Assembly: GCA_905234175.1 (NCBI GenBank)
Contig: CAJOGX010000014.1
Span: forward strand, 1 to 42,923
DNA length: 42,923 bases
Direction of reading: 5' to 3'
Source: an uncultured Selenomonadaceae bacterium
GTDB lineage: Bacteria > Bacillota > Negativicutes > Selenomonadales > Selenomonadaceae
Below the pieces are notes generated by a model. That model had not been told where the DNA came from and searched no databases. It saw nothing but the letters and a program-made list of their open reading frames with translations. Position numbers and translations under genes: made by a program. Numbering within the stretch: position 1 is the stretch's first letter; each line of letters starts with the position of its first letter. Of this stretch, positions 1-42,923 are shown piece after piece.

Positions 1-1019
1 GAACGTTCGAGCCGCATTTTGAGTTCAGCTGGCATTTCAACTTTCGGCGCGTCTGGGTGAAGCAGCCACGTTGCGGCGGAATGCGTCTCAGTGATTTTGA
101 ACATTGGCGGTTCGGCAAGCTCGTCGATTTTCATTGCGAACTGGTTGCGCGCGGCGAAGGCGTCGCCTTTTGGTTCGTGCAGAAGATTCGGCGGGCTGCC
201 TGGGATTGAATATAATCGGTCGTCGTCGGTTTCCAAGTCCGGCATTGCTGATAAAAGTCCCCACGTGTATGGATGGCGCGGGTCGTAGAAAATTTCGTCG
301 ACGGTGCCGGTCTCGATAATTTTTCCGGCGTACATGACGTTGACGAAATCCGCAACCTTCGCAACAACGCCCAAATCGTGCGTGATGTAAATTACCGACA
401 AGCCCATTTTTTTCTGAATGTCGCTGATTAAATCCAGAATGCGCGCCTGAATCGTCACGTCAAGCGCAGTTGTCGGCTCGTCGCAGATTAAAATTTTCGG
501 CTCGCAGGAAAGGGCAATGGCGATAACTACGCGCTGGCGCATACCGCCTGAAAGCTGGTGCGGATAATTTTTCATTCGCCTTTCCGCGTCAACGATACCG
601 ACCAAATTCATCAGCTCGACAGCCTTAGCGTCGGCGTCCGCCCTGGAAATTTGCGTGTGCAGGAGCATACCTTCAGTAATCTGCGCGCCAATCGTCATCG
701 TCGGATCTAAACTCGTCATTGGATCCTGAAAAACCATGGCGATTTGCTGCCCGTTAATTTTCTGGCGCAAATCTTTTTTCGTCATAGTCAGCAGGTCGAC
801 ACCGTTGTAAATAATTTTCCCGCTGTTGATAACGCTGTTGCTGTCCAAAAGACCGGCGACGGCCTTCATGGTGACTGATTTGCCGGAGCCGCTCTCGCCA
901 ACCAGCGCGACAGTTTTGCCCTTCGGTAAGACCAAATCGACGCCACGAATCGCGTGAATTTTTCCGGCGTTCGTCTTAAAAGTTATGTCGAGATTTTCAA
1001 TCGTCAAAATGTTATCCAT
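1..1019 (-). CDS. oppD: Oligopeptide ABC transporter ATPase OppD (partial, 3' end outside window)
   Basis: Reading the minus strand from ATG at 1019 gives 339 residues without a stop, beginning [14 protein letters not shown], so the gene runs off the left edge. It is the nucleotide-binding subunit that powers peptide import from the cytoplasmic face. The Walker A GESGSGKS lies near residue 40, the ABC signature LSGGMRQR and Walker [13 protein letters not shown] follow, and the H-loop ITHDLGVV is intact. The C-terminal part carries the OppD/DppD extension (HPYTWGLL, then a PGSPPNLL stretch). Its start codon overlaps the oppC stop (ATGA), showing translational coupling. OppF, usually next, would lie outside the window. 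The family is certain; the peptide specificity is not visible. Confidence 0.95.
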
Positions 1020-2005
1020 CACATGTCCTCAAGCTTCGGCGCCAGCGCTTCTCTGAACCCGTCGCCAATCAAATTGAATCCCAGCATTAAAATCGCCAGC
1101 ACGGTTATCGGCGGCAGGATTTGATAAGGCAGAATCGTGATATTGTTGAACCCCGCCTCGATTAGCGAGCCAACTGAGCACTGCGGCAGGACTATTCCTA
1201 CGCCGACGAATGACAGAAACGCTTCCGTGAAAATCGCCACGGGGATTGAGAACATGACCTGCGTGATTACCGGCCCGATTGTGTTCGGCAGAATCTGCTT
1301 AAAAATTATGTGGAAACTGCCAGCGCCGAGCGTCCGGCTCGCCAGAACGTATTCGCGTTCCTTGAGCTTGAGACATTCCGCGCGCGCGATTTTGCTCATG
1401 CCAATCCATTCGGTTATCAGCAGCGACGCGATAACTAAGCCAATGCCCTTGTCCATGAAAATCGCCAGAATCGAAATGATAACCAGCGTCGGGATTGAGC
1501 CGGCAATTTCGATGAACCGCTGTAAAACGTTATCGACGCGGCCGCCGAAAAAGCCAGAGATTAGCCCGTAGCTCGTGCCAATTATCATGTCGATAAAAAT
1601 CGTGACGAAGGCGATAATCAGCGAAACGCGAGCGCCCTGCCAGGTACGCGTCCACAAATCGCGCCCAAGGTCGTCAGTGCCGAAAATAAAAGTTTTGTCC
1701 GCGAAGTAGCCTTCACCCTCACCGGCGAACTGCGGCGACAAACTTTTAGCGACAACTTCCCTGCCAGCCGCGTCCGTTACAGAAACAATTTCGTCGTAGG
1801 CGTAGGAACTGAAAACCGGCGCGAAAATCGCAAAGAGAATTATCACGCTGACGAGAACCACGCCCGTCATAGCGAATTTGTTCCGCGCGAAATGAATCGC
1901 AACGCCTTTCCAGTAGCCCTGCGACGCGAAATTTTTATCAACGTTAATATCCCGCTCGGTGATAAATTCAAAATCGCCTTCGCGCGGCGTGTAAACTTTT
2001 TCCAA
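1019..2005 (-). CDS. oppC: Oligopeptide ABC transporter permease OppC
   Basis: Inner-membrane permease of the peptide importer, 328 residues. An N-terminal cytoplasmic stretch of about 40 residues precedes the first membrane helix (MTGVVLVSVIILFAIFAPVF), followed by a periplasmic loop and the BPD_transp_1 core with about five helices. The EAA-type coupling loop reads YVLASRTLGAGSFHIIFKQI. The start is TTG at 2005, because GGAGG sits 10 nt upstream and no ATG is available nearby. It lies 2 nt after the oppB stop and overlaps oppD by 1 nt, so it is a middle gene of the opp operon. Opp and Dpp permeases cannot be told apart from sequence alone. Confidence 0.95.
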   Translation of the reverse strand: MEKVYTPREGDFEFITERDINVDKNFASQGYWKGVAIHFARNKFAMTGVVLVSVIILFAIFAPVFSSYAYDEIVSVTDAAGREVVAKSLSPQFAGEGEGYFADKTFIFGTDDLGRDLWTRTWQGARVSLIIAFVTIFIDMIIGTSYGLISGFFGGRVDNVLQRFIEIAGSIPTLVIISILAIFMDKGIGLVIASLLITEWIGMSKIARAECLKLKEREYVLASRTLGAGSFHIIFKQILPNTIGPVITQVMFSIPVAIFTEAFLSFVGVGIVLPQCSVGSLIEAGFNNITILPYQILPPITVLAILMLGFNLIGDGFREALAPKLEDM

Positions 2006-2007
2006 CG

Positions 2008-2952
2008 CTACGCCGCCTCCTTCGCCGAAAGTCTGATACGCGGGTCGATTATCCCGTACAAAATATCCAGCAGCAGCATGACGCCGATATACAGCGACGA
2101 GAAAACTATTCCCAGCGCCAGAACGTAATTGTAGTCTACGCCCTCGCCGGCTATCGCGTCAACCATGAGCTTTCCTACGCCGTTGACGCCGTAAATTTTT
2201 TCCATGACCATCGCGCCCGTCAGCAAGTCCACAACCAGCGGCGCGATAACCGTCACGACAGGTATCAGCGCGTTCCTCAGCACGTGCCGCCGCATTAGTT
2301 CAAAGCCCTGCAGGCCCTTCGACTCCGCCAGCTTCACGTAGTCGCTGTTCAAAACTTCAACCATTTCGTTTCGCGTGAACCGCGCCACCGTTGAAATCGT
2401 GAACAGGCTCAAAGACAGCGCCGGCATTATCGACGAGAACAGAAACCGCGACGGGTCGAAAAAGTACGGGAAGAACGGAATTTTGTACGCGAAAAAGTAC
2501 TGCAGGAAAATCATGAACACGTACGACGGAATACACACGCCGAGGATTGAAAGTACCGTACACAGCCCGTCGAGGAACTTTCCGCGATTCAGCGCCGCTA
2601 CAATTCCCGTCAGCAGACCAACCGCCGTCCCGAAAAATATCGACAGCACACCAATTTTGAACGAGTTTTCAAGACACGCCAGCAGGATTGGTTTTATCGG
2701 CGCGCCGTTATAGAGCGAAGTCCCGTTGCCGAAATTTCCGCTCAAAAGCATTCGCATATAGTCCGCGAACTGCACCAGAATCGGCTTATCGAGCCCCAAT
2801 TCCGCGCGCTTCTGCAAAATCATTTCCGCGCTCATTCGCTCGACCGGAAACGGGTTCCCTGGCATGATTCGTATCAGCACGAACAGCACGAAAATTATCA
2901 CGAACAGCGTCACCGCCGCCAGCAAAATTCGTTTCGCTATGTATTTCGTCAC
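2008..2952 (-). CDS. oppB: Oligopeptide ABC transporter permease OppB
   Basis: Partner permease of OppC, 314 residues from GTG at 2952. The protein then begins MTKYIAKRILLA, the usual OppB beginning. A TTG at 2964 would add four residues but overlaps the AGGAAG ribosome site, so it is less likely. The first helix is followed by the RIMPGNPF motif typical of OppB/DppB and a periplasmic segment, then the permease core. The coupling loop reads YVKLAESKGLQGFELMRRHV. It follows the binding-protein gene with a gap of 16 nt and precedes oppC by 2 nt. Length and topology match the family. Confidence 0.95.
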   Translation of the reverse strand: MTKYIAKRILLAAVTLFVIIFVLFVLIRIMPGNPFPVERMSAEMILQKRAELGLDKPILVQFADYMRMLLSGNFGNGTSLYNGAPIKPILLACLENSFKIGVLSIFFGTAVGLLTGIVAALNRGKFLDGLCTVLSILGVCIPSYVFMIFLQYFFAYKIPFFPYFFDPSRFLFSSIMPALSLSLFTISTVARFTRNEMVEVLNSDYVKLAESKGLQGFELMRRHVLRNALIPVVTVIAPLVVDLLTGAMVMEKIYGVNGVGKLMVDAIAGEGVDYNYVLALGIVFSSLYIGVMLLLDILYGIIDPRIRLSAKEAA

Positions 2953-2968
2953 GAGAAATTCCAACTTC

Positions 2969-4603
2969 CTATTTTATTGTAGCAAATTTGAAAACGCGCG
3001 GCAGATTCAGCGCGTGGAACTCTATCCCCCGCACGCCGTCCGCTAACAAAATTGTCTGGTTTACAAAGTACAGCGGAGCGATAGCCGCTTCCCGCATAAC
3101 AATTCCTTCCGCCTCGTGCAGCGCCGCCCAATAATCGTCGTAGTTCCAATAATCGCCGCTCATGCAGTCGCTGATAATTTCGTCGTAGCGCGCGTTGCTC
3201 CAAAGTCCAAAATTATTCGCGTTGCCGGTCTGCCAGAGCGTCAGGTAAGTCGTCGGGTCAGCGTAATCCGGCCGCCACGCGTCAAGCACAATATCAAATC
3301 TTTGCTTTTTGGATTTGTCAAGGCGCTCGGCTGTCGTCATCGGCTGAAGATTTATCGTGACGCCAGGCAGATTCGCTTCCAGCTGAGCTTTGAGCGCCTG
3401 CGCGACTTTGACAAGAGTAGTACCGGCGTCGTTCGAGTAGAGCAGACCAAGTTCAAAAGTTTTCGCGCCGAGTTCAGCCTTCGCCAGATCAAGGTAACCG
3501 CGCGCCTTTTTAACATCGTAGCCGACGTACTCAGCGAATTTGTTCTGGTCGGCGGAAAAATCTTCGTCATTGTACCTGTTGAAAGCGAAATTCGGGCGGA
3601 CGGCGGTATAAGCGGGCTGCGAGCCGTCCATAACGTAATCGTTGACGAGAGTTTCGCGGTCGACAGCGTGAGTTATCGCCAGCCGCAGATTCTGATTCGC
3701 CAGATTTTCATTTCGGGTATTGAACACCAGAAAATTCATGTGCCCGACGTTGACGGTTCTGAGATTTTTTGCCAGCGATTCGTCGTCGCGAATATTTTTT
3801 GCGTGGTCGCCGTCAATCTTTACAAGTTTGAGCGTGCCGTTTTTGAAGGCGGTCAGCGCGTCGTCCGGCGAAGTTACAACCTGATAGGCGAGCCCGTCAA
3901 GGTGAACGCTGGCGGCGTCCCAGTAATTTTTATTTTTCCTCAGCCGGATATTCGCGGCGCCTGGCTTATAATCTTCGAGCGTGAAGGCGCTGTTCGACAG
4001 GAAAGTTTCCGGCGTCGTTGCGTAAGTTCTGGCGGCGAGGCTGCTGAAAAATTTTTCATTGACTGGGTAGAAAATATGCAAAGGCATCAGCGACAGGAAA
4101 AACGGCACGGGCTCTTCGAGTTCAACCACGAGCGTTTTGGAATCTGGCGCGCTGACGCCCAAAGTTACCGGCGCTGCCTTTCGGCTGATAATCGCGGCGG
4201 CATTTTTTACGCGTCCAATGTCGCTGAACATATAAGCGTACTCGTTGGCGTCCGCGCAGACTCTCCGCCACGCAAATACAAAATCCTCAGCCGTCACGTC
4301 GTCGCCGTTCGACCATTTTGCGTCGCGCAGGTGGAAAGTGTAAATTTTGCCGTCCTCGGAAATATCGTAGCTGTCAGCGAGCGCCGGAATAATTTTATCG
4401 TTTCTGTCCTGCCGCAGGAGCCCTTCGACGCAATTCCCCAGCACTTCCATCGACGTGGTATCCATAATGTAATCGTTGTCCAGCGAAATAACTGAACGCT
4501 CAAGCATGACCGGCAGATAATCGCCGCCGCCTGGTTTTTCTTCGCCGCAGCCTGCCGCCGTGAAAAGTACCAGTGCGAGCAGGACTATCCAAAGTTTCCG
4601 CAT
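2969..4603 (-). CDS. Oligopeptide-binding lipoprotein (OppA family), second copy
   Basis: Extracytoplasmic solute-binding protein of family 5 (SBP_bac_5), 544 residues. The signal peptide ends in the lipobox TAAGC, with lipidated Cys19. The family signature follows (YDISEDGKIYTFHLRDAKW and GDDVTAEDFVFAWRR). It captures peptides and hands them to OppBC. The start is ATG 4603 with GAGG 8 nt upstream. It lies 10 nt after a closely similar paralogue (4614-6263): both share the GDDVTAEDFVFAWRR block, a TPETFLSN block and the ALTAFKNGTL block, so the pair is a tandem duplication that has diverged along its length. Two receptors for one permease suggest a broadened or split peptide range, which is inference. 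Confidence 0.93.
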   Translation of the reverse strand: MRKLWIVLLALVLFTAAGCGEEKPGGGDYLPVMLERSVISLDNDYIMDTTSMEVLGNCVEGLLRQDRNDKIIPALADSYDISEDGKIYTFHLRDAKWSNGDDVTAEDFVFAWRRVCADANEYAYMFSDIGRVKNAAAIISRKAAPVTLGVSAPDSKTLVVELEEPVPFFLSLMPLHIFYPVNEKFFSSLAARTYATTPETFLSNSAFTLEDYKPGAANIRLRKNKNYWDAASVHLDGLAYQVVTSPDDALTAFKNGTLKLVKIDGDHAKNIRDDESLAKNLRTVNVGHMNFLVFNTRNENLANQNLRLAITHAVDRETLVNDYVMDGSQPAYTAVRPNFAFNRYNDEDFSADQNKFAEYVGYDVKKARGYLDLAKAELGAKTFELGLLYSNDAGTTLVKVAQALKAQLEANLPGVTINLQPMTTAERLDKSKKQRFDIVLDAWRPDYADPTTYLTLWQTGNANNFGLWSNARYDEIISDCMSGDYWNYDDYWAALHEAEGIVMREAAIAPLYFVNQTILLADGVRGIEFHALNLPRVFKFATIK

Positions 4604-4613
4604 TCGCCGCGCC

Positions 4614-6263
4614 TCAGTTCATTTTTGCATTTTTGAAGACGCGTTCGAGAGCCACGGAATGAAATTCGACGCCGGTGACGTGAGGAGAAATTAAAAGAGC
4701 GCTGGCGTTGGTGTAGAGCGGGGCGATAACGGCGTTGTCGAGCAGAATTTTTTCAGCGTCGTACATTGCGTTCCAGCGGGCGTCGTAGTCGCCGGCCAGC
4801 GCGCCGGTCGTGCAGTCAGCGATAATTTTATCGTAGGCGGCGTTGCTCCAGTGCTCAGCAATTTCGCAGCCCTCGGTTGTCCACAGGTTGAAAAAGCTCA
4901 TTGGATCGTTGTAGTCGGGCGCCCAGTTCGTCAGCGCAATGTCGTAGTTATTCGAGGTGACGTTTGTCAGGTACTCGGCTTTCGGCATCGGCTGAAGGTT
5001 AATCGTGACGCCGTGCAGATTCGCTTCGACTTGAGATTTAATCGCCTGCGCGACTTTTACAACGGTATCGCCGCCGTCGTTGGCGTAAATCATATTCAGC
5101 GCGAAACTGTCGGTGCCGAGTTCAGCTTTGGCGTTGTCCAGAAAATTTCTCGCGCGTTCAATGTCGAAGCCGATAACGTCAGCGAACTGATTCTGGTTGG
5201 CGGCGAAGTAGGCGCCGGTTTTAGCGTTGGGCGCGAAGTCCAGCGGAACGGCGGTGTAAGTCGCGCGGGAGCCGTTCATTACGTAGTTGCCGACGAGAGA
5301 TTCGCGGTCGATTGCGTTGGAAATTGCAAGGCGGAGATTGGCGTTTGAGAGCGCGCCGGCGTGATGATTTTTAGGATCCTGGTTAAACGAAAGGTACTGC
5401 AAAAGGCCGGTAGAGATAATCTTCAAGTCCTTTGAAAGTTCGGCGTCTTCCTGCGTGTGCTTAACCTGATTGCCGCTGATTTGCGCGAGGTTGAGCGTGC
5501 CGTTTTTGAAGGCGGTCAGCGCGTTGTCGGAGGAAGTCACAACCTGATATTGGAAATTTTCCAGCGCGACATTTTCAGCGTTCCAGTAGGATTCATTTTT
5601 TTCGAGCTGAATGTTGGCGGTGCCAGGCAGGTAGCCGGTCAGCCTGAAGGCGCCGTTCGAGAGGAAAGTTTCGGGCGTCGTGCCGTAAGTTCCGGCGTCG
5701 AGGCTGCTGTAAAATTTTTCGTTGATTGGATAAAACGTCGGGAAGACCATGAGCGACGGGAAAAAGATAACCGGCGCTTCGAGTTCAACAACGAGAGTTT
5801 TGGCGTCCGGCGCAGATACGCCAAGCGTTGCGGGGTCGGCGCCCTTCGTCACGGCGTCAGCGTTTTTTATACAGGCGGCGGTGTTGCCGAAAATGTAGGC
5901 GTACTCATTCGCCAGCTGACAGTGACGGCGCCACGCGAACACGAAATCTTCAGCGGTTACGTCGTCGCCGTTCGCCCATTTTGCGTCGCGCAGTTTGAAG
6001 GTGTAAGTTTTGCCGTCGTCAGAAATGGTGTAGCTTTCAGCGAGCGCGGGGACAGGGTTGCCCTTCGCGTCGAACTGTGTCAGACCGTCGATGCAGTCCG
6101 CAATAACTTCAAACGAAGCCAGATCCGTCGCCTGCGCACTGTCCAGCGATACGACGTTGGAGCCGAGCATTACGCTAAGTTTGCCGCTGTCCGAGCCGCC
6201 GCCTCCGCAGCCCGTCAGCATTAGCGTCGCCGTCATTAAAATCAGCGCGAAAAATTTTTTCAT
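4614..6263 (-). CDS. oppA: Oligopeptide-binding lipoprotein (OppA family), first copy
   Basis: Family 5 solute-binding lipoprotein, 549 residues. The signal peptide ends in the lipobox LMLTGC (Cys19) followed by a Gly/Ser linker. The SBP_bac_5 core has YTISDDGKTYTFKLRDAKW near residue 85 and a C-terminal lobe with VTINLQPMPKAEY. The ATG at 6263 overlaps the stop of the M15 peptidase gene (ATGA), so the two are translationally coupled. The gene is followed by its paralogue and oppBCD in one operon. MppA-type members of this family bind murein tripeptide, and the linked peptidase makes such a role plausible but unproven. The downstream paralogue may bind a different peptide set. Confidence 0.93.
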   Translation of the reverse strand: MKKFFALILMTATLMLTGCGGGGSDSGKLSVMLGSNVVSLDSAQATDLASFEVIADCIDGLTQFDAKGNPVPALAESYTISDDGKTYTFKLRDAKWANGDDVTAEDFVFAWRRHCQLANEYAYIFGNTAACIKNADAVTKGADPATLGVSAPDAKTLVVELEAPVIFFPSLMVFPTFYPINEKFYSSLDAGTYGTTPETFLSNGAFRLTGYLPGTANIQLEKNESYWNAENVALENFQYQVVTSSDNALTAFKNGTLNLAQISGNQVKHTQEDAELSKDLKIISTGLLQYLSFNQDPKNHHAGALSNANLRLAISNAIDRESLVGNYVMNGSRATYTAVPLDFAPNAKTGAYFAANQNQFADVIGFDIERARNFLDNAKAELGTDSFALNMIYANDGGDTVVKVAQAIKSQVEANLHGVTINLQPMPKAEYLTNVTSNNYDIALTNWAPDYNDPMSFFNLWTTEGCEIAEHWSNAAYDKIIADCTTGALAGDYDARWNAMYDAEKILLDNAVIAPLYTNASALLISPHVTGVEFHSVALERVFKNAKMN

Positions 6264-6853
6264 CTTGATTCTCCTTTAAAAAAATGTTGGTAGTCCAGCG
6301 CGTCATCCCAGCAGTTGCCGCCCCACTTAAAGCCGCGTTCGGCGAAAAGTCTGTGGCACAAATCGCCCTCGACAATTTTGTACGGGAAATTTTTTGTACG
6401 GTCTTCAAACTCGACTCCGTTGGCGGGCTCAATGCTCTTGACGCCGTTCACGAATTTTATGTAGGGATTGTAGCGCGGGTTAATGTCGACCGCCATGCCG
6501 TAGCCGTGCCGCGAAATTCTCGTGGTGTGAGAAACCAGCCGGTAATTGAAGCACGAAGAATTATTGTCGCGCATGGAAAGTTCGTCGTCGGCGTCGTACT
6601 CATCAATCAGCCGGATTTTTTCAATAGGATAAGCCGCCGCATAGAGCGCACTGAAAATTTCAATCAGCTCGCCAGCAATTTCGGCGTTGCAAATCATTTC
6701 GCCGGTCAAAACTTTTCCGTCCAAATCCCTGTGCAGAAGTTTCAGGCAGCGTAAATCTTCGCGCGGAACCGTACAATCTTTCCTGTAAGACTTGCCGTAA
6801 ATCCTGGCGAAAATCTCGTCGCTAATCTCGAAAATGCCAAAACCGTCGTTCAA
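6260..6853 (-). CDS. M15-family peptidase (D-Ala-D-Ala carboxypeptidase / endolysin-like), no signal peptide
   Basis: Zinc peptidase of the M15 (VanY/Ply-like) group, 197 residues from TTG 6853. Visible ligand motifs are SRHGYGMAVDIN (His116, Asp123) and the C-terminal GFKWGGN...DYQHF (His190), typical of M15C-type enzymes that cut peptides of peptidoglycan. I chose TTG 6853 because a GGGGG site lies 9 nt upstream; TTG 6862 abuts that site. No signal peptide or membrane segment is visible, so the enzyme is probably cytoplasmic. It is the first gene of an operon with two peptide-binding proteins and oppBCD, overlapping the first by 4 nt. A role in trimming imported cell-wall peptides fits this context but is inference. 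Confidence 0.85.
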   Translation of the reverse strand: MNDGFGIFEISDEIFARIYGKSYRKDCTVPREDLRCLKLLHRDLDGKVLTGEMICNAEIAGELIEIFSALYAAAYPIEKIRLIDEYDADDELSMRDNNSSCFNYRLVSHTTRISRHGYGMAVDINPRYNPYIKFVNGVKSIEPANGVEFEDRTKNFPYKIVEGDLCHRLFAERGFKWGGNCWDDALDYQHFFKGESR

Positions 6854-6878
6854 TGAACTCAACCCCCGTGAAAAATTT

Positions 6879-6893
6879 CTGATATAATATCAG
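6879..6893 (+). promoter_or_regulatory. Palindromic extended -10 promoter for the serine hydrolase
   Basis: The 15-mer CTGATATAATATCAG is a perfect inverted repeat around a central A. On the plus strand it contains TGaTATAAT, an extended -10 element (TATAAT at 6883-6888), with no good -35. Transcription would begin near 6895, 30 nt before the ATG of the hydrolase at 6926. The same bases form the opposing -10, so RNA polymerase can load in only one direction at a time. The palindrome could also be an operator. Confidence 0.5.
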
Positions 6894-6912
6894 CTGGCAA
6901 AAATAAAATCAA
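6884..6912 (-). promoter_or_regulatory. Sigma-70-type promoter of the M15-opp operon
   Basis: On the minus strand, TTGATT (6912-6907) and TATTAT (6889-6884) are separated by exactly 17 nt. Transcription would start near 6877, giving a leader of about 24 nt that includes the GGGGG ribosome site. The -10 lies inside the palindrome at 6879-6893 shared with the opposite promoter. Confidence 0.6.
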
Positions 6913-6925
6913 GGAGAGTGTTGAA

Positions 6926-7978
6926 ATGGTTGCCGGAACCGGCGTGATTGTCTACCGAAACGGCGCGGAAGTCTACGCGGATTTTTTCGGCGTACGCAGC
7001 GTCAAAAAAAATAAGCCCGTCACCCGCGCGACTCGATTCAGAGCCGCCTCGGCGAGCAAGCTTTTTGTAATTTTTACGGTCATGCAGCTGGCTGAGCGCG
7101 GCGAAATTAACCTTAACGCGGACGCCAGCGAATATCTTGGTTTTAAAATTCGCGCTGAAAAAATTACCGTGAGAATGTTAGCCAGCCACACTTCGAGCCT
7201 GCGCGACGGGAAAATTTACAGCATTCCGCCGAGTTACAGCGTCGAAGAATTTTTCAGACCGGACGGGAAATTTTTTGAAGGCGGCGCGCATTTTGGCGGC
7301 TGGGAGTTCTGCTACAGCAATTTGAACTACGGGCTTCTGGGAACGATTATCGAGGCGGTGACCGGCGTCCGCTTTGACGTTTACCAGCGCGAAAATATTT
7401 TGAGCCAGCTTGACATTCGCGCGGAGTACGTCGTTGGAAATTTGGGCGCGGGCGAATTTGAAAATCTCGGCGCGCTTTACCTGAACGGCAGGGCAACCGA
7501 CGACTTCGACGCTCAGCCGGAACGTGACACAATCGCTCTGCAAAATCCCTACGCGGAAAATTTCAGCGGCGTTTACAGTCTGAAAAATTATCGCGCGGGC
7601 ACCAACGCCACGATTTTTTCTCCGCAGGGCGGCCTTAGAATTTCTTTCGAGGAACTTACACACGCGCTGGAAATGCTGATTGGCGGCGGAAAATTTCGCG
7701 GGCGGCAGATTCTCAAAGCTGAGTCCGTGGCTGAAATTTTCAAATCGAACTGGATTTACGACGGCGCGAACGGCGATACCTGCGGCGGCGAAATGCTCAA
7801 CTACGGGCTGGGCAGCTACAAAATCGCTGGCGGCTACGCGGGGCACGCGGGAGAGGCTTTCGGTATGCTCAGCGGGATTTTTTTCAAAGGCGGCAGCGGC
7901 TTCGTCTACATGATGAACGGCGAAGATTTTGCGCTGGAAACTGCGCTGAGGAATTTCGCGCGCGGTTTAGCGGAGTAA
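6926..7978 (+). CDS. Serine hydrolase, beta-lactamase/class C PBP-like fold
   Basis: Penicillin-binding-protein-like serine hydrolase (Beta-lactamase, PF00144 family), 350 residues. The catalytic motifs are the SxxK tetrad SASK (Ser42, Lys45), the YxN motif in FCYSNLNYGLLG, and a C-terminal GHAG replacing KTG. The ATG at 6926 has AAGGAG 9 nt upstream. The protein begins directly with the first strand of the domain (VAGTGVIVYRNGAEVY); there is no signal peptide, so it is predicted to be cytoplasmic. Members act as DD-peptidases, esterases or amidases, and the substrate cannot be read from the sequence. It is divergent from the M15-opp operon and its 3' end overlaps the convergent threonine dehydratase gene by 12 nt. 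Confidence 0.85.
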   Translation: MVAGTGVIVYRNGAEVYADFFGVRSVKKNKPVTRATRFRAASASKLFVIFTVMQLAERGEINLNADASEYLGFKIRAEKITVRMLASHTSSLRDGKIYSIPPSYSVEEFFRPDGKFFEGGAHFGGWEFCYSNLNYGLLGTIIEAVTGVRFDVYQRENILSQLDIRAEYVVGNLGAGEFENLGALYLNGRATDDFDAQPERDTIALQNPYAENFSGVYSLKNYRAGTNATIFSPQGGLRISFEELTHALEMLIGGGKFRGRQILKAESVAEIFKSNWIYDGANGDTCGGEMLNYGLGSYKIAGGYAGHAGEAFGMLSGIFFKGGSGFVYMMNGEDFALETALRNFARGLAE

Positions 7979-9232
7979 GTCAATCTTTTCAATTTCGTAG
8001 CCGTGAGCGTGCAGGGATTTAACCACGCGGTCAATGTGTTCGTGGTTGTTGGTTTCGATTGTGACGCCGAGCAAAACTTTCTTGAAACTGTTGGTGACAA
8101 GCGCCTGATTGTGGTCGAGCTTGACGACGTTGGCGTTTTCCTCGGACAGAATCCGCGCGATGTTCAAAAGTTCGCCAGGCTTATCGGGGAGCTGGACAGC
8201 GAAGGAAAAAATTCTGCCGCGCGCGATAAGAGCCTTATCAATCAGACCGGAAAGCGTGGAAATGTCGATATTGCCGCCGCTGACAATCGCCACAACTTTT
8301 TTGCCGTGGAAATTTAATTTGCTCAGCGCGGCGAGAGACAAAACTCCGGCGCCTTCAGCAATGAGCTTGTGTTTTTCGATAAGGCTGAGCAGGGCGCTCA
8401 TGATTTCCATTTCGTTGACGGTGATAATTTCGTCGAGGTATTTTTTGCAGAAAGCGAAGGTGAGCGTGCCGGCGGTCTTGACTGCGCAGCCATCGGCGAC
8501 GGTATCAGCGCTGTTGAGCGTGACGAGTTCACCGGCGTCAAGGGCGGCCTTCATGCAGGCGGCGTTTTCGGGCTCGACGCCAATAACTTTGACGTGCGGG
8601 CTGACGACTTTGGTGGCGAGGGCGACGCCGCTGGCAAATCCTCCGCCGCCAATCGGAACCAAAATCGCGTCAACGTCTTTGAGCTCGTTAATAATTTCGA
8701 GAGCGGTTGTTCCCTGCCCCAGCAAAACTTCGCGGTCGTTGAACGGGTGAACGTAAACGTAGCCGTGAGCTTTCTGGAGTTCGAGGCTGTGGGCGTAGGC
8801 GTCGTCGAAACTGTCGCCGTGCAAAATGACTTCCGCGCCGTAAGCTCTGGTTGCCTCGACTTTGAGAATCGGGGTGGTCGCCGGCATGCAGATAACCGCC
8901 TTGACGCCGAGTTTCTGGGCGGCGAACGCAATGCCCTGCGCGTGGTTACCGGCTGACGAAGTTATAACGCCGCGCGATTTTTCCTCGTCGGTGAGCTGGC
9001 TGATTTTGTTGTAGGCGCCGCGAAGTTTGAAAGCGCCGGTGTGCTGCATATTTTCCGGCTTGAGAAAAATTTCGTTGCCGCTGAGTTCGCTGAAAAAGTC
9101 GCTGGCAATCAGCCGCGTTTTCTTAACGATACCGGCAAGCTGTTTATCTGCGCGGTAAACGTCGGCGATAGTCGTAGCCTCAACGATTTTGTTCACGTCG
9201 TCCGGCGCAAAAGTTTTTTCGTTTTCGTCCAA
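7967..9232 (-). CDS. ilvA: Threonine ammonia-lyase (threonine dehydratase) with ACT domain
   Basis: PLP enzyme converting threonine to 2-oxobutyrate and ammonia, feeding isoleucine synthesis or threonine catabolism; 421 residues. The PLP lysine is in HTGAFKLRGA (Lys69), and the phosphate loop is PIGGGGFASG. The C-terminal 80 residues form one ACT domain (QLPDKPGELLNIARIL). One ACT domain is the short TdcB/clostridial type rather than the two-ACT IlvA of E. coli, so the symbol could equally be tdcB. The start is TTG 9232: GGGAGG lies 10 nt upstream, whereas the longer ATG frame (to 9292) would run through the terminator of the preceding operon. Confidence 0.93.
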   Translation of the reverse strand: MDENEKTFAPDDVNKIVEATTIADVYRADKQLAGIVKKTRLIASDFFSELSGNEIFLKPENMQHTGAFKLRGAYNKISQLTDEEKSRGVITSSAGNHAQGIAFAAQKLGVKAVICMPATTPILKVEATRAYGAEVILHGDSFDDAYAHSLELQKAHGYVYVHPFNDREVLLGQGTTALEIINELKDVDAILVPIGGGGFASGVALATKVVSPHVKVIGVEPENAACMKAALDAGELVTLNSADTVADGCAVKTAGTLTFAFCKKYLDEIITVNEMEIMSALLSLIEKHKLIAEGAGVLSLAALSKLNFHGKKVVAIVSGGNIDISTLSGLIDKALIARGRIFSFAVQLPDKPGELLNIARILSEENANVVKLDHNQALVTNSFKKVLLGVTIETNNHEHIDRVVKSLHAHGYEIEKIDLLR

Positions 9233-9251
9233 AATAAATTTACCTCCCAAT

Positions 9252-9275
9252 AAAAAATACCGCGAAGCTGCGGTA
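9252..9275 (-). terminator. Rho-independent terminator after mreB
   Basis: On the minus strand TACCGC-AGCTTC-GCGGTA (9275-9258) forms a 6-bp stem with a 6-nt loop, followed by TTTTTT (9257-9252). It lies 25 nt past the mreB stop and ends the envelope operon just before the ilvA ribosome site. A-rich sequence on the other side could also let it act in the opposite direction. Confidence 0.8.
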
Positions 9276-9300
9276 AAAAAATACTTAAACAAAATAAACT

Positions 9301-10290
9301 TTAAAAATCCTGGTTGTATTCGAGCGCCTTGCCGGTGCCGACAGCGACGCAGCTCATAGGGTCATCGGCGACGACGGTTGGAATGTGGGTTTCGCGGCGA
9401 ATAATTTCGTCGAGCCCGTACAGAAGTGCGCCGCCGCCGGTTAAAATAATTCCTCTATCAAAAATATCAGCAGAAAGTTCGGGCGGCGTAACGTCCAGCA
9501 CGCGAAGGACGCAGCTTACGATACTGTCGACGGATTCGCGCAGGGCTTCGGCAATTTCGTCGGAAGTGACGGTGATATTTTTCGGCATACCGCTGACGAT
9601 GTCGCGCCCGCGAACTTCCATATCCAGATTCCGCGCGCCCCTGTAGGCGGCGCCAATCGTCGTCTTGATATTTTCGGCGGTGCGCTCGCCAATCAGCAGG
9701 TTGTATTCGCGCTTGATGAAAGATTCAATGTCGCTGTCCATTTTGTTGCCGGCAATGCGCAGGCTTTCGCCGTTGACGATACCGCCGAGGGAAATAACCG
9801 CCACGTCGCAGGTGCCGCCGCCAATGTCAACAATCATGGTCCCGACCGGCTCGGCAATGTCAACGCCAGCGCCCAGCGCCGCCGCGATTGGTTCTTCAAT
9901 GAGTTCAGCCCGTTTAGCGCCAGCCTGTTCCGCCGCTTCCTGTACCGCGCGACGTTCGACGCCGGAAATTCCGCTCGGCACGCAAATCATAAGGCGCGGC
10001 CGGAATAAAAGTGAGCGCCCGACAACTTTGTCAAGAAAGTGGCGTATCATAGATTCAGTCATATCGTAATCGGCGATAACTCCGTCGCGCAGCGGGCGAA
10101 TCGCTACGATATTCCCTGGCGTCCTGCCAATCATTTCGCGCGCCTCCTCGCCAATCGCCAGCACTTCGTCCGTGTTCCTGTCAATGGCAACGACCGACGG
10201 TTCGCGCAGGATTATTCCCCTGCCCTTGACGTAAACCAGAACATTCGCGGTTCCCAAATCTATCCCGACACTCGTTGACATTCCAAACAA
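9301..10290 (-). CDS. mreB: Rod shape-determining protein, MreB family
   Basis: Actin-like ATPase that polymerises under the inner membrane and guides lateral wall synthesis; 329 residues. The start is TTG 10290, giving MFGMSTSVGIDLGTANVLVY, with GAGGAG 8 nt upstream; an earlier in-frame start at 10320 would be read through this ribosome site. The phosphate-1 motif is GIDLGTANVLVY, phosphate-2 is DIGGGTCDVAVI, and the adenosine motif is LTGGGALLYGLDEII. It is the last gene of an operon with a GerMN lipoprotein and a wall amidase, ended by a terminator. It is not beside mreC/mreD, so it may be a second MreB/Mbl paralogue rather than the main one. Confidence 0.92.
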   Translation of the reverse strand: MFGMSTSVGIDLGTANVLVYVKGRGIILREPSVVAIDRNTDEVLAIGEEAREMIGRTPGNIVAIRPLRDGVIADYDMTESMIRHFLDKVVGRSLLFRPRLMICVPSGISGVERRAVQEAAEQAGAKRAELIEEPIAAALGAGVDIAEPVGTMIVDIGGGTCDVAVISLGGIVNGESLRIAGNKMDSDIESFIKREYNLLIGERTAENIKTTIGAAYRGARNLDMEVRGRDIVSGMPKNITVTSDEIAEALRESVDSIVSCVLRVLDVTPPELSADIFDRGIILTGGGALLYGLDEIIRRETHIPTVVADDPMSCVAVGTGKALEYNQDF

Positions 10291-10353
10291 AGTCAAAACT
10301 CCTCTCGGAAAAAAGTTCAAGGGATTTCAGCACGCTTCCCGCGCATTTACAAG

Positions 10354-11004
10354 TTACTGACTGTTACGCGTCAGCGGCTCACTCAAGTCCATGTGCCCGG
10401 CGAGCGTTTCAATTTCTTCGCCGTCAATCAGAATTCGCACGCGCTTAATTTCGGGAAATTCGGTGAGCGTATCGACCAGCGACATGACCAGAAGTTCCTC
10501 GCCGGTTGAGCCGCCAACGAAGTAGCGCTGGAGCGTTTCGCTGAAGTCTACGTAAGCCGTGCCGTTCTCGACGGTGACGCTGTTGAGTTTGGCGCCGCGC
10601 GGGAAAATGCTGGTGAGCTCGACTTCCTTAGGATTAGCCATGATGATTTTAACGGCGTCTTCGTACTTCTGATTTTCGCTGGTGATTCTGATTCTGCGCT
10701 TGACTGCGACGAGGTTAATTCCGGCGTCGTCAGGGAAATAAACTTTGATGTCGATATTGCGTTCGCGGGGCGTGGAAGTTGCGGGATCGGTGGCTGGCAG
10801 CGGCGGCTCGTTTGAAGGCGGAGGGAGCGGCGCGTCCAGCGGAATGATTGGGGTTTCAAATTTCGATTTAGTTTCTGGCGGCGTTGGCGTTTCGGTCGCA
10901 GCGGACTGCGTTTTGGGCTCTACAGGTTCGGGCGTCTGCTGATTGCAGCCGAAAATAAGCAGCGTGAATGCGAACAGCGCCAGTATAAAAAATTTTCTAA
11001 CCAA
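10354..11004 (-). CDS. GerMN-domain lipoprotein
   Basis: Predicted lipoprotein of 216 residues with signal peptide and Cys20 (LLIFGC), then a Pro/Thr-rich linker to about residue 75. The C-terminal 120 residues form a GerMN domain (INLVAVKRRIRI; YVDFSETLQRYFVGGSTGEE; VRILIDGEEIETLAGHMD). GerMN occurs in the spore proteins GerM and YlqB-like lipoproteins and in lipoproteins of non-sporing bacteria, often beside AMIN amidases, and is thought to have a wall-associated role. The start is TTG 11004 with GGAGG 11 nt upstream; no ATG is available. It lies 19 nt after the amidase gene in the same operon. Confidence 0.87.
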   Translation of the reverse strand: MVRKFFILALFAFTLLIFGCNQQTPEPVEPKTQSAATETPTPPETKSKFETPIIPLDAPLPPPSNEPPLPATDPATSTPRERNIDIKVYFPDDAGINLVAVKRRIRITSENQKYEDAVKIIMANPKEVELTSIFPRGAKLNSVTVENGTAYVDFSETLQRYFVGGSTGEELLVMSLVDTLTEFPEIKRVRILIDGEEIETLAGHMDLSEPLTRNSQ

Positions 11005-11023
11005 ATCTGATGAGACCTCCTTT

Positions 11024-12076
11024 TTAGTTCATGAAAAATTTTTTGACGGCGGTAGCGATTGCGCCGGCGACTTTTTTCTGGTACTTTTCGTCGCCCAGAA
11101 GTTTTTCCTCTTCGGGGTTGGTGATAAACGCCAGCTCAATCAGTGAGGCGGGGCACTTACTGCGCTTTATGACGTAAAAGTTAGCCGCCTTGACGCCGCG
11201 ATTGGTGAGCCCGCCGAATTTCGCAAGCTCATCGTTGAGGAGTTTCGCGAGGCGCTGACCTTCAACGCTGGCGCCGTAGTGGTAAGTTTCCATGCCGTGG
11301 GATTTGGGGTTGGAAAAGGCGTTGCAGTGAATGCTGATAAAAAGATTTGCCTGCGGCGGAGTTTTGTTGACGCGAGCCTGAAGTTCGCCGACGTTCGAGG
11401 CGCCGCGTCCGGCAACGTCAACGTCCGTCCTGCGCGTCATGACAACTTTGAACTTTTGTTTCTTGAGAATTTTTTCAGTCTCCAGCGCGACGGCAAGGGT
11501 GACTTCCTTTTCAGTAAGACCCGTTGGACCGACAGCGCCGGAATCTGAGCCGCCGTGCCCCGCGTCGATAACTATAACTTTATCGCCAGGCTTGAAGTGC
11601 GGGGTTTCCTCTTCGTCGTAGTCAATTTTTCTGAGCGCGGTTTTGTCAATGTCGACGATAACTTTTGCGGCGGAATTATCAGCGCGGTTGCCTGGCTCGA
11701 CAGAAATTTTGCAGGCGTTTTCGTCGAGGGCGTCAGCCAAAATGAGCCGGACGCGCGTGTTAGTTTTATCTGCCTCCTTGACGGTGATTTTCCTGACGAA
11801 GTCGATGTCGTCAATTTTCGTGCCGGAAATTCGGCTGATTCTGCCTGGCGTGGTATTTTTCAGCAAGATAGAAAAAATGTTGCCGGTGATTCGCGTTGAA
11901 ATGCTGTCCATTTTCAATTCGCCGTCGTAGGAAATTTCGAGGCGCAGGATATTTCCGGCGGTTTCGTAGGCGCTAATGCCGGTGATTTCCGCCTTAGACT
12001 TAGCCGCCGCCGTGCCGAAAATCGACAGCGCGAAGATGAGCAGGACGCTCAGACTGCTTAAAAATTTTCTGGTCAA
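11024..12076 (-). CDS. N-acetylmuramoyl-L-alanine amidase (AMIN + Amidase_3)
   Basis: Secreted zinc amidase that cuts the bond between N-acetylmuramic acid and the stem peptide; 350 residues. An N-terminal signal peptide ends near FGTAAAKS. An AMIN targeting domain occupies about residues 30-140, and the catalytic Amidase_3 domain starts at VIVIDAGHGGSDSGA. Zinc ligands are the His of DAGHGG, the Glu of LTEKEV and the His of SIHCNAF; the catalytic Glu is in LIELAFITN. The start is TTG 12076, 8 nt after GGAG; GTG 12085, which overlaps the upstream stop, is the alternative. The product belongs to the AmiA/AmiC/CwlC class used in cell separation or, in sporeformers, engulfment. Confidence 0.92.
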   Translation of the reverse strand: MTRKFLSSLSVLLIFALSIFGTAAAKSKAEITGISAYETAGNILRLEISYDGELKMDSISTRITGNIFSILLKNTTPGRISRISGTKIDDIDFVRKITVKEADKTNTRVRLILADALDENACKISVEPGNRADNSAAKVIVDIDKTALRKIDYDEEETPHFKPGDKVIVIDAGHGGSDSGAVGPTGLTEKEVTLAVALETEKILKKQKFKVVMTRRTDVDVAGRGASNVGELQARVNKTPPQANLFISIHCNAFSNPKSHGMETYHYGASVEGQRLAKLLNDELAKFGGLTNRGVKAANFYVIKRSKCPASLIELAFITNPEEEKLLGDEKYQKKVAGAIATAVKKFFMN

Positions 12077-12081
12077 TATCG

Positions 12082-12492
12082 TCACTCCAATTCTTCTAAA
12101 AGTTGGCGCGCCTCGTCGAGGGCGGCGTTAGTTTTATTTTCGTCGCGGAAAATTTTCAGCGTGAAGGTATCGCCTTCGGGCAGGAAATTTGCTGGCAGGT
12201 AAATTTTTTCGCCGTCGATAATCAGCGCCGCGTCGCCGTCGTCGTCGATACTTTCAAGGCTGGCGGTTAAAATCTGGCTGTCGGAAGTTTCACCGGCGGA
12301 AATTTCGAGCGTGAGATAGTCGCCGTCGATGGCGCCTTCGGGTAAAAATTTTTCAGGTAGTCCGAGTTCGCCGGAATATTCGTCGCCGCCCTCGTCGATT
12401 AGCAGAACGCCTTCCCTGCTGCCGTCGTCAAGTTCCTCCAGCCGGTCGAGGTACAAACTTATTTCTTTGATTTTTTCTTCTGCGCTATCCAT
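12082..12492 (-). CDS. DUF3006-like acidic protein with two repeats
   Basis: Small acidic protein of 136 residues, probably cytoplasmic. It appears to hold two copies of a DUF3006-like unit: a first unit with LDRLEELDDGSREGVLLID then LPEKFLPEGAIDGDYL, and a second with ASLESIDDDGDAALIIDGEK then LPANFLPEGDTFTL. DUF3006 proteins are commonly coded next to ComEC/Rec2-type metallo-hydrolases, as here, but their function is unknown. The ATG 12492 is preferred; the TTG at 12504 abuts GGAGGA with no room for initiation. Its start lies 34 nt inside the 3' end of the hydrolase gene, and its stop overlaps a possible GTG of the amidase gene. Confidence 0.75.
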   Translation of the reverse strand: MDSAEEKIKEISLYLDRLEELDDGSREGVLLIDEGGDEYSGELGLPEKFLPEGAIDGDYLTLEISAGETSDSQILTASLESIDDDGDAALIIDGEKIYLPANFLPEGDTFTLKIFRDENKTNAALDEARQLLEELE

Positions 12493-13502
12493 TCTTCTAC
12501 CCAATCCTCCTTAATTTCTGGCGTGACGGAAATATTTTTGCCGTCGGTGACAATCGTGACGGTGCCGTTTTTCCAGCTCCAGAAAATATTTTTGCTGGCA
12601 ATGCCGTTGTTCAGGTAAGCTTCGAGCGGCTCAAGGTGCGGGTGACCGTAAGTGTTGCCGCCGCGCTTTTCGGTCGGCTCACCGGCTGAAATTACGACGT
12701 ACTCAGGATTCATCAGCCGCAGAAAATCTACGCTGGACGCATTCGACGGGTCGAGGCTGGTACGAGAACCGTGGTGGCCGGATTTCAGCACGCGGCTTTT
12801 AAGATTTTGCAGATTGTCCCTGCTGCTTGAAAGAATTGCGACTTCCTCAGAAATTTCAGCGTCGCCGGTAAACATCATCGTAAAATCTTTGTAGACGAGC
12901 CGCCCGACGATTGATTCATTATTCGGGTCAGTTTGCTGCCTGCCGGAATTTACCGCGTCGACCACAGATTTATCCGGCGCGAGAACTTCAAACTTCACGC
13001 CGTCGCCGAAGTCCAGAACGTCGCCGGTAACGAGCGTGCCGTGTTTAATTTTGCCGCCACTGTCCTTAATCAGCTTCATGTAGTTCAGGTAGAGCTTGCC
13101 GGTCGCCGCAACGCCGTTGTCGTAAATTTCCTTAACGGTGTACTTGCTTTCCTTGAGCAGTTTCTCAACGCCGCCGATATGATCCGCGTGCGGGTGAGTC
13201 AGAATAATTTTGTCGAAGGTCGTGACGCCGGCTTTGTCGAGTTCCTTAACGAGTTTGGAACGCTCGTCCTGGTCGCTGGTGTCGATAAGAATGTTTTGGG
13301 ATTTGGTCTGAATAAGCAGCGCGTCGCCCTGTCCGACGTTTAGCATGGTAACTTTCAAATCCTCGCTGGCGGGTTTAGCCGAGGCCGGCGGAGCGTTTTC
13401 AGCAGCGGCGCCCCCAGAATTTCCGCCGCCAGTTTTTCCGCCGCAGCCGCTCAGTACGAACGTCAGCAAGAGCAACGCTACTAAAATAAATTTGTTTTTC
13501 AT
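12459..13502 (-). CDS. ComEC/Rec2-like metallo-beta-lactamase-fold hydrolase, lipoprotein
   Basis: Secreted lipoprotein of 347 residues: signal peptide with lipobox VLSGC (Cys20), a Gly/Ala-rich linker, then a metallo-beta-lactamase domain resembling the C-terminal domain of ComEC. Metal ligands are visible in LTHPHADHIGG, the later GDAEISEE and SGHHGSRTSL. In ComEC this domain may degrade the non-transported DNA strand; stand-alone copies are extracellular nucleases or phosphodiesterases, so the substrate is open. ATG 13502 was chosen because GGAGGAG lies a few nt upstream and a signal peptide follows at once; the longer frame to 13583 adds a non-matching N-terminus. It lies 4 nt after the HAD gene. 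Confidence 0.88.
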   Translation of the reverse strand: MKNKFILVALLLLTFVLSGCGGKTGGGNSGGAAAENAPPASAKPASEDLKVTMLNVGQGDALLIQTKSQNILIDTSDQDERSKLVKELDKAGVTTFDKIILTHPHADHIGGVEKLLKESKYTVKEIYDNGVAATGKLYLNYMKLIKDSGGKIKHGTLVTGDVLDFGDGVKFEVLAPDKSVVDAVNSGRQQTDPNNESIVGRLVYKDFTMMFTGDAEISEEVAILSSSRDNLQNLKSRVLKSGHHGSRTSLDPSNASSVDFLRLMNPEYVVISAGEPTEKRGGNTYGHPHLEPLEAYLNNGIASKNIFWSWKNGTVTIVTDGKNISVTPEIKEDWVEEWIAQKKKSKK

Positions 13503-13506
13503 AAAA

Positions 13507-14313
13507 TCACTCCTCCAGAATGTAACGCTCAATGCCAACAGCAACGCCGTCCTCGAAAACGCTGGGCACGACGAATTTCGCAACGCGCCTGAGTTCGTCC
13601 CTGCCTGTGCCCATGGCGAAGCCGGTGCCGACGGTTTGAATCATTTCAATATCGTTGTGGCCGTCGCCGAACGCGCAGGAATTTTCCACGGCAATTCCAA
13701 AGTGTTCCAGCACGCGCAGAATCCCCGTCGCCTTTGAAACTTTGTCGGAATAAATTTCGGTTGTCTTGAAGTGGAACGGGTCAGCCCAGCCGGTAACGCC
13801 AGGCGTCGCGAGAATTTTTTTGTACACGGCGTCGAGATTTTCAGCGTCCTTGCGCGCAGTCACGCATTCGATTTTACTGACGGAAATTTTGTTGAAGTCA
13901 AATTCGCGGACGAACCTGGAATAATCCGCGCCAACCTTTTTGAAAAACTCGTCGCAGACTTTGAAGTCGCGCGGGCAATAAACTTCGGGATAACTCTCCA
14001 GAAAATATTCGATGCGCTCGGCCGCCGCGTATTCGCAGATTTTTTTAACGCTGTCCATATCCAAATCCTGCCGGAAAATGACTTCGCCGCCGATTAAAAC
14101 CAGCGCGCCGTTGTTCAAAACAAAGCCGTCGAAGCCGAAGTTCAAAAGTTCGTCGTAAATGAAGCCGAACGGTCTGCCCGTCGCTATGAAAATTTTGTGC
14201 CCAGCCGCCTGCAACTTTTTCATCGCGGACTTAACGCGCGGCGTCATGCTCAAAATTCCCTGTTCCCGCGCCAGAATCGTCCCGTCAATGTCGAAAAATA
14301 CCGCCTTAGCCAT
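13507..14313 (-). CDS. HAD-superfamily phosphatase, Cof type
   Basis: Cytoplasmic sugar-phosphate or nucleotide phosphatase of HAD subfamily IIB (Cof/YidA), 268 residues, normal length. Motif I is FFDIDGTIL (Asp8, Asp10), motif II is FIATGRPFG, and motif IV is AFGDGHNDIEM near residue 215, with Lys of motif III in SKATGILR. The cap domain lies in the middle. ATG 14313 has GGAGG a few nt upstream. It overlaps the small membrane protein gene by 8 nt and precedes the ComEC-like gene by 4 nt, so it is early in the envelope operon. These enzymes are promiscuous and no specific substrate can be proposed. Confidence 0.9.
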   Translation of the reverse strand: MAKAVFFDIDGTILAREQGILSMTPRVKSAMKKLQAAGHKIFIATGRPFGFIYDELLNFGFDGFVLNNGALVLIGGEVIFRQDLDMDSVKKICEYAAAERIEYFLESYPEVYCPRDFKVCDEFFKKVGADYSRFVREFDFNKISVSKIECVTARKDAENLDAVYKKILATPGVTGWADPFHFKTTEIYSDKVSKATGILRVLEHFGIAVENSCAFGDGHNDIEMIQTVGTGFAMGTGRDELRRVAKFVVPSVFEDGVAVGIERYILEE

Positions 14314-14515
14314 TTTTACCTCCGCCGTTCTTGTAAATTATATAGAGTCTGACGCCGAGCATTATGAACCAGAGCCCGAACGACGCCAGATAAATTTTGT
14401 TCATGAAAGTCAGATTTGCGTAGTCCATGCGCCAAAACATGAATACCGCCAGTGCCAAAATCAGCCAGTCAAGCAGATTTAATGATTTTTTCAGAAACGA
14501 AATCAAGTTCACCAC
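14306..14515 (-). CDS. Small two-helix membrane protein, unknown function
   Basis: I do not recognise this 69-residue protein. Two hydrophobic segments are visible: LLDWLILALAVFMFW (about residues 14-28) and IYLASFGLWFIMLGVRLYII (about 41-60), the latter followed by a basic tail, KNGGGKNG. It overlaps the HAD gene by 8 nt and follows a good promoter, so it is probably the first gene of the envelope operon. The exact start is uncertain: GTG 14515, GTG 14512 or TTG 14506 all lie just after AGGGA, very close to the predicted transcript start. Confidence 0.65.
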   Translation of the reverse strand: MVNLISFLKKSLNLLDWLILALAVFMFWRMDYANLTFMNKIYLASFGLWFIMLGVRLYIIYKNGGGKNG

Positions 14516-14528
14516 ATCCCTAGCTTAC

Positions 14529-14556
14529 ATTATAACTTCTAATGTTAATATTTCAA
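14529..14556 (-). promoter_or_regulatory. Promoter of the minus-strand envelope operon
   Basis: On the minus strand TTGAAA (14556-14551) and a perfect TATAAT (14534-14529) are separated by 16 nt. Transcription would begin near 14522, leaving almost no leader before the small membrane protein gene. It is back to back with the DUF445 promoter about 55 nt away. Confidence 0.65.
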
Positions 14557-14586
14557 TAGAAAAATTTCTCGCGGCGGAAAAAAATC

Positions 14587-14595
14587 TGCTATAAT
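14587..14595 (+). promoter_or_regulatory. Extended -10 promoter for the DUF445 pair
   Basis: TGcTATAAT is an extended -10 element with a consensus hexamer at 14590-14595. There is no convincing -35. The transcript would start near 14602 and reach AGGAGG about 10 nt later, in front of the TTG start at 14627. Confidence 0.5.
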
Positions 14596-14626
14596 TGGAA
14601 AAAATTTTTTAGGAGGCGCCCAAACT

Positions 14627-15892
14627 TTGCAGAACAAAATTAAAGCGAATCTGACGCTGGCGGCCTGCGCGATATGCGCGGCTGGAACTTTGCCCTCGGT
14701 CAATCCCAGCGGCGGAATTTTTCTGGGCTTGCTGAATCACGGGTTCATTGCGGCGACGATTGGCGGGCTGGCGGACTGGTTCGCGGTAACCGCGCTCTTT
14801 CGCAAGCCGCTCGGAATTTCCTACCGCACAGAAATTCTAAAGCGCAACCGCCAGCACATTTCCGACGCCATTGTTGAATTTGTCAGCGACGATTTGCTGA
14901 AGACCGAAAATATCATGGACACCGTGCGCGAAGAGAATACCGCCAGCCTGCTCATAGATTTTTTTGAGAACTACAGCGGGCGCGACAAAACTAAAACGCT
15001 CGTCCGAGAAATTCTGGCGGAACTTTTTATGAATCTTGACAGCGAAAAAATTTCCCGTTCAATCGCGCCGATCGTCGAGGGCGAAATTAAAAACTTCGAC
15101 GCGCAGAAAATCATTGCCGCCGCCGTCAAGGTTACCACTGACGATAAGCACGCGCGCCGGATTTTGACTGCGCTTTTTGAAACCGCGCGGAAAATTATCA
15201 AGTCTAAGCACATGCAGGACGCTATTTTTGAAAAAATCGTCGAGCTCCGGCAGGCTTACGAAGGCGACTCCGCCGGCCGCGCGCTGGTACTCGCCAGCAT
15301 GAATCTCACCGACGAAAAAATTTTGTCAATCTTGAATGAGAACGTCGAAGAAAAAATTTCCACCGCCGTTGACGCGCTCAAGCCCAGCCGGATTTTCGAC
15401 GCTAAGAAAGATAAGGTCGCGCAGGATTTAATTGGCACGTTCAACAGGACGCTCAAAAATGCAACCGCGCAGATTGACGCTGAGAAATTTCAGGCGGAGT
15501 TTCAAAAGTTATTCAGCGGGAAAATCGACACGGCGGGCTACGTTAAAAGGTGGCTCGACAAAAATGTTAAGGGCGAAAGTATCTGGCGCGAAAGCGTTGA
15601 CGCGCTGGTTGACAGGAAAATTGACGAGTTCATTGGCGACGCGGCGCAGCAGGAAAAATTTGACAGGATTGTTAAGAATATGATTGAGGCGATGGTTGAC
15701 GAGTACCACGGCGAAATTCCGGCGCTGATTCGCGAGAAACTTAACAGGTTCAGCGATGACGAACTCAATGAATTTGTGGAAACGCGCGTCGAAAATGATT
15801 TGCAGATGATTAGGATTAACGGCTCGGTCTGCGGCGGGATTGTCGGAATGATTTTGTACGTCGTCACGCTGATTGTCGGGCAACTTGGCTGA
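14627..15892 (+). CDS. DUF445 family membrane protein, first copy
   Basis: Conserved membrane-associated protein of the DUF445 (YheB/YjiN-like) family, 421 residues. The N-terminal hydrophobic region contains the family signature GGLADWFAVTALFRKPLG (about residues 45-62). A long, charged, probably helical middle section follows, and a C-terminal helix reads IVGMILYVVTLIVGQLG after the conserved IRINGSVCGG. The start is TTG 14627, 10 nt after AGGAGG; there is no ATG. The family is widespread but has no established function. It is followed 13 nt later by a paralogue that shares the ADWFAVTALF block but has quite different codon use. Confidence 0.87.
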   Translation: MQNKIKANLTLAACAICAAGTLPSVNPSGGIFLGLLNHGFIAATIGGLADWFAVTALFRKPLGISYRTEILKRNRQHISDAIVEFVSDDLLKTENIMDTVREENTASLLIDFFENYSGRDKTKTLVREILAELFMNLDSEKISRSIAPIVEGEIKNFDAQKIIAAAVKVTTDDKHARRILTALFETARKIIKSKHMQDAIFEKIVELRQAYEGDSAGRALVLASMNLTDEKILSILNENVEEKISTAVDALKPSRIFDAKKDKVAQDLIGTFNRTLKNATAQIDAEKFQAEFQKLFSGKIDTAGYVKRWLDKNVKGESIWRESVDALVDRKIDEFIGDAAQQEKFDRIVKNMIEAMVDEYHGEIPALIREKLNRFSDDELNEFVETRVENDLQMIRINGSVCGGIVGMILYVVTLIVGQLG

Positions 15893-15905
15893 GGGGGCGG
15901 CGATT

Positions 15906-17210
15906 TTGAATTGGTGGAACAAGGCGGATACGACGCTGTTAGTTGCGACGATTTTGTTTTTGATAGCGGCAATAATAAAAAATTTTTTTCCGGAATCGAC
16001 GCTGGCGGAGGGATTTTTATTCGTGACGGAAGCGGCGATGGTCGGCGGGATAGCGGACTGGTTCGCGGTGACGGCGCTTTTCAAAAGGCCGCTGGGTTTT
16101 CCGTTTCACACGGCGATACTTCCGAATCGTCGCGCAGAATTTATCGAGGCGTCGACGACGATGGTGAAACAGGAATTTTTTTCTCGGCGGACGCTGTTCA
16201 AAAAAGTTGGCGCCGTGAAACTCGTGCCGAAAATCGTGGCGTACCTTGAAAAGCCGGAGACGCGGGAATTTATTTTGAACGAAATAGCGGGCGCGCTGAA
16301 AAAATATATCGCCTCGCTGGACAGGAAAGCACAGGCGAAGGCGATAGCTGGAAATTTGCGGCGGGAGTTCGGGAACATACCGGCGCGGGATTTGATACGC
16401 GAAGGCGGCGCGTGGATACGGTCAAGCGGGAAAGACGTAGAAATTTTCGTGGGGCTGGTAAAAAAACTGCGGGCGACGGCGGCTAAGGCGGAAACGCGCG
16501 CGAAACTGCAGGCAATGCTGGAAGAATTTGCGTCGCAGCGAACGCAGTCGGCGGGACTGTTTTCAATACTAATGGCGGGGCTGGCGCAGACGCTGAATTA
16601 CGTGAATTACGAAGAGGCGGCGGAAATCATGCAGGCGCAGCTGGTGAAACTTTTGGACGAGCTGTCAGCAGATTCGCCGATACGCAAAAAAACTTTAGCC
16701 GAGTGCCGCGCGAAAATTTCAGAGCTGGCAGAAACGCAGGAGTTCCGAGATTTATTCGAGCGGGTACAGGTAGATCTGGCGGCGGAACTTCCGCTGGAAT
16801 TGACGGTCGAGGCGGCGATAGAAAATTTCCAGCAACAGATAGCGGCGGTGAACTTCGAGGAAGATTTGCCGGTCGCGCAGGAGCAGTCGGACAGCCTGGG
16901 CGAAATTTTTATGCGGACGCTGATAGATTTGTACGGGCAGCTGATTTACCACCTGAAAGTTGACAGCCGGATAAAGACAGCCGCCGAAAAATTTATCTAC
17001 GAGCTGACGGTACGGGCGGCGTTTTACGCTCAGCCGCTGGTTGGGAAAATCGCCAGCACCACGCTCAGCCGAATGACTGTCGACCAGCTTAACAGTTTAG
17101 TCTACGATAAAGCCGAGCCGGATTTCGTCTGGATACGAATGAACGGCTCAATCGTCGGTTTAATCGTCGGCGCAGCAATTTTTTTATTGATAAGCATGGT
17201 GCAGAGCTGA
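15906..17210 (+). CDS. DUF445 family membrane protein, second copy
   Basis: Paralogue of the preceding gene, 434 residues, with the same plan: N-terminal membrane helix (LLVATILFLIAAIIKNFF), signature GGIADWFAVTALFKRPLG, a long helical middle, and C-terminal IRMNGSIVGLIVGAAIFLL. The start chosen is TTG 15906 with GAGGGGG 8 nt upstream; an earlier in-frame TTG at 15873 would overlap the first gene by 20 nt. The pair is probably co-transcribed. Third codon positions here are strongly G- and A-rich (gcg, gga, ata), unlike the C-rich first copy, so the two may have different histories. Function unknown. Confidence 0.87.
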   Translation: MNWWNKADTTLLVATILFLIAAIIKNFFPESTLAEGFLFVTEAAMVGGIADWFAVTALFKRPLGFPFHTAILPNRRAEFIEASTTMVKQEFFSRRTLFKKVGAVKLVPKIVAYLEKPETREFILNEIAGALKKYIASLDRKAQAKAIAGNLRREFGNIPARDLIREGGAWIRSSGKDVEIFVGLVKKLRATAAKAETRAKLQAMLEEFASQRTQSAGLFSILMAGLAQTLNYVNYEEAAEIMQAQLVKLLDELSADSPIRKKTLAECRAKISELAETQEFRDLFERVQVDLAAELPLELTVEAAIENFQQQIAAVNFEEDLPVAQEQSDSLGEIFMRTLIDLYGQLIYHLKVDSRIKTAAEKFIYELTVRAAFYAQPLVGKIASTTLSRMTVDQLNSLVYDKAEPDFVWIRMNGSIVGLIVGAAIFLLISMVQS

Positions 17211-17365
17211 ACTGGGGGCGGCGCTGAAAATGCTGAAAAAAAATCAAACTTAAACTTAAAATAATTCGCCGCAATCTGAAAAATCCCTGTAGGTGAAATA
17301 AATATCTTTAATTTTGACGCCATTTTATTAGATTAATATGAAATTTAAATGAAGGAATAAAAGGC
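17211..17365. other. AT-rich intergenic stretch upstream of the porin promoter
   Basis: No credible reading frame, hairpin terminator or RNA gene is visible between the DUF445 stop and the porin promoter. The stretch is A/T-rich, which may act as an UP-type element for the strong promoter just downstream. With the leader up to 17530, this gene-free gap is 320 bases. Confidence 0.5.
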
Positions 17366-17394
17366 TTGACATTAAAAATTTTTTGTATTACAAT
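17366..17394 (+). promoter_or_regulatory. Near-consensus sigma-70 promoter of the SLH porin
   Basis: A perfect -35 TTGACA (17366-17371) is followed 17 nt later by TACAAT (17389-17394). This is the best promoter in the window and fits a very abundant outer-membrane protein. The transcript would start near 17401. Confidence 0.85.
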
Positions 17395-17400
17395 CTGCAC

Positions 17401-17530
17401 GACTTGAAGGTAAAGGCAAGGACGAAGGAACTTAGAGGAAACATGGACACTCCAAGAAGAACTCTTCCGAGCTTGAGCCGGACGGTCAAAGCAAGTTTTC
17501 AAACGGTTCATCTTAAGGAGGATGTTCAAA
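17401..17530 (+). promoter_or_regulatory. Long 5' leader of the SLH porin mRNA
   Basis: About 130 nt separate the predicted transcription start from the ATG at 17531. The leader is purine-rich, has no obvious ORF with its own ribosome site, and ends in AAGGAGG (17515-17521) 9 nt before the ATG. Long leaders are known to stabilise mRNA of abundant outer-membrane proteins or host sRNA pairing sites. I see no recognisable riboswitch. Confidence 0.45.
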
Positions 17531-18964
17531 ATGAAAAAGTCTTTGGTAGCCGCTTTGACTGGCGCAATGGTACTTGGTGTAGCAGCTCCGACGTTTGCGG
17601 CGGTTAATCCGTTCAGCGACGTTCCGCAGGGTCACTGGGCATACAACTCCGTTGCCAAGCTCGCCAGCGAAGGCATTATCGAAGGTTACGGCGACGGCAC
17701 TTACCGCGGCAACCGCAACATCACGCGTTATGAAATGGCGCAGATGGTAGCTCGTGCGCTTGCCCGTTACGATCAGCTTGCGGCGCAGGTTGCACAGGCA
17801 AGCCGCGACGCATCCAACGCTGCCAGCCGCGTAAATACCACCACCCCCGCAGTGACAACGCCTGCTCCTCAGACACAGACCACGCGTCCGGTTATCAGCG
17901 GTGCAAGCCGTGCGGAACTTGACAGACTCGCTTATGAGTTCCGTGAAGAACTTGACGCTCTCAACGTTCGCGTCGAAGAACTCGAAAAACACGCTGACAT
18001 GGTCAAATGGAACGGCAAAATCGAATACACTTACGGTCACCTCAAGAACCCCAGAGATCGTGAGTTTGACGGTCAGAAGAAATCCTGGCATGACGGCGTA
18101 TTCCGCCTTGAACCCAGCGCGTACCTTAACGAACACTGGACGGCTAATGCGCGTTTCGACGCCAGCTACAACGGCAAAGAAGACAGTACGGCGGATGTCA
18201 AGCTCAAGAGAATTTTTGCTGAAGGCAAGTACGACAAATTTGACGTTAAACTCGGCCGTTTCGGCTACTGCCCCGCGATTGAAGACGGTATCGTTGCTGA
18301 TACAGTCCTTTCCGGCGCTGAAGTTTCCTTCGGCAGCAAATGGAAGATTACCCTTGACGCTGGCCGCGTAGGCGGAAATTCCGACGAAGCGCACTACAGC
18401 CAGTTCACCGGCAAGGATGCCAGAGGTATTTGGCAGAAAAACGGCTCCACTGAACCTACCGATTTCGCAAGCGTTCACCTCGGCTACAACCCTGGCGACG
18501 TTGGTCTCTACGGTCAGGCGTCCTACTACTACGCGAAAGACAAAGACTTCAAGAGCACGCTCTACAGCAACGGCGGCAACGAGGACAAAGCGGGCGTCTG
18601 GGCAGTCGGTCTCGGCTACAAAGTCAACGACATGTTCAACATTCACGGCGCTTATGCGAAAAACTCCAAGGCTGACGGTCAGAACTACGGCTGGGACGCT
18701 CTTGCGTACTTCGGCAACTACAACGACGCAGCTGAGGCTGGCAACTGGGCAATCTGGGGCGGCTACAGCAGATTCGGCGAAAACGTTGCTCTCGCGTCCA
18801 GCCAGGGCGATGACGTTCAGACCGGCACTAAAGGCTGGCACGTCGGTGCGGCTTACGCTCCCTGGAAACACGTCGGCATTCTCGCCCGTTATTCTGACGG
18901 TAAATGGCTCGACAACGGCGACAAGTACAAGAAAGTCTTCGGCCGCGTTGAGTTCATGTTCTAA
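17531..18964 (+). CDS. SLH-domain outer-membrane porin (OmpM/Mep45 type)
   Basis: Major outer-membrane protein typical of Negativicutes, 477 residues. A signal peptide is cut after TFA (about residue 23), followed by one SLH domain (NPFSDVPQGHWAYNSVAKLA to ITRYEMAQMVARAL, about residues 26-75). A Thr/Pro linker and a coiled-coil stretch (about 125-155, EELDALNVRVEELEKH) lead into a beta-barrel rich in aromatic strands that ends in EFMF, the C-terminal Phe expected for BAM insertion. The SLH domain is known in this class to bind polyamine-modified peptidoglycan, tying the outer membrane to the wall. ATG 17531 is preferred over 17522 because AAGGAGG ends at 17521. The gene is monocistronic, with strong promoter and terminator and codon use suggesting high expression. 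Confidence 0.93.
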   Translation: MKKSLVAALTGAMVLGVAAPTFAAVNPFSDVPQGHWAYNSVAKLASEGIIEGYGDGTYRGNRNITRYEMAQMVARALARYDQLAAQVAQASRDASNAASRVNTTTPAVTTPAPQTQTTRPVISGASRAELDRLAYEFREELDALNVRVEELEKHADMVKWNGKIEYTYGHLKNPRDREFDGQKKSWHDGVFRLEPSAYLNEHWTANARFDASYNGKEDSTADVKLKRIFAEGKYDKFDVKLGRFGYCPAIEDGIVADTVLSGAEVSFGSKWKITLDAGRVGGNSDEAHYSQFTGKDARGIWQKNGSTEPTDFASVHLGYNPGDVGLYGQASYYYAKDKDFKSTLYSNGGNEDKAGVWAVGLGYKVNDMFNIHGAYAKNSKADGQNYGWDALAYFGNYNDAAEAGNWAIWGGYSRFGENVALASSQGDDVQTGTKGWHVGAAYAPWKHVGILARYSDGKWLDNGDKYKKVFGRVEFMF

Positions 18965-19014
18965 GCCGACAACTCCTGACAAAGCTTACTCTAACAGCAG
19001 CATAAATATTTTCG

Positions 19015-19047
19015 GAGCTCTCGATTCAGTCGAGGGCTCTTTTTTTC
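19015..19047 (+). terminator. Rho-independent terminator of the porin gene
   Basis: GAGCTCTCGA (19015-19024) pairs with TCGAGGGCTC (19030-19039) through ten base pairs with one G-U, around the loop TTCAG, followed by seven T. It lies 50 nt after the porin stop. Confidence 0.88.
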
Positions 19048-19053
19048 TTGCGC

Positions 19054-19083
19054 AAAAAATTCCGCCAGAAAAAATTCCGCCAG
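19054..19083. repeat. 15-bp tandem direct repeat, two copies
   Basis: AAAAAATTCCGCCAG occurs twice head to tail without mismatch, directly before a TATAAT (19086-19091). No matching -35 is seen. It may be a simple duplication or a site in front of the small reading frame at 19115. Confidence 0.6.
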
Positions 19084-19114
19084 ATTATAATTTACGCGAA
19101 AGGAGAGGTTTATC

Positions 19115-19300
19115 ATGGCAGAAAATAATTTGGAAAACCGCGTCAGTCATCTTGTCAGCGTAAACGATTAACGATTAGCGCCGTCGCCCGCTCAGACGCA
19201 GACCGTGCAAACTTCCAGTGAAACTTTTTGTCACGCCGGCGCTGTCAACGGAATTTGCAGGAATATTTTTCAGCGCGGCGAATTTTTTCCACAATTATAA
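19115..19300 (+). pseudogene. Tiny reading frame with in-frame stop, possible remnant or peptide gene
   Basis: A strong ribosome site (AAAGGAGAGG) 6 nt before ATG 19115 leads into 18 codons, MAENNLENRVSHLVSVND, ending in TAA at 19169. The same frame then stays open for another 42 codons to TAA at 19298, including a Cys-containing segment (SSETFCHAGAVNGICRN). Either an 18-residue peptide is made or a 61-codon gene has acquired a nonsense codon. I recognise no family. It lies between the porin terminator and the acetyltransferase gene and upstream of the exporter operon. A random open frame of this length is also possible. Confidence 0.3.
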
Positions 19301-19316
19301 AGGAGCGTGATTTTTA

Positions 19317-19874
19317 ATGTCAGCAAAAGGTGATATGCTTGCAGGCAAGTGGTACAACGCAAATTACGATACGGAACTGATTCGCGAGCGGACGATTATA
19401 AAAGATTTCTGCATGGACTACAACAGCACGAAGGTGAGCGACCTTGCGCGGCGGCGTGAACTCCTGCGCGAAATTCTTCCCAACGTCGAAGTGGAGCAGG
19501 TTGAAATTCTGGCGCCGTTTATGGTTGACTACGGCTACAACGTCTACATGAACTCCGGCTGTTTCCTCAACCACAACGTCTACCTTATGGACTGCGCGAA
19601 AATTACTTTCGGGCGGAAATGTTTTATCGGGCCCAGCTGCGGCTTTTATACGGCGATTCACCCGCTGGAAGTCACCAAACGCAACGCCGGTTATGAAATG
19701 GCGCAACCGATAACCGTGGGCGACAACGTCTGGATTGGGGCGAACGTGATCGTGCTGCCTGGCGTAAAGATTGGGAAGAACTCCGTCATAGGGGCGGGCG
19801 CCGTCGTTACTAAGGATATTCCCGAAGGCGTCCTCGCTTACGGGAACCCCTGCAGGGTCGTTAAATCTATCTGA
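19317..19874 (+). CDS. Maltose/galactoside O-acetyltransferase family (LbH hexapeptide)
   Basis: Cytoplasmic acetyl-CoA-dependent sugar O-acetyltransferase of the Maa/LacA family, 185 residues, normal length. The N-terminal Mac domain (GDMLAGKWYNANYDTELIRER) is followed by the left-handed beta-helix with hexapeptide repeats (VGDNVWIGANVIVLPGVKIG, NSVIGAGAVVTKDIPEG). The catalytic His is in FYTAIHPLE. ATG 19317 has AGGAG 11 nt upstream. It stands alone between the porin region and the repeat array before the exporter operon. These enzymes acetylate various sugars; whether it has a link to the exporter is unknown. Confidence 0.93.
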   Translation: MSAKGDMLAGKWYNANYDTELIRERTIIKDFCMDYNSTKVSDLARRRELLREILPNVEVEQVEILAPFMVDYGYNVYMNSGCFLNHNVYLMDCAKITFGRKCFIGPSCGFYTAIHPLEVTKRNAGYEMAQPITVGDNVWIGANVIVLPGVKIGKNSVIGAGAVVTKDIPEGVLAYGNPCRVVKSI

Positions 19875-19932
19875 TATAAATTTACAATTCCCCACTGCGA
19901 AATTCTACAGCTTAACTCTAACGTCAAATTCC

Positions 19933-20127
19933 CGCTGAGTAAGTTCGCGGAAAATCGCTGAGCAAGCTCACGGAAAATCGCTTAGCAAGCTCACGGAAAA
20001 TCGCTGAGTAAGTTCACGGAAAACCCGCTGGGCAAGTTCGCAGAAATTCGCTGGGTAAGTTCGCAGAAATTCGCTGGGTAAGTTCGCAGAAATTCACTGG
20101 GTAAGTTCGCAGAAATTCACTGAGTAA
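19933..20127. repeat. 23-bp tandem repeat array, eight full copies plus a partial ninth
   Basis: Head-to-tail units close to CGCTGAGTAAGTTCGCGGAA plus AAT start at 19933, 19956, 19979, 20002, 20026, 20049, 20072 and 20095; a partial unit begins at 20118. Units differ at a few positions (GAG/GGG, GTTCG/GCTCA, CGCT/CACT), and neighbouring units resemble each other most, as expected for stepwise duplication. The array is bounded by two copies of CGTCAAATTCCCG (19922-19934 and 20130-20142). It fills most of the 299-nt gap between the acetyltransferase and the exporter operon. It contains no spacers and no coding frame (23 is not a multiple of 3). Confidence 0.9.
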
Positions 20128-20173
20128 CCCGTCAAATTCCCGTACCCCCCCAAAACTCTCACAAGGTGGTATC

Positions 20174-21349
20174 ATGAAAAAATTTTATATTATCGGGCTG
20201 GTCTTTATTTTGATTTGCGCAATGGCGCTGGTGGGCTACGGCACCTACCTGAACAAGGCCGGCGAAAATCAGATAACCGAGCGCATGGAGTCACGCCGAA
20301 TCCCGCTGCAGGGCGATATTGCCAAGTTCCGCAGTATCCGCCCAGTGCTGACGCTCGATACCGTCAACCTCTACTCCGAGGAAATGGCCGACGCCGTTGC
20401 CCTTATTGACGGCCGCCTCGAATCCGCTTACGTCACGAAAAATTCAAACGTTCGCGAAGGGCAGGTCATCTTCACGATAGTCAACGAGGAAATCGCGCTC
20501 AAAATTCAGCAGGCCGACAGCTCAATCCTCCGCGCAGAGGCTCAGCTTGCGCAGGCTAAATCCAACTACGCCCGCTATACCCGACTGCGCGACCGCAACG
20601 CAACTTCCGTCGAAAAATTTGAGGAAGCGCAAATGTCGTTTCAGGCCTCCGAGGCCGCCCTTATGGAAGCGCGCGCCGTTAAGCAACAGCTCCTCGTACA
20701 GGAAGCCCGCCAGCAGGTGGTTGCGCCACTCAACGGCGAAGTGCTGATAATGTACCGCCAGCCAGGCGCTTACGTGACCGCCGGAACGCCAATCGCGCTA
20801 ATCGGCAACTTCCAGCGCCTGTTCTTCTCCCTGCCGCTGGATAACCGCACCGCCCAGCGCCTTTCCGTCAGCCGCAACTTCGAACTCAACTTCCACAACT
20901 CCCGCGCGCTGCGCAAGGCTTACGATACCGACTACGCCGCCGGTAACCTCGGCGATAAGCAGGTCTTCCCAGTTTATATCCGCGAAATTATGCCCGCCCT
21001 CAGTGAGCCCGCCGCGATGCGCAAGGTGCTCTTCGAAGTCGATAACCGCGCCGGTCTCCTTGAACAGCAGGCTTATGGCGGCGTCGACCTCGCTGAAACG
21101 GTGCCCCACCGCGCGCTCACTATCCCACTCGCCGCTATGAACGACTCAAGCCACGATACCGTTTTCGTCTTCGACGGCGAAACTATTGAACGCCGCAAGG
21201 TCGAGGCGGGCGCTGACGACGGCTCCTTCATCGAAGTTTTTTCCGGTCTTGCTGAGGGCGATATTGTCGTTACTTCTGCCTCTAAGGGGCTTGAATCCGG
21301 TATGAAAGTTACTGTTAATCTCGTGGGGGGTGAGTCCCGTGGCCGCTGA
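20174..21349 (+). CDS. HlyD-type periplasmic adaptor (membrane fusion protein), first copy
   Basis: Adaptor of an export complex, 391 residues. One N-terminal membrane helix (IIGLVFILICAMALVGYGTY) is followed by a biotinyl-lipoyl-like half, a coiled-coil hairpin (about residues 112-175, AEAQLAQAKSNYARYTRLR) and a second lipoyl half (VAPLNGEVLIMYRQPGAYV). The C-terminal beta domains end in DIVVTSASKGLESGMKV, as in RND/HlyD adaptors. ATG 20174 has AAGGTGG 5-6 nt upstream. It is the first gene of the exporter operon; the next adaptor gene starts inside its 3' end. In a diderm it would bridge the inner membrane and an outer-membrane channel that is not coded in this window. Confidence 0.87.
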   Translation: MKKFYIIGLVFILICAMALVGYGTYLNKAGENQITERMESRRIPLQGDIAKFRSIRPVLTLDTVNLYSEEMADAVALIDGRLESAYVTKNSNVREGQVIFTIVNEEIALKIQQADSSILRAEAQLAQAKSNYARYTRLRDRNATSVEKFEEAQMSFQASEAALMEARAVKQQLLVQEARQQVVAPLNGEVLIMYRQPGAYVTAGTPIALIGNFQRLFFSLPLDNRTAQRLSVSRNFELNFHNSRALRKAYDTDYAAGNLGDKQVFPVYIREIMPALSEPAAMRKVLFEVDNRAGLLEQQAYGGVDLAETVPHRALTIPLAAMNDSSHDTVFVFDGETIERRKVEAGADDGSFIEVFSGLAEGDIVVTSASKGLESGMKVTVNLVGGESRGR

Positions 21350-22301
21350 TAAGTCGCAAATCTTCTCGCAGGAAGCGTTGGACAAGCTGCGCTCGCCCGA
21401 AAAACTGGACACAATGCTGGCGATAACCACGCCGATAACGTGGATGGCGCTGGTTGCGATACTGGCGCTGTTGTTTTCGGTGGTGCTCTGGTCAATCTAT
21501 GGCGCGTTCACCGTCAAGGCGGACGGCATGGGGCTTATCATGGACTCCGCCGGTGTTATGAATGTGTCGCATGTCGCAAGCGGAAAAATTTCCAGCCTTT
21601 ACGTTCAGCCTGGCACCTTCGTGCACAAGGGCGATTTGATTGCTCACCTTGAACAGGCGGAACAGTCCGCTGATACGAGAATGGCGCAGTACGCAACCGG
21701 CCTTGCCTCAAGCGACAGGGACGCTATCGGCAGGGCGTACCAGTACGACGCCAAACGCTATCAGCAGGTCGTCGCCGAAGATGTTTTCAGCCCCTACGAC
21801 GGAATTGTTGATGAAATTATGGTTGACGAAGGCAGTATCCTTTCCGCCGGCACGCCAATTTGCAGTGTGCGCCTTACGCAAAACCGCGACGATTTGACTG
21901 GACTTTTGTACATTCCCGTTGACAAGGGCAAACGCGTTGAACCTGGCATGACGATTCAACTGGCGCCCAACGGCGTGGACGTTTCCGAGTCCGGCAGCCT
22001 GATTGGCGTCGTTCGTACTGTTTCGCAGTACCCCGTTACCGCGCAGGGCATTCAGCAGCACCTTGGTAACGCGCAGCTCGCGCAGTGGATTTTGCAAGCG
22101 CAACAGGGCGCCGTTATGGAAGTCACTTTCGATTTGGTTAAAGACCCCGACTCCGAGAGCGGTTACCTGTGGACTTCCGTCGTCGGCAAGCACAGACCGA
22201 TTACCGCAGGAAGTTTCTGCACCGGCTCCATTATCATTGAACGCAAGCCGCCTATTGAGAAGGTTTTCTACAAGTTAAGCCAGTGGCTGAGGAATAGATG
22301 A
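21339..22301 (+). CDS. NHLP-type secretion protein, HlyD family, second copy
   Basis: Second membrane-fusion protein, 320 residues, resembling the HlyD-like subunit of NHLP/NHLM bacteriocin export systems. A cytoplasmic stretch (SQEALDKLRSPEKLDTML) precedes a membrane helix (MALVAILALLFSVVLWSIYG). The lipoyl half reads ASGKISSLYVQPGTFVHKGD and its partner PYDGIVDEIMVDEGS, with only a short helical hairpin between. The start is GTG 21339, 8 nt after a GGGGGG ribosome site; GTG 21330 overlaps that site. It overlaps the first adaptor gene by 11 nt and is 3 nt before the C39 exporter gene. Both adaptors are likely needed for one export complex. Confidence 0.88.
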   Translation: MAADKSQIFSQEALDKLRSPEKLDTMLAITTPITWMALVAILALLFSVVLWSIYGAFTVKADGMGLIMDSAGVMNVSHVASGKISSLYVQPGTFVHKGDLIAHLEQAEQSADTRMAQYATGLASSDRDAIGRAYQYDAKRYQQVVAEDVFSPYDGIVDEIMVDEGSILSAGTPICSVRLTQNRDDLTGLLYIPVDKGKRVEPGMTIQLAPNGVDVSESGSLIGVVRTVSQYPVTAQGIQQHLGNAQLAQWILQAQQGAVMEVTFDLVKDPDSESGYLWTSVVGKHRPITAGSFCTGSIIIERKPPIEKVFYKLSQWLRNR

Positions 22302-22304
22302 TTC

Positions 22305-24542
22305 ATGTTTGATAAAATTCAAGCGCAGATTGATGCGATTCAGCAATTTTTTTCAAGATTATTTTCCAGCAAAAACCGCGTAAAAGTGCCGACAATCCTG
22401 CAAATGGAAGCAACGGAATGCGGCGCGGCGTCGCTGTCTATGATTCTGTCGCACTACGGCTTATGGCTGCCGCTGGAAAAACTCCGGCAGGAATGCGGCG
22501 TCAACCGTGACGGCTCCAAGGCGAGCTGTGTTATTCGTGCGGCGAGGAACCGTGGCTGTAACGCGAACGGTTACCGCTGGGCGCCCGACCGCCTTCGCGA
22601 AGTTGGCGAATACCCGCTGATTATTCACTGGGAATTTAATCACTTCGTCGTTCTGGAGGGAATTAAGGGCGATACCTGCTACCTGAACGATCCGGCTATG
22701 GGTCGGCGTACTGTTCCGTGGAAAGATTTTCGCACGTCCTACACTGGCGTCGCGCTGCGCATTGTCCCCAACGAAAATTTCAAGCCCGAAGGTCACCGCT
22801 ACAATATTTTCAAGGCAGTCTACGAAAAACTCTTGCAGGACAAATGGGCGGCACTTTTTATTTTACTGCTCAACCTCGGCATGATAATTCCAGGGCTGGC
22901 GTCGCCGGTTTTCTCGCAGGTTTTCTTAGACGATATTTTGACGCGCAAGCACCCAGACTGGATGTTCAATTTCTGTCTGGCGATGACGATATCTTTCGTA
23001 GTTTGCGGCGCGATGTCGTGGCTGCAGGCGGTAATTCTGACGCGCTGGCAACGGAAATTAACGCTGGCGGATTCGTCAAGCTTTTTCTGGCACCTGCTTA
23101 GGCTGCCAATGCAGTTTTTCCACCAGCGTTACGCGGCAGAAGTTGCGTCGCGCGTAGGCTACAACGAATCAATCGCTGGCGTACTTTCGGGACCGGCGGC
23201 GACGGCGGCGCTGAACTTTTTCGTAGCGATTTTCTATCTGCTTTTACTTTTGCAGTACAACGTTACGCTGACGCTAATCGGAATATTTTTCTCGTCGATT
23301 GACATAATCGTTTTCTTCGCGCTGCGGCGGCACCTGACAGATTTGAACATGAAAATTCAGCAGGACGCCGGTAAAGAGTACGGCACGGCGATGAACGGTC
23401 TGATGATGATTGAAACTATCAAGGCGAACGGCAACGAGGCTGATTTCTTCACGAAGTGGGCTGGTTACCGCGCGAAAGTTTTGTCGGCGACGCAGGACGT
23501 TCAACTCTGGCAGATGACCGCGACGATTCTCCCGACGCTTTTCGGCGGACTCAATGGCGCGCTGATTATGACAATCGGCGGCTTTGATATAATGGACGGC
23601 GCAATGACGGCGGGTATGTTCATGGCGTTCCAGAATCTCATGGGAAGTTTCCAGGCGCCGGTAAATGCGCTGCTCGGTCTCGGCTCAACACTTCAGGCAA
23701 CTGAAATGCAAATGCAGAGGCTGAATGACGTTCGACGCTACGAAATCGACGATTTGAACTGCGCAGACGAAGACGCTGACGATACCAACTGCGAGAGGCT
23801 TTCCGGCGAACTCGAACTTGTCAACGTGAATTTCGGCTACAGTCCGCTGGATAAACCCTTATTGAATAATTTCAACCTGCACATTGAGCCTGGGCACTGG
23901 GTCGCCGTAGTAGGCGCCTCCGGCTCAGGAAAGTCAACCGTTGCGAAAGTTGTAACAGGTCTCTACGAAGAATGGAGCGGCGAGGTTCGTTTTGACGGAA
24001 AAATTCGCCGTGACATTCCCCGCGCGACGATTGTAAATTCAATTTCAGCAGTTGACCAGGATATTTTCCAGATAACCGGCACGATCACCGAAAATCTTAC
24101 GCTCTTCGATAATTCCGTACGCAAGGCCGACGTGATACAGGCGGCGAAGGATGCCTGCATTCACGATGATATTATGTTGTTGGACGGTGGCTACGAGGCT
24201 AAAGTTTCTGAAGGCGGTTTGAACTTCAGCGGCGGACAGCGGCAGCGGTTGGAGATAGCGCGAGCGCTGGCTAACAACCCTGCGCTGTTGATATTAGACG
24301 AAGCGACGAGTGCATTGGACCCGATGACGGAGCAGGTGGTACTGGAGAATATCCGGCGGCGTGGGTGCAGTTGTTTAATAGTTGCGCACCGGCTATCGAC
24401 GATAAGGGACTGTGACGAAATAATCGTGCTGGACAGGGGGCAGGTAGTAGAGCGAGGGACGCACAGGGAAATGGTGAAGCACGACGGGGCGTACAGGCGG
24501 TTGATAGAGGAAAGGAGCGCCGAGAGTGAAACAATCGAGTGA
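22305..24542 (+). CDS. NHLP-type ABC exporter with C39 peptidase domain (PCAT)
   Basis: Peptidase-containing ABC transporter, 745 residues: C39 cysteine peptidase, six-helix permease, ATPase. The peptidase looks active: Cys39 in QMEATECGAASLSMI, His113 in FNHFVVLEG and Asp129 in LNDPAMG. The membrane domain runs from about residue 175 to 480. The ATPase has Walker A GASGSGKST (about 537), signature FSGGQRQRLEIARAL (about 641) and Walker B LLILDEATSALD. Such proteins cut leader peptides after a double-glycine site and export the core. The gene overlaps the next ABC gene by 17 nt. No obvious GG-leader substrate is coded nearby. The last ~250 nt shift towards G-ending codons. Confidence 0.94.
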   Translation: MFDKIQAQIDAIQQFFSRLFSSKNRVKVPTILQMEATECGAASLSMILSHYGLWLPLEKLRQECGVNRDGSKASCVIRAARNRGCNANGYRWAPDRLREVGEYPLIIHWEFNHFVVLEGIKGDTCYLNDPAMGRRTVPWKDFRTSYTGVALRIVPNENFKPEGHRYNIFKAVYEKLLQDKWAALFILLLNLGMIIPGLASPVFSQVFLDDILTRKHPDWMFNFCLAMTISFVVCGAMSWLQAVILTRWQRKLTLADSSSFFWHLLRLPMQFFHQRYAAEVASRVGYNESIAGVLSGPAATAALNFFVAIFYLLLLLQYNVTLTLIGIFFSSIDIIVFFALRRHLTDLNMKIQQDAGKEYGTAMNGLMMIETIKANGNEADFFTKWAGYRAKVLSATQDVQLWQMTATILPTLFGGLNGALIMTIGGFDIMDGAMTAGMFMAFQNLMGSFQAPVNALLGLGSTLQATEMQMQRLNDVRRYEIDDLNCADEDADDTNCERLSGELELVNVNFGYSPLDKPLLNNFNLHIEPGHWVAVVGASGSGKSTVAKVVTGLYEEWSGEVRFDGKIRRDIPRATIVNSISAVDQDIFQITGTITENLTLFDNSVRKADVIQAAKDACIHDDIMLLDGGYEAKVSEGGLNFSGGQRQRLEIARALANNPALLILDEATSALDPMTEQVVLENIRRRGCSCLIVAHRLSTIRDCDEIIVLDRGQVVERGTHREMVKHDGAYRRLIEERSAESETIE

Positions 24543-27234
24543 GAGATTGGAGCTGGCGGCGGGGGAGCGAATCCGGCTGGAGAATGGGACGGCGCTGGCG
24601 TTGGTAGTAAGCGGGCGAGTTGAAGTATATATAGTGACGCGGGAAGAGGGGTCGTTCCGGCAACAGTATCTAATGGAGATAGGAGCAGGGGCGGCGGCGT
24701 TTCCGAGTTTGGACGAATTTGGGCAGGTCGACACGCAGATATATGCGATGGAAGACGCGGCGCTGGAAGTCGTGGAGCTGGCGGGGTTTGAAATAGAGGA
24801 ACTGCGGCGGCTAATGCGGGCGTGGTTCAAAGAGCTGACGAAACTGCCGTGGGTAGCGCTGCTGGCGGATAAGGGCGACGACACGCTGGCGAGGTGGAAA
24901 GCAGGGACGGTCTGCGCAGGGGCGACGCGAGAGGAATTGCTGGCGGAATTTCGGGAAAACGAAGGGATATTCTCGATGCTGCTGGGGGTGCGGTTCAGCG
25001 CGGAAGACAAGCGGTTCACGCAGCGGGTAGAGACGCGGGCGCGGCACCAGCGGAAAATAGTAGACGACGCGATAGGGAACTTACTGGGCGAAGAATCGGT
25101 GAGTTATGAAGGGTCGGCGAATGCGCGTTCGGAAAAGCTGGAAGAGGCGACGTTCATAGTGCGGCGGGCGGCGACGGCGTTGAACATGCCGGTTGAGAAC
25201 ATCAAGCTGGCGCCGGAACTGACGCGGAAGCTCGACCAGATAAGGCTGATAAGGCGGCTGCTGCAGAAAGCGAACATGCAAATGCGGCTGATAGAGCTGG
25301 TGGAGGATTGGTATAAAAAGGACAGCGGGGTAATAATCGGGTACTTCGGAGAGGAAAAGACGCTGGCGGTATTCGTGCCGACTTCGCCGCGGGCGTACAA
25401 AGTAGTCACGAAAGCGAATCCGGAAGGGACAGCGATAACGGCGGAGCTGGCGGGGCAGATAGACAGGAGCGCGTTCGCGTGCTACGGGGGGTTTCCGAGG
25501 CGGGAGCTGGGGATACTTGACCTGCTGAAGTTCATATTCAGGCAGTGCTGGTTCGCGGACTATCGCACGGTGATTTTGATAAGTTTAGTGGCTGGGGCGA
25601 TACCGCTGGTCATGCCGATAGTAACAGAGACCATTTTTCAGGACATCATACCGATTTTAGACAGGCAGGGCTTAGCGACGGTAACGCAAGTGACGCTGGT
25701 GACGAGTTTCACAATGGCGTCGCTGTCGATAGTGCGGACGATAGCGGTCATGCGAATCACGCAGAAAATAGACATGTCGACGGAGGCGGCGTTATGGGGG
25801 CGACTGCTGACGTTGCCGACTAAATTTTTCAGACAGTACACGTCGGGCGAGCTGGCGAGCAGAATGGGCGGCATAGGGGTCGTGAAAGGGCTGGTGAGCG
25901 CGGAGTTCGTAGGGGGGATATTTGGGTTTATCTTTTCATTCTGGAGCATATTTTTAATGTGCTATTACAGTTTGAAGTTGACGGCGGTAGCGATAGTAAT
26001 CTGGTTTATTTATGCGATAATCACGGCGTTTATATATAGAAGGGTAATAGGGTTTCAGCGGAGTTTGATAGCGGCGAACAACGCGGAAGCTGGATTAGTG
26101 CAGCAGATATTTGCGGGGCTTTCAAAGTTCAGGGAGCATGGCGCGGAGAAGCATGCGTTTTACTTATGGAGTAAAGTTTTTGGTGAAACGTGGAAGTGGA
26201 ACTTGAAACTTCGCTGGCAGAGCAACTACAACATGATAATAGGCAGTGTCCAGCCGTTTATCTTAACGATGGCGCTTTACTACATCGCGGTCTACGGCAT
26301 GAACGAAGTCGGACCGAACGGCCAGACAGTCCAGGGTATAGGTTACGCCCAGTTCATCGCCTTCCAGGCCGCCTTCACCAGTTTCAACGGCACCCTCAAC
26401 GGCATAATCCCGCTGGTGGGTCAGTACTTCGCAATTCAGCCGCAGATTGAAAACCTTCGCCCAATTTTGAAAGAAGTGCCGGAAAGCGTTGGCGACAAGG
26501 CGGACGCGGGAGTTTTATCCGGCGCGATTGAGCTGAGCAACGTGAGTTTTTCCTACGTCGAGGGGCGGGAAGTCCTGCACGATTTGAACTTACGAATAGC
26601 GGCGGGCGAAAACGTAGCGATTGTTGGAAAATCCGGCTGCGGAAAATCGACGCTGGTACGACTGCTCTTAGGCTTTGAGACGCCGAAAAAAGGCGCGGTC
26701 TATTACGACGGGCAGGATTTATCTGAACTGAACATGCCGTCAGTGCGGACACAGCTCGGCGTAGTTTTGCAGAACGGGCAGTTAATGCAGGGCGACATTT
26801 TCACAAACATAATCGGCACGAATGCGCTGACGCAGGAAGACGCGTGGCAGGCGGCGGCAGCGGCGGGTATCGCCGAGGATATTGCGATGATGCCAATGGG
26901 AATGCAGACGGTCGTTTCTGAGGGCAGCACGAACATTTCCGGCGGGCAGCGGCAGAGAATTTTAATCGCGCGGGCGCTTGTCACGAAACCTTCGATTTTA
27001 ATTTTCGACGAGGCAACTTCAGCGCTGGACAACCGCACGCAGGCGATAGTTACAAAAAGTCTTGATGAACTCAAGGCGACGCGCATAATCGTAGCACACC
27101 GTCTCTCGACAATCAGGAACTGCGACAGAATTTTGGTCATGGACGCTGGGCGAATCGTTGAGGACGGGAAATTTAACGAACTGATAGCGCGCGGCGGGAT
27201 TTTTGCGAACCTTGCACGGAGGCAGATGGCGTAA
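24526..27234 (+). CDS. NHLP-type ABC exporter permease/ATPase with N-terminal sensor-like domain
   Basis: Second exporter ABC protein of the NHLP/NHLM type, 902 residues, lacking a peptidase. The first ~90 residues resemble a cupin/cyclic-nucleotide-binding fold (LENGTALALVVSGRVEVYIV). A long family-specific region follows, then a six-helix permease (about 340-620) and an ATPase: Walker A GKSGCGKST (about 700), signature ISGGQRQRILIARAL, Walker B ILIFDEATSALD. GTG 24526 has AAGGAG 8 nt upstream. In this family it pairs with the C39 transporter, probably as a heterodimer. Codon use changes abruptly inside the gene: G-ending and ATA codons up to about 26150, C-ending codons at 26230-26420, then mixed. 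Confidence 0.92.
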   Translation: MKQSSERLELAAGERIRLENGTALALVVSGRVEVYIVTREEGSFRQQYLMEIGAGAAAFPSLDEFGQVDTQIYAMEDAALEVVELAGFEIEELRRLMRAWFKELTKLPWVALLADKGDDTLARWKAGTVCAGATREELLAEFRENEGIFSMLLGVRFSAEDKRFTQRVETRARHQRKIVDDAIGNLLGEESVSYEGSANARSEKLEEATFIVRRAATALNMPVENIKLAPELTRKLDQIRLIRRLLQKANMQMRLIELVEDWYKKDSGVIIGYFGEEKTLAVFVPTSPRAYKVVTKANPEGTAITAELAGQIDRSAFACYGGFPRRELGILDLLKFIFRQCWFADYRTVILISLVAGAIPLVMPIVTETIFQDIIPILDRQGLATVTQVTLVTSFTMASLSIVRTIAVMRITQKIDMSTEAALWGRLLTLPTKFFRQYTSGELASRMGGIGVVKGLVSAEFVGGIFGFIFSFWSIFLMCYYSLKLTAVAIVIWFIYAIITAFIYRRVIGFQRSLIAANNAEAGLVQQIFAGLSKFREHGAEKHAFYLWSKVFGETWKWNLKLRWQSNYNMIIGSVQPFILTMALYYIAVYGMNEVGPNGQTVQGIGYAQFIAFQAAFTSFNGTLNGIIPLVGQYFAIQPQIENLRPILKEVPESVGDKADAGVLSGAIELSNVSFSYVEGREVLHDLNLRIAAGENVAIVGKSGCGKSTLVRLLLGFETPKKGAVYYDGQDLSELNMPSVRTQLGVVLQNGQLMQGDIFTNIIGTNALTQEDAWQAAAAAGIAEDIAMMPMGMQTVVSEGSTNISGGQRQRILIARALVTKPSILIFDEATSALDNRTQAIVTKSLDELKATRIIVAHRLSTIRNCDRILVMDAGRIVEDGKFNELIARGGIFANLARRQMA

Positions 27235-27255
27235 CTGAAATTGGAGGTGTAAAAA

Positions 27256-28515
27256 ATGGGCGGTAGAAAATTTTACCCGTTATCGCCAGCACAGCGCTGG
27301 CTGATTGACATGAATTTCAACAGGGCGCGCTCAACGATGATGAATCTTAGCGGCTTACTGAAACTTTCGTCGGGCGTGGACGTTGAACGGCTGGCGAAGG
27401 CGATTAACGAAACTTTGCAGGCGCACGATATTTTTCATTGCCGCTTTGAAGTGCACCCAGTGACCAGCGATATTTGCCAGACTTTTGACGGCGAAATATC
27501 TCCCGTGACGGTTGAGGAAATTTTGGACGAGGAATTTGAGGCGCGGAAAAAAAATCTGCGCGAACCGTACAGAATCACGGAAGAGCCGCTGTACCGCATT
27601 AAAATTTTCGAGACGCCGACGGCGCGCTATCTGTACGTAGATTTTTACCGCGCGATAATTGACGGCACTGCGCTGATGTTACTTTTCATGCGGGAAATGG
27701 ATTTACGGTATCGCGGCAGAAAAATTTTGCGGGAGCCAGCCAGTTTCGCGCAGTTCGTACTGGAGGAAGCGCAGATTTCAGCGGCGGAGGGGCGCGCTTA
27801 CTGGGAAAAAATTCTGGCGAAGTTCGACAGGGCGAAGCACTTGCCGCCGGTGGACGTTAAGGGCGTCAGGGCGTGGACTCTCGGCGAATACGAAGGCACC
27901 TTCAAAAATATCAGCGAAAGTTTTTTCCGCGCGAGCCGACGCAGTGAAGCGACCTTTTTCCTTGGCGCGGCGATGTTGACGCTGGCGAAAATTACCGGCG
28001 CGAAAGATTCTGTTATGAGCTTTGTGCACAACGGGCGCACGAGCATGGCGGAAATGCGCCTGCTGGGCGTCATGATTGAGCAGTTCCCCTGCGCCTGGGA
28101 TTTCAGCGACGATATGAGCGTGGAAAATTTTCTGAACGAGCTGGAAGGAAAAATTCGCACGGGCATGAATTACCGCAACAGCCTCGACGTGGTTTACGAC
28201 GCGGGTTTGGACTGCGCGACGCTGATTTTCCAGAAAAATATCGTCAGCGATCACGTCATGATTGGCGACACGACGGCGCAGATTATTGAGTTGCCGGAAA
28301 CTGAAACTTCCGCCGTGCAAAATTCGCTGGACATTGAAATTTCCAATAACGAAAGCGGGCTGTTCGATTTCTTCGTGAGCTACGACGCCGGCAGATTTTC
28401 TGCGGAGGGAATAAAAAAATTCGCCGCTACCTTCGACGAGGTTGTTCGCGAAATGCAGGGCGAAAAAATTTCTGTCAGCAAAATTCTCAGGCGGCAGCAG
28501 ACACTCCGACGTTGA
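27256..28515 (+). CDS. Stand-alone condensation-domain-like protein with degenerate HHxxxDG motif
   Basis: Resembles NRPS condensation or acyltransferase proteins (CoA-dependent acyltransferase fold), 419 residues. The N-terminal YPLSPAQRWLIDMNF is the family C1 motif, and ETLQAHDIFHCRFE is typical of C2. The active-site motif HHxxxDG reads YRAIIDG (Tyr131, Arg132, Asp136, Gly137), so the catalytic His is replaced by Arg. The C-terminal half keeps the fold (VMSFVHNGRTSM, LGVMIEQFPC). It has no membrane or carrier domain. ATG 27256 follows GGAGG, 21 nt after the exporter stop, so it belongs to the exporter operon. It may be a binding or scaffold protein rather than a classical condensation enzyme. 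Its 3' end overlaps the next gene on the other strand. Confidence 0.82.
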   Translation: MGGRKFYPLSPAQRWLIDMNFNRARSTMMNLSGLLKLSSGVDVERLAKAINETLQAHDIFHCRFEVHPVTSDICQTFDGEISPVTVEEILDEEFEARKKNLREPYRITEEPLYRIKIFETPTARYLYVDFYRAIIDGTALMLLFMREMDLRYRGRKILREPASFAQFVLEEAQISAAEGRAYWEKILAKFDRAKHLPPVDVKGVRAWTLGEYEGTFKNISESFFRASRRSEATFFLGAAMLTLAKITGAKDSVMSFVHNGRTSMAEMRLLGVMIEQFPCAWDFSDDMSVENFLNELEGKIRTGMNYRNSLDVVYDAGLDCATLIFQKNIVSDHVMIGDTTAQIIELPETETSAVQNSLDIEISNNESGLFDFFVSYDAGRFSAEGIKKFAATFDEVVREMQGEKISVSKILRRQQTLRR

Positions 28516-28822
28516 AAACTTTTTCGTGGGCGTCTTTCAATTCACACCAGGCGGCGTTGGAAAGCCAAATCAGGGAATTTCTGGGAGCACATTCTTTGGC
28601 GGCCATTTCATATTTACCGGTATTGTTCTCGAAATAAAGTTCGTAATTGACAACGAACGTGAGGTCTTTCAGCGCTATGATTTTGAGCTTACCGAAGAGA
28701 AATTTTTTACCAAAGCATTTATTAATAAAAACGTTTTCCTCAATTTCCTGGGAAAATTCTTTGGCGATTTCTTCGAGACTGAGCATTTTTCGCATAGGGG
28801 TTGCCGTTTTAACTTTCTTCAT
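28487..28822 (-). CDS. Small hypothetical protein, convergent with the exporter operon
   Basis: I do not recognise this 111-residue protein, MKKVKTATPMRKMLSLEEIA onwards. It has a basic N-terminus, an acidic helix (LEEIAKEFSQEIEEN), a central beta-like part (LKIIALKDLTFVVNYELYFE) and a C-terminus with LIWLSNAAWCELKDAHEK; no signal peptide or membrane helix is visible. ATG 28822 is preferred because AAAGGA lies about 9 nt upstream; an ATG at 28858 would add 12 Lys/Asn-rich residues. It overlaps the condensation-like gene by 29 nt tail to tail. It is more A+T-rich than its neighbours, which may point to a separate origin. Confidence 0.55.
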   Translation of the reverse strand: MKKVKTATPMRKMLSLEEIAKEFSQEIEENVFINKCFGKKFLFGKLKIIALKDLTFVVNYELYFENNTGKYEMAAKECAPRNSLIWLSNAAWCELKDAHEKVFNVGVSAAA

Positions 28823-28913
28823 GGCGATATTTTCCTTTCTTTTTAATTTATTGTTCATTTAAAAATTTATCGAATTTCCAGCGGTATGCATTAACCTTCG
28901 GGATTGGGCGAGG

Positions 28914-28942
28914 TTGTCTTTTTTTTCAATTAATGGTATACT
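28914..28942 (+). promoter_or_regulatory. Promoter of the potABCD operon
   Basis: TTGTCT (28914-28919) and TATACT (28937-28942) are 17 nt apart. Transcription would start near 28949, about 44 nt before the ATG at 28993. The longer potA reading frame that begins at 28933 lies over this promoter, which supports the shorter start. Confidence 0.65.
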
Positions 28943-28992
28943 TCCCAAAACAAAAAAATCCACCGATTTACGTGGAAGAAAGGTTGTTGGGA

Positions 28993-30063
28993 ATGAAAAG
29001 GGAACTGATTCGCCTGGAAAACGTGGTTAAAACTTTCGGCAGTCTGACGGTGCTGGACGAAATAAATTTGACGGTACACGAAAACGAGTTCGTGACGCTT
29101 TTGGGACCGTCGGGCTGCGGCAAGACAACTTTGCTCCGAATCATTGGCGGTTTTGAGACGCCGGACTCGGGGCAAATTCTTTTCGACGGCAAGGACATAA
29201 CTTCTGTGCCGCCAAATCGAAGACCGATTAACACCGTCTTTCAAAAGTATTCCCTTTTCTCTCACATGAACGTTGCGGAAAATATCGCCTTCGGGCCGAA
29301 AATCGCCGGAAAATCCGCTGACTACATTGCCGACAAAGTCAAGTACGCGCTGAGGCTTGTCAACCTTAGCGGCTACGAAAATCACAACGTTACAAGTCTG
29401 AGCGGCGGCCAGCAGCAGCGCATTGCCATAGCCCGCGCGATTGTCAATGAGCCTAAAGTTTTACTGCTGGACGAGCCTTTAAGCGCGCTGGATTTGAAAC
29501 TCCGCCGCGCGATGCGTAACGAACTCGTCAGAATTAACCGCGAAACGGGCATAACTTTTATTTTCGTCACGCACGACCAGGAAGAAGCGCTGTCAATGTC
29601 AGACACGATTGTCGTCATGAATCAGGGCTACATTCAACAGATTGGCACGCCGGAAAATGTCTACAACGAGCCGGAAAATGCGTTCGTGGCGGACTTTATC
29701 GGCGACAGCAACATTATCGACGGCGTTATGGTGCGTGATAAACTTGTGAGGATTTTGGACAGGGAATATCCCTGCGTTGACGTTGGTTTCCCGCCGGAAA
29801 GTCCCGTTGACGTGCAGATAAGGCCGGAAGATATTACGCTGGGCGAGCCGGACGAAAAGGAGCTAAACGGCACCGTGACGCGCGTGGTTTTCTGGGGAAT
29901 GTCGTACGATATTACCGTGGACGCCGGCGGCTTCAAGTGGCTGGTGCAGTCAATTCACGGGCGCAAAGTCGGCGAACGCGTCAGCTTAACGCTTGACCCT
30001 GAAAATATTCAGATTATGAGTAAGCCGCAGTCTGAAGACGAGGAGGTCGCGAAAGATGTTTAG
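28993..30063 (+). CDS. potA: Spermidine/putrescine ABC transporter ATPase PotA
   Basis: ATPase of the polyamine importer, 356 residues, with Walker A GPSGCGKTT, signature LSGGQQQRIAIARA, Walker B VLLLDEPLSALD and the H-loop FVTHDQEEAL. The C-terminal 110 residues form a TOBE-type regulatory domain (VQIRPEDITLGEP). ATG 28993 has AAAGG 9 nt upstream. It is the first gene of potABCD and overlaps potB by 8 nt. In Negativicutes, polyamines are also a covalent part of the cell wall, so import may serve wall modification as well as cytoplasmic pools (inference). Confidence 0.94.
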   Translation: MKRELIRLENVVKTFGSLTVLDEINLTVHENEFVTLLGPSGCGKTTLLRIIGGFETPDSGQILFDGKDITSVPPNRRPINTVFQKYSLFSHMNVAENIAFGPKIAGKSADYIADKVKYALRLVNLSGYENHNVTSLSGGQQQRIAIARAIVNEPKVLLLDEPLSALDLKLRRAMRNELVRINRETGITFIFVTHDQEEALSMSDTIVVMNQGYIQQIGTPENVYNEPENAFVADFIGDSNIIDGVMVRDKLVRILDREYPCVDVGFPPESPVDVQIRPEDITLGEPDEKELNGTVTRVVFWGMSYDITVDAGGFKWLVQSIHGRKVGERVSLTLDPENIQIMSKPQSEDEEVAKDV

Positions 30064-30871
30064 GTCGGCGGGAGTGCGGAATTTATTTCTGGCGCCGTTC
30101 TGCGTCTGGGCTGGAATATTCATATTCGTGCCGCTGATTTTTATCGCGTGGTACGGCGTAACCGACGAGGCGGGCGCGTTCACGCTGGAAAATCTGGCGA
30201 CAATCTTTCAGCTGGAATTTTTTCACTCGCTGAAGCTGTCGTTATTGCTCGCGCTGGTGAGTACGGTTATCTGCCTTTTGCTGGCGTACCCGCTGTGCCT
30301 GATTTTGGTGGAACGCGCGAAATCTGCGGGGCTGATAATCACAATGCTTTTCATTCTGCCGCTGTGGATGAACACGCTGCTTTCAACCATGGCGTGGCAG
30401 ACGATACTTGAAAAAAACGGCGTGCTGAATCAGTTCCTGCGGCTGCTGAGTCTTCCGGATTTAGCGTTGATAAACACGCCGACGGCGGTCGTGCTGGGAA
30501 TGATTTATAATTACCTGCCGTATATGGTGCTGCCGCTGTACGTGGTGCTGTCGAGGATTGACACGAGCGTTATCGAGGCGGCGAAGGATTTGGGCGCGAC
30601 GACGTGGCAGACGTTCACGAAAGTCATACTGCCGCTGAGTTTGCCTGGCGCAGTCAGCGGGATAACGATGGTTTTCATACCGGCGCTGACAACTTTTGCG
30701 ATAAGCGCGCTTTTGGGCGGCGGAAAAATTTTGCTGATAGGCAACGTGATTGAGCAGGAGTTCACGGTGGATTATGACTGGCACCTGGGTGCGGCGCTGT
30801 CAATCGTGCTGATGATTTTTATCGTGCTGAACATGATTTTGACGATGATTTTCGACAGGGAGACGGAATGA
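30056..30871 (+). CDS. potB: Spermidine/putrescine ABC transporter permease PotB
   Basis: Inner-membrane permease, 271 residues, six helices starting with NLFLAPFCVWAGIFIFVPLI. The coupling (EAA) loop is EAAKDLGATTWQTFTKVILP. A normal PotB length and the neighbouring potA and potC leave little doubt. The ATG overlaps the potA 3' end by 8 nt, with GAGG just upstream, and its stop directly abuts the potC start. Confidence 0.94.
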   Translation: MFRSAGVRNLFLAPFCVWAGIFIFVPLIFIAWYGVTDEAGAFTLENLATIFQLEFFHSLKLSLLLALVSTVICLLLAYPLCLILVERAKSAGLIITMLFILPLWMNTLLSTMAWQTILEKNGVLNQFLRLLSLPDLALINTPTAVVLGMIYNYLPYMVLPLYVVLSRIDTSVIEAAKDLGATTWQTFTKVILPLSLPGAVSGITMVFIPALTTFAISALLGGGKILLIGNVIEQEFTVDYDWHLGAALSIVLMIFIVLNMILTMIFDRETE

Positions 30872-31648
30872 ATGGCGCGGCTTAAAACGGCTTACCTTGC
30901 GGCGATATTCCTGTTCCTGTACGCGCCGATTGGAATTTTAATCGCGCAGTCCTTCAACGAAAGTAAGTATCGCGGGCACTGGACGGGCTTTTCGCTGCAG
31001 TGGTACGAGTCACTTTTCAAGAACGAAGAAATTCTGGAGGCGCTGTCAAACACGCTGTCGATAGGAATTTTGTCAGCACTGACAGCGACGGTGCTGGGCT
31101 TAGTGACGTGTCTGGCGCTGCGCGAAGTCGGGAAAAAGTGGCGGGCGATGTTCATGAGCGTGGCGAACGTGCCGATTTTGAACGCGGATATTGTCACGGG
31201 AATTTCGCTTATGCTTTTGTTTTTGGGGCTGGGAATACGGCTGGGCTACGGCTCAATTCTGATAGCGCACGTGGTTTTCAATGTGCCATATGTAATTTTG
31301 TGTATAATGCCGCAACTGATGACGCTGGACAAAAGTTCGTACGAAGCGGCGCTGGATTTGGGCGCGTCGCCGTTCAGGGCGTTCACGAGCGTGGTTTTAC
31401 CGGAACTGTGGTCGAGCATATTCGCGGGATTTCTGCTGGCGTTCACGATGTCGGCGGACGATTTTATAATCACGTACTTCACGCGCGGCGCGGGCGTTGA
31501 CACGCTGTCAACGGCAATTTATTCGCAGCTGAAACTGGGAATACACCCCGACATGTACGCGCTGTCGACGCTGGTATTTTTCGCCGTGCTGATATTCGTG
31601 GCGCTGTTCATGCTCAGCCGGAAAAAACTTGACGCGGAGGTATTGTGA
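30872..31648 (+). CDS. potC: Spermidine/putrescine ABC transporter permease PotC
   Basis: Second permease of the importer, 258 residues. It begins with the helix TAYLAAIFLFLYAPIGILIA and has the coupling loop EAALDLGASPFRAFTSVVLP. The ATG immediately follows the potB stop, and its own stop (TGA) shares a base with the potD ATG. Together with PotB it forms the channel for PotD-delivered polyamine. Confidence 0.94.
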   Translation: MARLKTAYLAAIFLFLYAPIGILIAQSFNESKYRGHWTGFSLQWYESLFKNEEILEALSNTLSIGILSALTATVLGLVTCLALREVGKKWRAMFMSVANVPILNADIVTGISLMLLFLGLGIRLGYGSILIAHVVFNVPYVILCIMPQLMTLDKSSYEAALDLGASPFRAFTSVVLPELWSSIFAGFLLAFTMSADDFIITYFTRGAGVDTLSTAIYSQLKLGIHPDMYALSTLVFFAVLIFVALFMLSRKKLDAEVL

Positions 31649-32706
31649 TGAAAAAAATTTTAGCCGCCGCGCTGATTCTGAGCTGTGGAATTTTCAGCGG
31701 CTGTGGTCTGGCGGAAACGGACGACGACGAAAATGTTGTTTACGTTTTCAACTGGGGCGATTACGTTGACCCCGAAACGGTTGAGATGTTCGAGGAGGAA
31801 ACCGGCATTCACGTGGTCTACGACACCTACGACACCAACGAGAGCATGTATCCGCGCATTGCCGGCGGCGCCGTTCACTACGACGTTATCTGCCCGTCCG
31901 ATTACATGATTCAGAAAATGATTCACAACAATTTACTTCAGCCGCTGGATTTTAAAAAGCTGCCGACGGCGAAGAAATATATTGGCGAGAAATTTTTCCA
32001 GCAGTCGCAGGCGTTCGACCCTGGGAATAAATATTCAGTGCCGTACTGCTGGGGAACTGTCGGGATAATGTACAATTCGACGCTGATTGACGAGGAAGTT
32101 GACAGCTGGGAAATTCTTTGGGACGAAAAGTACCGCAACGAAATTTTAATGCAGGATTCGGCGCGCGACGCGTTGATGATTCCGCTGAAACTCATGGGGC
32201 GGAGCCAGAACGAAACGGACAAGGCATTTATCGAGCGGGCGCGGGATATGCTAATCGCTCAGAAACCGCTGGTGCAGGCGTACGTTGTCGACGAGGCGAA
32301 GGACAAGCTGGTTTCCGGCGAATCAGCGCTGGGCGTGGTATTTTCCGGCGACGCGCTGATGATCTCGATAGAAAATGAGGACATGGAATACGCGATACCG
32401 AAGGAAGGTACGAATTTCTGGATAGATTCGTGGGTGATAACGCGCGACGCCGAGAACGTCGATAACGCTCACAAGTTTATTGACTTCATGTGCCGCCCGA
32501 ATATCGCCGTGATGAACTTCGACTACCTTGGCTACTCGACGCCCAACGTTGCGGTTCAGGAGCTGGAGGAGGACGAAGACTATAAAAATTCGCCGATAGC
32601 CTTCCCAGACCCCGAAGTCTACGAAAATCAGGAGACTTATATTTATCTCGGCGAGGAACTGGACAGGTTCTATAATCGCCAATGGATGCGAGTCAAGGTT
32701 GAGTAG
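31648..32706 (+). CDS. potD: Spermidine/putrescine-binding lipoprotein PotD
   Basis: Extracytoplasmic polyamine receptor, 352 residues. The signal peptide has the lipobox IFSGC (Cys19), then the conserved VYVFNWGDYVDPETVEMFEE. Acidic and aromatic residues of the binding cleft are visible (YDVICPSDYMIQ; YSVPYCWGTVGIMYN; FWIDSWVITRDAEN). ATG 31648 has GGAGG 7 nt upstream; a GTG one codon earlier is less likely. It ends the potABCD operon. Single-operon PotD with lipid anchor is the usual Gram-positive form, here in a diderm. Confidence 0.94.
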   Translation: MKKILAAALILSCGIFSGCGLAETDDDENVVYVFNWGDYVDPETVEMFEEETGIHVVYDTYDTNESMYPRIAGGAVHYDVICPSDYMIQKMIHNNLLQPLDFKKLPTAKKYIGEKFFQQSQAFDPGNKYSVPYCWGTVGIMYNSTLIDEEVDSWEILWDEKYRNEILMQDSARDALMIPLKLMGRSQNETDKAFIERARDMLIAQKPLVQAYVVDEAKDKLVSGESALGVVFSGDALMISIENEDMEYAIPKEGTNFWIDSWVITRDAENVDNAHKFIDFMCRPNIAVMNFDYLGYSTPNVAVQELEEDEDYKNSPIAFPDPEVYENQETYIYLGEELDRFYNRQWMRVKVE

Positions 32707-32783
32707 TTTTATAATAGGAGCAACGCTCCTGCTCGTCGCCTTGCAGGATGCGCGTGAAAGTCGAATAAAAAATCGAAAAAAAA

Positions 32784-32887
32784 GGCCGCCATGGACGGCG
32801 ACCGTGCCGCGTGTAGGTCGCCGGAAGCGACCTCCCCACGCGGCGTTTTTCTTTGCCAGCGTTTCTTTTTTAAAAAAGAAATGCTGG
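32784..32887 (-). repeat. Three-hairpin dispersed element, copy A
   Basis: In minus-strand order: hairpin 1, CCAGC + ATTTCTTTTTT pairing with its complement around one A-C mismatch (32887-32856); hairpin 2, an outer stem GCCGCGTG/CACGCGGC (32844-32837 with 32813-32806) and inner stem AGGTCGC/GCGACCT around a 5-nt loop; hairpin 3, GGTCGCC/GGCGGCC (32803-32784). It lies in the 190-nt gap between the convergent potD and deacetylase genes. A second copy at 35128-35230, reversed, aligns along its whole length. Read on the plus strand, hairpin 2 is followed by GTTTTTCTTT and may terminate potABCD. Confidence 0.8.
32806..32855 (+). terminator. Probable terminator of potABCD (hairpin 2 of repeat copy A)
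   Basis: GCCGCGTG (32806-32813) pairs with CACGCGGC (32837-32844), enclosing a second 7-bp stem (AGGTCGC with GCGACCT), followed by GTTTTTCTTT. It lies 100 nt after potD. The neighbouring palindrome at 32856-32887 could serve the opposite direction for the deacetylase gene. Confidence 0.55.
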
Positions 32888-32896
32888 AACCGTAAC

Positions 32897-33802
32897 TCAC
32901 CAGGGCTGCGGCGTCATAGGCGTAACGACGCCGAATTTGTAGCCTTTATTCCTTAGCAAATCTATAAGCGCGGGCAGAGCCTTAGCGGTTTCTTCCTTGC
33001 CCGCCTTGGAATGCATAAGCACAATGAGCGTGTTCGGCTGATAATCCCTGAGCTGCTTAACGATATTGTCAATCTGCGCGGAGGCGTTGGGCACGCTGGC
33101 GGTGGCGTCTTCGGTGCTGGCGTTCCAGTCGTATTCCGCGTAGCCGCACGAATCAACCATCGCCCAGTAATCGTTATTAAAAACTCCGGCAGTCCCGCCA
33201 GGCGCGCGGATAATCAGCGGGCGGACGCCGATAGTTTCCTTTATAATTTCGTCAGTCTTAATGAACTGGTCGGCGAAATCCCACGGCGAGCGGTAAAGTT
33301 CGCTGTAAACGTGATTGTAGCTGTGGTTGCCGATAGCGTGCCCTTCGTCGAAAATGCGCTCGAGGACGCTGGGATTTTTCTCAACCATATTGCCGAGCAC
33401 GAAGAAAGTTGCGTGGACGCCTTCCGCCCTGAGAATGTCGAGAATTTGCGGCGTAACTATATCGTCGGGGCCGTCGTCAAACGTCAGGTAAGCGACTTTT
33501 TCCGCGCGGTACGGTTCAATTTCCGGCAGAGCGACACTCAAGCCCTTAGCCTCGCGCTCAGCAACTTCGTACTTATCGTAAACCGGCTTGTCAACTTCGG
33601 CGAGCTGCAGGTTGGAAAATTTTTCGTCAGCCACGACGTAATTTTCCGGCTCGTGCTCAAAAAAACTCTCTCCGACAACTTCCGGAAACTTAATTTGCGC
33701 TGCCGCCGTATGAGAGGAATCGCCATCGCCGCCAACGCTGCTGTACCCTCCAAACAAACTAACCGCCGCTATCAGCAGTATTAAGCAAAGTATTCTTTTC
33801 AT
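32897..33802 (-). CDS. Polysaccharide deacetylase (NodB-like)
   Basis: Secreted or membrane-anchored carbohydrate esterase family 4 enzyme, 301 residues, probably removing N-acetyl groups from peptidoglycan or a surface polysaccharide. An N-terminal hydrophobic signal (ILCLILLIAAVSLFGG) precedes a ~85-residue linker. The NodB domain has motif 1 YLTFDDGPDD, motif 2 NHSYNH and motif 3 IIRAPGG; the catalytic Asp and both metal His are present, and LIVLMHSKAG supplies the last motif. ATG 33802 is preceded by GGAGG at 5 nt; ATG 33814 is the alternative. The signal would be a lipobox if Tyr in LFGGYSS were Cys, one base away. It is transcribed alone, convergent with potD. Confidence 0.88.
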   Translation of the reverse strand: MKRILCLILLIAAVSLFGGYSSVGGDGDSSHTAAAQIKFPEVVGESFFEHEPENYVVADEKFSNLQLAEVDKPVYDKYEVAEREAKGLSVALPEIEPYRAEKVAYLTFDDGPDDIVTPQILDILRAEGVHATFFVLGNMVEKNPSVLERIFDEGHAIGNHSYNHVYSELYRSPWDFADQFIKTDEIIKETIGVRPLIIRAPGGTAGVFNNDYWAMVDSCGYAEYDWNASTEDATASVPNASAQIDNIVKQLRDYQPNTLIVLMHSKAGKEETAKALPALIDLLRNKGYKFGVVTPMTPQPW

Positions 33803-33851
33803 AGCGTCCTCCATTTCCCTAAGAATGAAACTTATCTGGAATTCTTAGCAT

Positions 33852-33880
33852 AATATACAGCAAAATTTCATAATAATCAA
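33852..33880 (-). promoter_or_regulatory. Possible promoter of the deacetylase gene
   Basis: On the minus strand TTGATT (33880-33875) and TATATT (33857-33852) are 17 nt apart, giving a leader of roughly 45 nt. The region is AT-rich, so chance matches are likely. Confidence 0.4.
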
Positions 33881-33935
33881 GCCCCGCTGAAAAAAATTTT
33901 TCCCGTATAATTGTCAAAAAATTTTCAAAAGGCAG

Positions 33936-33965
33936 TTGCAAGTTTTGTAGAAGGTGTGGTAAAAT
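33936..33965 (+). promoter_or_regulatory. Promoter of the fructose-bisphosphate aldolase gene
   Basis: TTGCAA (33936-33941) and TAAAAT (33960-33965) are separated by 18 nt. The transcript would start near 33972 and include the hairpin at 33981-33994. Confidence 0.6.
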
Positions 33966-33980
33966 ATATTTGTCATTAAG

Positions 33981-33994
33981 GGAGCGCAAGCTCC
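33981..33994 (+). promoter_or_regulatory. GNRA-loop hairpin in the fba leader
   Basis: GGAGC-GCAA-GCTCC forms a 5-bp stem closed by a GCAA tetraloop near the 5' end of the predicted mRNA. Such 5' hairpins can protect mRNA from decay. The ribosome site GGGAGG follows about 25 nt later, so translation should not be blocked. Confidence 0.4.
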
Positions 33995-34033
33995 AGGAAA
34001 AATTTGTGTTAGATTTTTGGGAGGTAATGTCAA

Positions 34034-35032
34034 ATGCCATTGATTAAGACCACAGCCATGTTCAAAAAAGCCTATGAGGGCGGATTCGCGATTGGCGCTT
34101 TTAACGTCAACAACATGGAAATCGTGCAGGGTATCACGGGCGCGGCGGCTGAGCTCAATTCGCCGGTAATTCTCCAGTGCTCCGCTGGCGCAAGAAAATA
34201 CGCCAATTCCCGCTACCTCGTTCATCTCGTCCGTGCGGCTCTCGAAGTCAGCGACATTCCGATTGCTCTGCACCTTGACCACGGCCCCGACTACGCAACC
34301 TGCAAATCCTGCATTGACGACGGCTTCACGTCCGTTATGTTCGACGGCTCGCACTATCCCTTCAAAGAAAACATCGAGAAGACCAAGGAAGTTGTCGAAT
34401 ACGCGCACGCCCACAACGTCGTTGTTGAGGCTGAGCTCGGCCAGCTCGCCGGCGTCGAAGATGACGTAAACGTTTCCGCTGAGCACGCTCACTACACCAA
34501 ACCCGAAGAAGTAGAAGAATTTGTCAGCAAGACCGGCTGCGACTCTCTGGCTATCGCTATCGGCACCAGCCACGGCGCATTCAAATTCAAGCCCGAACAG
34601 TGCACCCGCAATCCCGAAACCGGCGTTCTTGAGCCTCCTTCCCTCCGCTTTGACGTTCTCGCTGAAATCGAAAAGAAAATTCCTGGCTTCCCGATCGTTC
34701 TCCACGGCGCGTCTTCCGTTATTCCGAAGTACGTCAAAATCATCAATGACAACGGCGGCAAACTCGATGACGCTATCGGCATTCCCGAAGACCAGCTCCG
34801 CAAAGCGGCGAAATCTGCTGTCTGCAAGATTAACATCGACTCCGACCTCCGCCTCGCTATGACTGCCGGTATCCGCGAACACTTTATGCAGCACCCTGAA
34901 CACTTCGATCCTCGTCAGTACATCGCTCCTGGCCGCGACTACATCAAGGAACTCGTTATCCACAAGATTAAGACCGTTCTCGGCTCCGAAAACAGCGCGC
35001 CTGGTATCATGGCTCTGGTCAACGAGTATTAA
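34034..35032 (+). CDS. fba: Class II fructose-1,6-bisphosphate aldolase
   Basis: Glycolytic zinc aldolase that cleaves fructose 1,6-bisphosphate to dihydroxyacetone phosphate and glyceraldehyde 3-phosphate; 332 residues. Zinc and active-site motifs are ALHLDHGPD (catalytic Asp, zinc His) and EAELGQLAGVEDD; IGTSHGAFKF and VLHGASSV supply the other ligands and the phosphate loop. ATG 34034 follows GGGAGG. Codon use is highly biased, as expected for an abundant enzyme. The gene has its own promoter and a terminator at 35075 and is not part of an operon. Confidence 0.95.
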   Translation: MPLIKTTAMFKKAYEGGFAIGAFNVNNMEIVQGITGAAAELNSPVILQCSAGARKYANSRYLVHLVRAALEVSDIPIALHLDHGPDYATCKSCIDDGFTSVMFDGSHYPFKENIEKTKEVVEYAHAHNVVVEAELGQLAGVEDDVNVSAEHAHYTKPEEVEEFVSKTGCDSLAIAIGTSHGAFKFKPEQCTRNPETGVLEPPSLRFDVLAEIEKKIPGFPIVLHGASSVIPKYVKIINDNGGKLDDAIGIPEDQLRKAAKSAVCKINIDSDLRLAMTAGIREHFMQHPEHFDPRQYIAPGRDYIKELVIHKIKTVLGSENSAPGIMALVNEY

Positions 35033-35053
35033 TTCATCTACGAAAAAATTTTT

Positions 35054-35071
35054 CGCCGTATCGTTACGGCG
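35054..35071 (+). other. Perfect hairpin after fba
   Basis: CGCCGTA-TCGT-TACGGCG forms a 7-bp perfect stem right before the main terminator. It has no T tract of its own and may protect the 3' end of the mRNA. Confidence 0.45.
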
Positions 35072-35074
35072 CTC

Positions 35075-35110
35075 AAATCCTCGGCTGATTCCTGTCGGTC
35101 GGGGATTTTT
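35075..35110 (+). terminator. Rho-independent terminator of fba
   Basis: A 14-bp stem (35075-35088 with 35095-35108, including a few G-U pairs) around TTCCTG ends in TTTTT. It begins 42 nt after the fba stop. Confidence 0.85.
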
Positions 35111-35127
35111 GAGTTTTAGCGTTCTAC

Positions 35128-35230
35128 GGCATTTCTTTCTGGTGCAGAAAGAAACGCCTGGCAAAGAAAGACAGCCGCAAGAGGTCACATCCGGTGACCT
35201 ATTGCGGCGGCGCCCCATCCTTGGGGCGCC
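35128..35230 (+). repeat. Three-hairpin dispersed element, copy B
   Basis: Plus-strand order: hairpin 1, GGCATTTCTTTCTG (35128-35141) with CAGAAAGAAACGCC (35145-35158), one A-C mismatch at the same place as in copy A; hairpin 2, outer stem GCCGCAA/TTGCGGC (35174-35180, 35202-35208) and inner stem AGGTCAC/GTGACCT (35182-35188, 35194-35200); hairpin 3, GGCGCCCC/GGGGCGCC (35209-35216, 35223-35230). It fills the gap between the fba terminator and addA. Stems differ from copy A by paired changes that keep the structure. Confidence 0.8.
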
Positions 35231-35276
35231 TCTTCTTCCACCGCAAATGAAACTTTATGCTAAGGAAAAAATTTTT

Positions 35277-38200
35277 ATGGAATTTACAAATCAGCAAACT
35301 GCTGCGATTAAAAGTTGTGACAAAAATTTGCTCGTAGCTGCCGCCGCCGGCTCCGGCAAAACCGCCGTCCTTGTCGAACGCATTGTTCAGCTCGTAGCCT
35401 CCGGCGCCTGCGATATTGATAAAATGTTGATTGTCACTTTCACCAACGCCGCCGCCGCCGAAATGCGTACGCGTATTCATAAGGCTATCGCTGACGAAAT
35501 TGCCAGCGCCGTCGACCCCGAACGCCTCGAACGCCAGCAAATTCTACTGAGCGGCGCCTCTATCATGACGTTCCACGCCTTTTGTCTGTCCGTGCTCAAG
35601 CGCCACTTCGCCAAAATTAATCTCGACCCGAAATTCCGCGACGCCGACGAACACGAACTCAGCATTCTCCGGCAGGACGTTATTGAAGAACTTTTCGAGC
35701 AGAAATACGCCGCCGCTGACGCCGAGTTCCTCAAGTTCACCGACGAATTTGGCGGCAGTGTTCAGGGCGATTCAAATCTTCACGCGCTCATTTTAAATCT
35801 GCACAAATTTTCTCAGTCCCGCCCCTACCCGCGCGACTGGCTCAACTCTCTCGTCGAACTCTACGAAAATCCCGAAACCTTCACGCTCCCAGACGGCTCC
35901 AGCTGGCTCGATACCGTTAAAAAATTTTCGCTCCAGCAGGCTCAAAGCGTCATAAATTATTCCCGCGCTGACTGCCGCGCCGTTCTCAAATTCGCCAGCG
36001 CCGCCAAGTGCCTCGACTCCGATTCCCTGCTTATCGCCGAACTCGCCAGCGCCGCCAACGACTTCGATAAACTTTGCGCCCTCCTTCAGGTCGCCGACTT
36101 CAAGCGCTTCGACGCCAAAAAGCTCGACGCCGAAGTTAAGGAAGAACTCAAAGCCCGCCGCGACGCTTACAAACTCCGGCTCAAAAAGCTCGGCGAAACT
36201 TTTATCACCGCCTCAACCGCTGACATTATCGCTGAAATGAAAATGCTCGCCGGTTCCGTCCGCCAGCTCGTAGCCGTCACGCTCGATTTCGACGCCGCCT
36301 TCACCAAAGCCAAGCGCGATAAAAATATTATTGACTTCGACGACATGGAACACCTCGCGCTGGAAATTTTCGACGCCGACAGCTCCACCGCCGCCAGCTA
36401 CCGCGAAAAATTCAGCGTCATCATGGTTGACGAGTACCAGGACACCAACGGCGTGCAGGAAGAAATTATCAGCCGAATCTCACGCGCGAATAATTTTTTC
36501 GCTGTCGGTGACGTTAAGCAGTCTATCTACCGTTTCCGCAACGCCGAGCCCGAAATTTTCCTCAAAAAATATCTTGAATATCCCAGCCGTGACGATTCGG
36601 AACGCGTTGACCTTTCGCAGAATTTCCGCTCGCGCAGGCAGGTTGTCAACGCCGTCAACGCAGTTTTTGAAAAGCTCATGACGCGCGACGCCGCTGAAAT
36701 TGACTACGACGCCGACGCCCGTCTGAACTTCGGCGCCACCTACCCCGACGCGCCTAATTCCTTTGACGAACCAGCCGAGCTTTGCATTATCAACCTCAAC
36801 AAGTCCACCGCGCGAAACTACGACGACGACGAAAACGCTGACTACTTGCCCGACTTCGACCGCCTTGAACTCGAAGTTCAGCTTATCGCCGACAAAATCA
36901 ACGCCATGCGCAACAAAAATATCTGGGACAAACACTCCGCCGCTTACCGCCAGATTGAGTTCCGCGACATCGTGATTCTGTTCCGCTCAATGGACGGTAT
37001 CGCCGCCAAAATCGTCGAAGTCCTTCGCGCAAACAATATCCCCGCCTACGCCGCCGACAAGAACGGCTACTTCAACGCCACCGAAATTCAAACTGTCGTC
37101 AACCTGCTCAAAATTTTGGACAACGCCCGCCAGGATATTCCGCTCGCCGCTGTCATGCTCAGCCCAATCGGCGGCTTCAGCACGGAATATCTCGCCCAGC
37201 TGCGTATCAAAGACCGCGCGTCAGATTTGTACACGCTTATCAGCAACGACGCCGGCTGTCAGGATTTCCTTGCCAAAATTAATCGCTGGCGCGAGCTTGC
37301 GTATAAAATGAGTGTGCCGGAGCTGCTCAATCTGATTTACCGCGAGACCGGCTACTATGACTACTTCGGTGACAAGCTTGACGGCAAAATTCCGCAGGCG
37401 AATCTTCGTATGCTTATCGACCGCGCCGCCGCTTATGAGAAAACTGCTTTCCGTGGGCTGTCGCGCTTCATTCAGTTCATCAGGAAAATCCGCGACCTCG
37501 GTAACGACCTTTCCGCCGCGCGAACGTTAAGCGAGTCTGAAAACGTCGTCCGCGTCATGACGATTCACAAGAGCAAGGGCCTGGAATTTCCCGTCGTGTT
37601 CGTCGCCGGTCTCGGCAAGGGCTTCAACATGAAAGACCTGCGCGAAACTGTTATCCCGCACCGCACGCTGGGCATTGGCATTTACAAAACGCTGGCTGGC
37701 GGCGCCGCACGCACGCAGACTTTCGCCCGCCGCGTCATCGCCCGTAAAGCCCGCGCCGAAATGCTCGCTGAGGAACTGCGCATTCTCTACGTCGCCTTCA
37801 CGCGCGCCCGCGAAAAATTAATTCTCGTCGGCACCGTCGACAACGACAAAAATTTTACAAAGTTCAACACCGTCAGCATTCTCAACGCCGACGCCATTCA
37901 AAGCGCTGGCCGCCCGCTCGACTGGCTGATTATGATTCGCGGCGCCGTTGCCAGTGCCTTCGCTGTTTCAACTTTCGACGCTGATAAAATTCCCGCGCCC
38001 GCCGCTGGAACTCCCGCCACTGAAACTTCCAAAACCCGCGCCGATAAAAAAATTGACACGCCCGACGCTCCGCCGCTCGACCTTCCCGCGAAACTTTCCG
38101 TCACAGAAATTAAACGCCGCCTCGACGCTGAGGACACCGAACCCGTCAGCAGAATTACCGGCGCGCGGAAAATTATTTACAAACGCCCGAAATTTTTGCA

Positions 38201-38729
38201 GAAAACCGAAATGACCGCCGCTGAGTTCGGTACCGCCATGCACAGCGTCATGCAACATTTGAATTTGGCTGGCGATTTGAGCGCTGAAGGTATTCTCGCG
38301 CAGATTGATTCGTTTGTCGCGCGGCAGATTCTCACCGAAGAGCAGGCGACCGCAGTCAGGCGCAAGGCAGACAGCGTTGCGAATTTCTTTACAACTGAAA
38401 TTGGAAAGTGTATAATTAGTGCGCGGGAAATTCACCGTGAGCTCCCGTTTAACCGGAATATTGACGCGGGCGAAATTTTCAGCGAGGCGGAAGGAGAAAA
38501 AATTTTTGTACAGGGGATTATTGATTTACTTTTCATGGACGCCGCCGGCGACTGGATTTTGCTCGACTACAAAACCGACAAAAATAATACTGACGAATAT
38601 TTTCGCCACGAATACCGCAAGCAGATTGACTACTATACCCGCGCGGTAGAATCGCTGGCGAATTTTAAAGTTAAATCGAAATATCTCTACCTGCTCGGCG
38701 CGGGCAGATTTGTCGACATGAATTTCTAA
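35277..38729 (+). CDS. addA: ATP-dependent helicase/nuclease subunit A (AddA)
   Basis: UvrD-like helicase plus RecB-family nuclease of the AddAB double-strand-break repair complex, 1150 residues, full length. Walker A AAAGSGKT (Lys28), the DEYQDT Walker B (Asp385), and VMTIHKSKGLEFPVVF (motif V region) are intact. The C-terminal nuclease has LLDYKTDK (Asp1097, Lys1099) and QIDYYTRA. The start is ATG 35277 (MEFTNQQTAAI), with AAGGA about 10 nt upstream. The frame is open back to 35109, but that part is the repeat element and is not conserved AddA sequence. AddB, usually just upstream, is absent here. UspA follows 13 nt later. C-ending codons dominate. Confidence 0.95.
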   Translation: MEFTNQQTAAIKSCDKNLLVAAAAGSGKTAVLVERIVQLVASGACDIDKMLIVTFTNAAAAEMRTRIHKAIADEIASAVDPERLERQQILLSGASIMTFHAFCLSVLKRHFAKINLDPKFRDADEHELSILRQDVIEELFEQKYAAADAEFLKFTDEFGGSVQGDSNLHALILNLHKFSQSRPYPRDWLNSLVELYENPETFTLPDGSSWLDTVKKFSLQQAQSVINYSRADCRAVLKFASAAKCLDSDSLLIAELASAANDFDKLCALLQVADFKRFDAKKLDAEVKEELKARRDAYKLRLKKLGETFITASTADIIAEMKMLAGSVRQLVAVTLDFDAAFTKAKRDKNIIDFDDMEHLALEIFDADSSTAASYREKFSVIMVDEYQDTNGVQEEIISRISRANNFFAVGDVKQSIYRFRNAEPEIFLKKYLEYPSRDDSERVDLSQNFRSRRQVVNAVNAVFEKLMTRDAAEIDYDADARLNFGATYPDAPNSFDEPAELCIINLNKSTARNYDDDENADYLPDFDRLELEVQLIADKINAMRNKNIWDKHSAAYRQIEFRDIVILFRSMDGIAAKIVEVLRANNIPAYAADKNGYFNATEIQTVVNLLKILDNARQDIPLAAVMLSPIGGFSTEYLAQLRIKDRASDLYTLISNDAGCQDFLAKINRWRELAYKMSVPELLNLIYRETGYYDYFGDKLDGKIPQANLRMLIDRAAAYEKTAFRGLSRFIQFIRKIRDLGNDLSAARTLSESENVVRVMTIHKSKGLEFPVVFVAGLGKGFNMKDLRETVIPHRTLGIGIYKTLAGGAARTQTFARRVIARKARAEMLAEELRILYVAFTRAREKLILVGTVDNDKNFTKFNTVSILNADAIQSAGRPLDWLIMIRGAVASAFAVSTFDADKIPAPAAGTPATETSKTRADKKIDTPDAPPLDLPAKLSVTEIKRRLDAEDTEPVSRITGARKIIYKRPKFLQKTEMTAAEFGTAMHSVMQHLNLAGDLSAEGILAQIDSFVARQILTEEQATAVRRKADSVANFFTTEIGKCIISAREIHRELPFNRNIDAGEIFSEAEGEKIFVQGIIDLLFMDAAGDWILLDYKTDKNNTDEYFRHEYRKQIDYYTRAVESLANFKVKSKYLYLLGAGRFVDMNF

Positions 38730-38742
38730 GGAGGTCTAAGCA

Positions 38743-39123
38743 ATGGGAACGATTAAAAAAATTCTCGTGCCGGTGGACGGCTCAGTCAACGGCTGCAAGG
38801 CGGTCGACGAGGCGATTTATCTGGCGTCGAAATGCAGGGCGGCGATGGATTTCGTCTACGTTGAATCCGGCGTTAACAAGGACATTCCCAGCGATCTGGT
38901 TTTCGACAGAATCTGGCAGAAACTCCCCGCCGACATTACCGCAACCAAGCACGTCGAGTCCGGCGATATTTCTAAGGCTATCCTCAAAGTTGCCGACGCT
39001 GAAAAAGTTGACATGATTGTTATGGGTTCGCGCGGGCTGGGCGTGATTAAAGGCGCACTTCTCGGCTCCGTGAGTCAAAAAGTTGTCGAGGAAGCGAAAA
39101 TTCCTGTCATGGTTATAAAATAA
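38743..39123 (+). CDS. Universal stress protein (UspA family)
   Basis: Small cytoplasmic nucleotide-binding protein of 126 residues, shorter than the usual 140-150 because the central loop is reduced. It begins KKILVPVDGSVNGCKAVDEA, and the ATP-binding motif is GSRGLGVIKGALLGSVS (G-x2-G-x9-G-S). ATG 38743 follows GGAGG. It lies 13 nt after addA and 30 nt before the large RTX gene, with no terminator seen between, so all three could share a transcript. Its target process is unknown. Confidence 0.92.
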   Translation: MGTIKKILVPVDGSVNGCKAVDEAIYLASKCRAAMDFVYVESGVNKDIPSDLVFDRIWQKLPADITATKHVESGDISKAILKVADAEKVDMIVMGSRGLGVIKGALLGSVSQKVVEEAKIPVMVIK

Positions 39124-39153
39124 AAAAACTGCTGTTGAGAGGGGAAAATTTCA

Positions 39154-42100
39154 GTGGAAAATGAAAACTTGAACGCAAGCGCGCAGGGCAACGTTAATAC
39201 CGGCGTTGACGTTATGACAAAGTTTTTCGACTCAATTAAAATTTACGCGGACGATAACTACGTTGACGGCATGGACGTTTTGGATACGGCGATTCGCGCG
39301 GTAAGTTTCTACAGCGATTCTTACGACGCCGTTGACGCCTTCACTTACGCCATAACCGACTACACAACCTATGTCGACACCTACGCACGCCTCCGCCAGA
39401 CCTGCGGAATTGTTTTGGGCGACGACGCAGATTACACGGTTGATACCGGCGCGGTCTCCGGCTACAACGCTGGCGGCTCCGAAGTTAAAAACGCGCAGGA
39501 CATTGTTCCCGAACCCGAAGGCGCCACGCTCAGCGAACAGGAAATGCCCGAAGTCGGCGCAACCGTCACTAAATCTTTTACCGCCGCCGACGGCACTTAC
39601 CACACCTTCACGATTACCGCGCCGAAAAATTTCACCACGGTTGTCAACTACCAGACCGGCGACGTGGTTGACGTTTCAGATAACGCCGACATGCTCGCGC
39701 TCATTGAAGCGGTTGCCAAAGGTATCAATTCCTGGTGGTTCACTGAAAGCGTCCGGCTCGCCTACGAAAGCTACGGGCTCGACTTCAACGATACCGACGT
39801 GGAGTACCTTTTCTACACAAATTCCAGACAATTTTCCGCTGTAACTTCCAACAATACCGACGGCGACCCCACCCGCAATTTCGCCGACACCACGCCCTAC
39901 AACAAAATCAAAATCGGTATCGACCTCGATTACTTCACGCGCATGGATTTGGACAACCAGAACGGCGACGCGAATACCGGCATTGAAAAGAAAGACGCGC
40001 AGGATTATCTTGACCGTATCATTGCCCACGAATTTATTCACGCCACGATGTTCAAAGCGGGGCTCATGAAACGCAACATGCCGCAGTTCTTCACCGAAGG
40101 CGTTGCTGATCTGATTCAGGGCAACGACGACTACACCGGCGGCTATACCGGCGCTATCGAGGCGTTCGCAACCGACTACGGCAGACTTTTCCGCGCGCTC
40201 GAATTTAAATCCGGCACCGGCACGCCCGACGCTTACCCCGCCGGTTACGCATTCCTCCGCTACATTATTAATCAGAATCTCAACACTGAAATCGTCCTCG
40301 GCACCGACGCGGCGGACGTTTACAACTACTACGGCGGCGACGCGGTTGTTTCCAGCTACGGCACCGGCGACACAATTACCTACAACTCTGACTCGCTCCA
40401 CGGCATTCAGCTCAACGGCAGCGATTATTCCATTTCCAGCGGCAGCGGTACTCTGCTCCTGCGCGACTTCGCTGACAAGACGCTCACACTTACCGACTAT
40501 GCGGCGCTCGACGGCACAAACTTCAGCGTCACCAGCGCCAGCGGCTCAATGCGCATTGGCTCAGAGTACGTAACTTTCACCGGCGCCAGCGCGAACTTCG
40601 ACCTTTCAACCGGCGCTGTCACGAATTTCACCGGCACCATGAGCGGACTTATCGGCGGCGAATACAATATCAACGGCGAGACAGTTTCAGTCGGTGCGGC
40701 GGATTCTGTTACCGGCGACGGCTCCGGCGTGACAGTTACCAGCGGCGAAGTTGTAACCGACGGCGATACCGTTTCCGCTGGCAATAACGTGACGCTCAAC
40801 AACTACAGCGGCGGCGAAATTTCCGCGTCCGTCACCGGCACTGGGCTCAATGGCGGCGACGTGATTCTCTACACGACCAGCGGCAACATTACAATCGTCG
40901 ATGGCGCTGGCGTGGATATTAATCTGAACGGCAACACCACGGTTATCGGCGCGCTGAGTGTGACGGCCGATTCCAGCGCTGCTTCCGGCCTCGGCGTGGC
41001 TGGCACGACTTTCGGCGACACGTTTTTAGTGAACGAACAGATTTCTCCGCTCGTCAACGGTCGCGCGGGCACTGACTCAATCGTTTCCAGCGGCAACACC
41101 AGCGCCGAGCTTTACGGCGGCTACGGCGACGACACGATTCTGGTTACCGGCGACACCGGCGATACGATTGACGCTGGCTCCGGCAACGACTTCATTTCTC
41201 TGAACAACGCCAGCAGCACGACGATTATTTTCAGCGGCGGCAGCGACACAGTTTCCGGCCTCGAAGATTCTGCCCAAATCGCTGTCAAAGAAATTCCAAC
41301 CGTCCAGACTTCCGGCTCCGACCTCGTTATCAGCGGCGCGAACGGCACGCTCACCGTTACCGACGCCAGCGCGAACGATATTAATTTCGTCTACAATATT
41401 CTTAACACCGTCGACGGCGCCGAAATTTCGACCGGCGATATGAATGACATCATCGAAAACCACGGCGATAACGTGACGATAAACGCGGGCGGCGGCAATA
41501 ACGAAGTTGACAACGTTGGCTACGGCGCGAAAATTTTCACCGGCGACGGCAACGACACAATTTACCTCGACGCCGCTGACGCTGTCATTGATATGGGCGA
41601 CGGCGACGATTACATTTCTGCAACAGGCGACGGCGCGTCTGTCGTTACAGGCTCCGGCGACGATACAATTTTCGTCAACTCTGACAACCAGTTCATCGAC
41701 GCTGGCGCGGGCAATGACATTATCAACCTGGCTGACACTGGCATTAGCGGCGCTTCGCTGGCGGCGGGCGTTGGCAACGACACGATTTACACCTACACCA
41801 GCGACACAAACATTATCGCGCAGGTTACCGCCGCCCGCAGCCTTAACAAAAACGTCCTGCTCTACACCGACGAAGGCACCATTACCGTTGTCAACGGCGC
41901 GGAACAGGAAATTATTGTCAACGGCGAGGCGCTGGAAATTGGCAACTGGAACACCGGCGTTGACGTTATGACGAAGTTTTTCAACACGATGTACGTTTAC
42001 GCGGACGATAACTACGCGGACGGCGTGGAAATTCTCGACAGGGCAGTTCGCGCGATTGGTTTTTACAGCGACCTCGAAGACGCCGTTGACGCCTTTACCT

Positions 42101-42923
42101 TTGCAATAACCGACACGAGCGAATACGAAGACACTTACGAGCGCCTCCGCGAAGTTTGCGGAATTGTTTTGGGTGCCGACAAGGATTACACCGTTGACAC
42201 CGGCGCGGCGAGCGGCTACAACGCTGGCGGCTCCACCGTTAAAAATGCGCAGGATATTGTTCCCGAACCCGAAGGCGCCACGCTCAGCGAACAGGAAATG
42301 CCCGAAGCCGGCGTCACCGTTGCAAAATCTTTCTACGGCGCGGACGGCACTTACCACACGTTTACGATAACCGCGCCCGCGAATTTCACTACAATCCACG
42401 ACGCACGCAACAACGACAAAGAAATAGAGGTTACCGACGAAGAAACGCTCGCGCTGATTGAGTCTATGGCAAAAGGTCTCGACGCGTGGTGGTTTGAAGA
42501 GGCGGCCAAACTTGCTTACGACAGCTACGGGCTGGCGATTGACGGCGCCAATATCACCTACGGTTTCGCGACCAACGCGGACTACAGCGGCGCTACCGGC
42601 AACAATATCGACGGCGATGCCTCGCGCAATGACTATGACACCACGCCCTACAACGAAATTAAAATATTTGTCGGCGTGAACGCGTACAAGGATATGGATT
42701 TAGATAATCAGAACGGCGACAATTTTACCGCCACCGGCAGTGGCACAACCTATCTGGACAGAGTCATTGCCCACGAAATGATTCATGCCGTCATGTTCAA
42801 AAACGGCCTGCTTAAGGGCAATATGCCGCAATTCTTCACCGAAGGCGTCGCGGATTTGGTTCAGGGCAACGATGATGTCATTGGCGGCTACACCGACGCT
42901 ATTGAAGAGTTCCCCACGAACTA
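39154..42923 (+). CDS. Giant RTX-repeat protein with duplicated HExxH metallopeptidase modules (partial)
   Basis: The frame from GTG 39154 (GAGAGGGG about 9 nt upstream) stays open for 1256 residues to the right edge, so the C-terminus is missing. There is no N-terminal signal peptide (MENENLNASAQGNVNTG). Module 1 has a zinc motif HEFIH (His292-His296) and a downstream Glu315 in FFTEGVADLIQG, a gluzincin pattern. A beta-rich region (about 410-630) and RTX-like calcium repeats (about 640-885; GGYGDDTI, GDGNDTIYL, GAGNDIINL) follow. Module 2 repeats module 1 from 41950, with HEMIH at His1207-His1211. RTX repeats without a signal peptide indicate type I secretion. I do not know the substrate, and no named family is claimed. 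Confidence 0.85.
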   Translation, partial: MENENLNASAQGNVNTGVDVMTKFFDSIKIYADDNYVDGMDVLDTAIRAVSFYSDSYDAVDAFTYAITDYTTYVDTYARLRQTCGIVLGDDADYTVDTGAVSGYNAGGSEVKNAQDIVPEPEGATLSEQEMPEVGATVTKSFTAADGTYHTFTITAPKNFTTVVNYQTGDVVDVSDNADMLALIEAVAKGINSWWFTESVRLAYESYGLDFNDTDVEYLFYTNSRQFSAVTSNNTDGDPTRNFADTTPYNKIKIGIDLDYFTRMDLDNQNGDANTGIEKKDAQDYLDRIIAHEFIHATMFKAGLMKRNMPQFFTEGVADLIQGNDDYTGGYTGAIEAFATDYGRLFRALEFKSGTGTPDAYPAGYAFLRYIINQNLNTEIVLGTDAADVYNYYGGDAVVSSYGTGDTITYNSDSLHGIQLNGSDYSISSGSGTLLLRDFADKTLTLTDYAALDGTNFSVTSASGSMRIGSEYVTFTGASANFDLSTGAVTNFTGTMSGLIGGEYNINGETVSVGAADSVTGDGSGVTVTSGEVVTDGDTVSAGNNVTLNNYSGGEISASVTGTGLNGGDVILYTTSGNITIVDGAGVDINLNGNTTVIGALSVTADSSAASGLGVAGTTFGDTFLVNEQISPLVNGRAGTDSIVSSGNTSAELYGGYGDDTILVTGDTGDTIDAGSGNDFISLNNASSTTIIFSGGSDTVSGLEDSAQIAVKEIPTVQTSGSDLVISGANGTLTVTDASANDINFVYNILNTVDGAEISTGDMNDIIENHGDNVTINAGGGNNEVDNVGYGAKIFTGDGNDTIYLDAADAVIDMGDGDDYISATGDGASVVTGSGDDTIFVNSDNQFIDAGAGNDIINLADTGISGASLAAGVGNDTIYTYTSDTNIIAQVTAARSLNKNVLLYTDEGTITVVNGAEQEIIVNGEALEIGNWNTGVDVMTKFFNTMYVYADDNYADGVEILDRAVRAIGFYSDLEDAVDAFTFAITDTSEYEDTYERLREVCGIVLGADKDYTVDTGAASGYNAGGSTVKNAQDIVPEPEGATLSEQEMPEAGVTVAKSFYGADGTYHTFTITAPANFTTIHDARNNDKEIEVTDEETLALIESMAKGLDAWWFEEAAKLAYDSYGLAIDGANITYGFATNADYSGATGNNIDGDASRNDYDTTPYNEIKIFVGVNAYKDMDLDNQNGDNFTATGSGTTYLDRVIAHEMIHAVMFKNGLLKGNMPQFFTEGVADLVQGNDDVIGGYTDAIEEFPTN
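39196..40140 (+). repeat. Intragenic duplicated module, first copy
   Basis: This segment recurs in frame at 41950-42891, offset 2754 nt near the start and 2745 nt at the zinc motif (small indels). The DNA itself is similar: a 52-nt run (39502-39553) is identical to 42256-42307. This indicates recent duplication or gene conversion of the whole peptidase module rather than ancient domain repetition. Confidence 0.88.
41950..42891 (+). repeat. Intragenic duplicated module, second copy
   Basis: In-frame copy of 39196-40140, starting at NTGVDVMTKFF after the RTX block and reaching FFTEGVADLVQGNDD before the window ends. It keeps the zinc motif and downstream Glu, so both modules may be catalytic. 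Confidence 0.88.

Follow-up and report, generated by a model that had tools for sequence, protein, structure and literature searches.

The window (42,923 nucleotides of a contig from an uncultured Selenomonadaceae bacterium) carries two inverted copies of a short element, as the initial annotation had described: copy A runs from 32887 to 32784 on the minus strand and copy B from 35128 to 35230 on the plus strand. The gene names deacetylase and fba given at the same time are borne out by Pfam, and the addA-like gene beyond copy B encodes a UvrD helicase with a PD-(D/E)XK nuclease (Pfam). The parts of the two copies are as follows, with motifs written on the strand given.

32784–32887, minus strand: copy A, whole element, 3' of the polysaccharide-deacetylase gene (32897–33814, minus)
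32856–32887, minus strand: copy A head hairpin (S1), CCAGCATTTCTTTTTT / AAAAAAGAAACGCTGG, with a single A-C mismatch
32846–32854, minus strand: copy A third strand AAAGAAAAA, a parallel-register match to the hairpin's TTTCTTTTT over 9 triplets
32806–32844, minus strand: copy A hairpin 2, GCCGCGTG..AGGTCGC-TTCCG-GCGACCT..CACGCGGC; loop CGGAA on the opposite strand
32784–32803, minus strand: copy A hairpin 3, loop GTCCAT; ATGGAC on the opposite strand
32776–32783, minus strand: 8-T run after hairpin 3 of copy A, intrinsic-terminator-like
35075–35108, plus strand: terminator-like hairpin of fba, separate from copy B
35128–35230, plus strand: copy B, whole element, between the fba terminator-like hairpin (fba, 34034–35032, plus) and the addA-like gene
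35128–35158, plus strand: copy B head hairpin (S1), GGCATTTCTTTCTG..CAGAAAGAAACGCC, with the A-C mismatch as in copy A
35163–35172, plus strand: copy B third strand AAAGAAAGAC, a parallel-register match to TTTCTTTCTG with 9 purine triplets, then C opposite G
35174–35208, plus strand: copy B hairpin 2, GCCGCAA..AGGTCAC-ATCCG-GTGACCT..TTGCGGC; loop CGGAT on the opposite strand
35209–35230, plus strand: copy B hairpin 3, GGCGCCCC-ATCCTT-GGGGCGCC, then TCTTCTTCC; loop AAGGAT on the opposite strand

Both copies fold into the three hairpins that had been proposed, with z-scores of −6.0 to −8.2 over the two copies and both strands (200 dinucleotide shuffles, none equally stable). The compensatory differences noted in hairpin 2 are real and are seen again in other copies, and the claim that pairing is selected is strongly supported. 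The left arm of hairpin 3 has 20 distinct versions among 61 copies from two genomes, and in 44 unique hairpin 3s from genus loci, each counted when 5 or more of its 7 pairs matched, Watson-Crick pairs make up 299 of the 308 in the stems. The A-C mismatch of hairpin 1, described as conserved, is fixed in 57/57 unique heads of the form seen in copies A and B (type i). The tails that follow the head are modular across dispersed copies.

The initial annotation had advised a search for further copies in the host genome and its relatives, and such copies are abundant: the host genome holds 45 model matches at E ≤ 3e-4 (a family of ~50 copies), 39 of 66 genus genomes hold at least one match, ranging from 1 to at least 32–33 each, and 4 of 123 other genomes of the family Selenomonadaceae hold a match. 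At the fba site, differing elements are present in genomes G000, G078 and G091 and none in G088; a short stretch there in G089 may be a deletion scar. Because this site carries another element or none in relatives, the pairing of copies A and B is a matter of chance proximity; the copies are independent and do not form the unit around the deacetylase–fba region that had been suggested. Another site (C4:82052) is filled in G000, carries a nested double element in G078 and lacks an element in G089, G091, G088 and G062, and at the 3' end of one gene the orientation of the element in G000 is opposite to that in G089 and G091. Orthologous sites without the element, a hallmark of MITEs, are thus present; they were compared without a tree, which leaves their direction unpolarised, so that the element-free sites could be losses. 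Element ends and target duplications are blurred, with a single fairly clean filled/empty pair and a duplication of at most 1 nt as judged by eye. We infer that these site differences probably reflect elements gained through transposition and not elements lost repeatedly. The suggestion of a REP/MITE-like mobile repeat is supported in part (dispersed copies, element-free sites, inverted and different elements, a nested copy).

The head of the element contains more than a hairpin. In the genus, a TTTCTTT...AAAGAAA hairpin is followed by a second AAAGAAA run, so that TGGCAAAGAAA contains a third strand covarying with the hairpin; this run tracks the hairpin in both length and sequence, in a register parallel to the pyrimidine arm. 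Hairpin and third strand agree at the first variable level in 78/78 type i copies (46 C/G, 32 T/A; 0/1000 shuffles), these being 80 rows minus the outer frames of tandem heads. The mean triplet extension is 3.10 vs. 1.47 after shuffling within genomes (maximum 2.00, 0/1000; 59 unique heads), and 77 of the 78 copies have 8–14 consecutive T.A/C.G-matched triplets in the antiparallel purine-motif register of class II (pyrimidine–purine–purine, Y-R-R) triplexes; in the sole exception, L014, level 4 carries A in place of G. One T/G exception among the 80 rows was traced to the outer frame of tandem heads. Strict pairing between the segments X and X', which form a pseudoknot in other bacteria (see below), gives no signal in type i heads (0.83 vs. 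0.98 shuffled); a loose antiparallel score does exceed shuffling (2.76 vs. 2.34, 0/1000), an excess to be expected if CTG/CAG-like loops recur.

Parallel-register covariation is the signature that an intrastrand triple helix would leave, and it suggests that such a triple forms. Triple-stranded genomic structure is usually argued from sequence composition; a third strand that varies in step with its hairpin over many copies is evolutionary evidence for use of the triple arrangement. Triple-helix pseudoknots are found in telomerase RNA, SAM-II and MALAT1. The element resembles these in that, on its opposite strand, a loop rich in U (with a single C) runs parallel to the A-rich strand of the stem, and differs from them as a bacterial repeat family, known from sequence and without an Rfam match at the gathering score.

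In other phyla the same head takes a second form (type ii), GTTACTTTCTTT-X-AAAGAAAGTAACC-AAAGAAAG-X', in which X and X' pair as a pseudoknot. The pairing score is 4.00 vs. 2.38 shuffled (maximum 2.76, 0/1000; 74 unique heads), and the pseudoknot helix has 89 double-changed cells vs. 43 ± 4 (0/500), with at most 28 in slid versions; two of five covariation measures stay at shuffle level (double-change pairs, 6 vs. 5.2; further types, 18 vs. 16.7). A second type ii set, comprising host-genus loci and loci L181–L220 of other bacteria (74 unique heads), gives both signals, parallel (0.77 vs. 0.39) and strict antiparallel (3.15 vs. 1.79; 0/1000 each). Fifteen genomes selected as carriers have 1–64 head copies each (0 with a reversed-pattern control); outside Selenomonads, Chitinophaga has 49 and Silvimonas 63. 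Loci from other bacteria show no orientation bias toward neighbouring genes, and the 450–540 bp inverted pairs of Caballeronia contain no consistent ORF as judged by eye. Rfam returned 0 matches for the window at the gathering score and, for 8 type ii loci, five sub-gathering matches up to E = 5 (best E 0.34). Four 16–20-mers matched 0 of 5.39 million papers, and among the papers listed by text searches of mainly open-access literature none described the family, one on intrastrand triplexes (PMC4666352) being the exception used here for comparison. Recurrence of the same head across unrelated phyla, in tens of copies, points to a mobilising system that has yet to be described.

The placement of copies suggests a use for them once landed. 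Based on crude ORF calls, a same-strand gene precedes 31 of 44 copies in the host genome, the head starting 4–31 nt past the stop codon in 26 of these 31 cases, and 19 of 44 copies sit between convergent genes. At least 5 T within 8 follow hairpin 3 in 35 of 61 copies, and fewer in the other 26; the arrangement of an intrinsic terminator, with a GC hairpin and a T run downstream of a gene, is thus present in part of the copies, including copy A with its 8 T. The earlier idea of a bidirectional transcription end module is supported in part, by the post-stop placement and by a terminal hairpin that often has a T run; the 26/61 T-poor copies count against a 3'-end role.

We favour, with a probability of roughly 55%, the reading that the elements are non-autonomous interspersed repeats, spread by a trans-acting enzyme and used as a 3'-end module. 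The head combines a hairpin with a matched third strand, in parallel register in the genus and, elsewhere, through a pseudoknot helix that places this strand on the stem; this three-strand head may serve as the recognition mark during spread, most likely as single-stranded DNA. That DNA is the acting molecule is a guess, as the covariation fits an opposite-strand RNA equally. Landed copies with no other terminator would be kept because hairpin 3 and its T run end the upstream mRNA: copy A probably ends the deacetylase transcript, and copy B, lying past fba's own terminator-like hairpin, is unnecessary for ending fba and presumably redundant. A 3'-end role of this kind would illustrate how repeats become transcription punctuation. 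The convergent-gene and same-strand placements and the T runs would also fit intrinsic or bidirectional terminators that evolved in the host, were copied by recombination and do not move; we consider this unlikely, given that element-free sites, inverted and nested copies and patchy distribution oppose immobility, that copy B lies downstream of another terminator-like hairpin, and that a plain terminator requires neither a third strand nor a head common to several phyla.

The head also recalls the BoxC/PIT/TMECO motifs, in which one strand supplies a pyrimidine arm, a purine arm and a purine third strand (Holder 2015, PMC4666352). The class II Y-R-R order is common to both, as are dispersed intergenic copies in numbers that differ strongly between related genomes (PMC4666352), and one could see in the element a replication- or instability-related intrastrand triplex motif of this kind without another role. 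We regard this as quite improbable: the element measures ~105 nt or more, has conserved GC tail hairpins and a terminator-like end, sits after stop codons, differs in sequence and takes a pseudoknot form in other phyla. Its register is shown by the way in which length and sequence covary. TMECO was reported from proteobacterial genomes (PMC4666352) and is rich in G/C (CCCTCNCCC..), whereas the A/T-rich heads, built on TTTCTTT/AAAGAAA, do not contain the BoxC/TMECO pattern CCCTCNCCC N3-6 GGGNGAGGG N3 GGGNGAGGG. The linker from the purine arm to the third strand in type i heads (7 nt in 32/78, 8 nt in 46/78) falls outside the loop range of ITxF (1–6 nt) and inside the older range of Hoyne (0–10 nt, as quoted in PMC4666352).

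A further candidate is the REP/RAYT system, in which palindromic repeats are mobilised by a Y1 tyrosine transposase. The element resembles REPs and REPINs (PMC2817692) in being a short extragenic palindromic repeat with copies in the tens and some inverted pairs, and differs from them in its three-strand head, in that no Y1 was found beside the repeats and in the lack of a consistent 5' GTAG: type i heads contain no GTAG, which occurs within some type ii heads only (L091, L095). Searches with PF01797 matched a Y1 transposase in two genus genomes with 9–10 element matches (G059, G084) and in 6 of 8 genomes of other phyla; seven copy-rich genus genomes (80–99% complete), Chitinophaga and Silvimonas yielded none, and only 1 of 26 Y1 loci holds a head. 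Y1/RAYT mobilisation is thus disfavoured in the copy-rich genomes, and as a general explanation it is very improbable. No other protein family recurs beside heads, apart from repeat-spanning ORFs and common ABC ATPases: the ORFs of the third cluster and of the largest (8 ORFs, six groups), where checked, span the repeat itself, and in the second (7 ORFs, five groups), which was taken as chance, both scanned members are ABC-transporter ATPases.

The initial annotation had suggested that the functional RNA is on the opposite strand because of the hairpin 1 mismatch, and hairpin 1 agrees: beside the 57/57 A-C of type i, 54 type ii heads have 20 A-C vs. 2 G-T mismatches on the listed strand. The pseudoknot helix disagrees, with 14 G-T vs. 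6 A-C (shuffling expectation ~16.5 each), so that the two sets of wobbles leave the strand of action undecided; the T run on the listed strand and the absence of opposite-strand promoter enrichment (7.69 vs. 7.62 shuffled, 119 flanks) also speak against the proposal. An opposite-strand RNA would have two GGA-loop hairpins, a C-ANGGAY-G hexaloop and an NGGAW pentaloop, as predicted CsrA sites, and after them a stabilising pseudoknot or a triple helix, likewise stabilising, with U.A-U triples; the repeats would be dispersed CsrA decoys or CsrA-responsive parts of 3' UTRs. In a search with no loop constraint, 77 of the 86 hairpins found 42–100 nt after 119 genus heads (33 of which yielded none) have opposite-strand ANGGA loops; these vary at the N positions of the CsrA/RsmA consensus ANGGAN, as given in PMC3791407 and PMC7652899, and make the last hairpin a putative CsrA-like site. 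GGA is present in 57 of 77 hairpin-2 loops, an RTCC-loop hairpin lies within 300 nt of 7 of 13 gammaproteobacterial heads (controls, 0/158 windows in the four groups having the hairpin), and 59 of 66 genus genomes encode CsrA. However, 17 of 77 hairpin-2 loops are GTGAT and lack GGA, the RTCC-loop hairpin is absent from Caballeronia heads (0/33) and from all other heads outside Selenomonads and gammaproteobacteria, CsrA is equally frequent in element-free genomes, and common descent alone could explain the loop conservation. On balance, we doubt that the opposite-strand RNA is the acting molecule. CsrB/RsmZ (PMC3791407, PMC7652899) share the C-ANGGAY-G hexaloops, here on the opposite strand, and RsmZ hairpin 2 is described as having an AAGGAU loop on a stem rich in G, comparable to the AAGGAT loop of copy B on its GC-rich stem; the element differs in having two hairpins rather than many and no promoter seen.

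A broader reading, tentative and rather unlikely, is that the copies in Firmicutes, Proteobacteria and Bacteroidetes belong to one repeat family built on a single three-stranded fold, in which either a long triple helix or a pseudoknot would bring the AAAGAAA/UUUCUUU strand onto the stem; with CsrA-binding hexaloops predicted in some lineages, it could act as a mobile module that rewires both 3' ends and CsrA traffic. Among viral contigs, the type i core (searched with one pattern) had 0 matches, and the type ii core was present in 12 stretches.

The two elements that the initial annotation placed in this window are both present at its coordinates, and its claim that they are structured is borne out by folding far above chance:

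32887-32784, minus strand: copy A, whose hairpin starts 9 nt past the stop of the deacetylase gene
35128-35230, plus strand: copy B, past the terminator-like hairpin of fba and ahead of an addA-like gene

All three gene names are backed by Pfam. Both copies belong to a family that is real, selected, dispersed and site-polymorphic; we file it among the interspersed palindromic/intrastrand-triplex repeats, as a new variant, and count it as a member of neither BoxC nor REP/RAYT.

The window is a single contig of the host assembly, a 1.99 Mb draft (82% complete). There, a covariance model for the head (the hairpin plus its third strand), built from 14 copies, gave 95 rows at E <= 10, 45 of them at E <= 3e-4 and at distinct places; the weaker rows are mostly opposite-strand shadows of the same places, and five of them were judged by eye to be true copies too. 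Among the host loci fetched, a regular expression picked out 48 distinct copies. The head is common to all host copies, and there are two main tail kinds: two GC hairpins in the majority, and a longer stretch, GCCCGTCA...TGACGGGC, in the minority (L003-L006). In these four loci and L279, a type i head is joined to the other tail of ~110 nt, GCCCGTCAGGATTTTTCGCGTTCAGC...TGACGGGC, frequently followed by T. Family-wide, the head model matched 43 of 189 genomes (39 of the 66 genus genomes and, weakly, 4 outside the genus), with 1 to at least 32-33 matches in each.

By crude ORF calls (>= 100 aa), 44 of the 48 host copies have a gene called on both sides; a same-strand gene lies upstream in 31 of these 44, the head starting 4-31 nt past its stop in 26 of the 31, and convergent genes flank 19 of the 44. 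The terminal hairpin 3 follows 61 of the 67 heads in the host (G000) and a relative, G078; it has 20 distinct left arms, and at least 5 of the next 8 bases are T in 35 of the 61 copies. Across the genus loci, the stem pairs of 44 unique hairpin 3s are Watson-Crick in 299 of 308 cases.

The most surprising result on the family is a triple-strand covariation. Type i heads are laid out as GCATTTCTTT-loop-AAAGAAACGCN1-3GC-AAAGAAA, and the run after the linker is the mirror of the purine arm; in parallel register with the pyrimidine arm, it sets A against T and G against C. When the seven bases after the linker are left free, they read AAAGAAA in 77 of 78 type i copies, the lone exception (L014) reading AAAAAAA. 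The first level past the seven agrees in 78/78 (46 C/G, 32 T/A); counting the seven, 25 copies have 8 triplets, 41 have 9 and 12 have 10-14, as when TTTCTTTCTTTTTG goes with AAAGAAAGAAAAAC (L305) or TTTCTTTTCTTTTTG with AAAGAAAAGAAAAAC (L060). For 59 unique heads, with shuffles confined to genome groups, the mean extension was 3.10 vs. 1.47 shuffled (shuffle maximum 2.00; 0/1000). Judged by sequence, the listed strand, on which the head reads 5' to 3', would form a class II purine-motif intrastrand triplex, and the opposite strand a putative class IV pyrimidine-motif one; according to PMC4666352, intrastrand triplexes of the pyrimidine type are found in RNA, which cannot form the purine-motif kind. 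Ordinary template switching would not be expected to yield a mirror copy, and the flanking base is left unexplained by alternative pairing in antiparallel register.

The core AAAGAAAGTAACCAAAGAAAG occurs in at least 120 stretches of genome contigs; among the matches listed, carriers include Caballeronia, Lysobacter, Luteimonas, Xanthomonas, Silvimonas, Thiobacillus, Marinobacterium, Chitinophaga, Saprospiraceae, Nitrospirae, Lentisphaeria and rumen Selenomonads. In 15 genomes drawn from these loci, and thus picked as carriers, the head pattern was found in 15/15, with 1-64 copies each (Caballeronia 64, Silvimonas 63, Lysobacter enzymogenes 50, Chitinophaga 49), and a reversed-pattern control gave 0 in all 15. 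Among 74 unique heads of L101-L180, mainly from other bacteria and some Selenomonad, the third strand has no extension (parallel score 0.34 vs. 0.27, reached by 91/1000 shuffles); here the end of the loop, X, is instead the reverse complement of X', the bases past the third strand (4.00 vs. 2.38 shuffled, maximum 2.76; 0/1000). We modelled 54 distinct type ii heads, picked as having a loop of 8 nt and a linker of 6 nt, as a 12 bp stem and a 5 bp pseudoknot helix: double-changed cells numbered 89 vs. 43 +- 4 shuffled (0/500; slid versions <= 28), the covariation score was 0.201 vs. 0.072 (0/500; slid versions <= 0.060), and 79% of pseudoknot cells are paired; pairs with a double change (6 vs. 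5.2) and further pair types (18 vs. 16.7) showed no excess over shuffling. In triple-type and pseudoknot-type heads alike, the third strand would lie against the common stem, and we infer that the two types are homologous from their shared sequence and from the presence of type ii heads within the host genus. In most of the host type ii heads of L084-L090 and L092-L095, a conserved TTTGTGCC-like stretch lies upstream and may be where the sub-type truly begins on its 5' side.

Which strand acts is addressed by mismatches. A fixed A-C mismatch on the listed strand (G-U on the other) marks type i heads; in the 54 type ii heads the stem shows 20 A-C vs. 2 G-T, whereas their pseudoknot helix, on the listed strand, shows 14 G-T vs. 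6 A-C (shuffling expects ~16.5 of each). Neither the stem nor the helix is decisive, because one arm of every varying pair is itself conserved. We keep as a rival that RNA of the opposite strand acts, its ANGGA loops being predicted CsrA-type sites. With the loop unconstrained, a search after 119 genus heads returned 86 hairpins (none for 33 heads), 77 of them with an ANGGA loop on the opposite strand; this hexaloop, ANGGA(Y), has T, A or C at position 2 and C or T (one A) at position 6, and fits the CsrA/RsmA recognition pattern, given as ANGGAN in PMC3791407 and, from SELEX, as RUACARGGAUGU in PMC7652899. Of 83 genome-contig heads, 14 also have an ANGGA-type hairpin <= 300 nt downstream, all of them Selenomonad (7/7) or gammaproteobacterial (7/13); control windows gave 0/158 for the four gammaproteobacterial groups with such a hairpin and 3/108 for Selenomonads. 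In three more heads the hairpin lies on the other strand. CsrA is present in 59 of 66 genus genomes, element carriers or not, and promoters are not enriched on the opposite strand.

Differences in site occupancy between genomes, which could reflect gain or loss, suggest mobility. The gene fba was located in 59 of 66 genus genomes; among 30 loci fetched, an intact head lies downstream of it in three (G000, G078, G091), and a broken one, by eye, in G084.

Occupancy of two sites
fba-addA, G000: copy B
fba-addA, G078: different element of another head type, plus a tail remnant
fba-addA, G091: another element again
fba-addA, G088: no element
fba-addA, G089: short stretch only, which may be a scar
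C4:82052, G000: one copy
C4:82052, G078: double copy, nested
C4:82052, G089, G091, G088 and G062: no element

All insertions at the fba-addA site lie past the terminator-like hairpin of fba, and G088 vs. G091, a single case read by eye, suggests insertion with a duplication of <= 1 nt. At the 3' end of one gene, elements have one orientation in G000 and G084 and the opposite in G089 and G091. At G078:C16:453120 (L052/L275) a complete element sits within a broken older one, with the old head upstream and the old terminal hairpin downstream; by eye, this is a nested insertion.

As for a mobilising enzyme, matches to Y1 transposase (PF01797) turned up in 7 of the 66 genus genomes, including G059 and G084 (9-10 head matches each), and none in the seven copy-rich ones, 80-99% complete (G000, G062, G078, G080, G088, G089, G091). 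Y1 transposase occurs in 6 of 8 other-phyla genomes, with none found in Chitinophaga or Silvimonas; among 26 Y1 loci, just one contains a head, and no other family recurs convincingly among proteins adjoining heads.

Caballeronia/Burkholderia heads form inverted pairs with a spacing of ~450-540 bp, and the partly palindromic stretch between them has, by eye, no consistent ORF (L101, L102, L116, L126, L128, L147, L151, L158, L172). Proteobacterial copies (L106, L112, L132, L160, L164 and others) have, by eye, an extra tail motif 3' of the head, RAACTCG...(stem)...CTCARACA. A BoxC-like CCCTCTCCC...GGGAGAGGG repeat lies between two inverted heads at L160:3380-3460 and accounts for most plasmid matches among those listed. 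The type ii core is also present in 12 viral-contig stretches (L260-L271).
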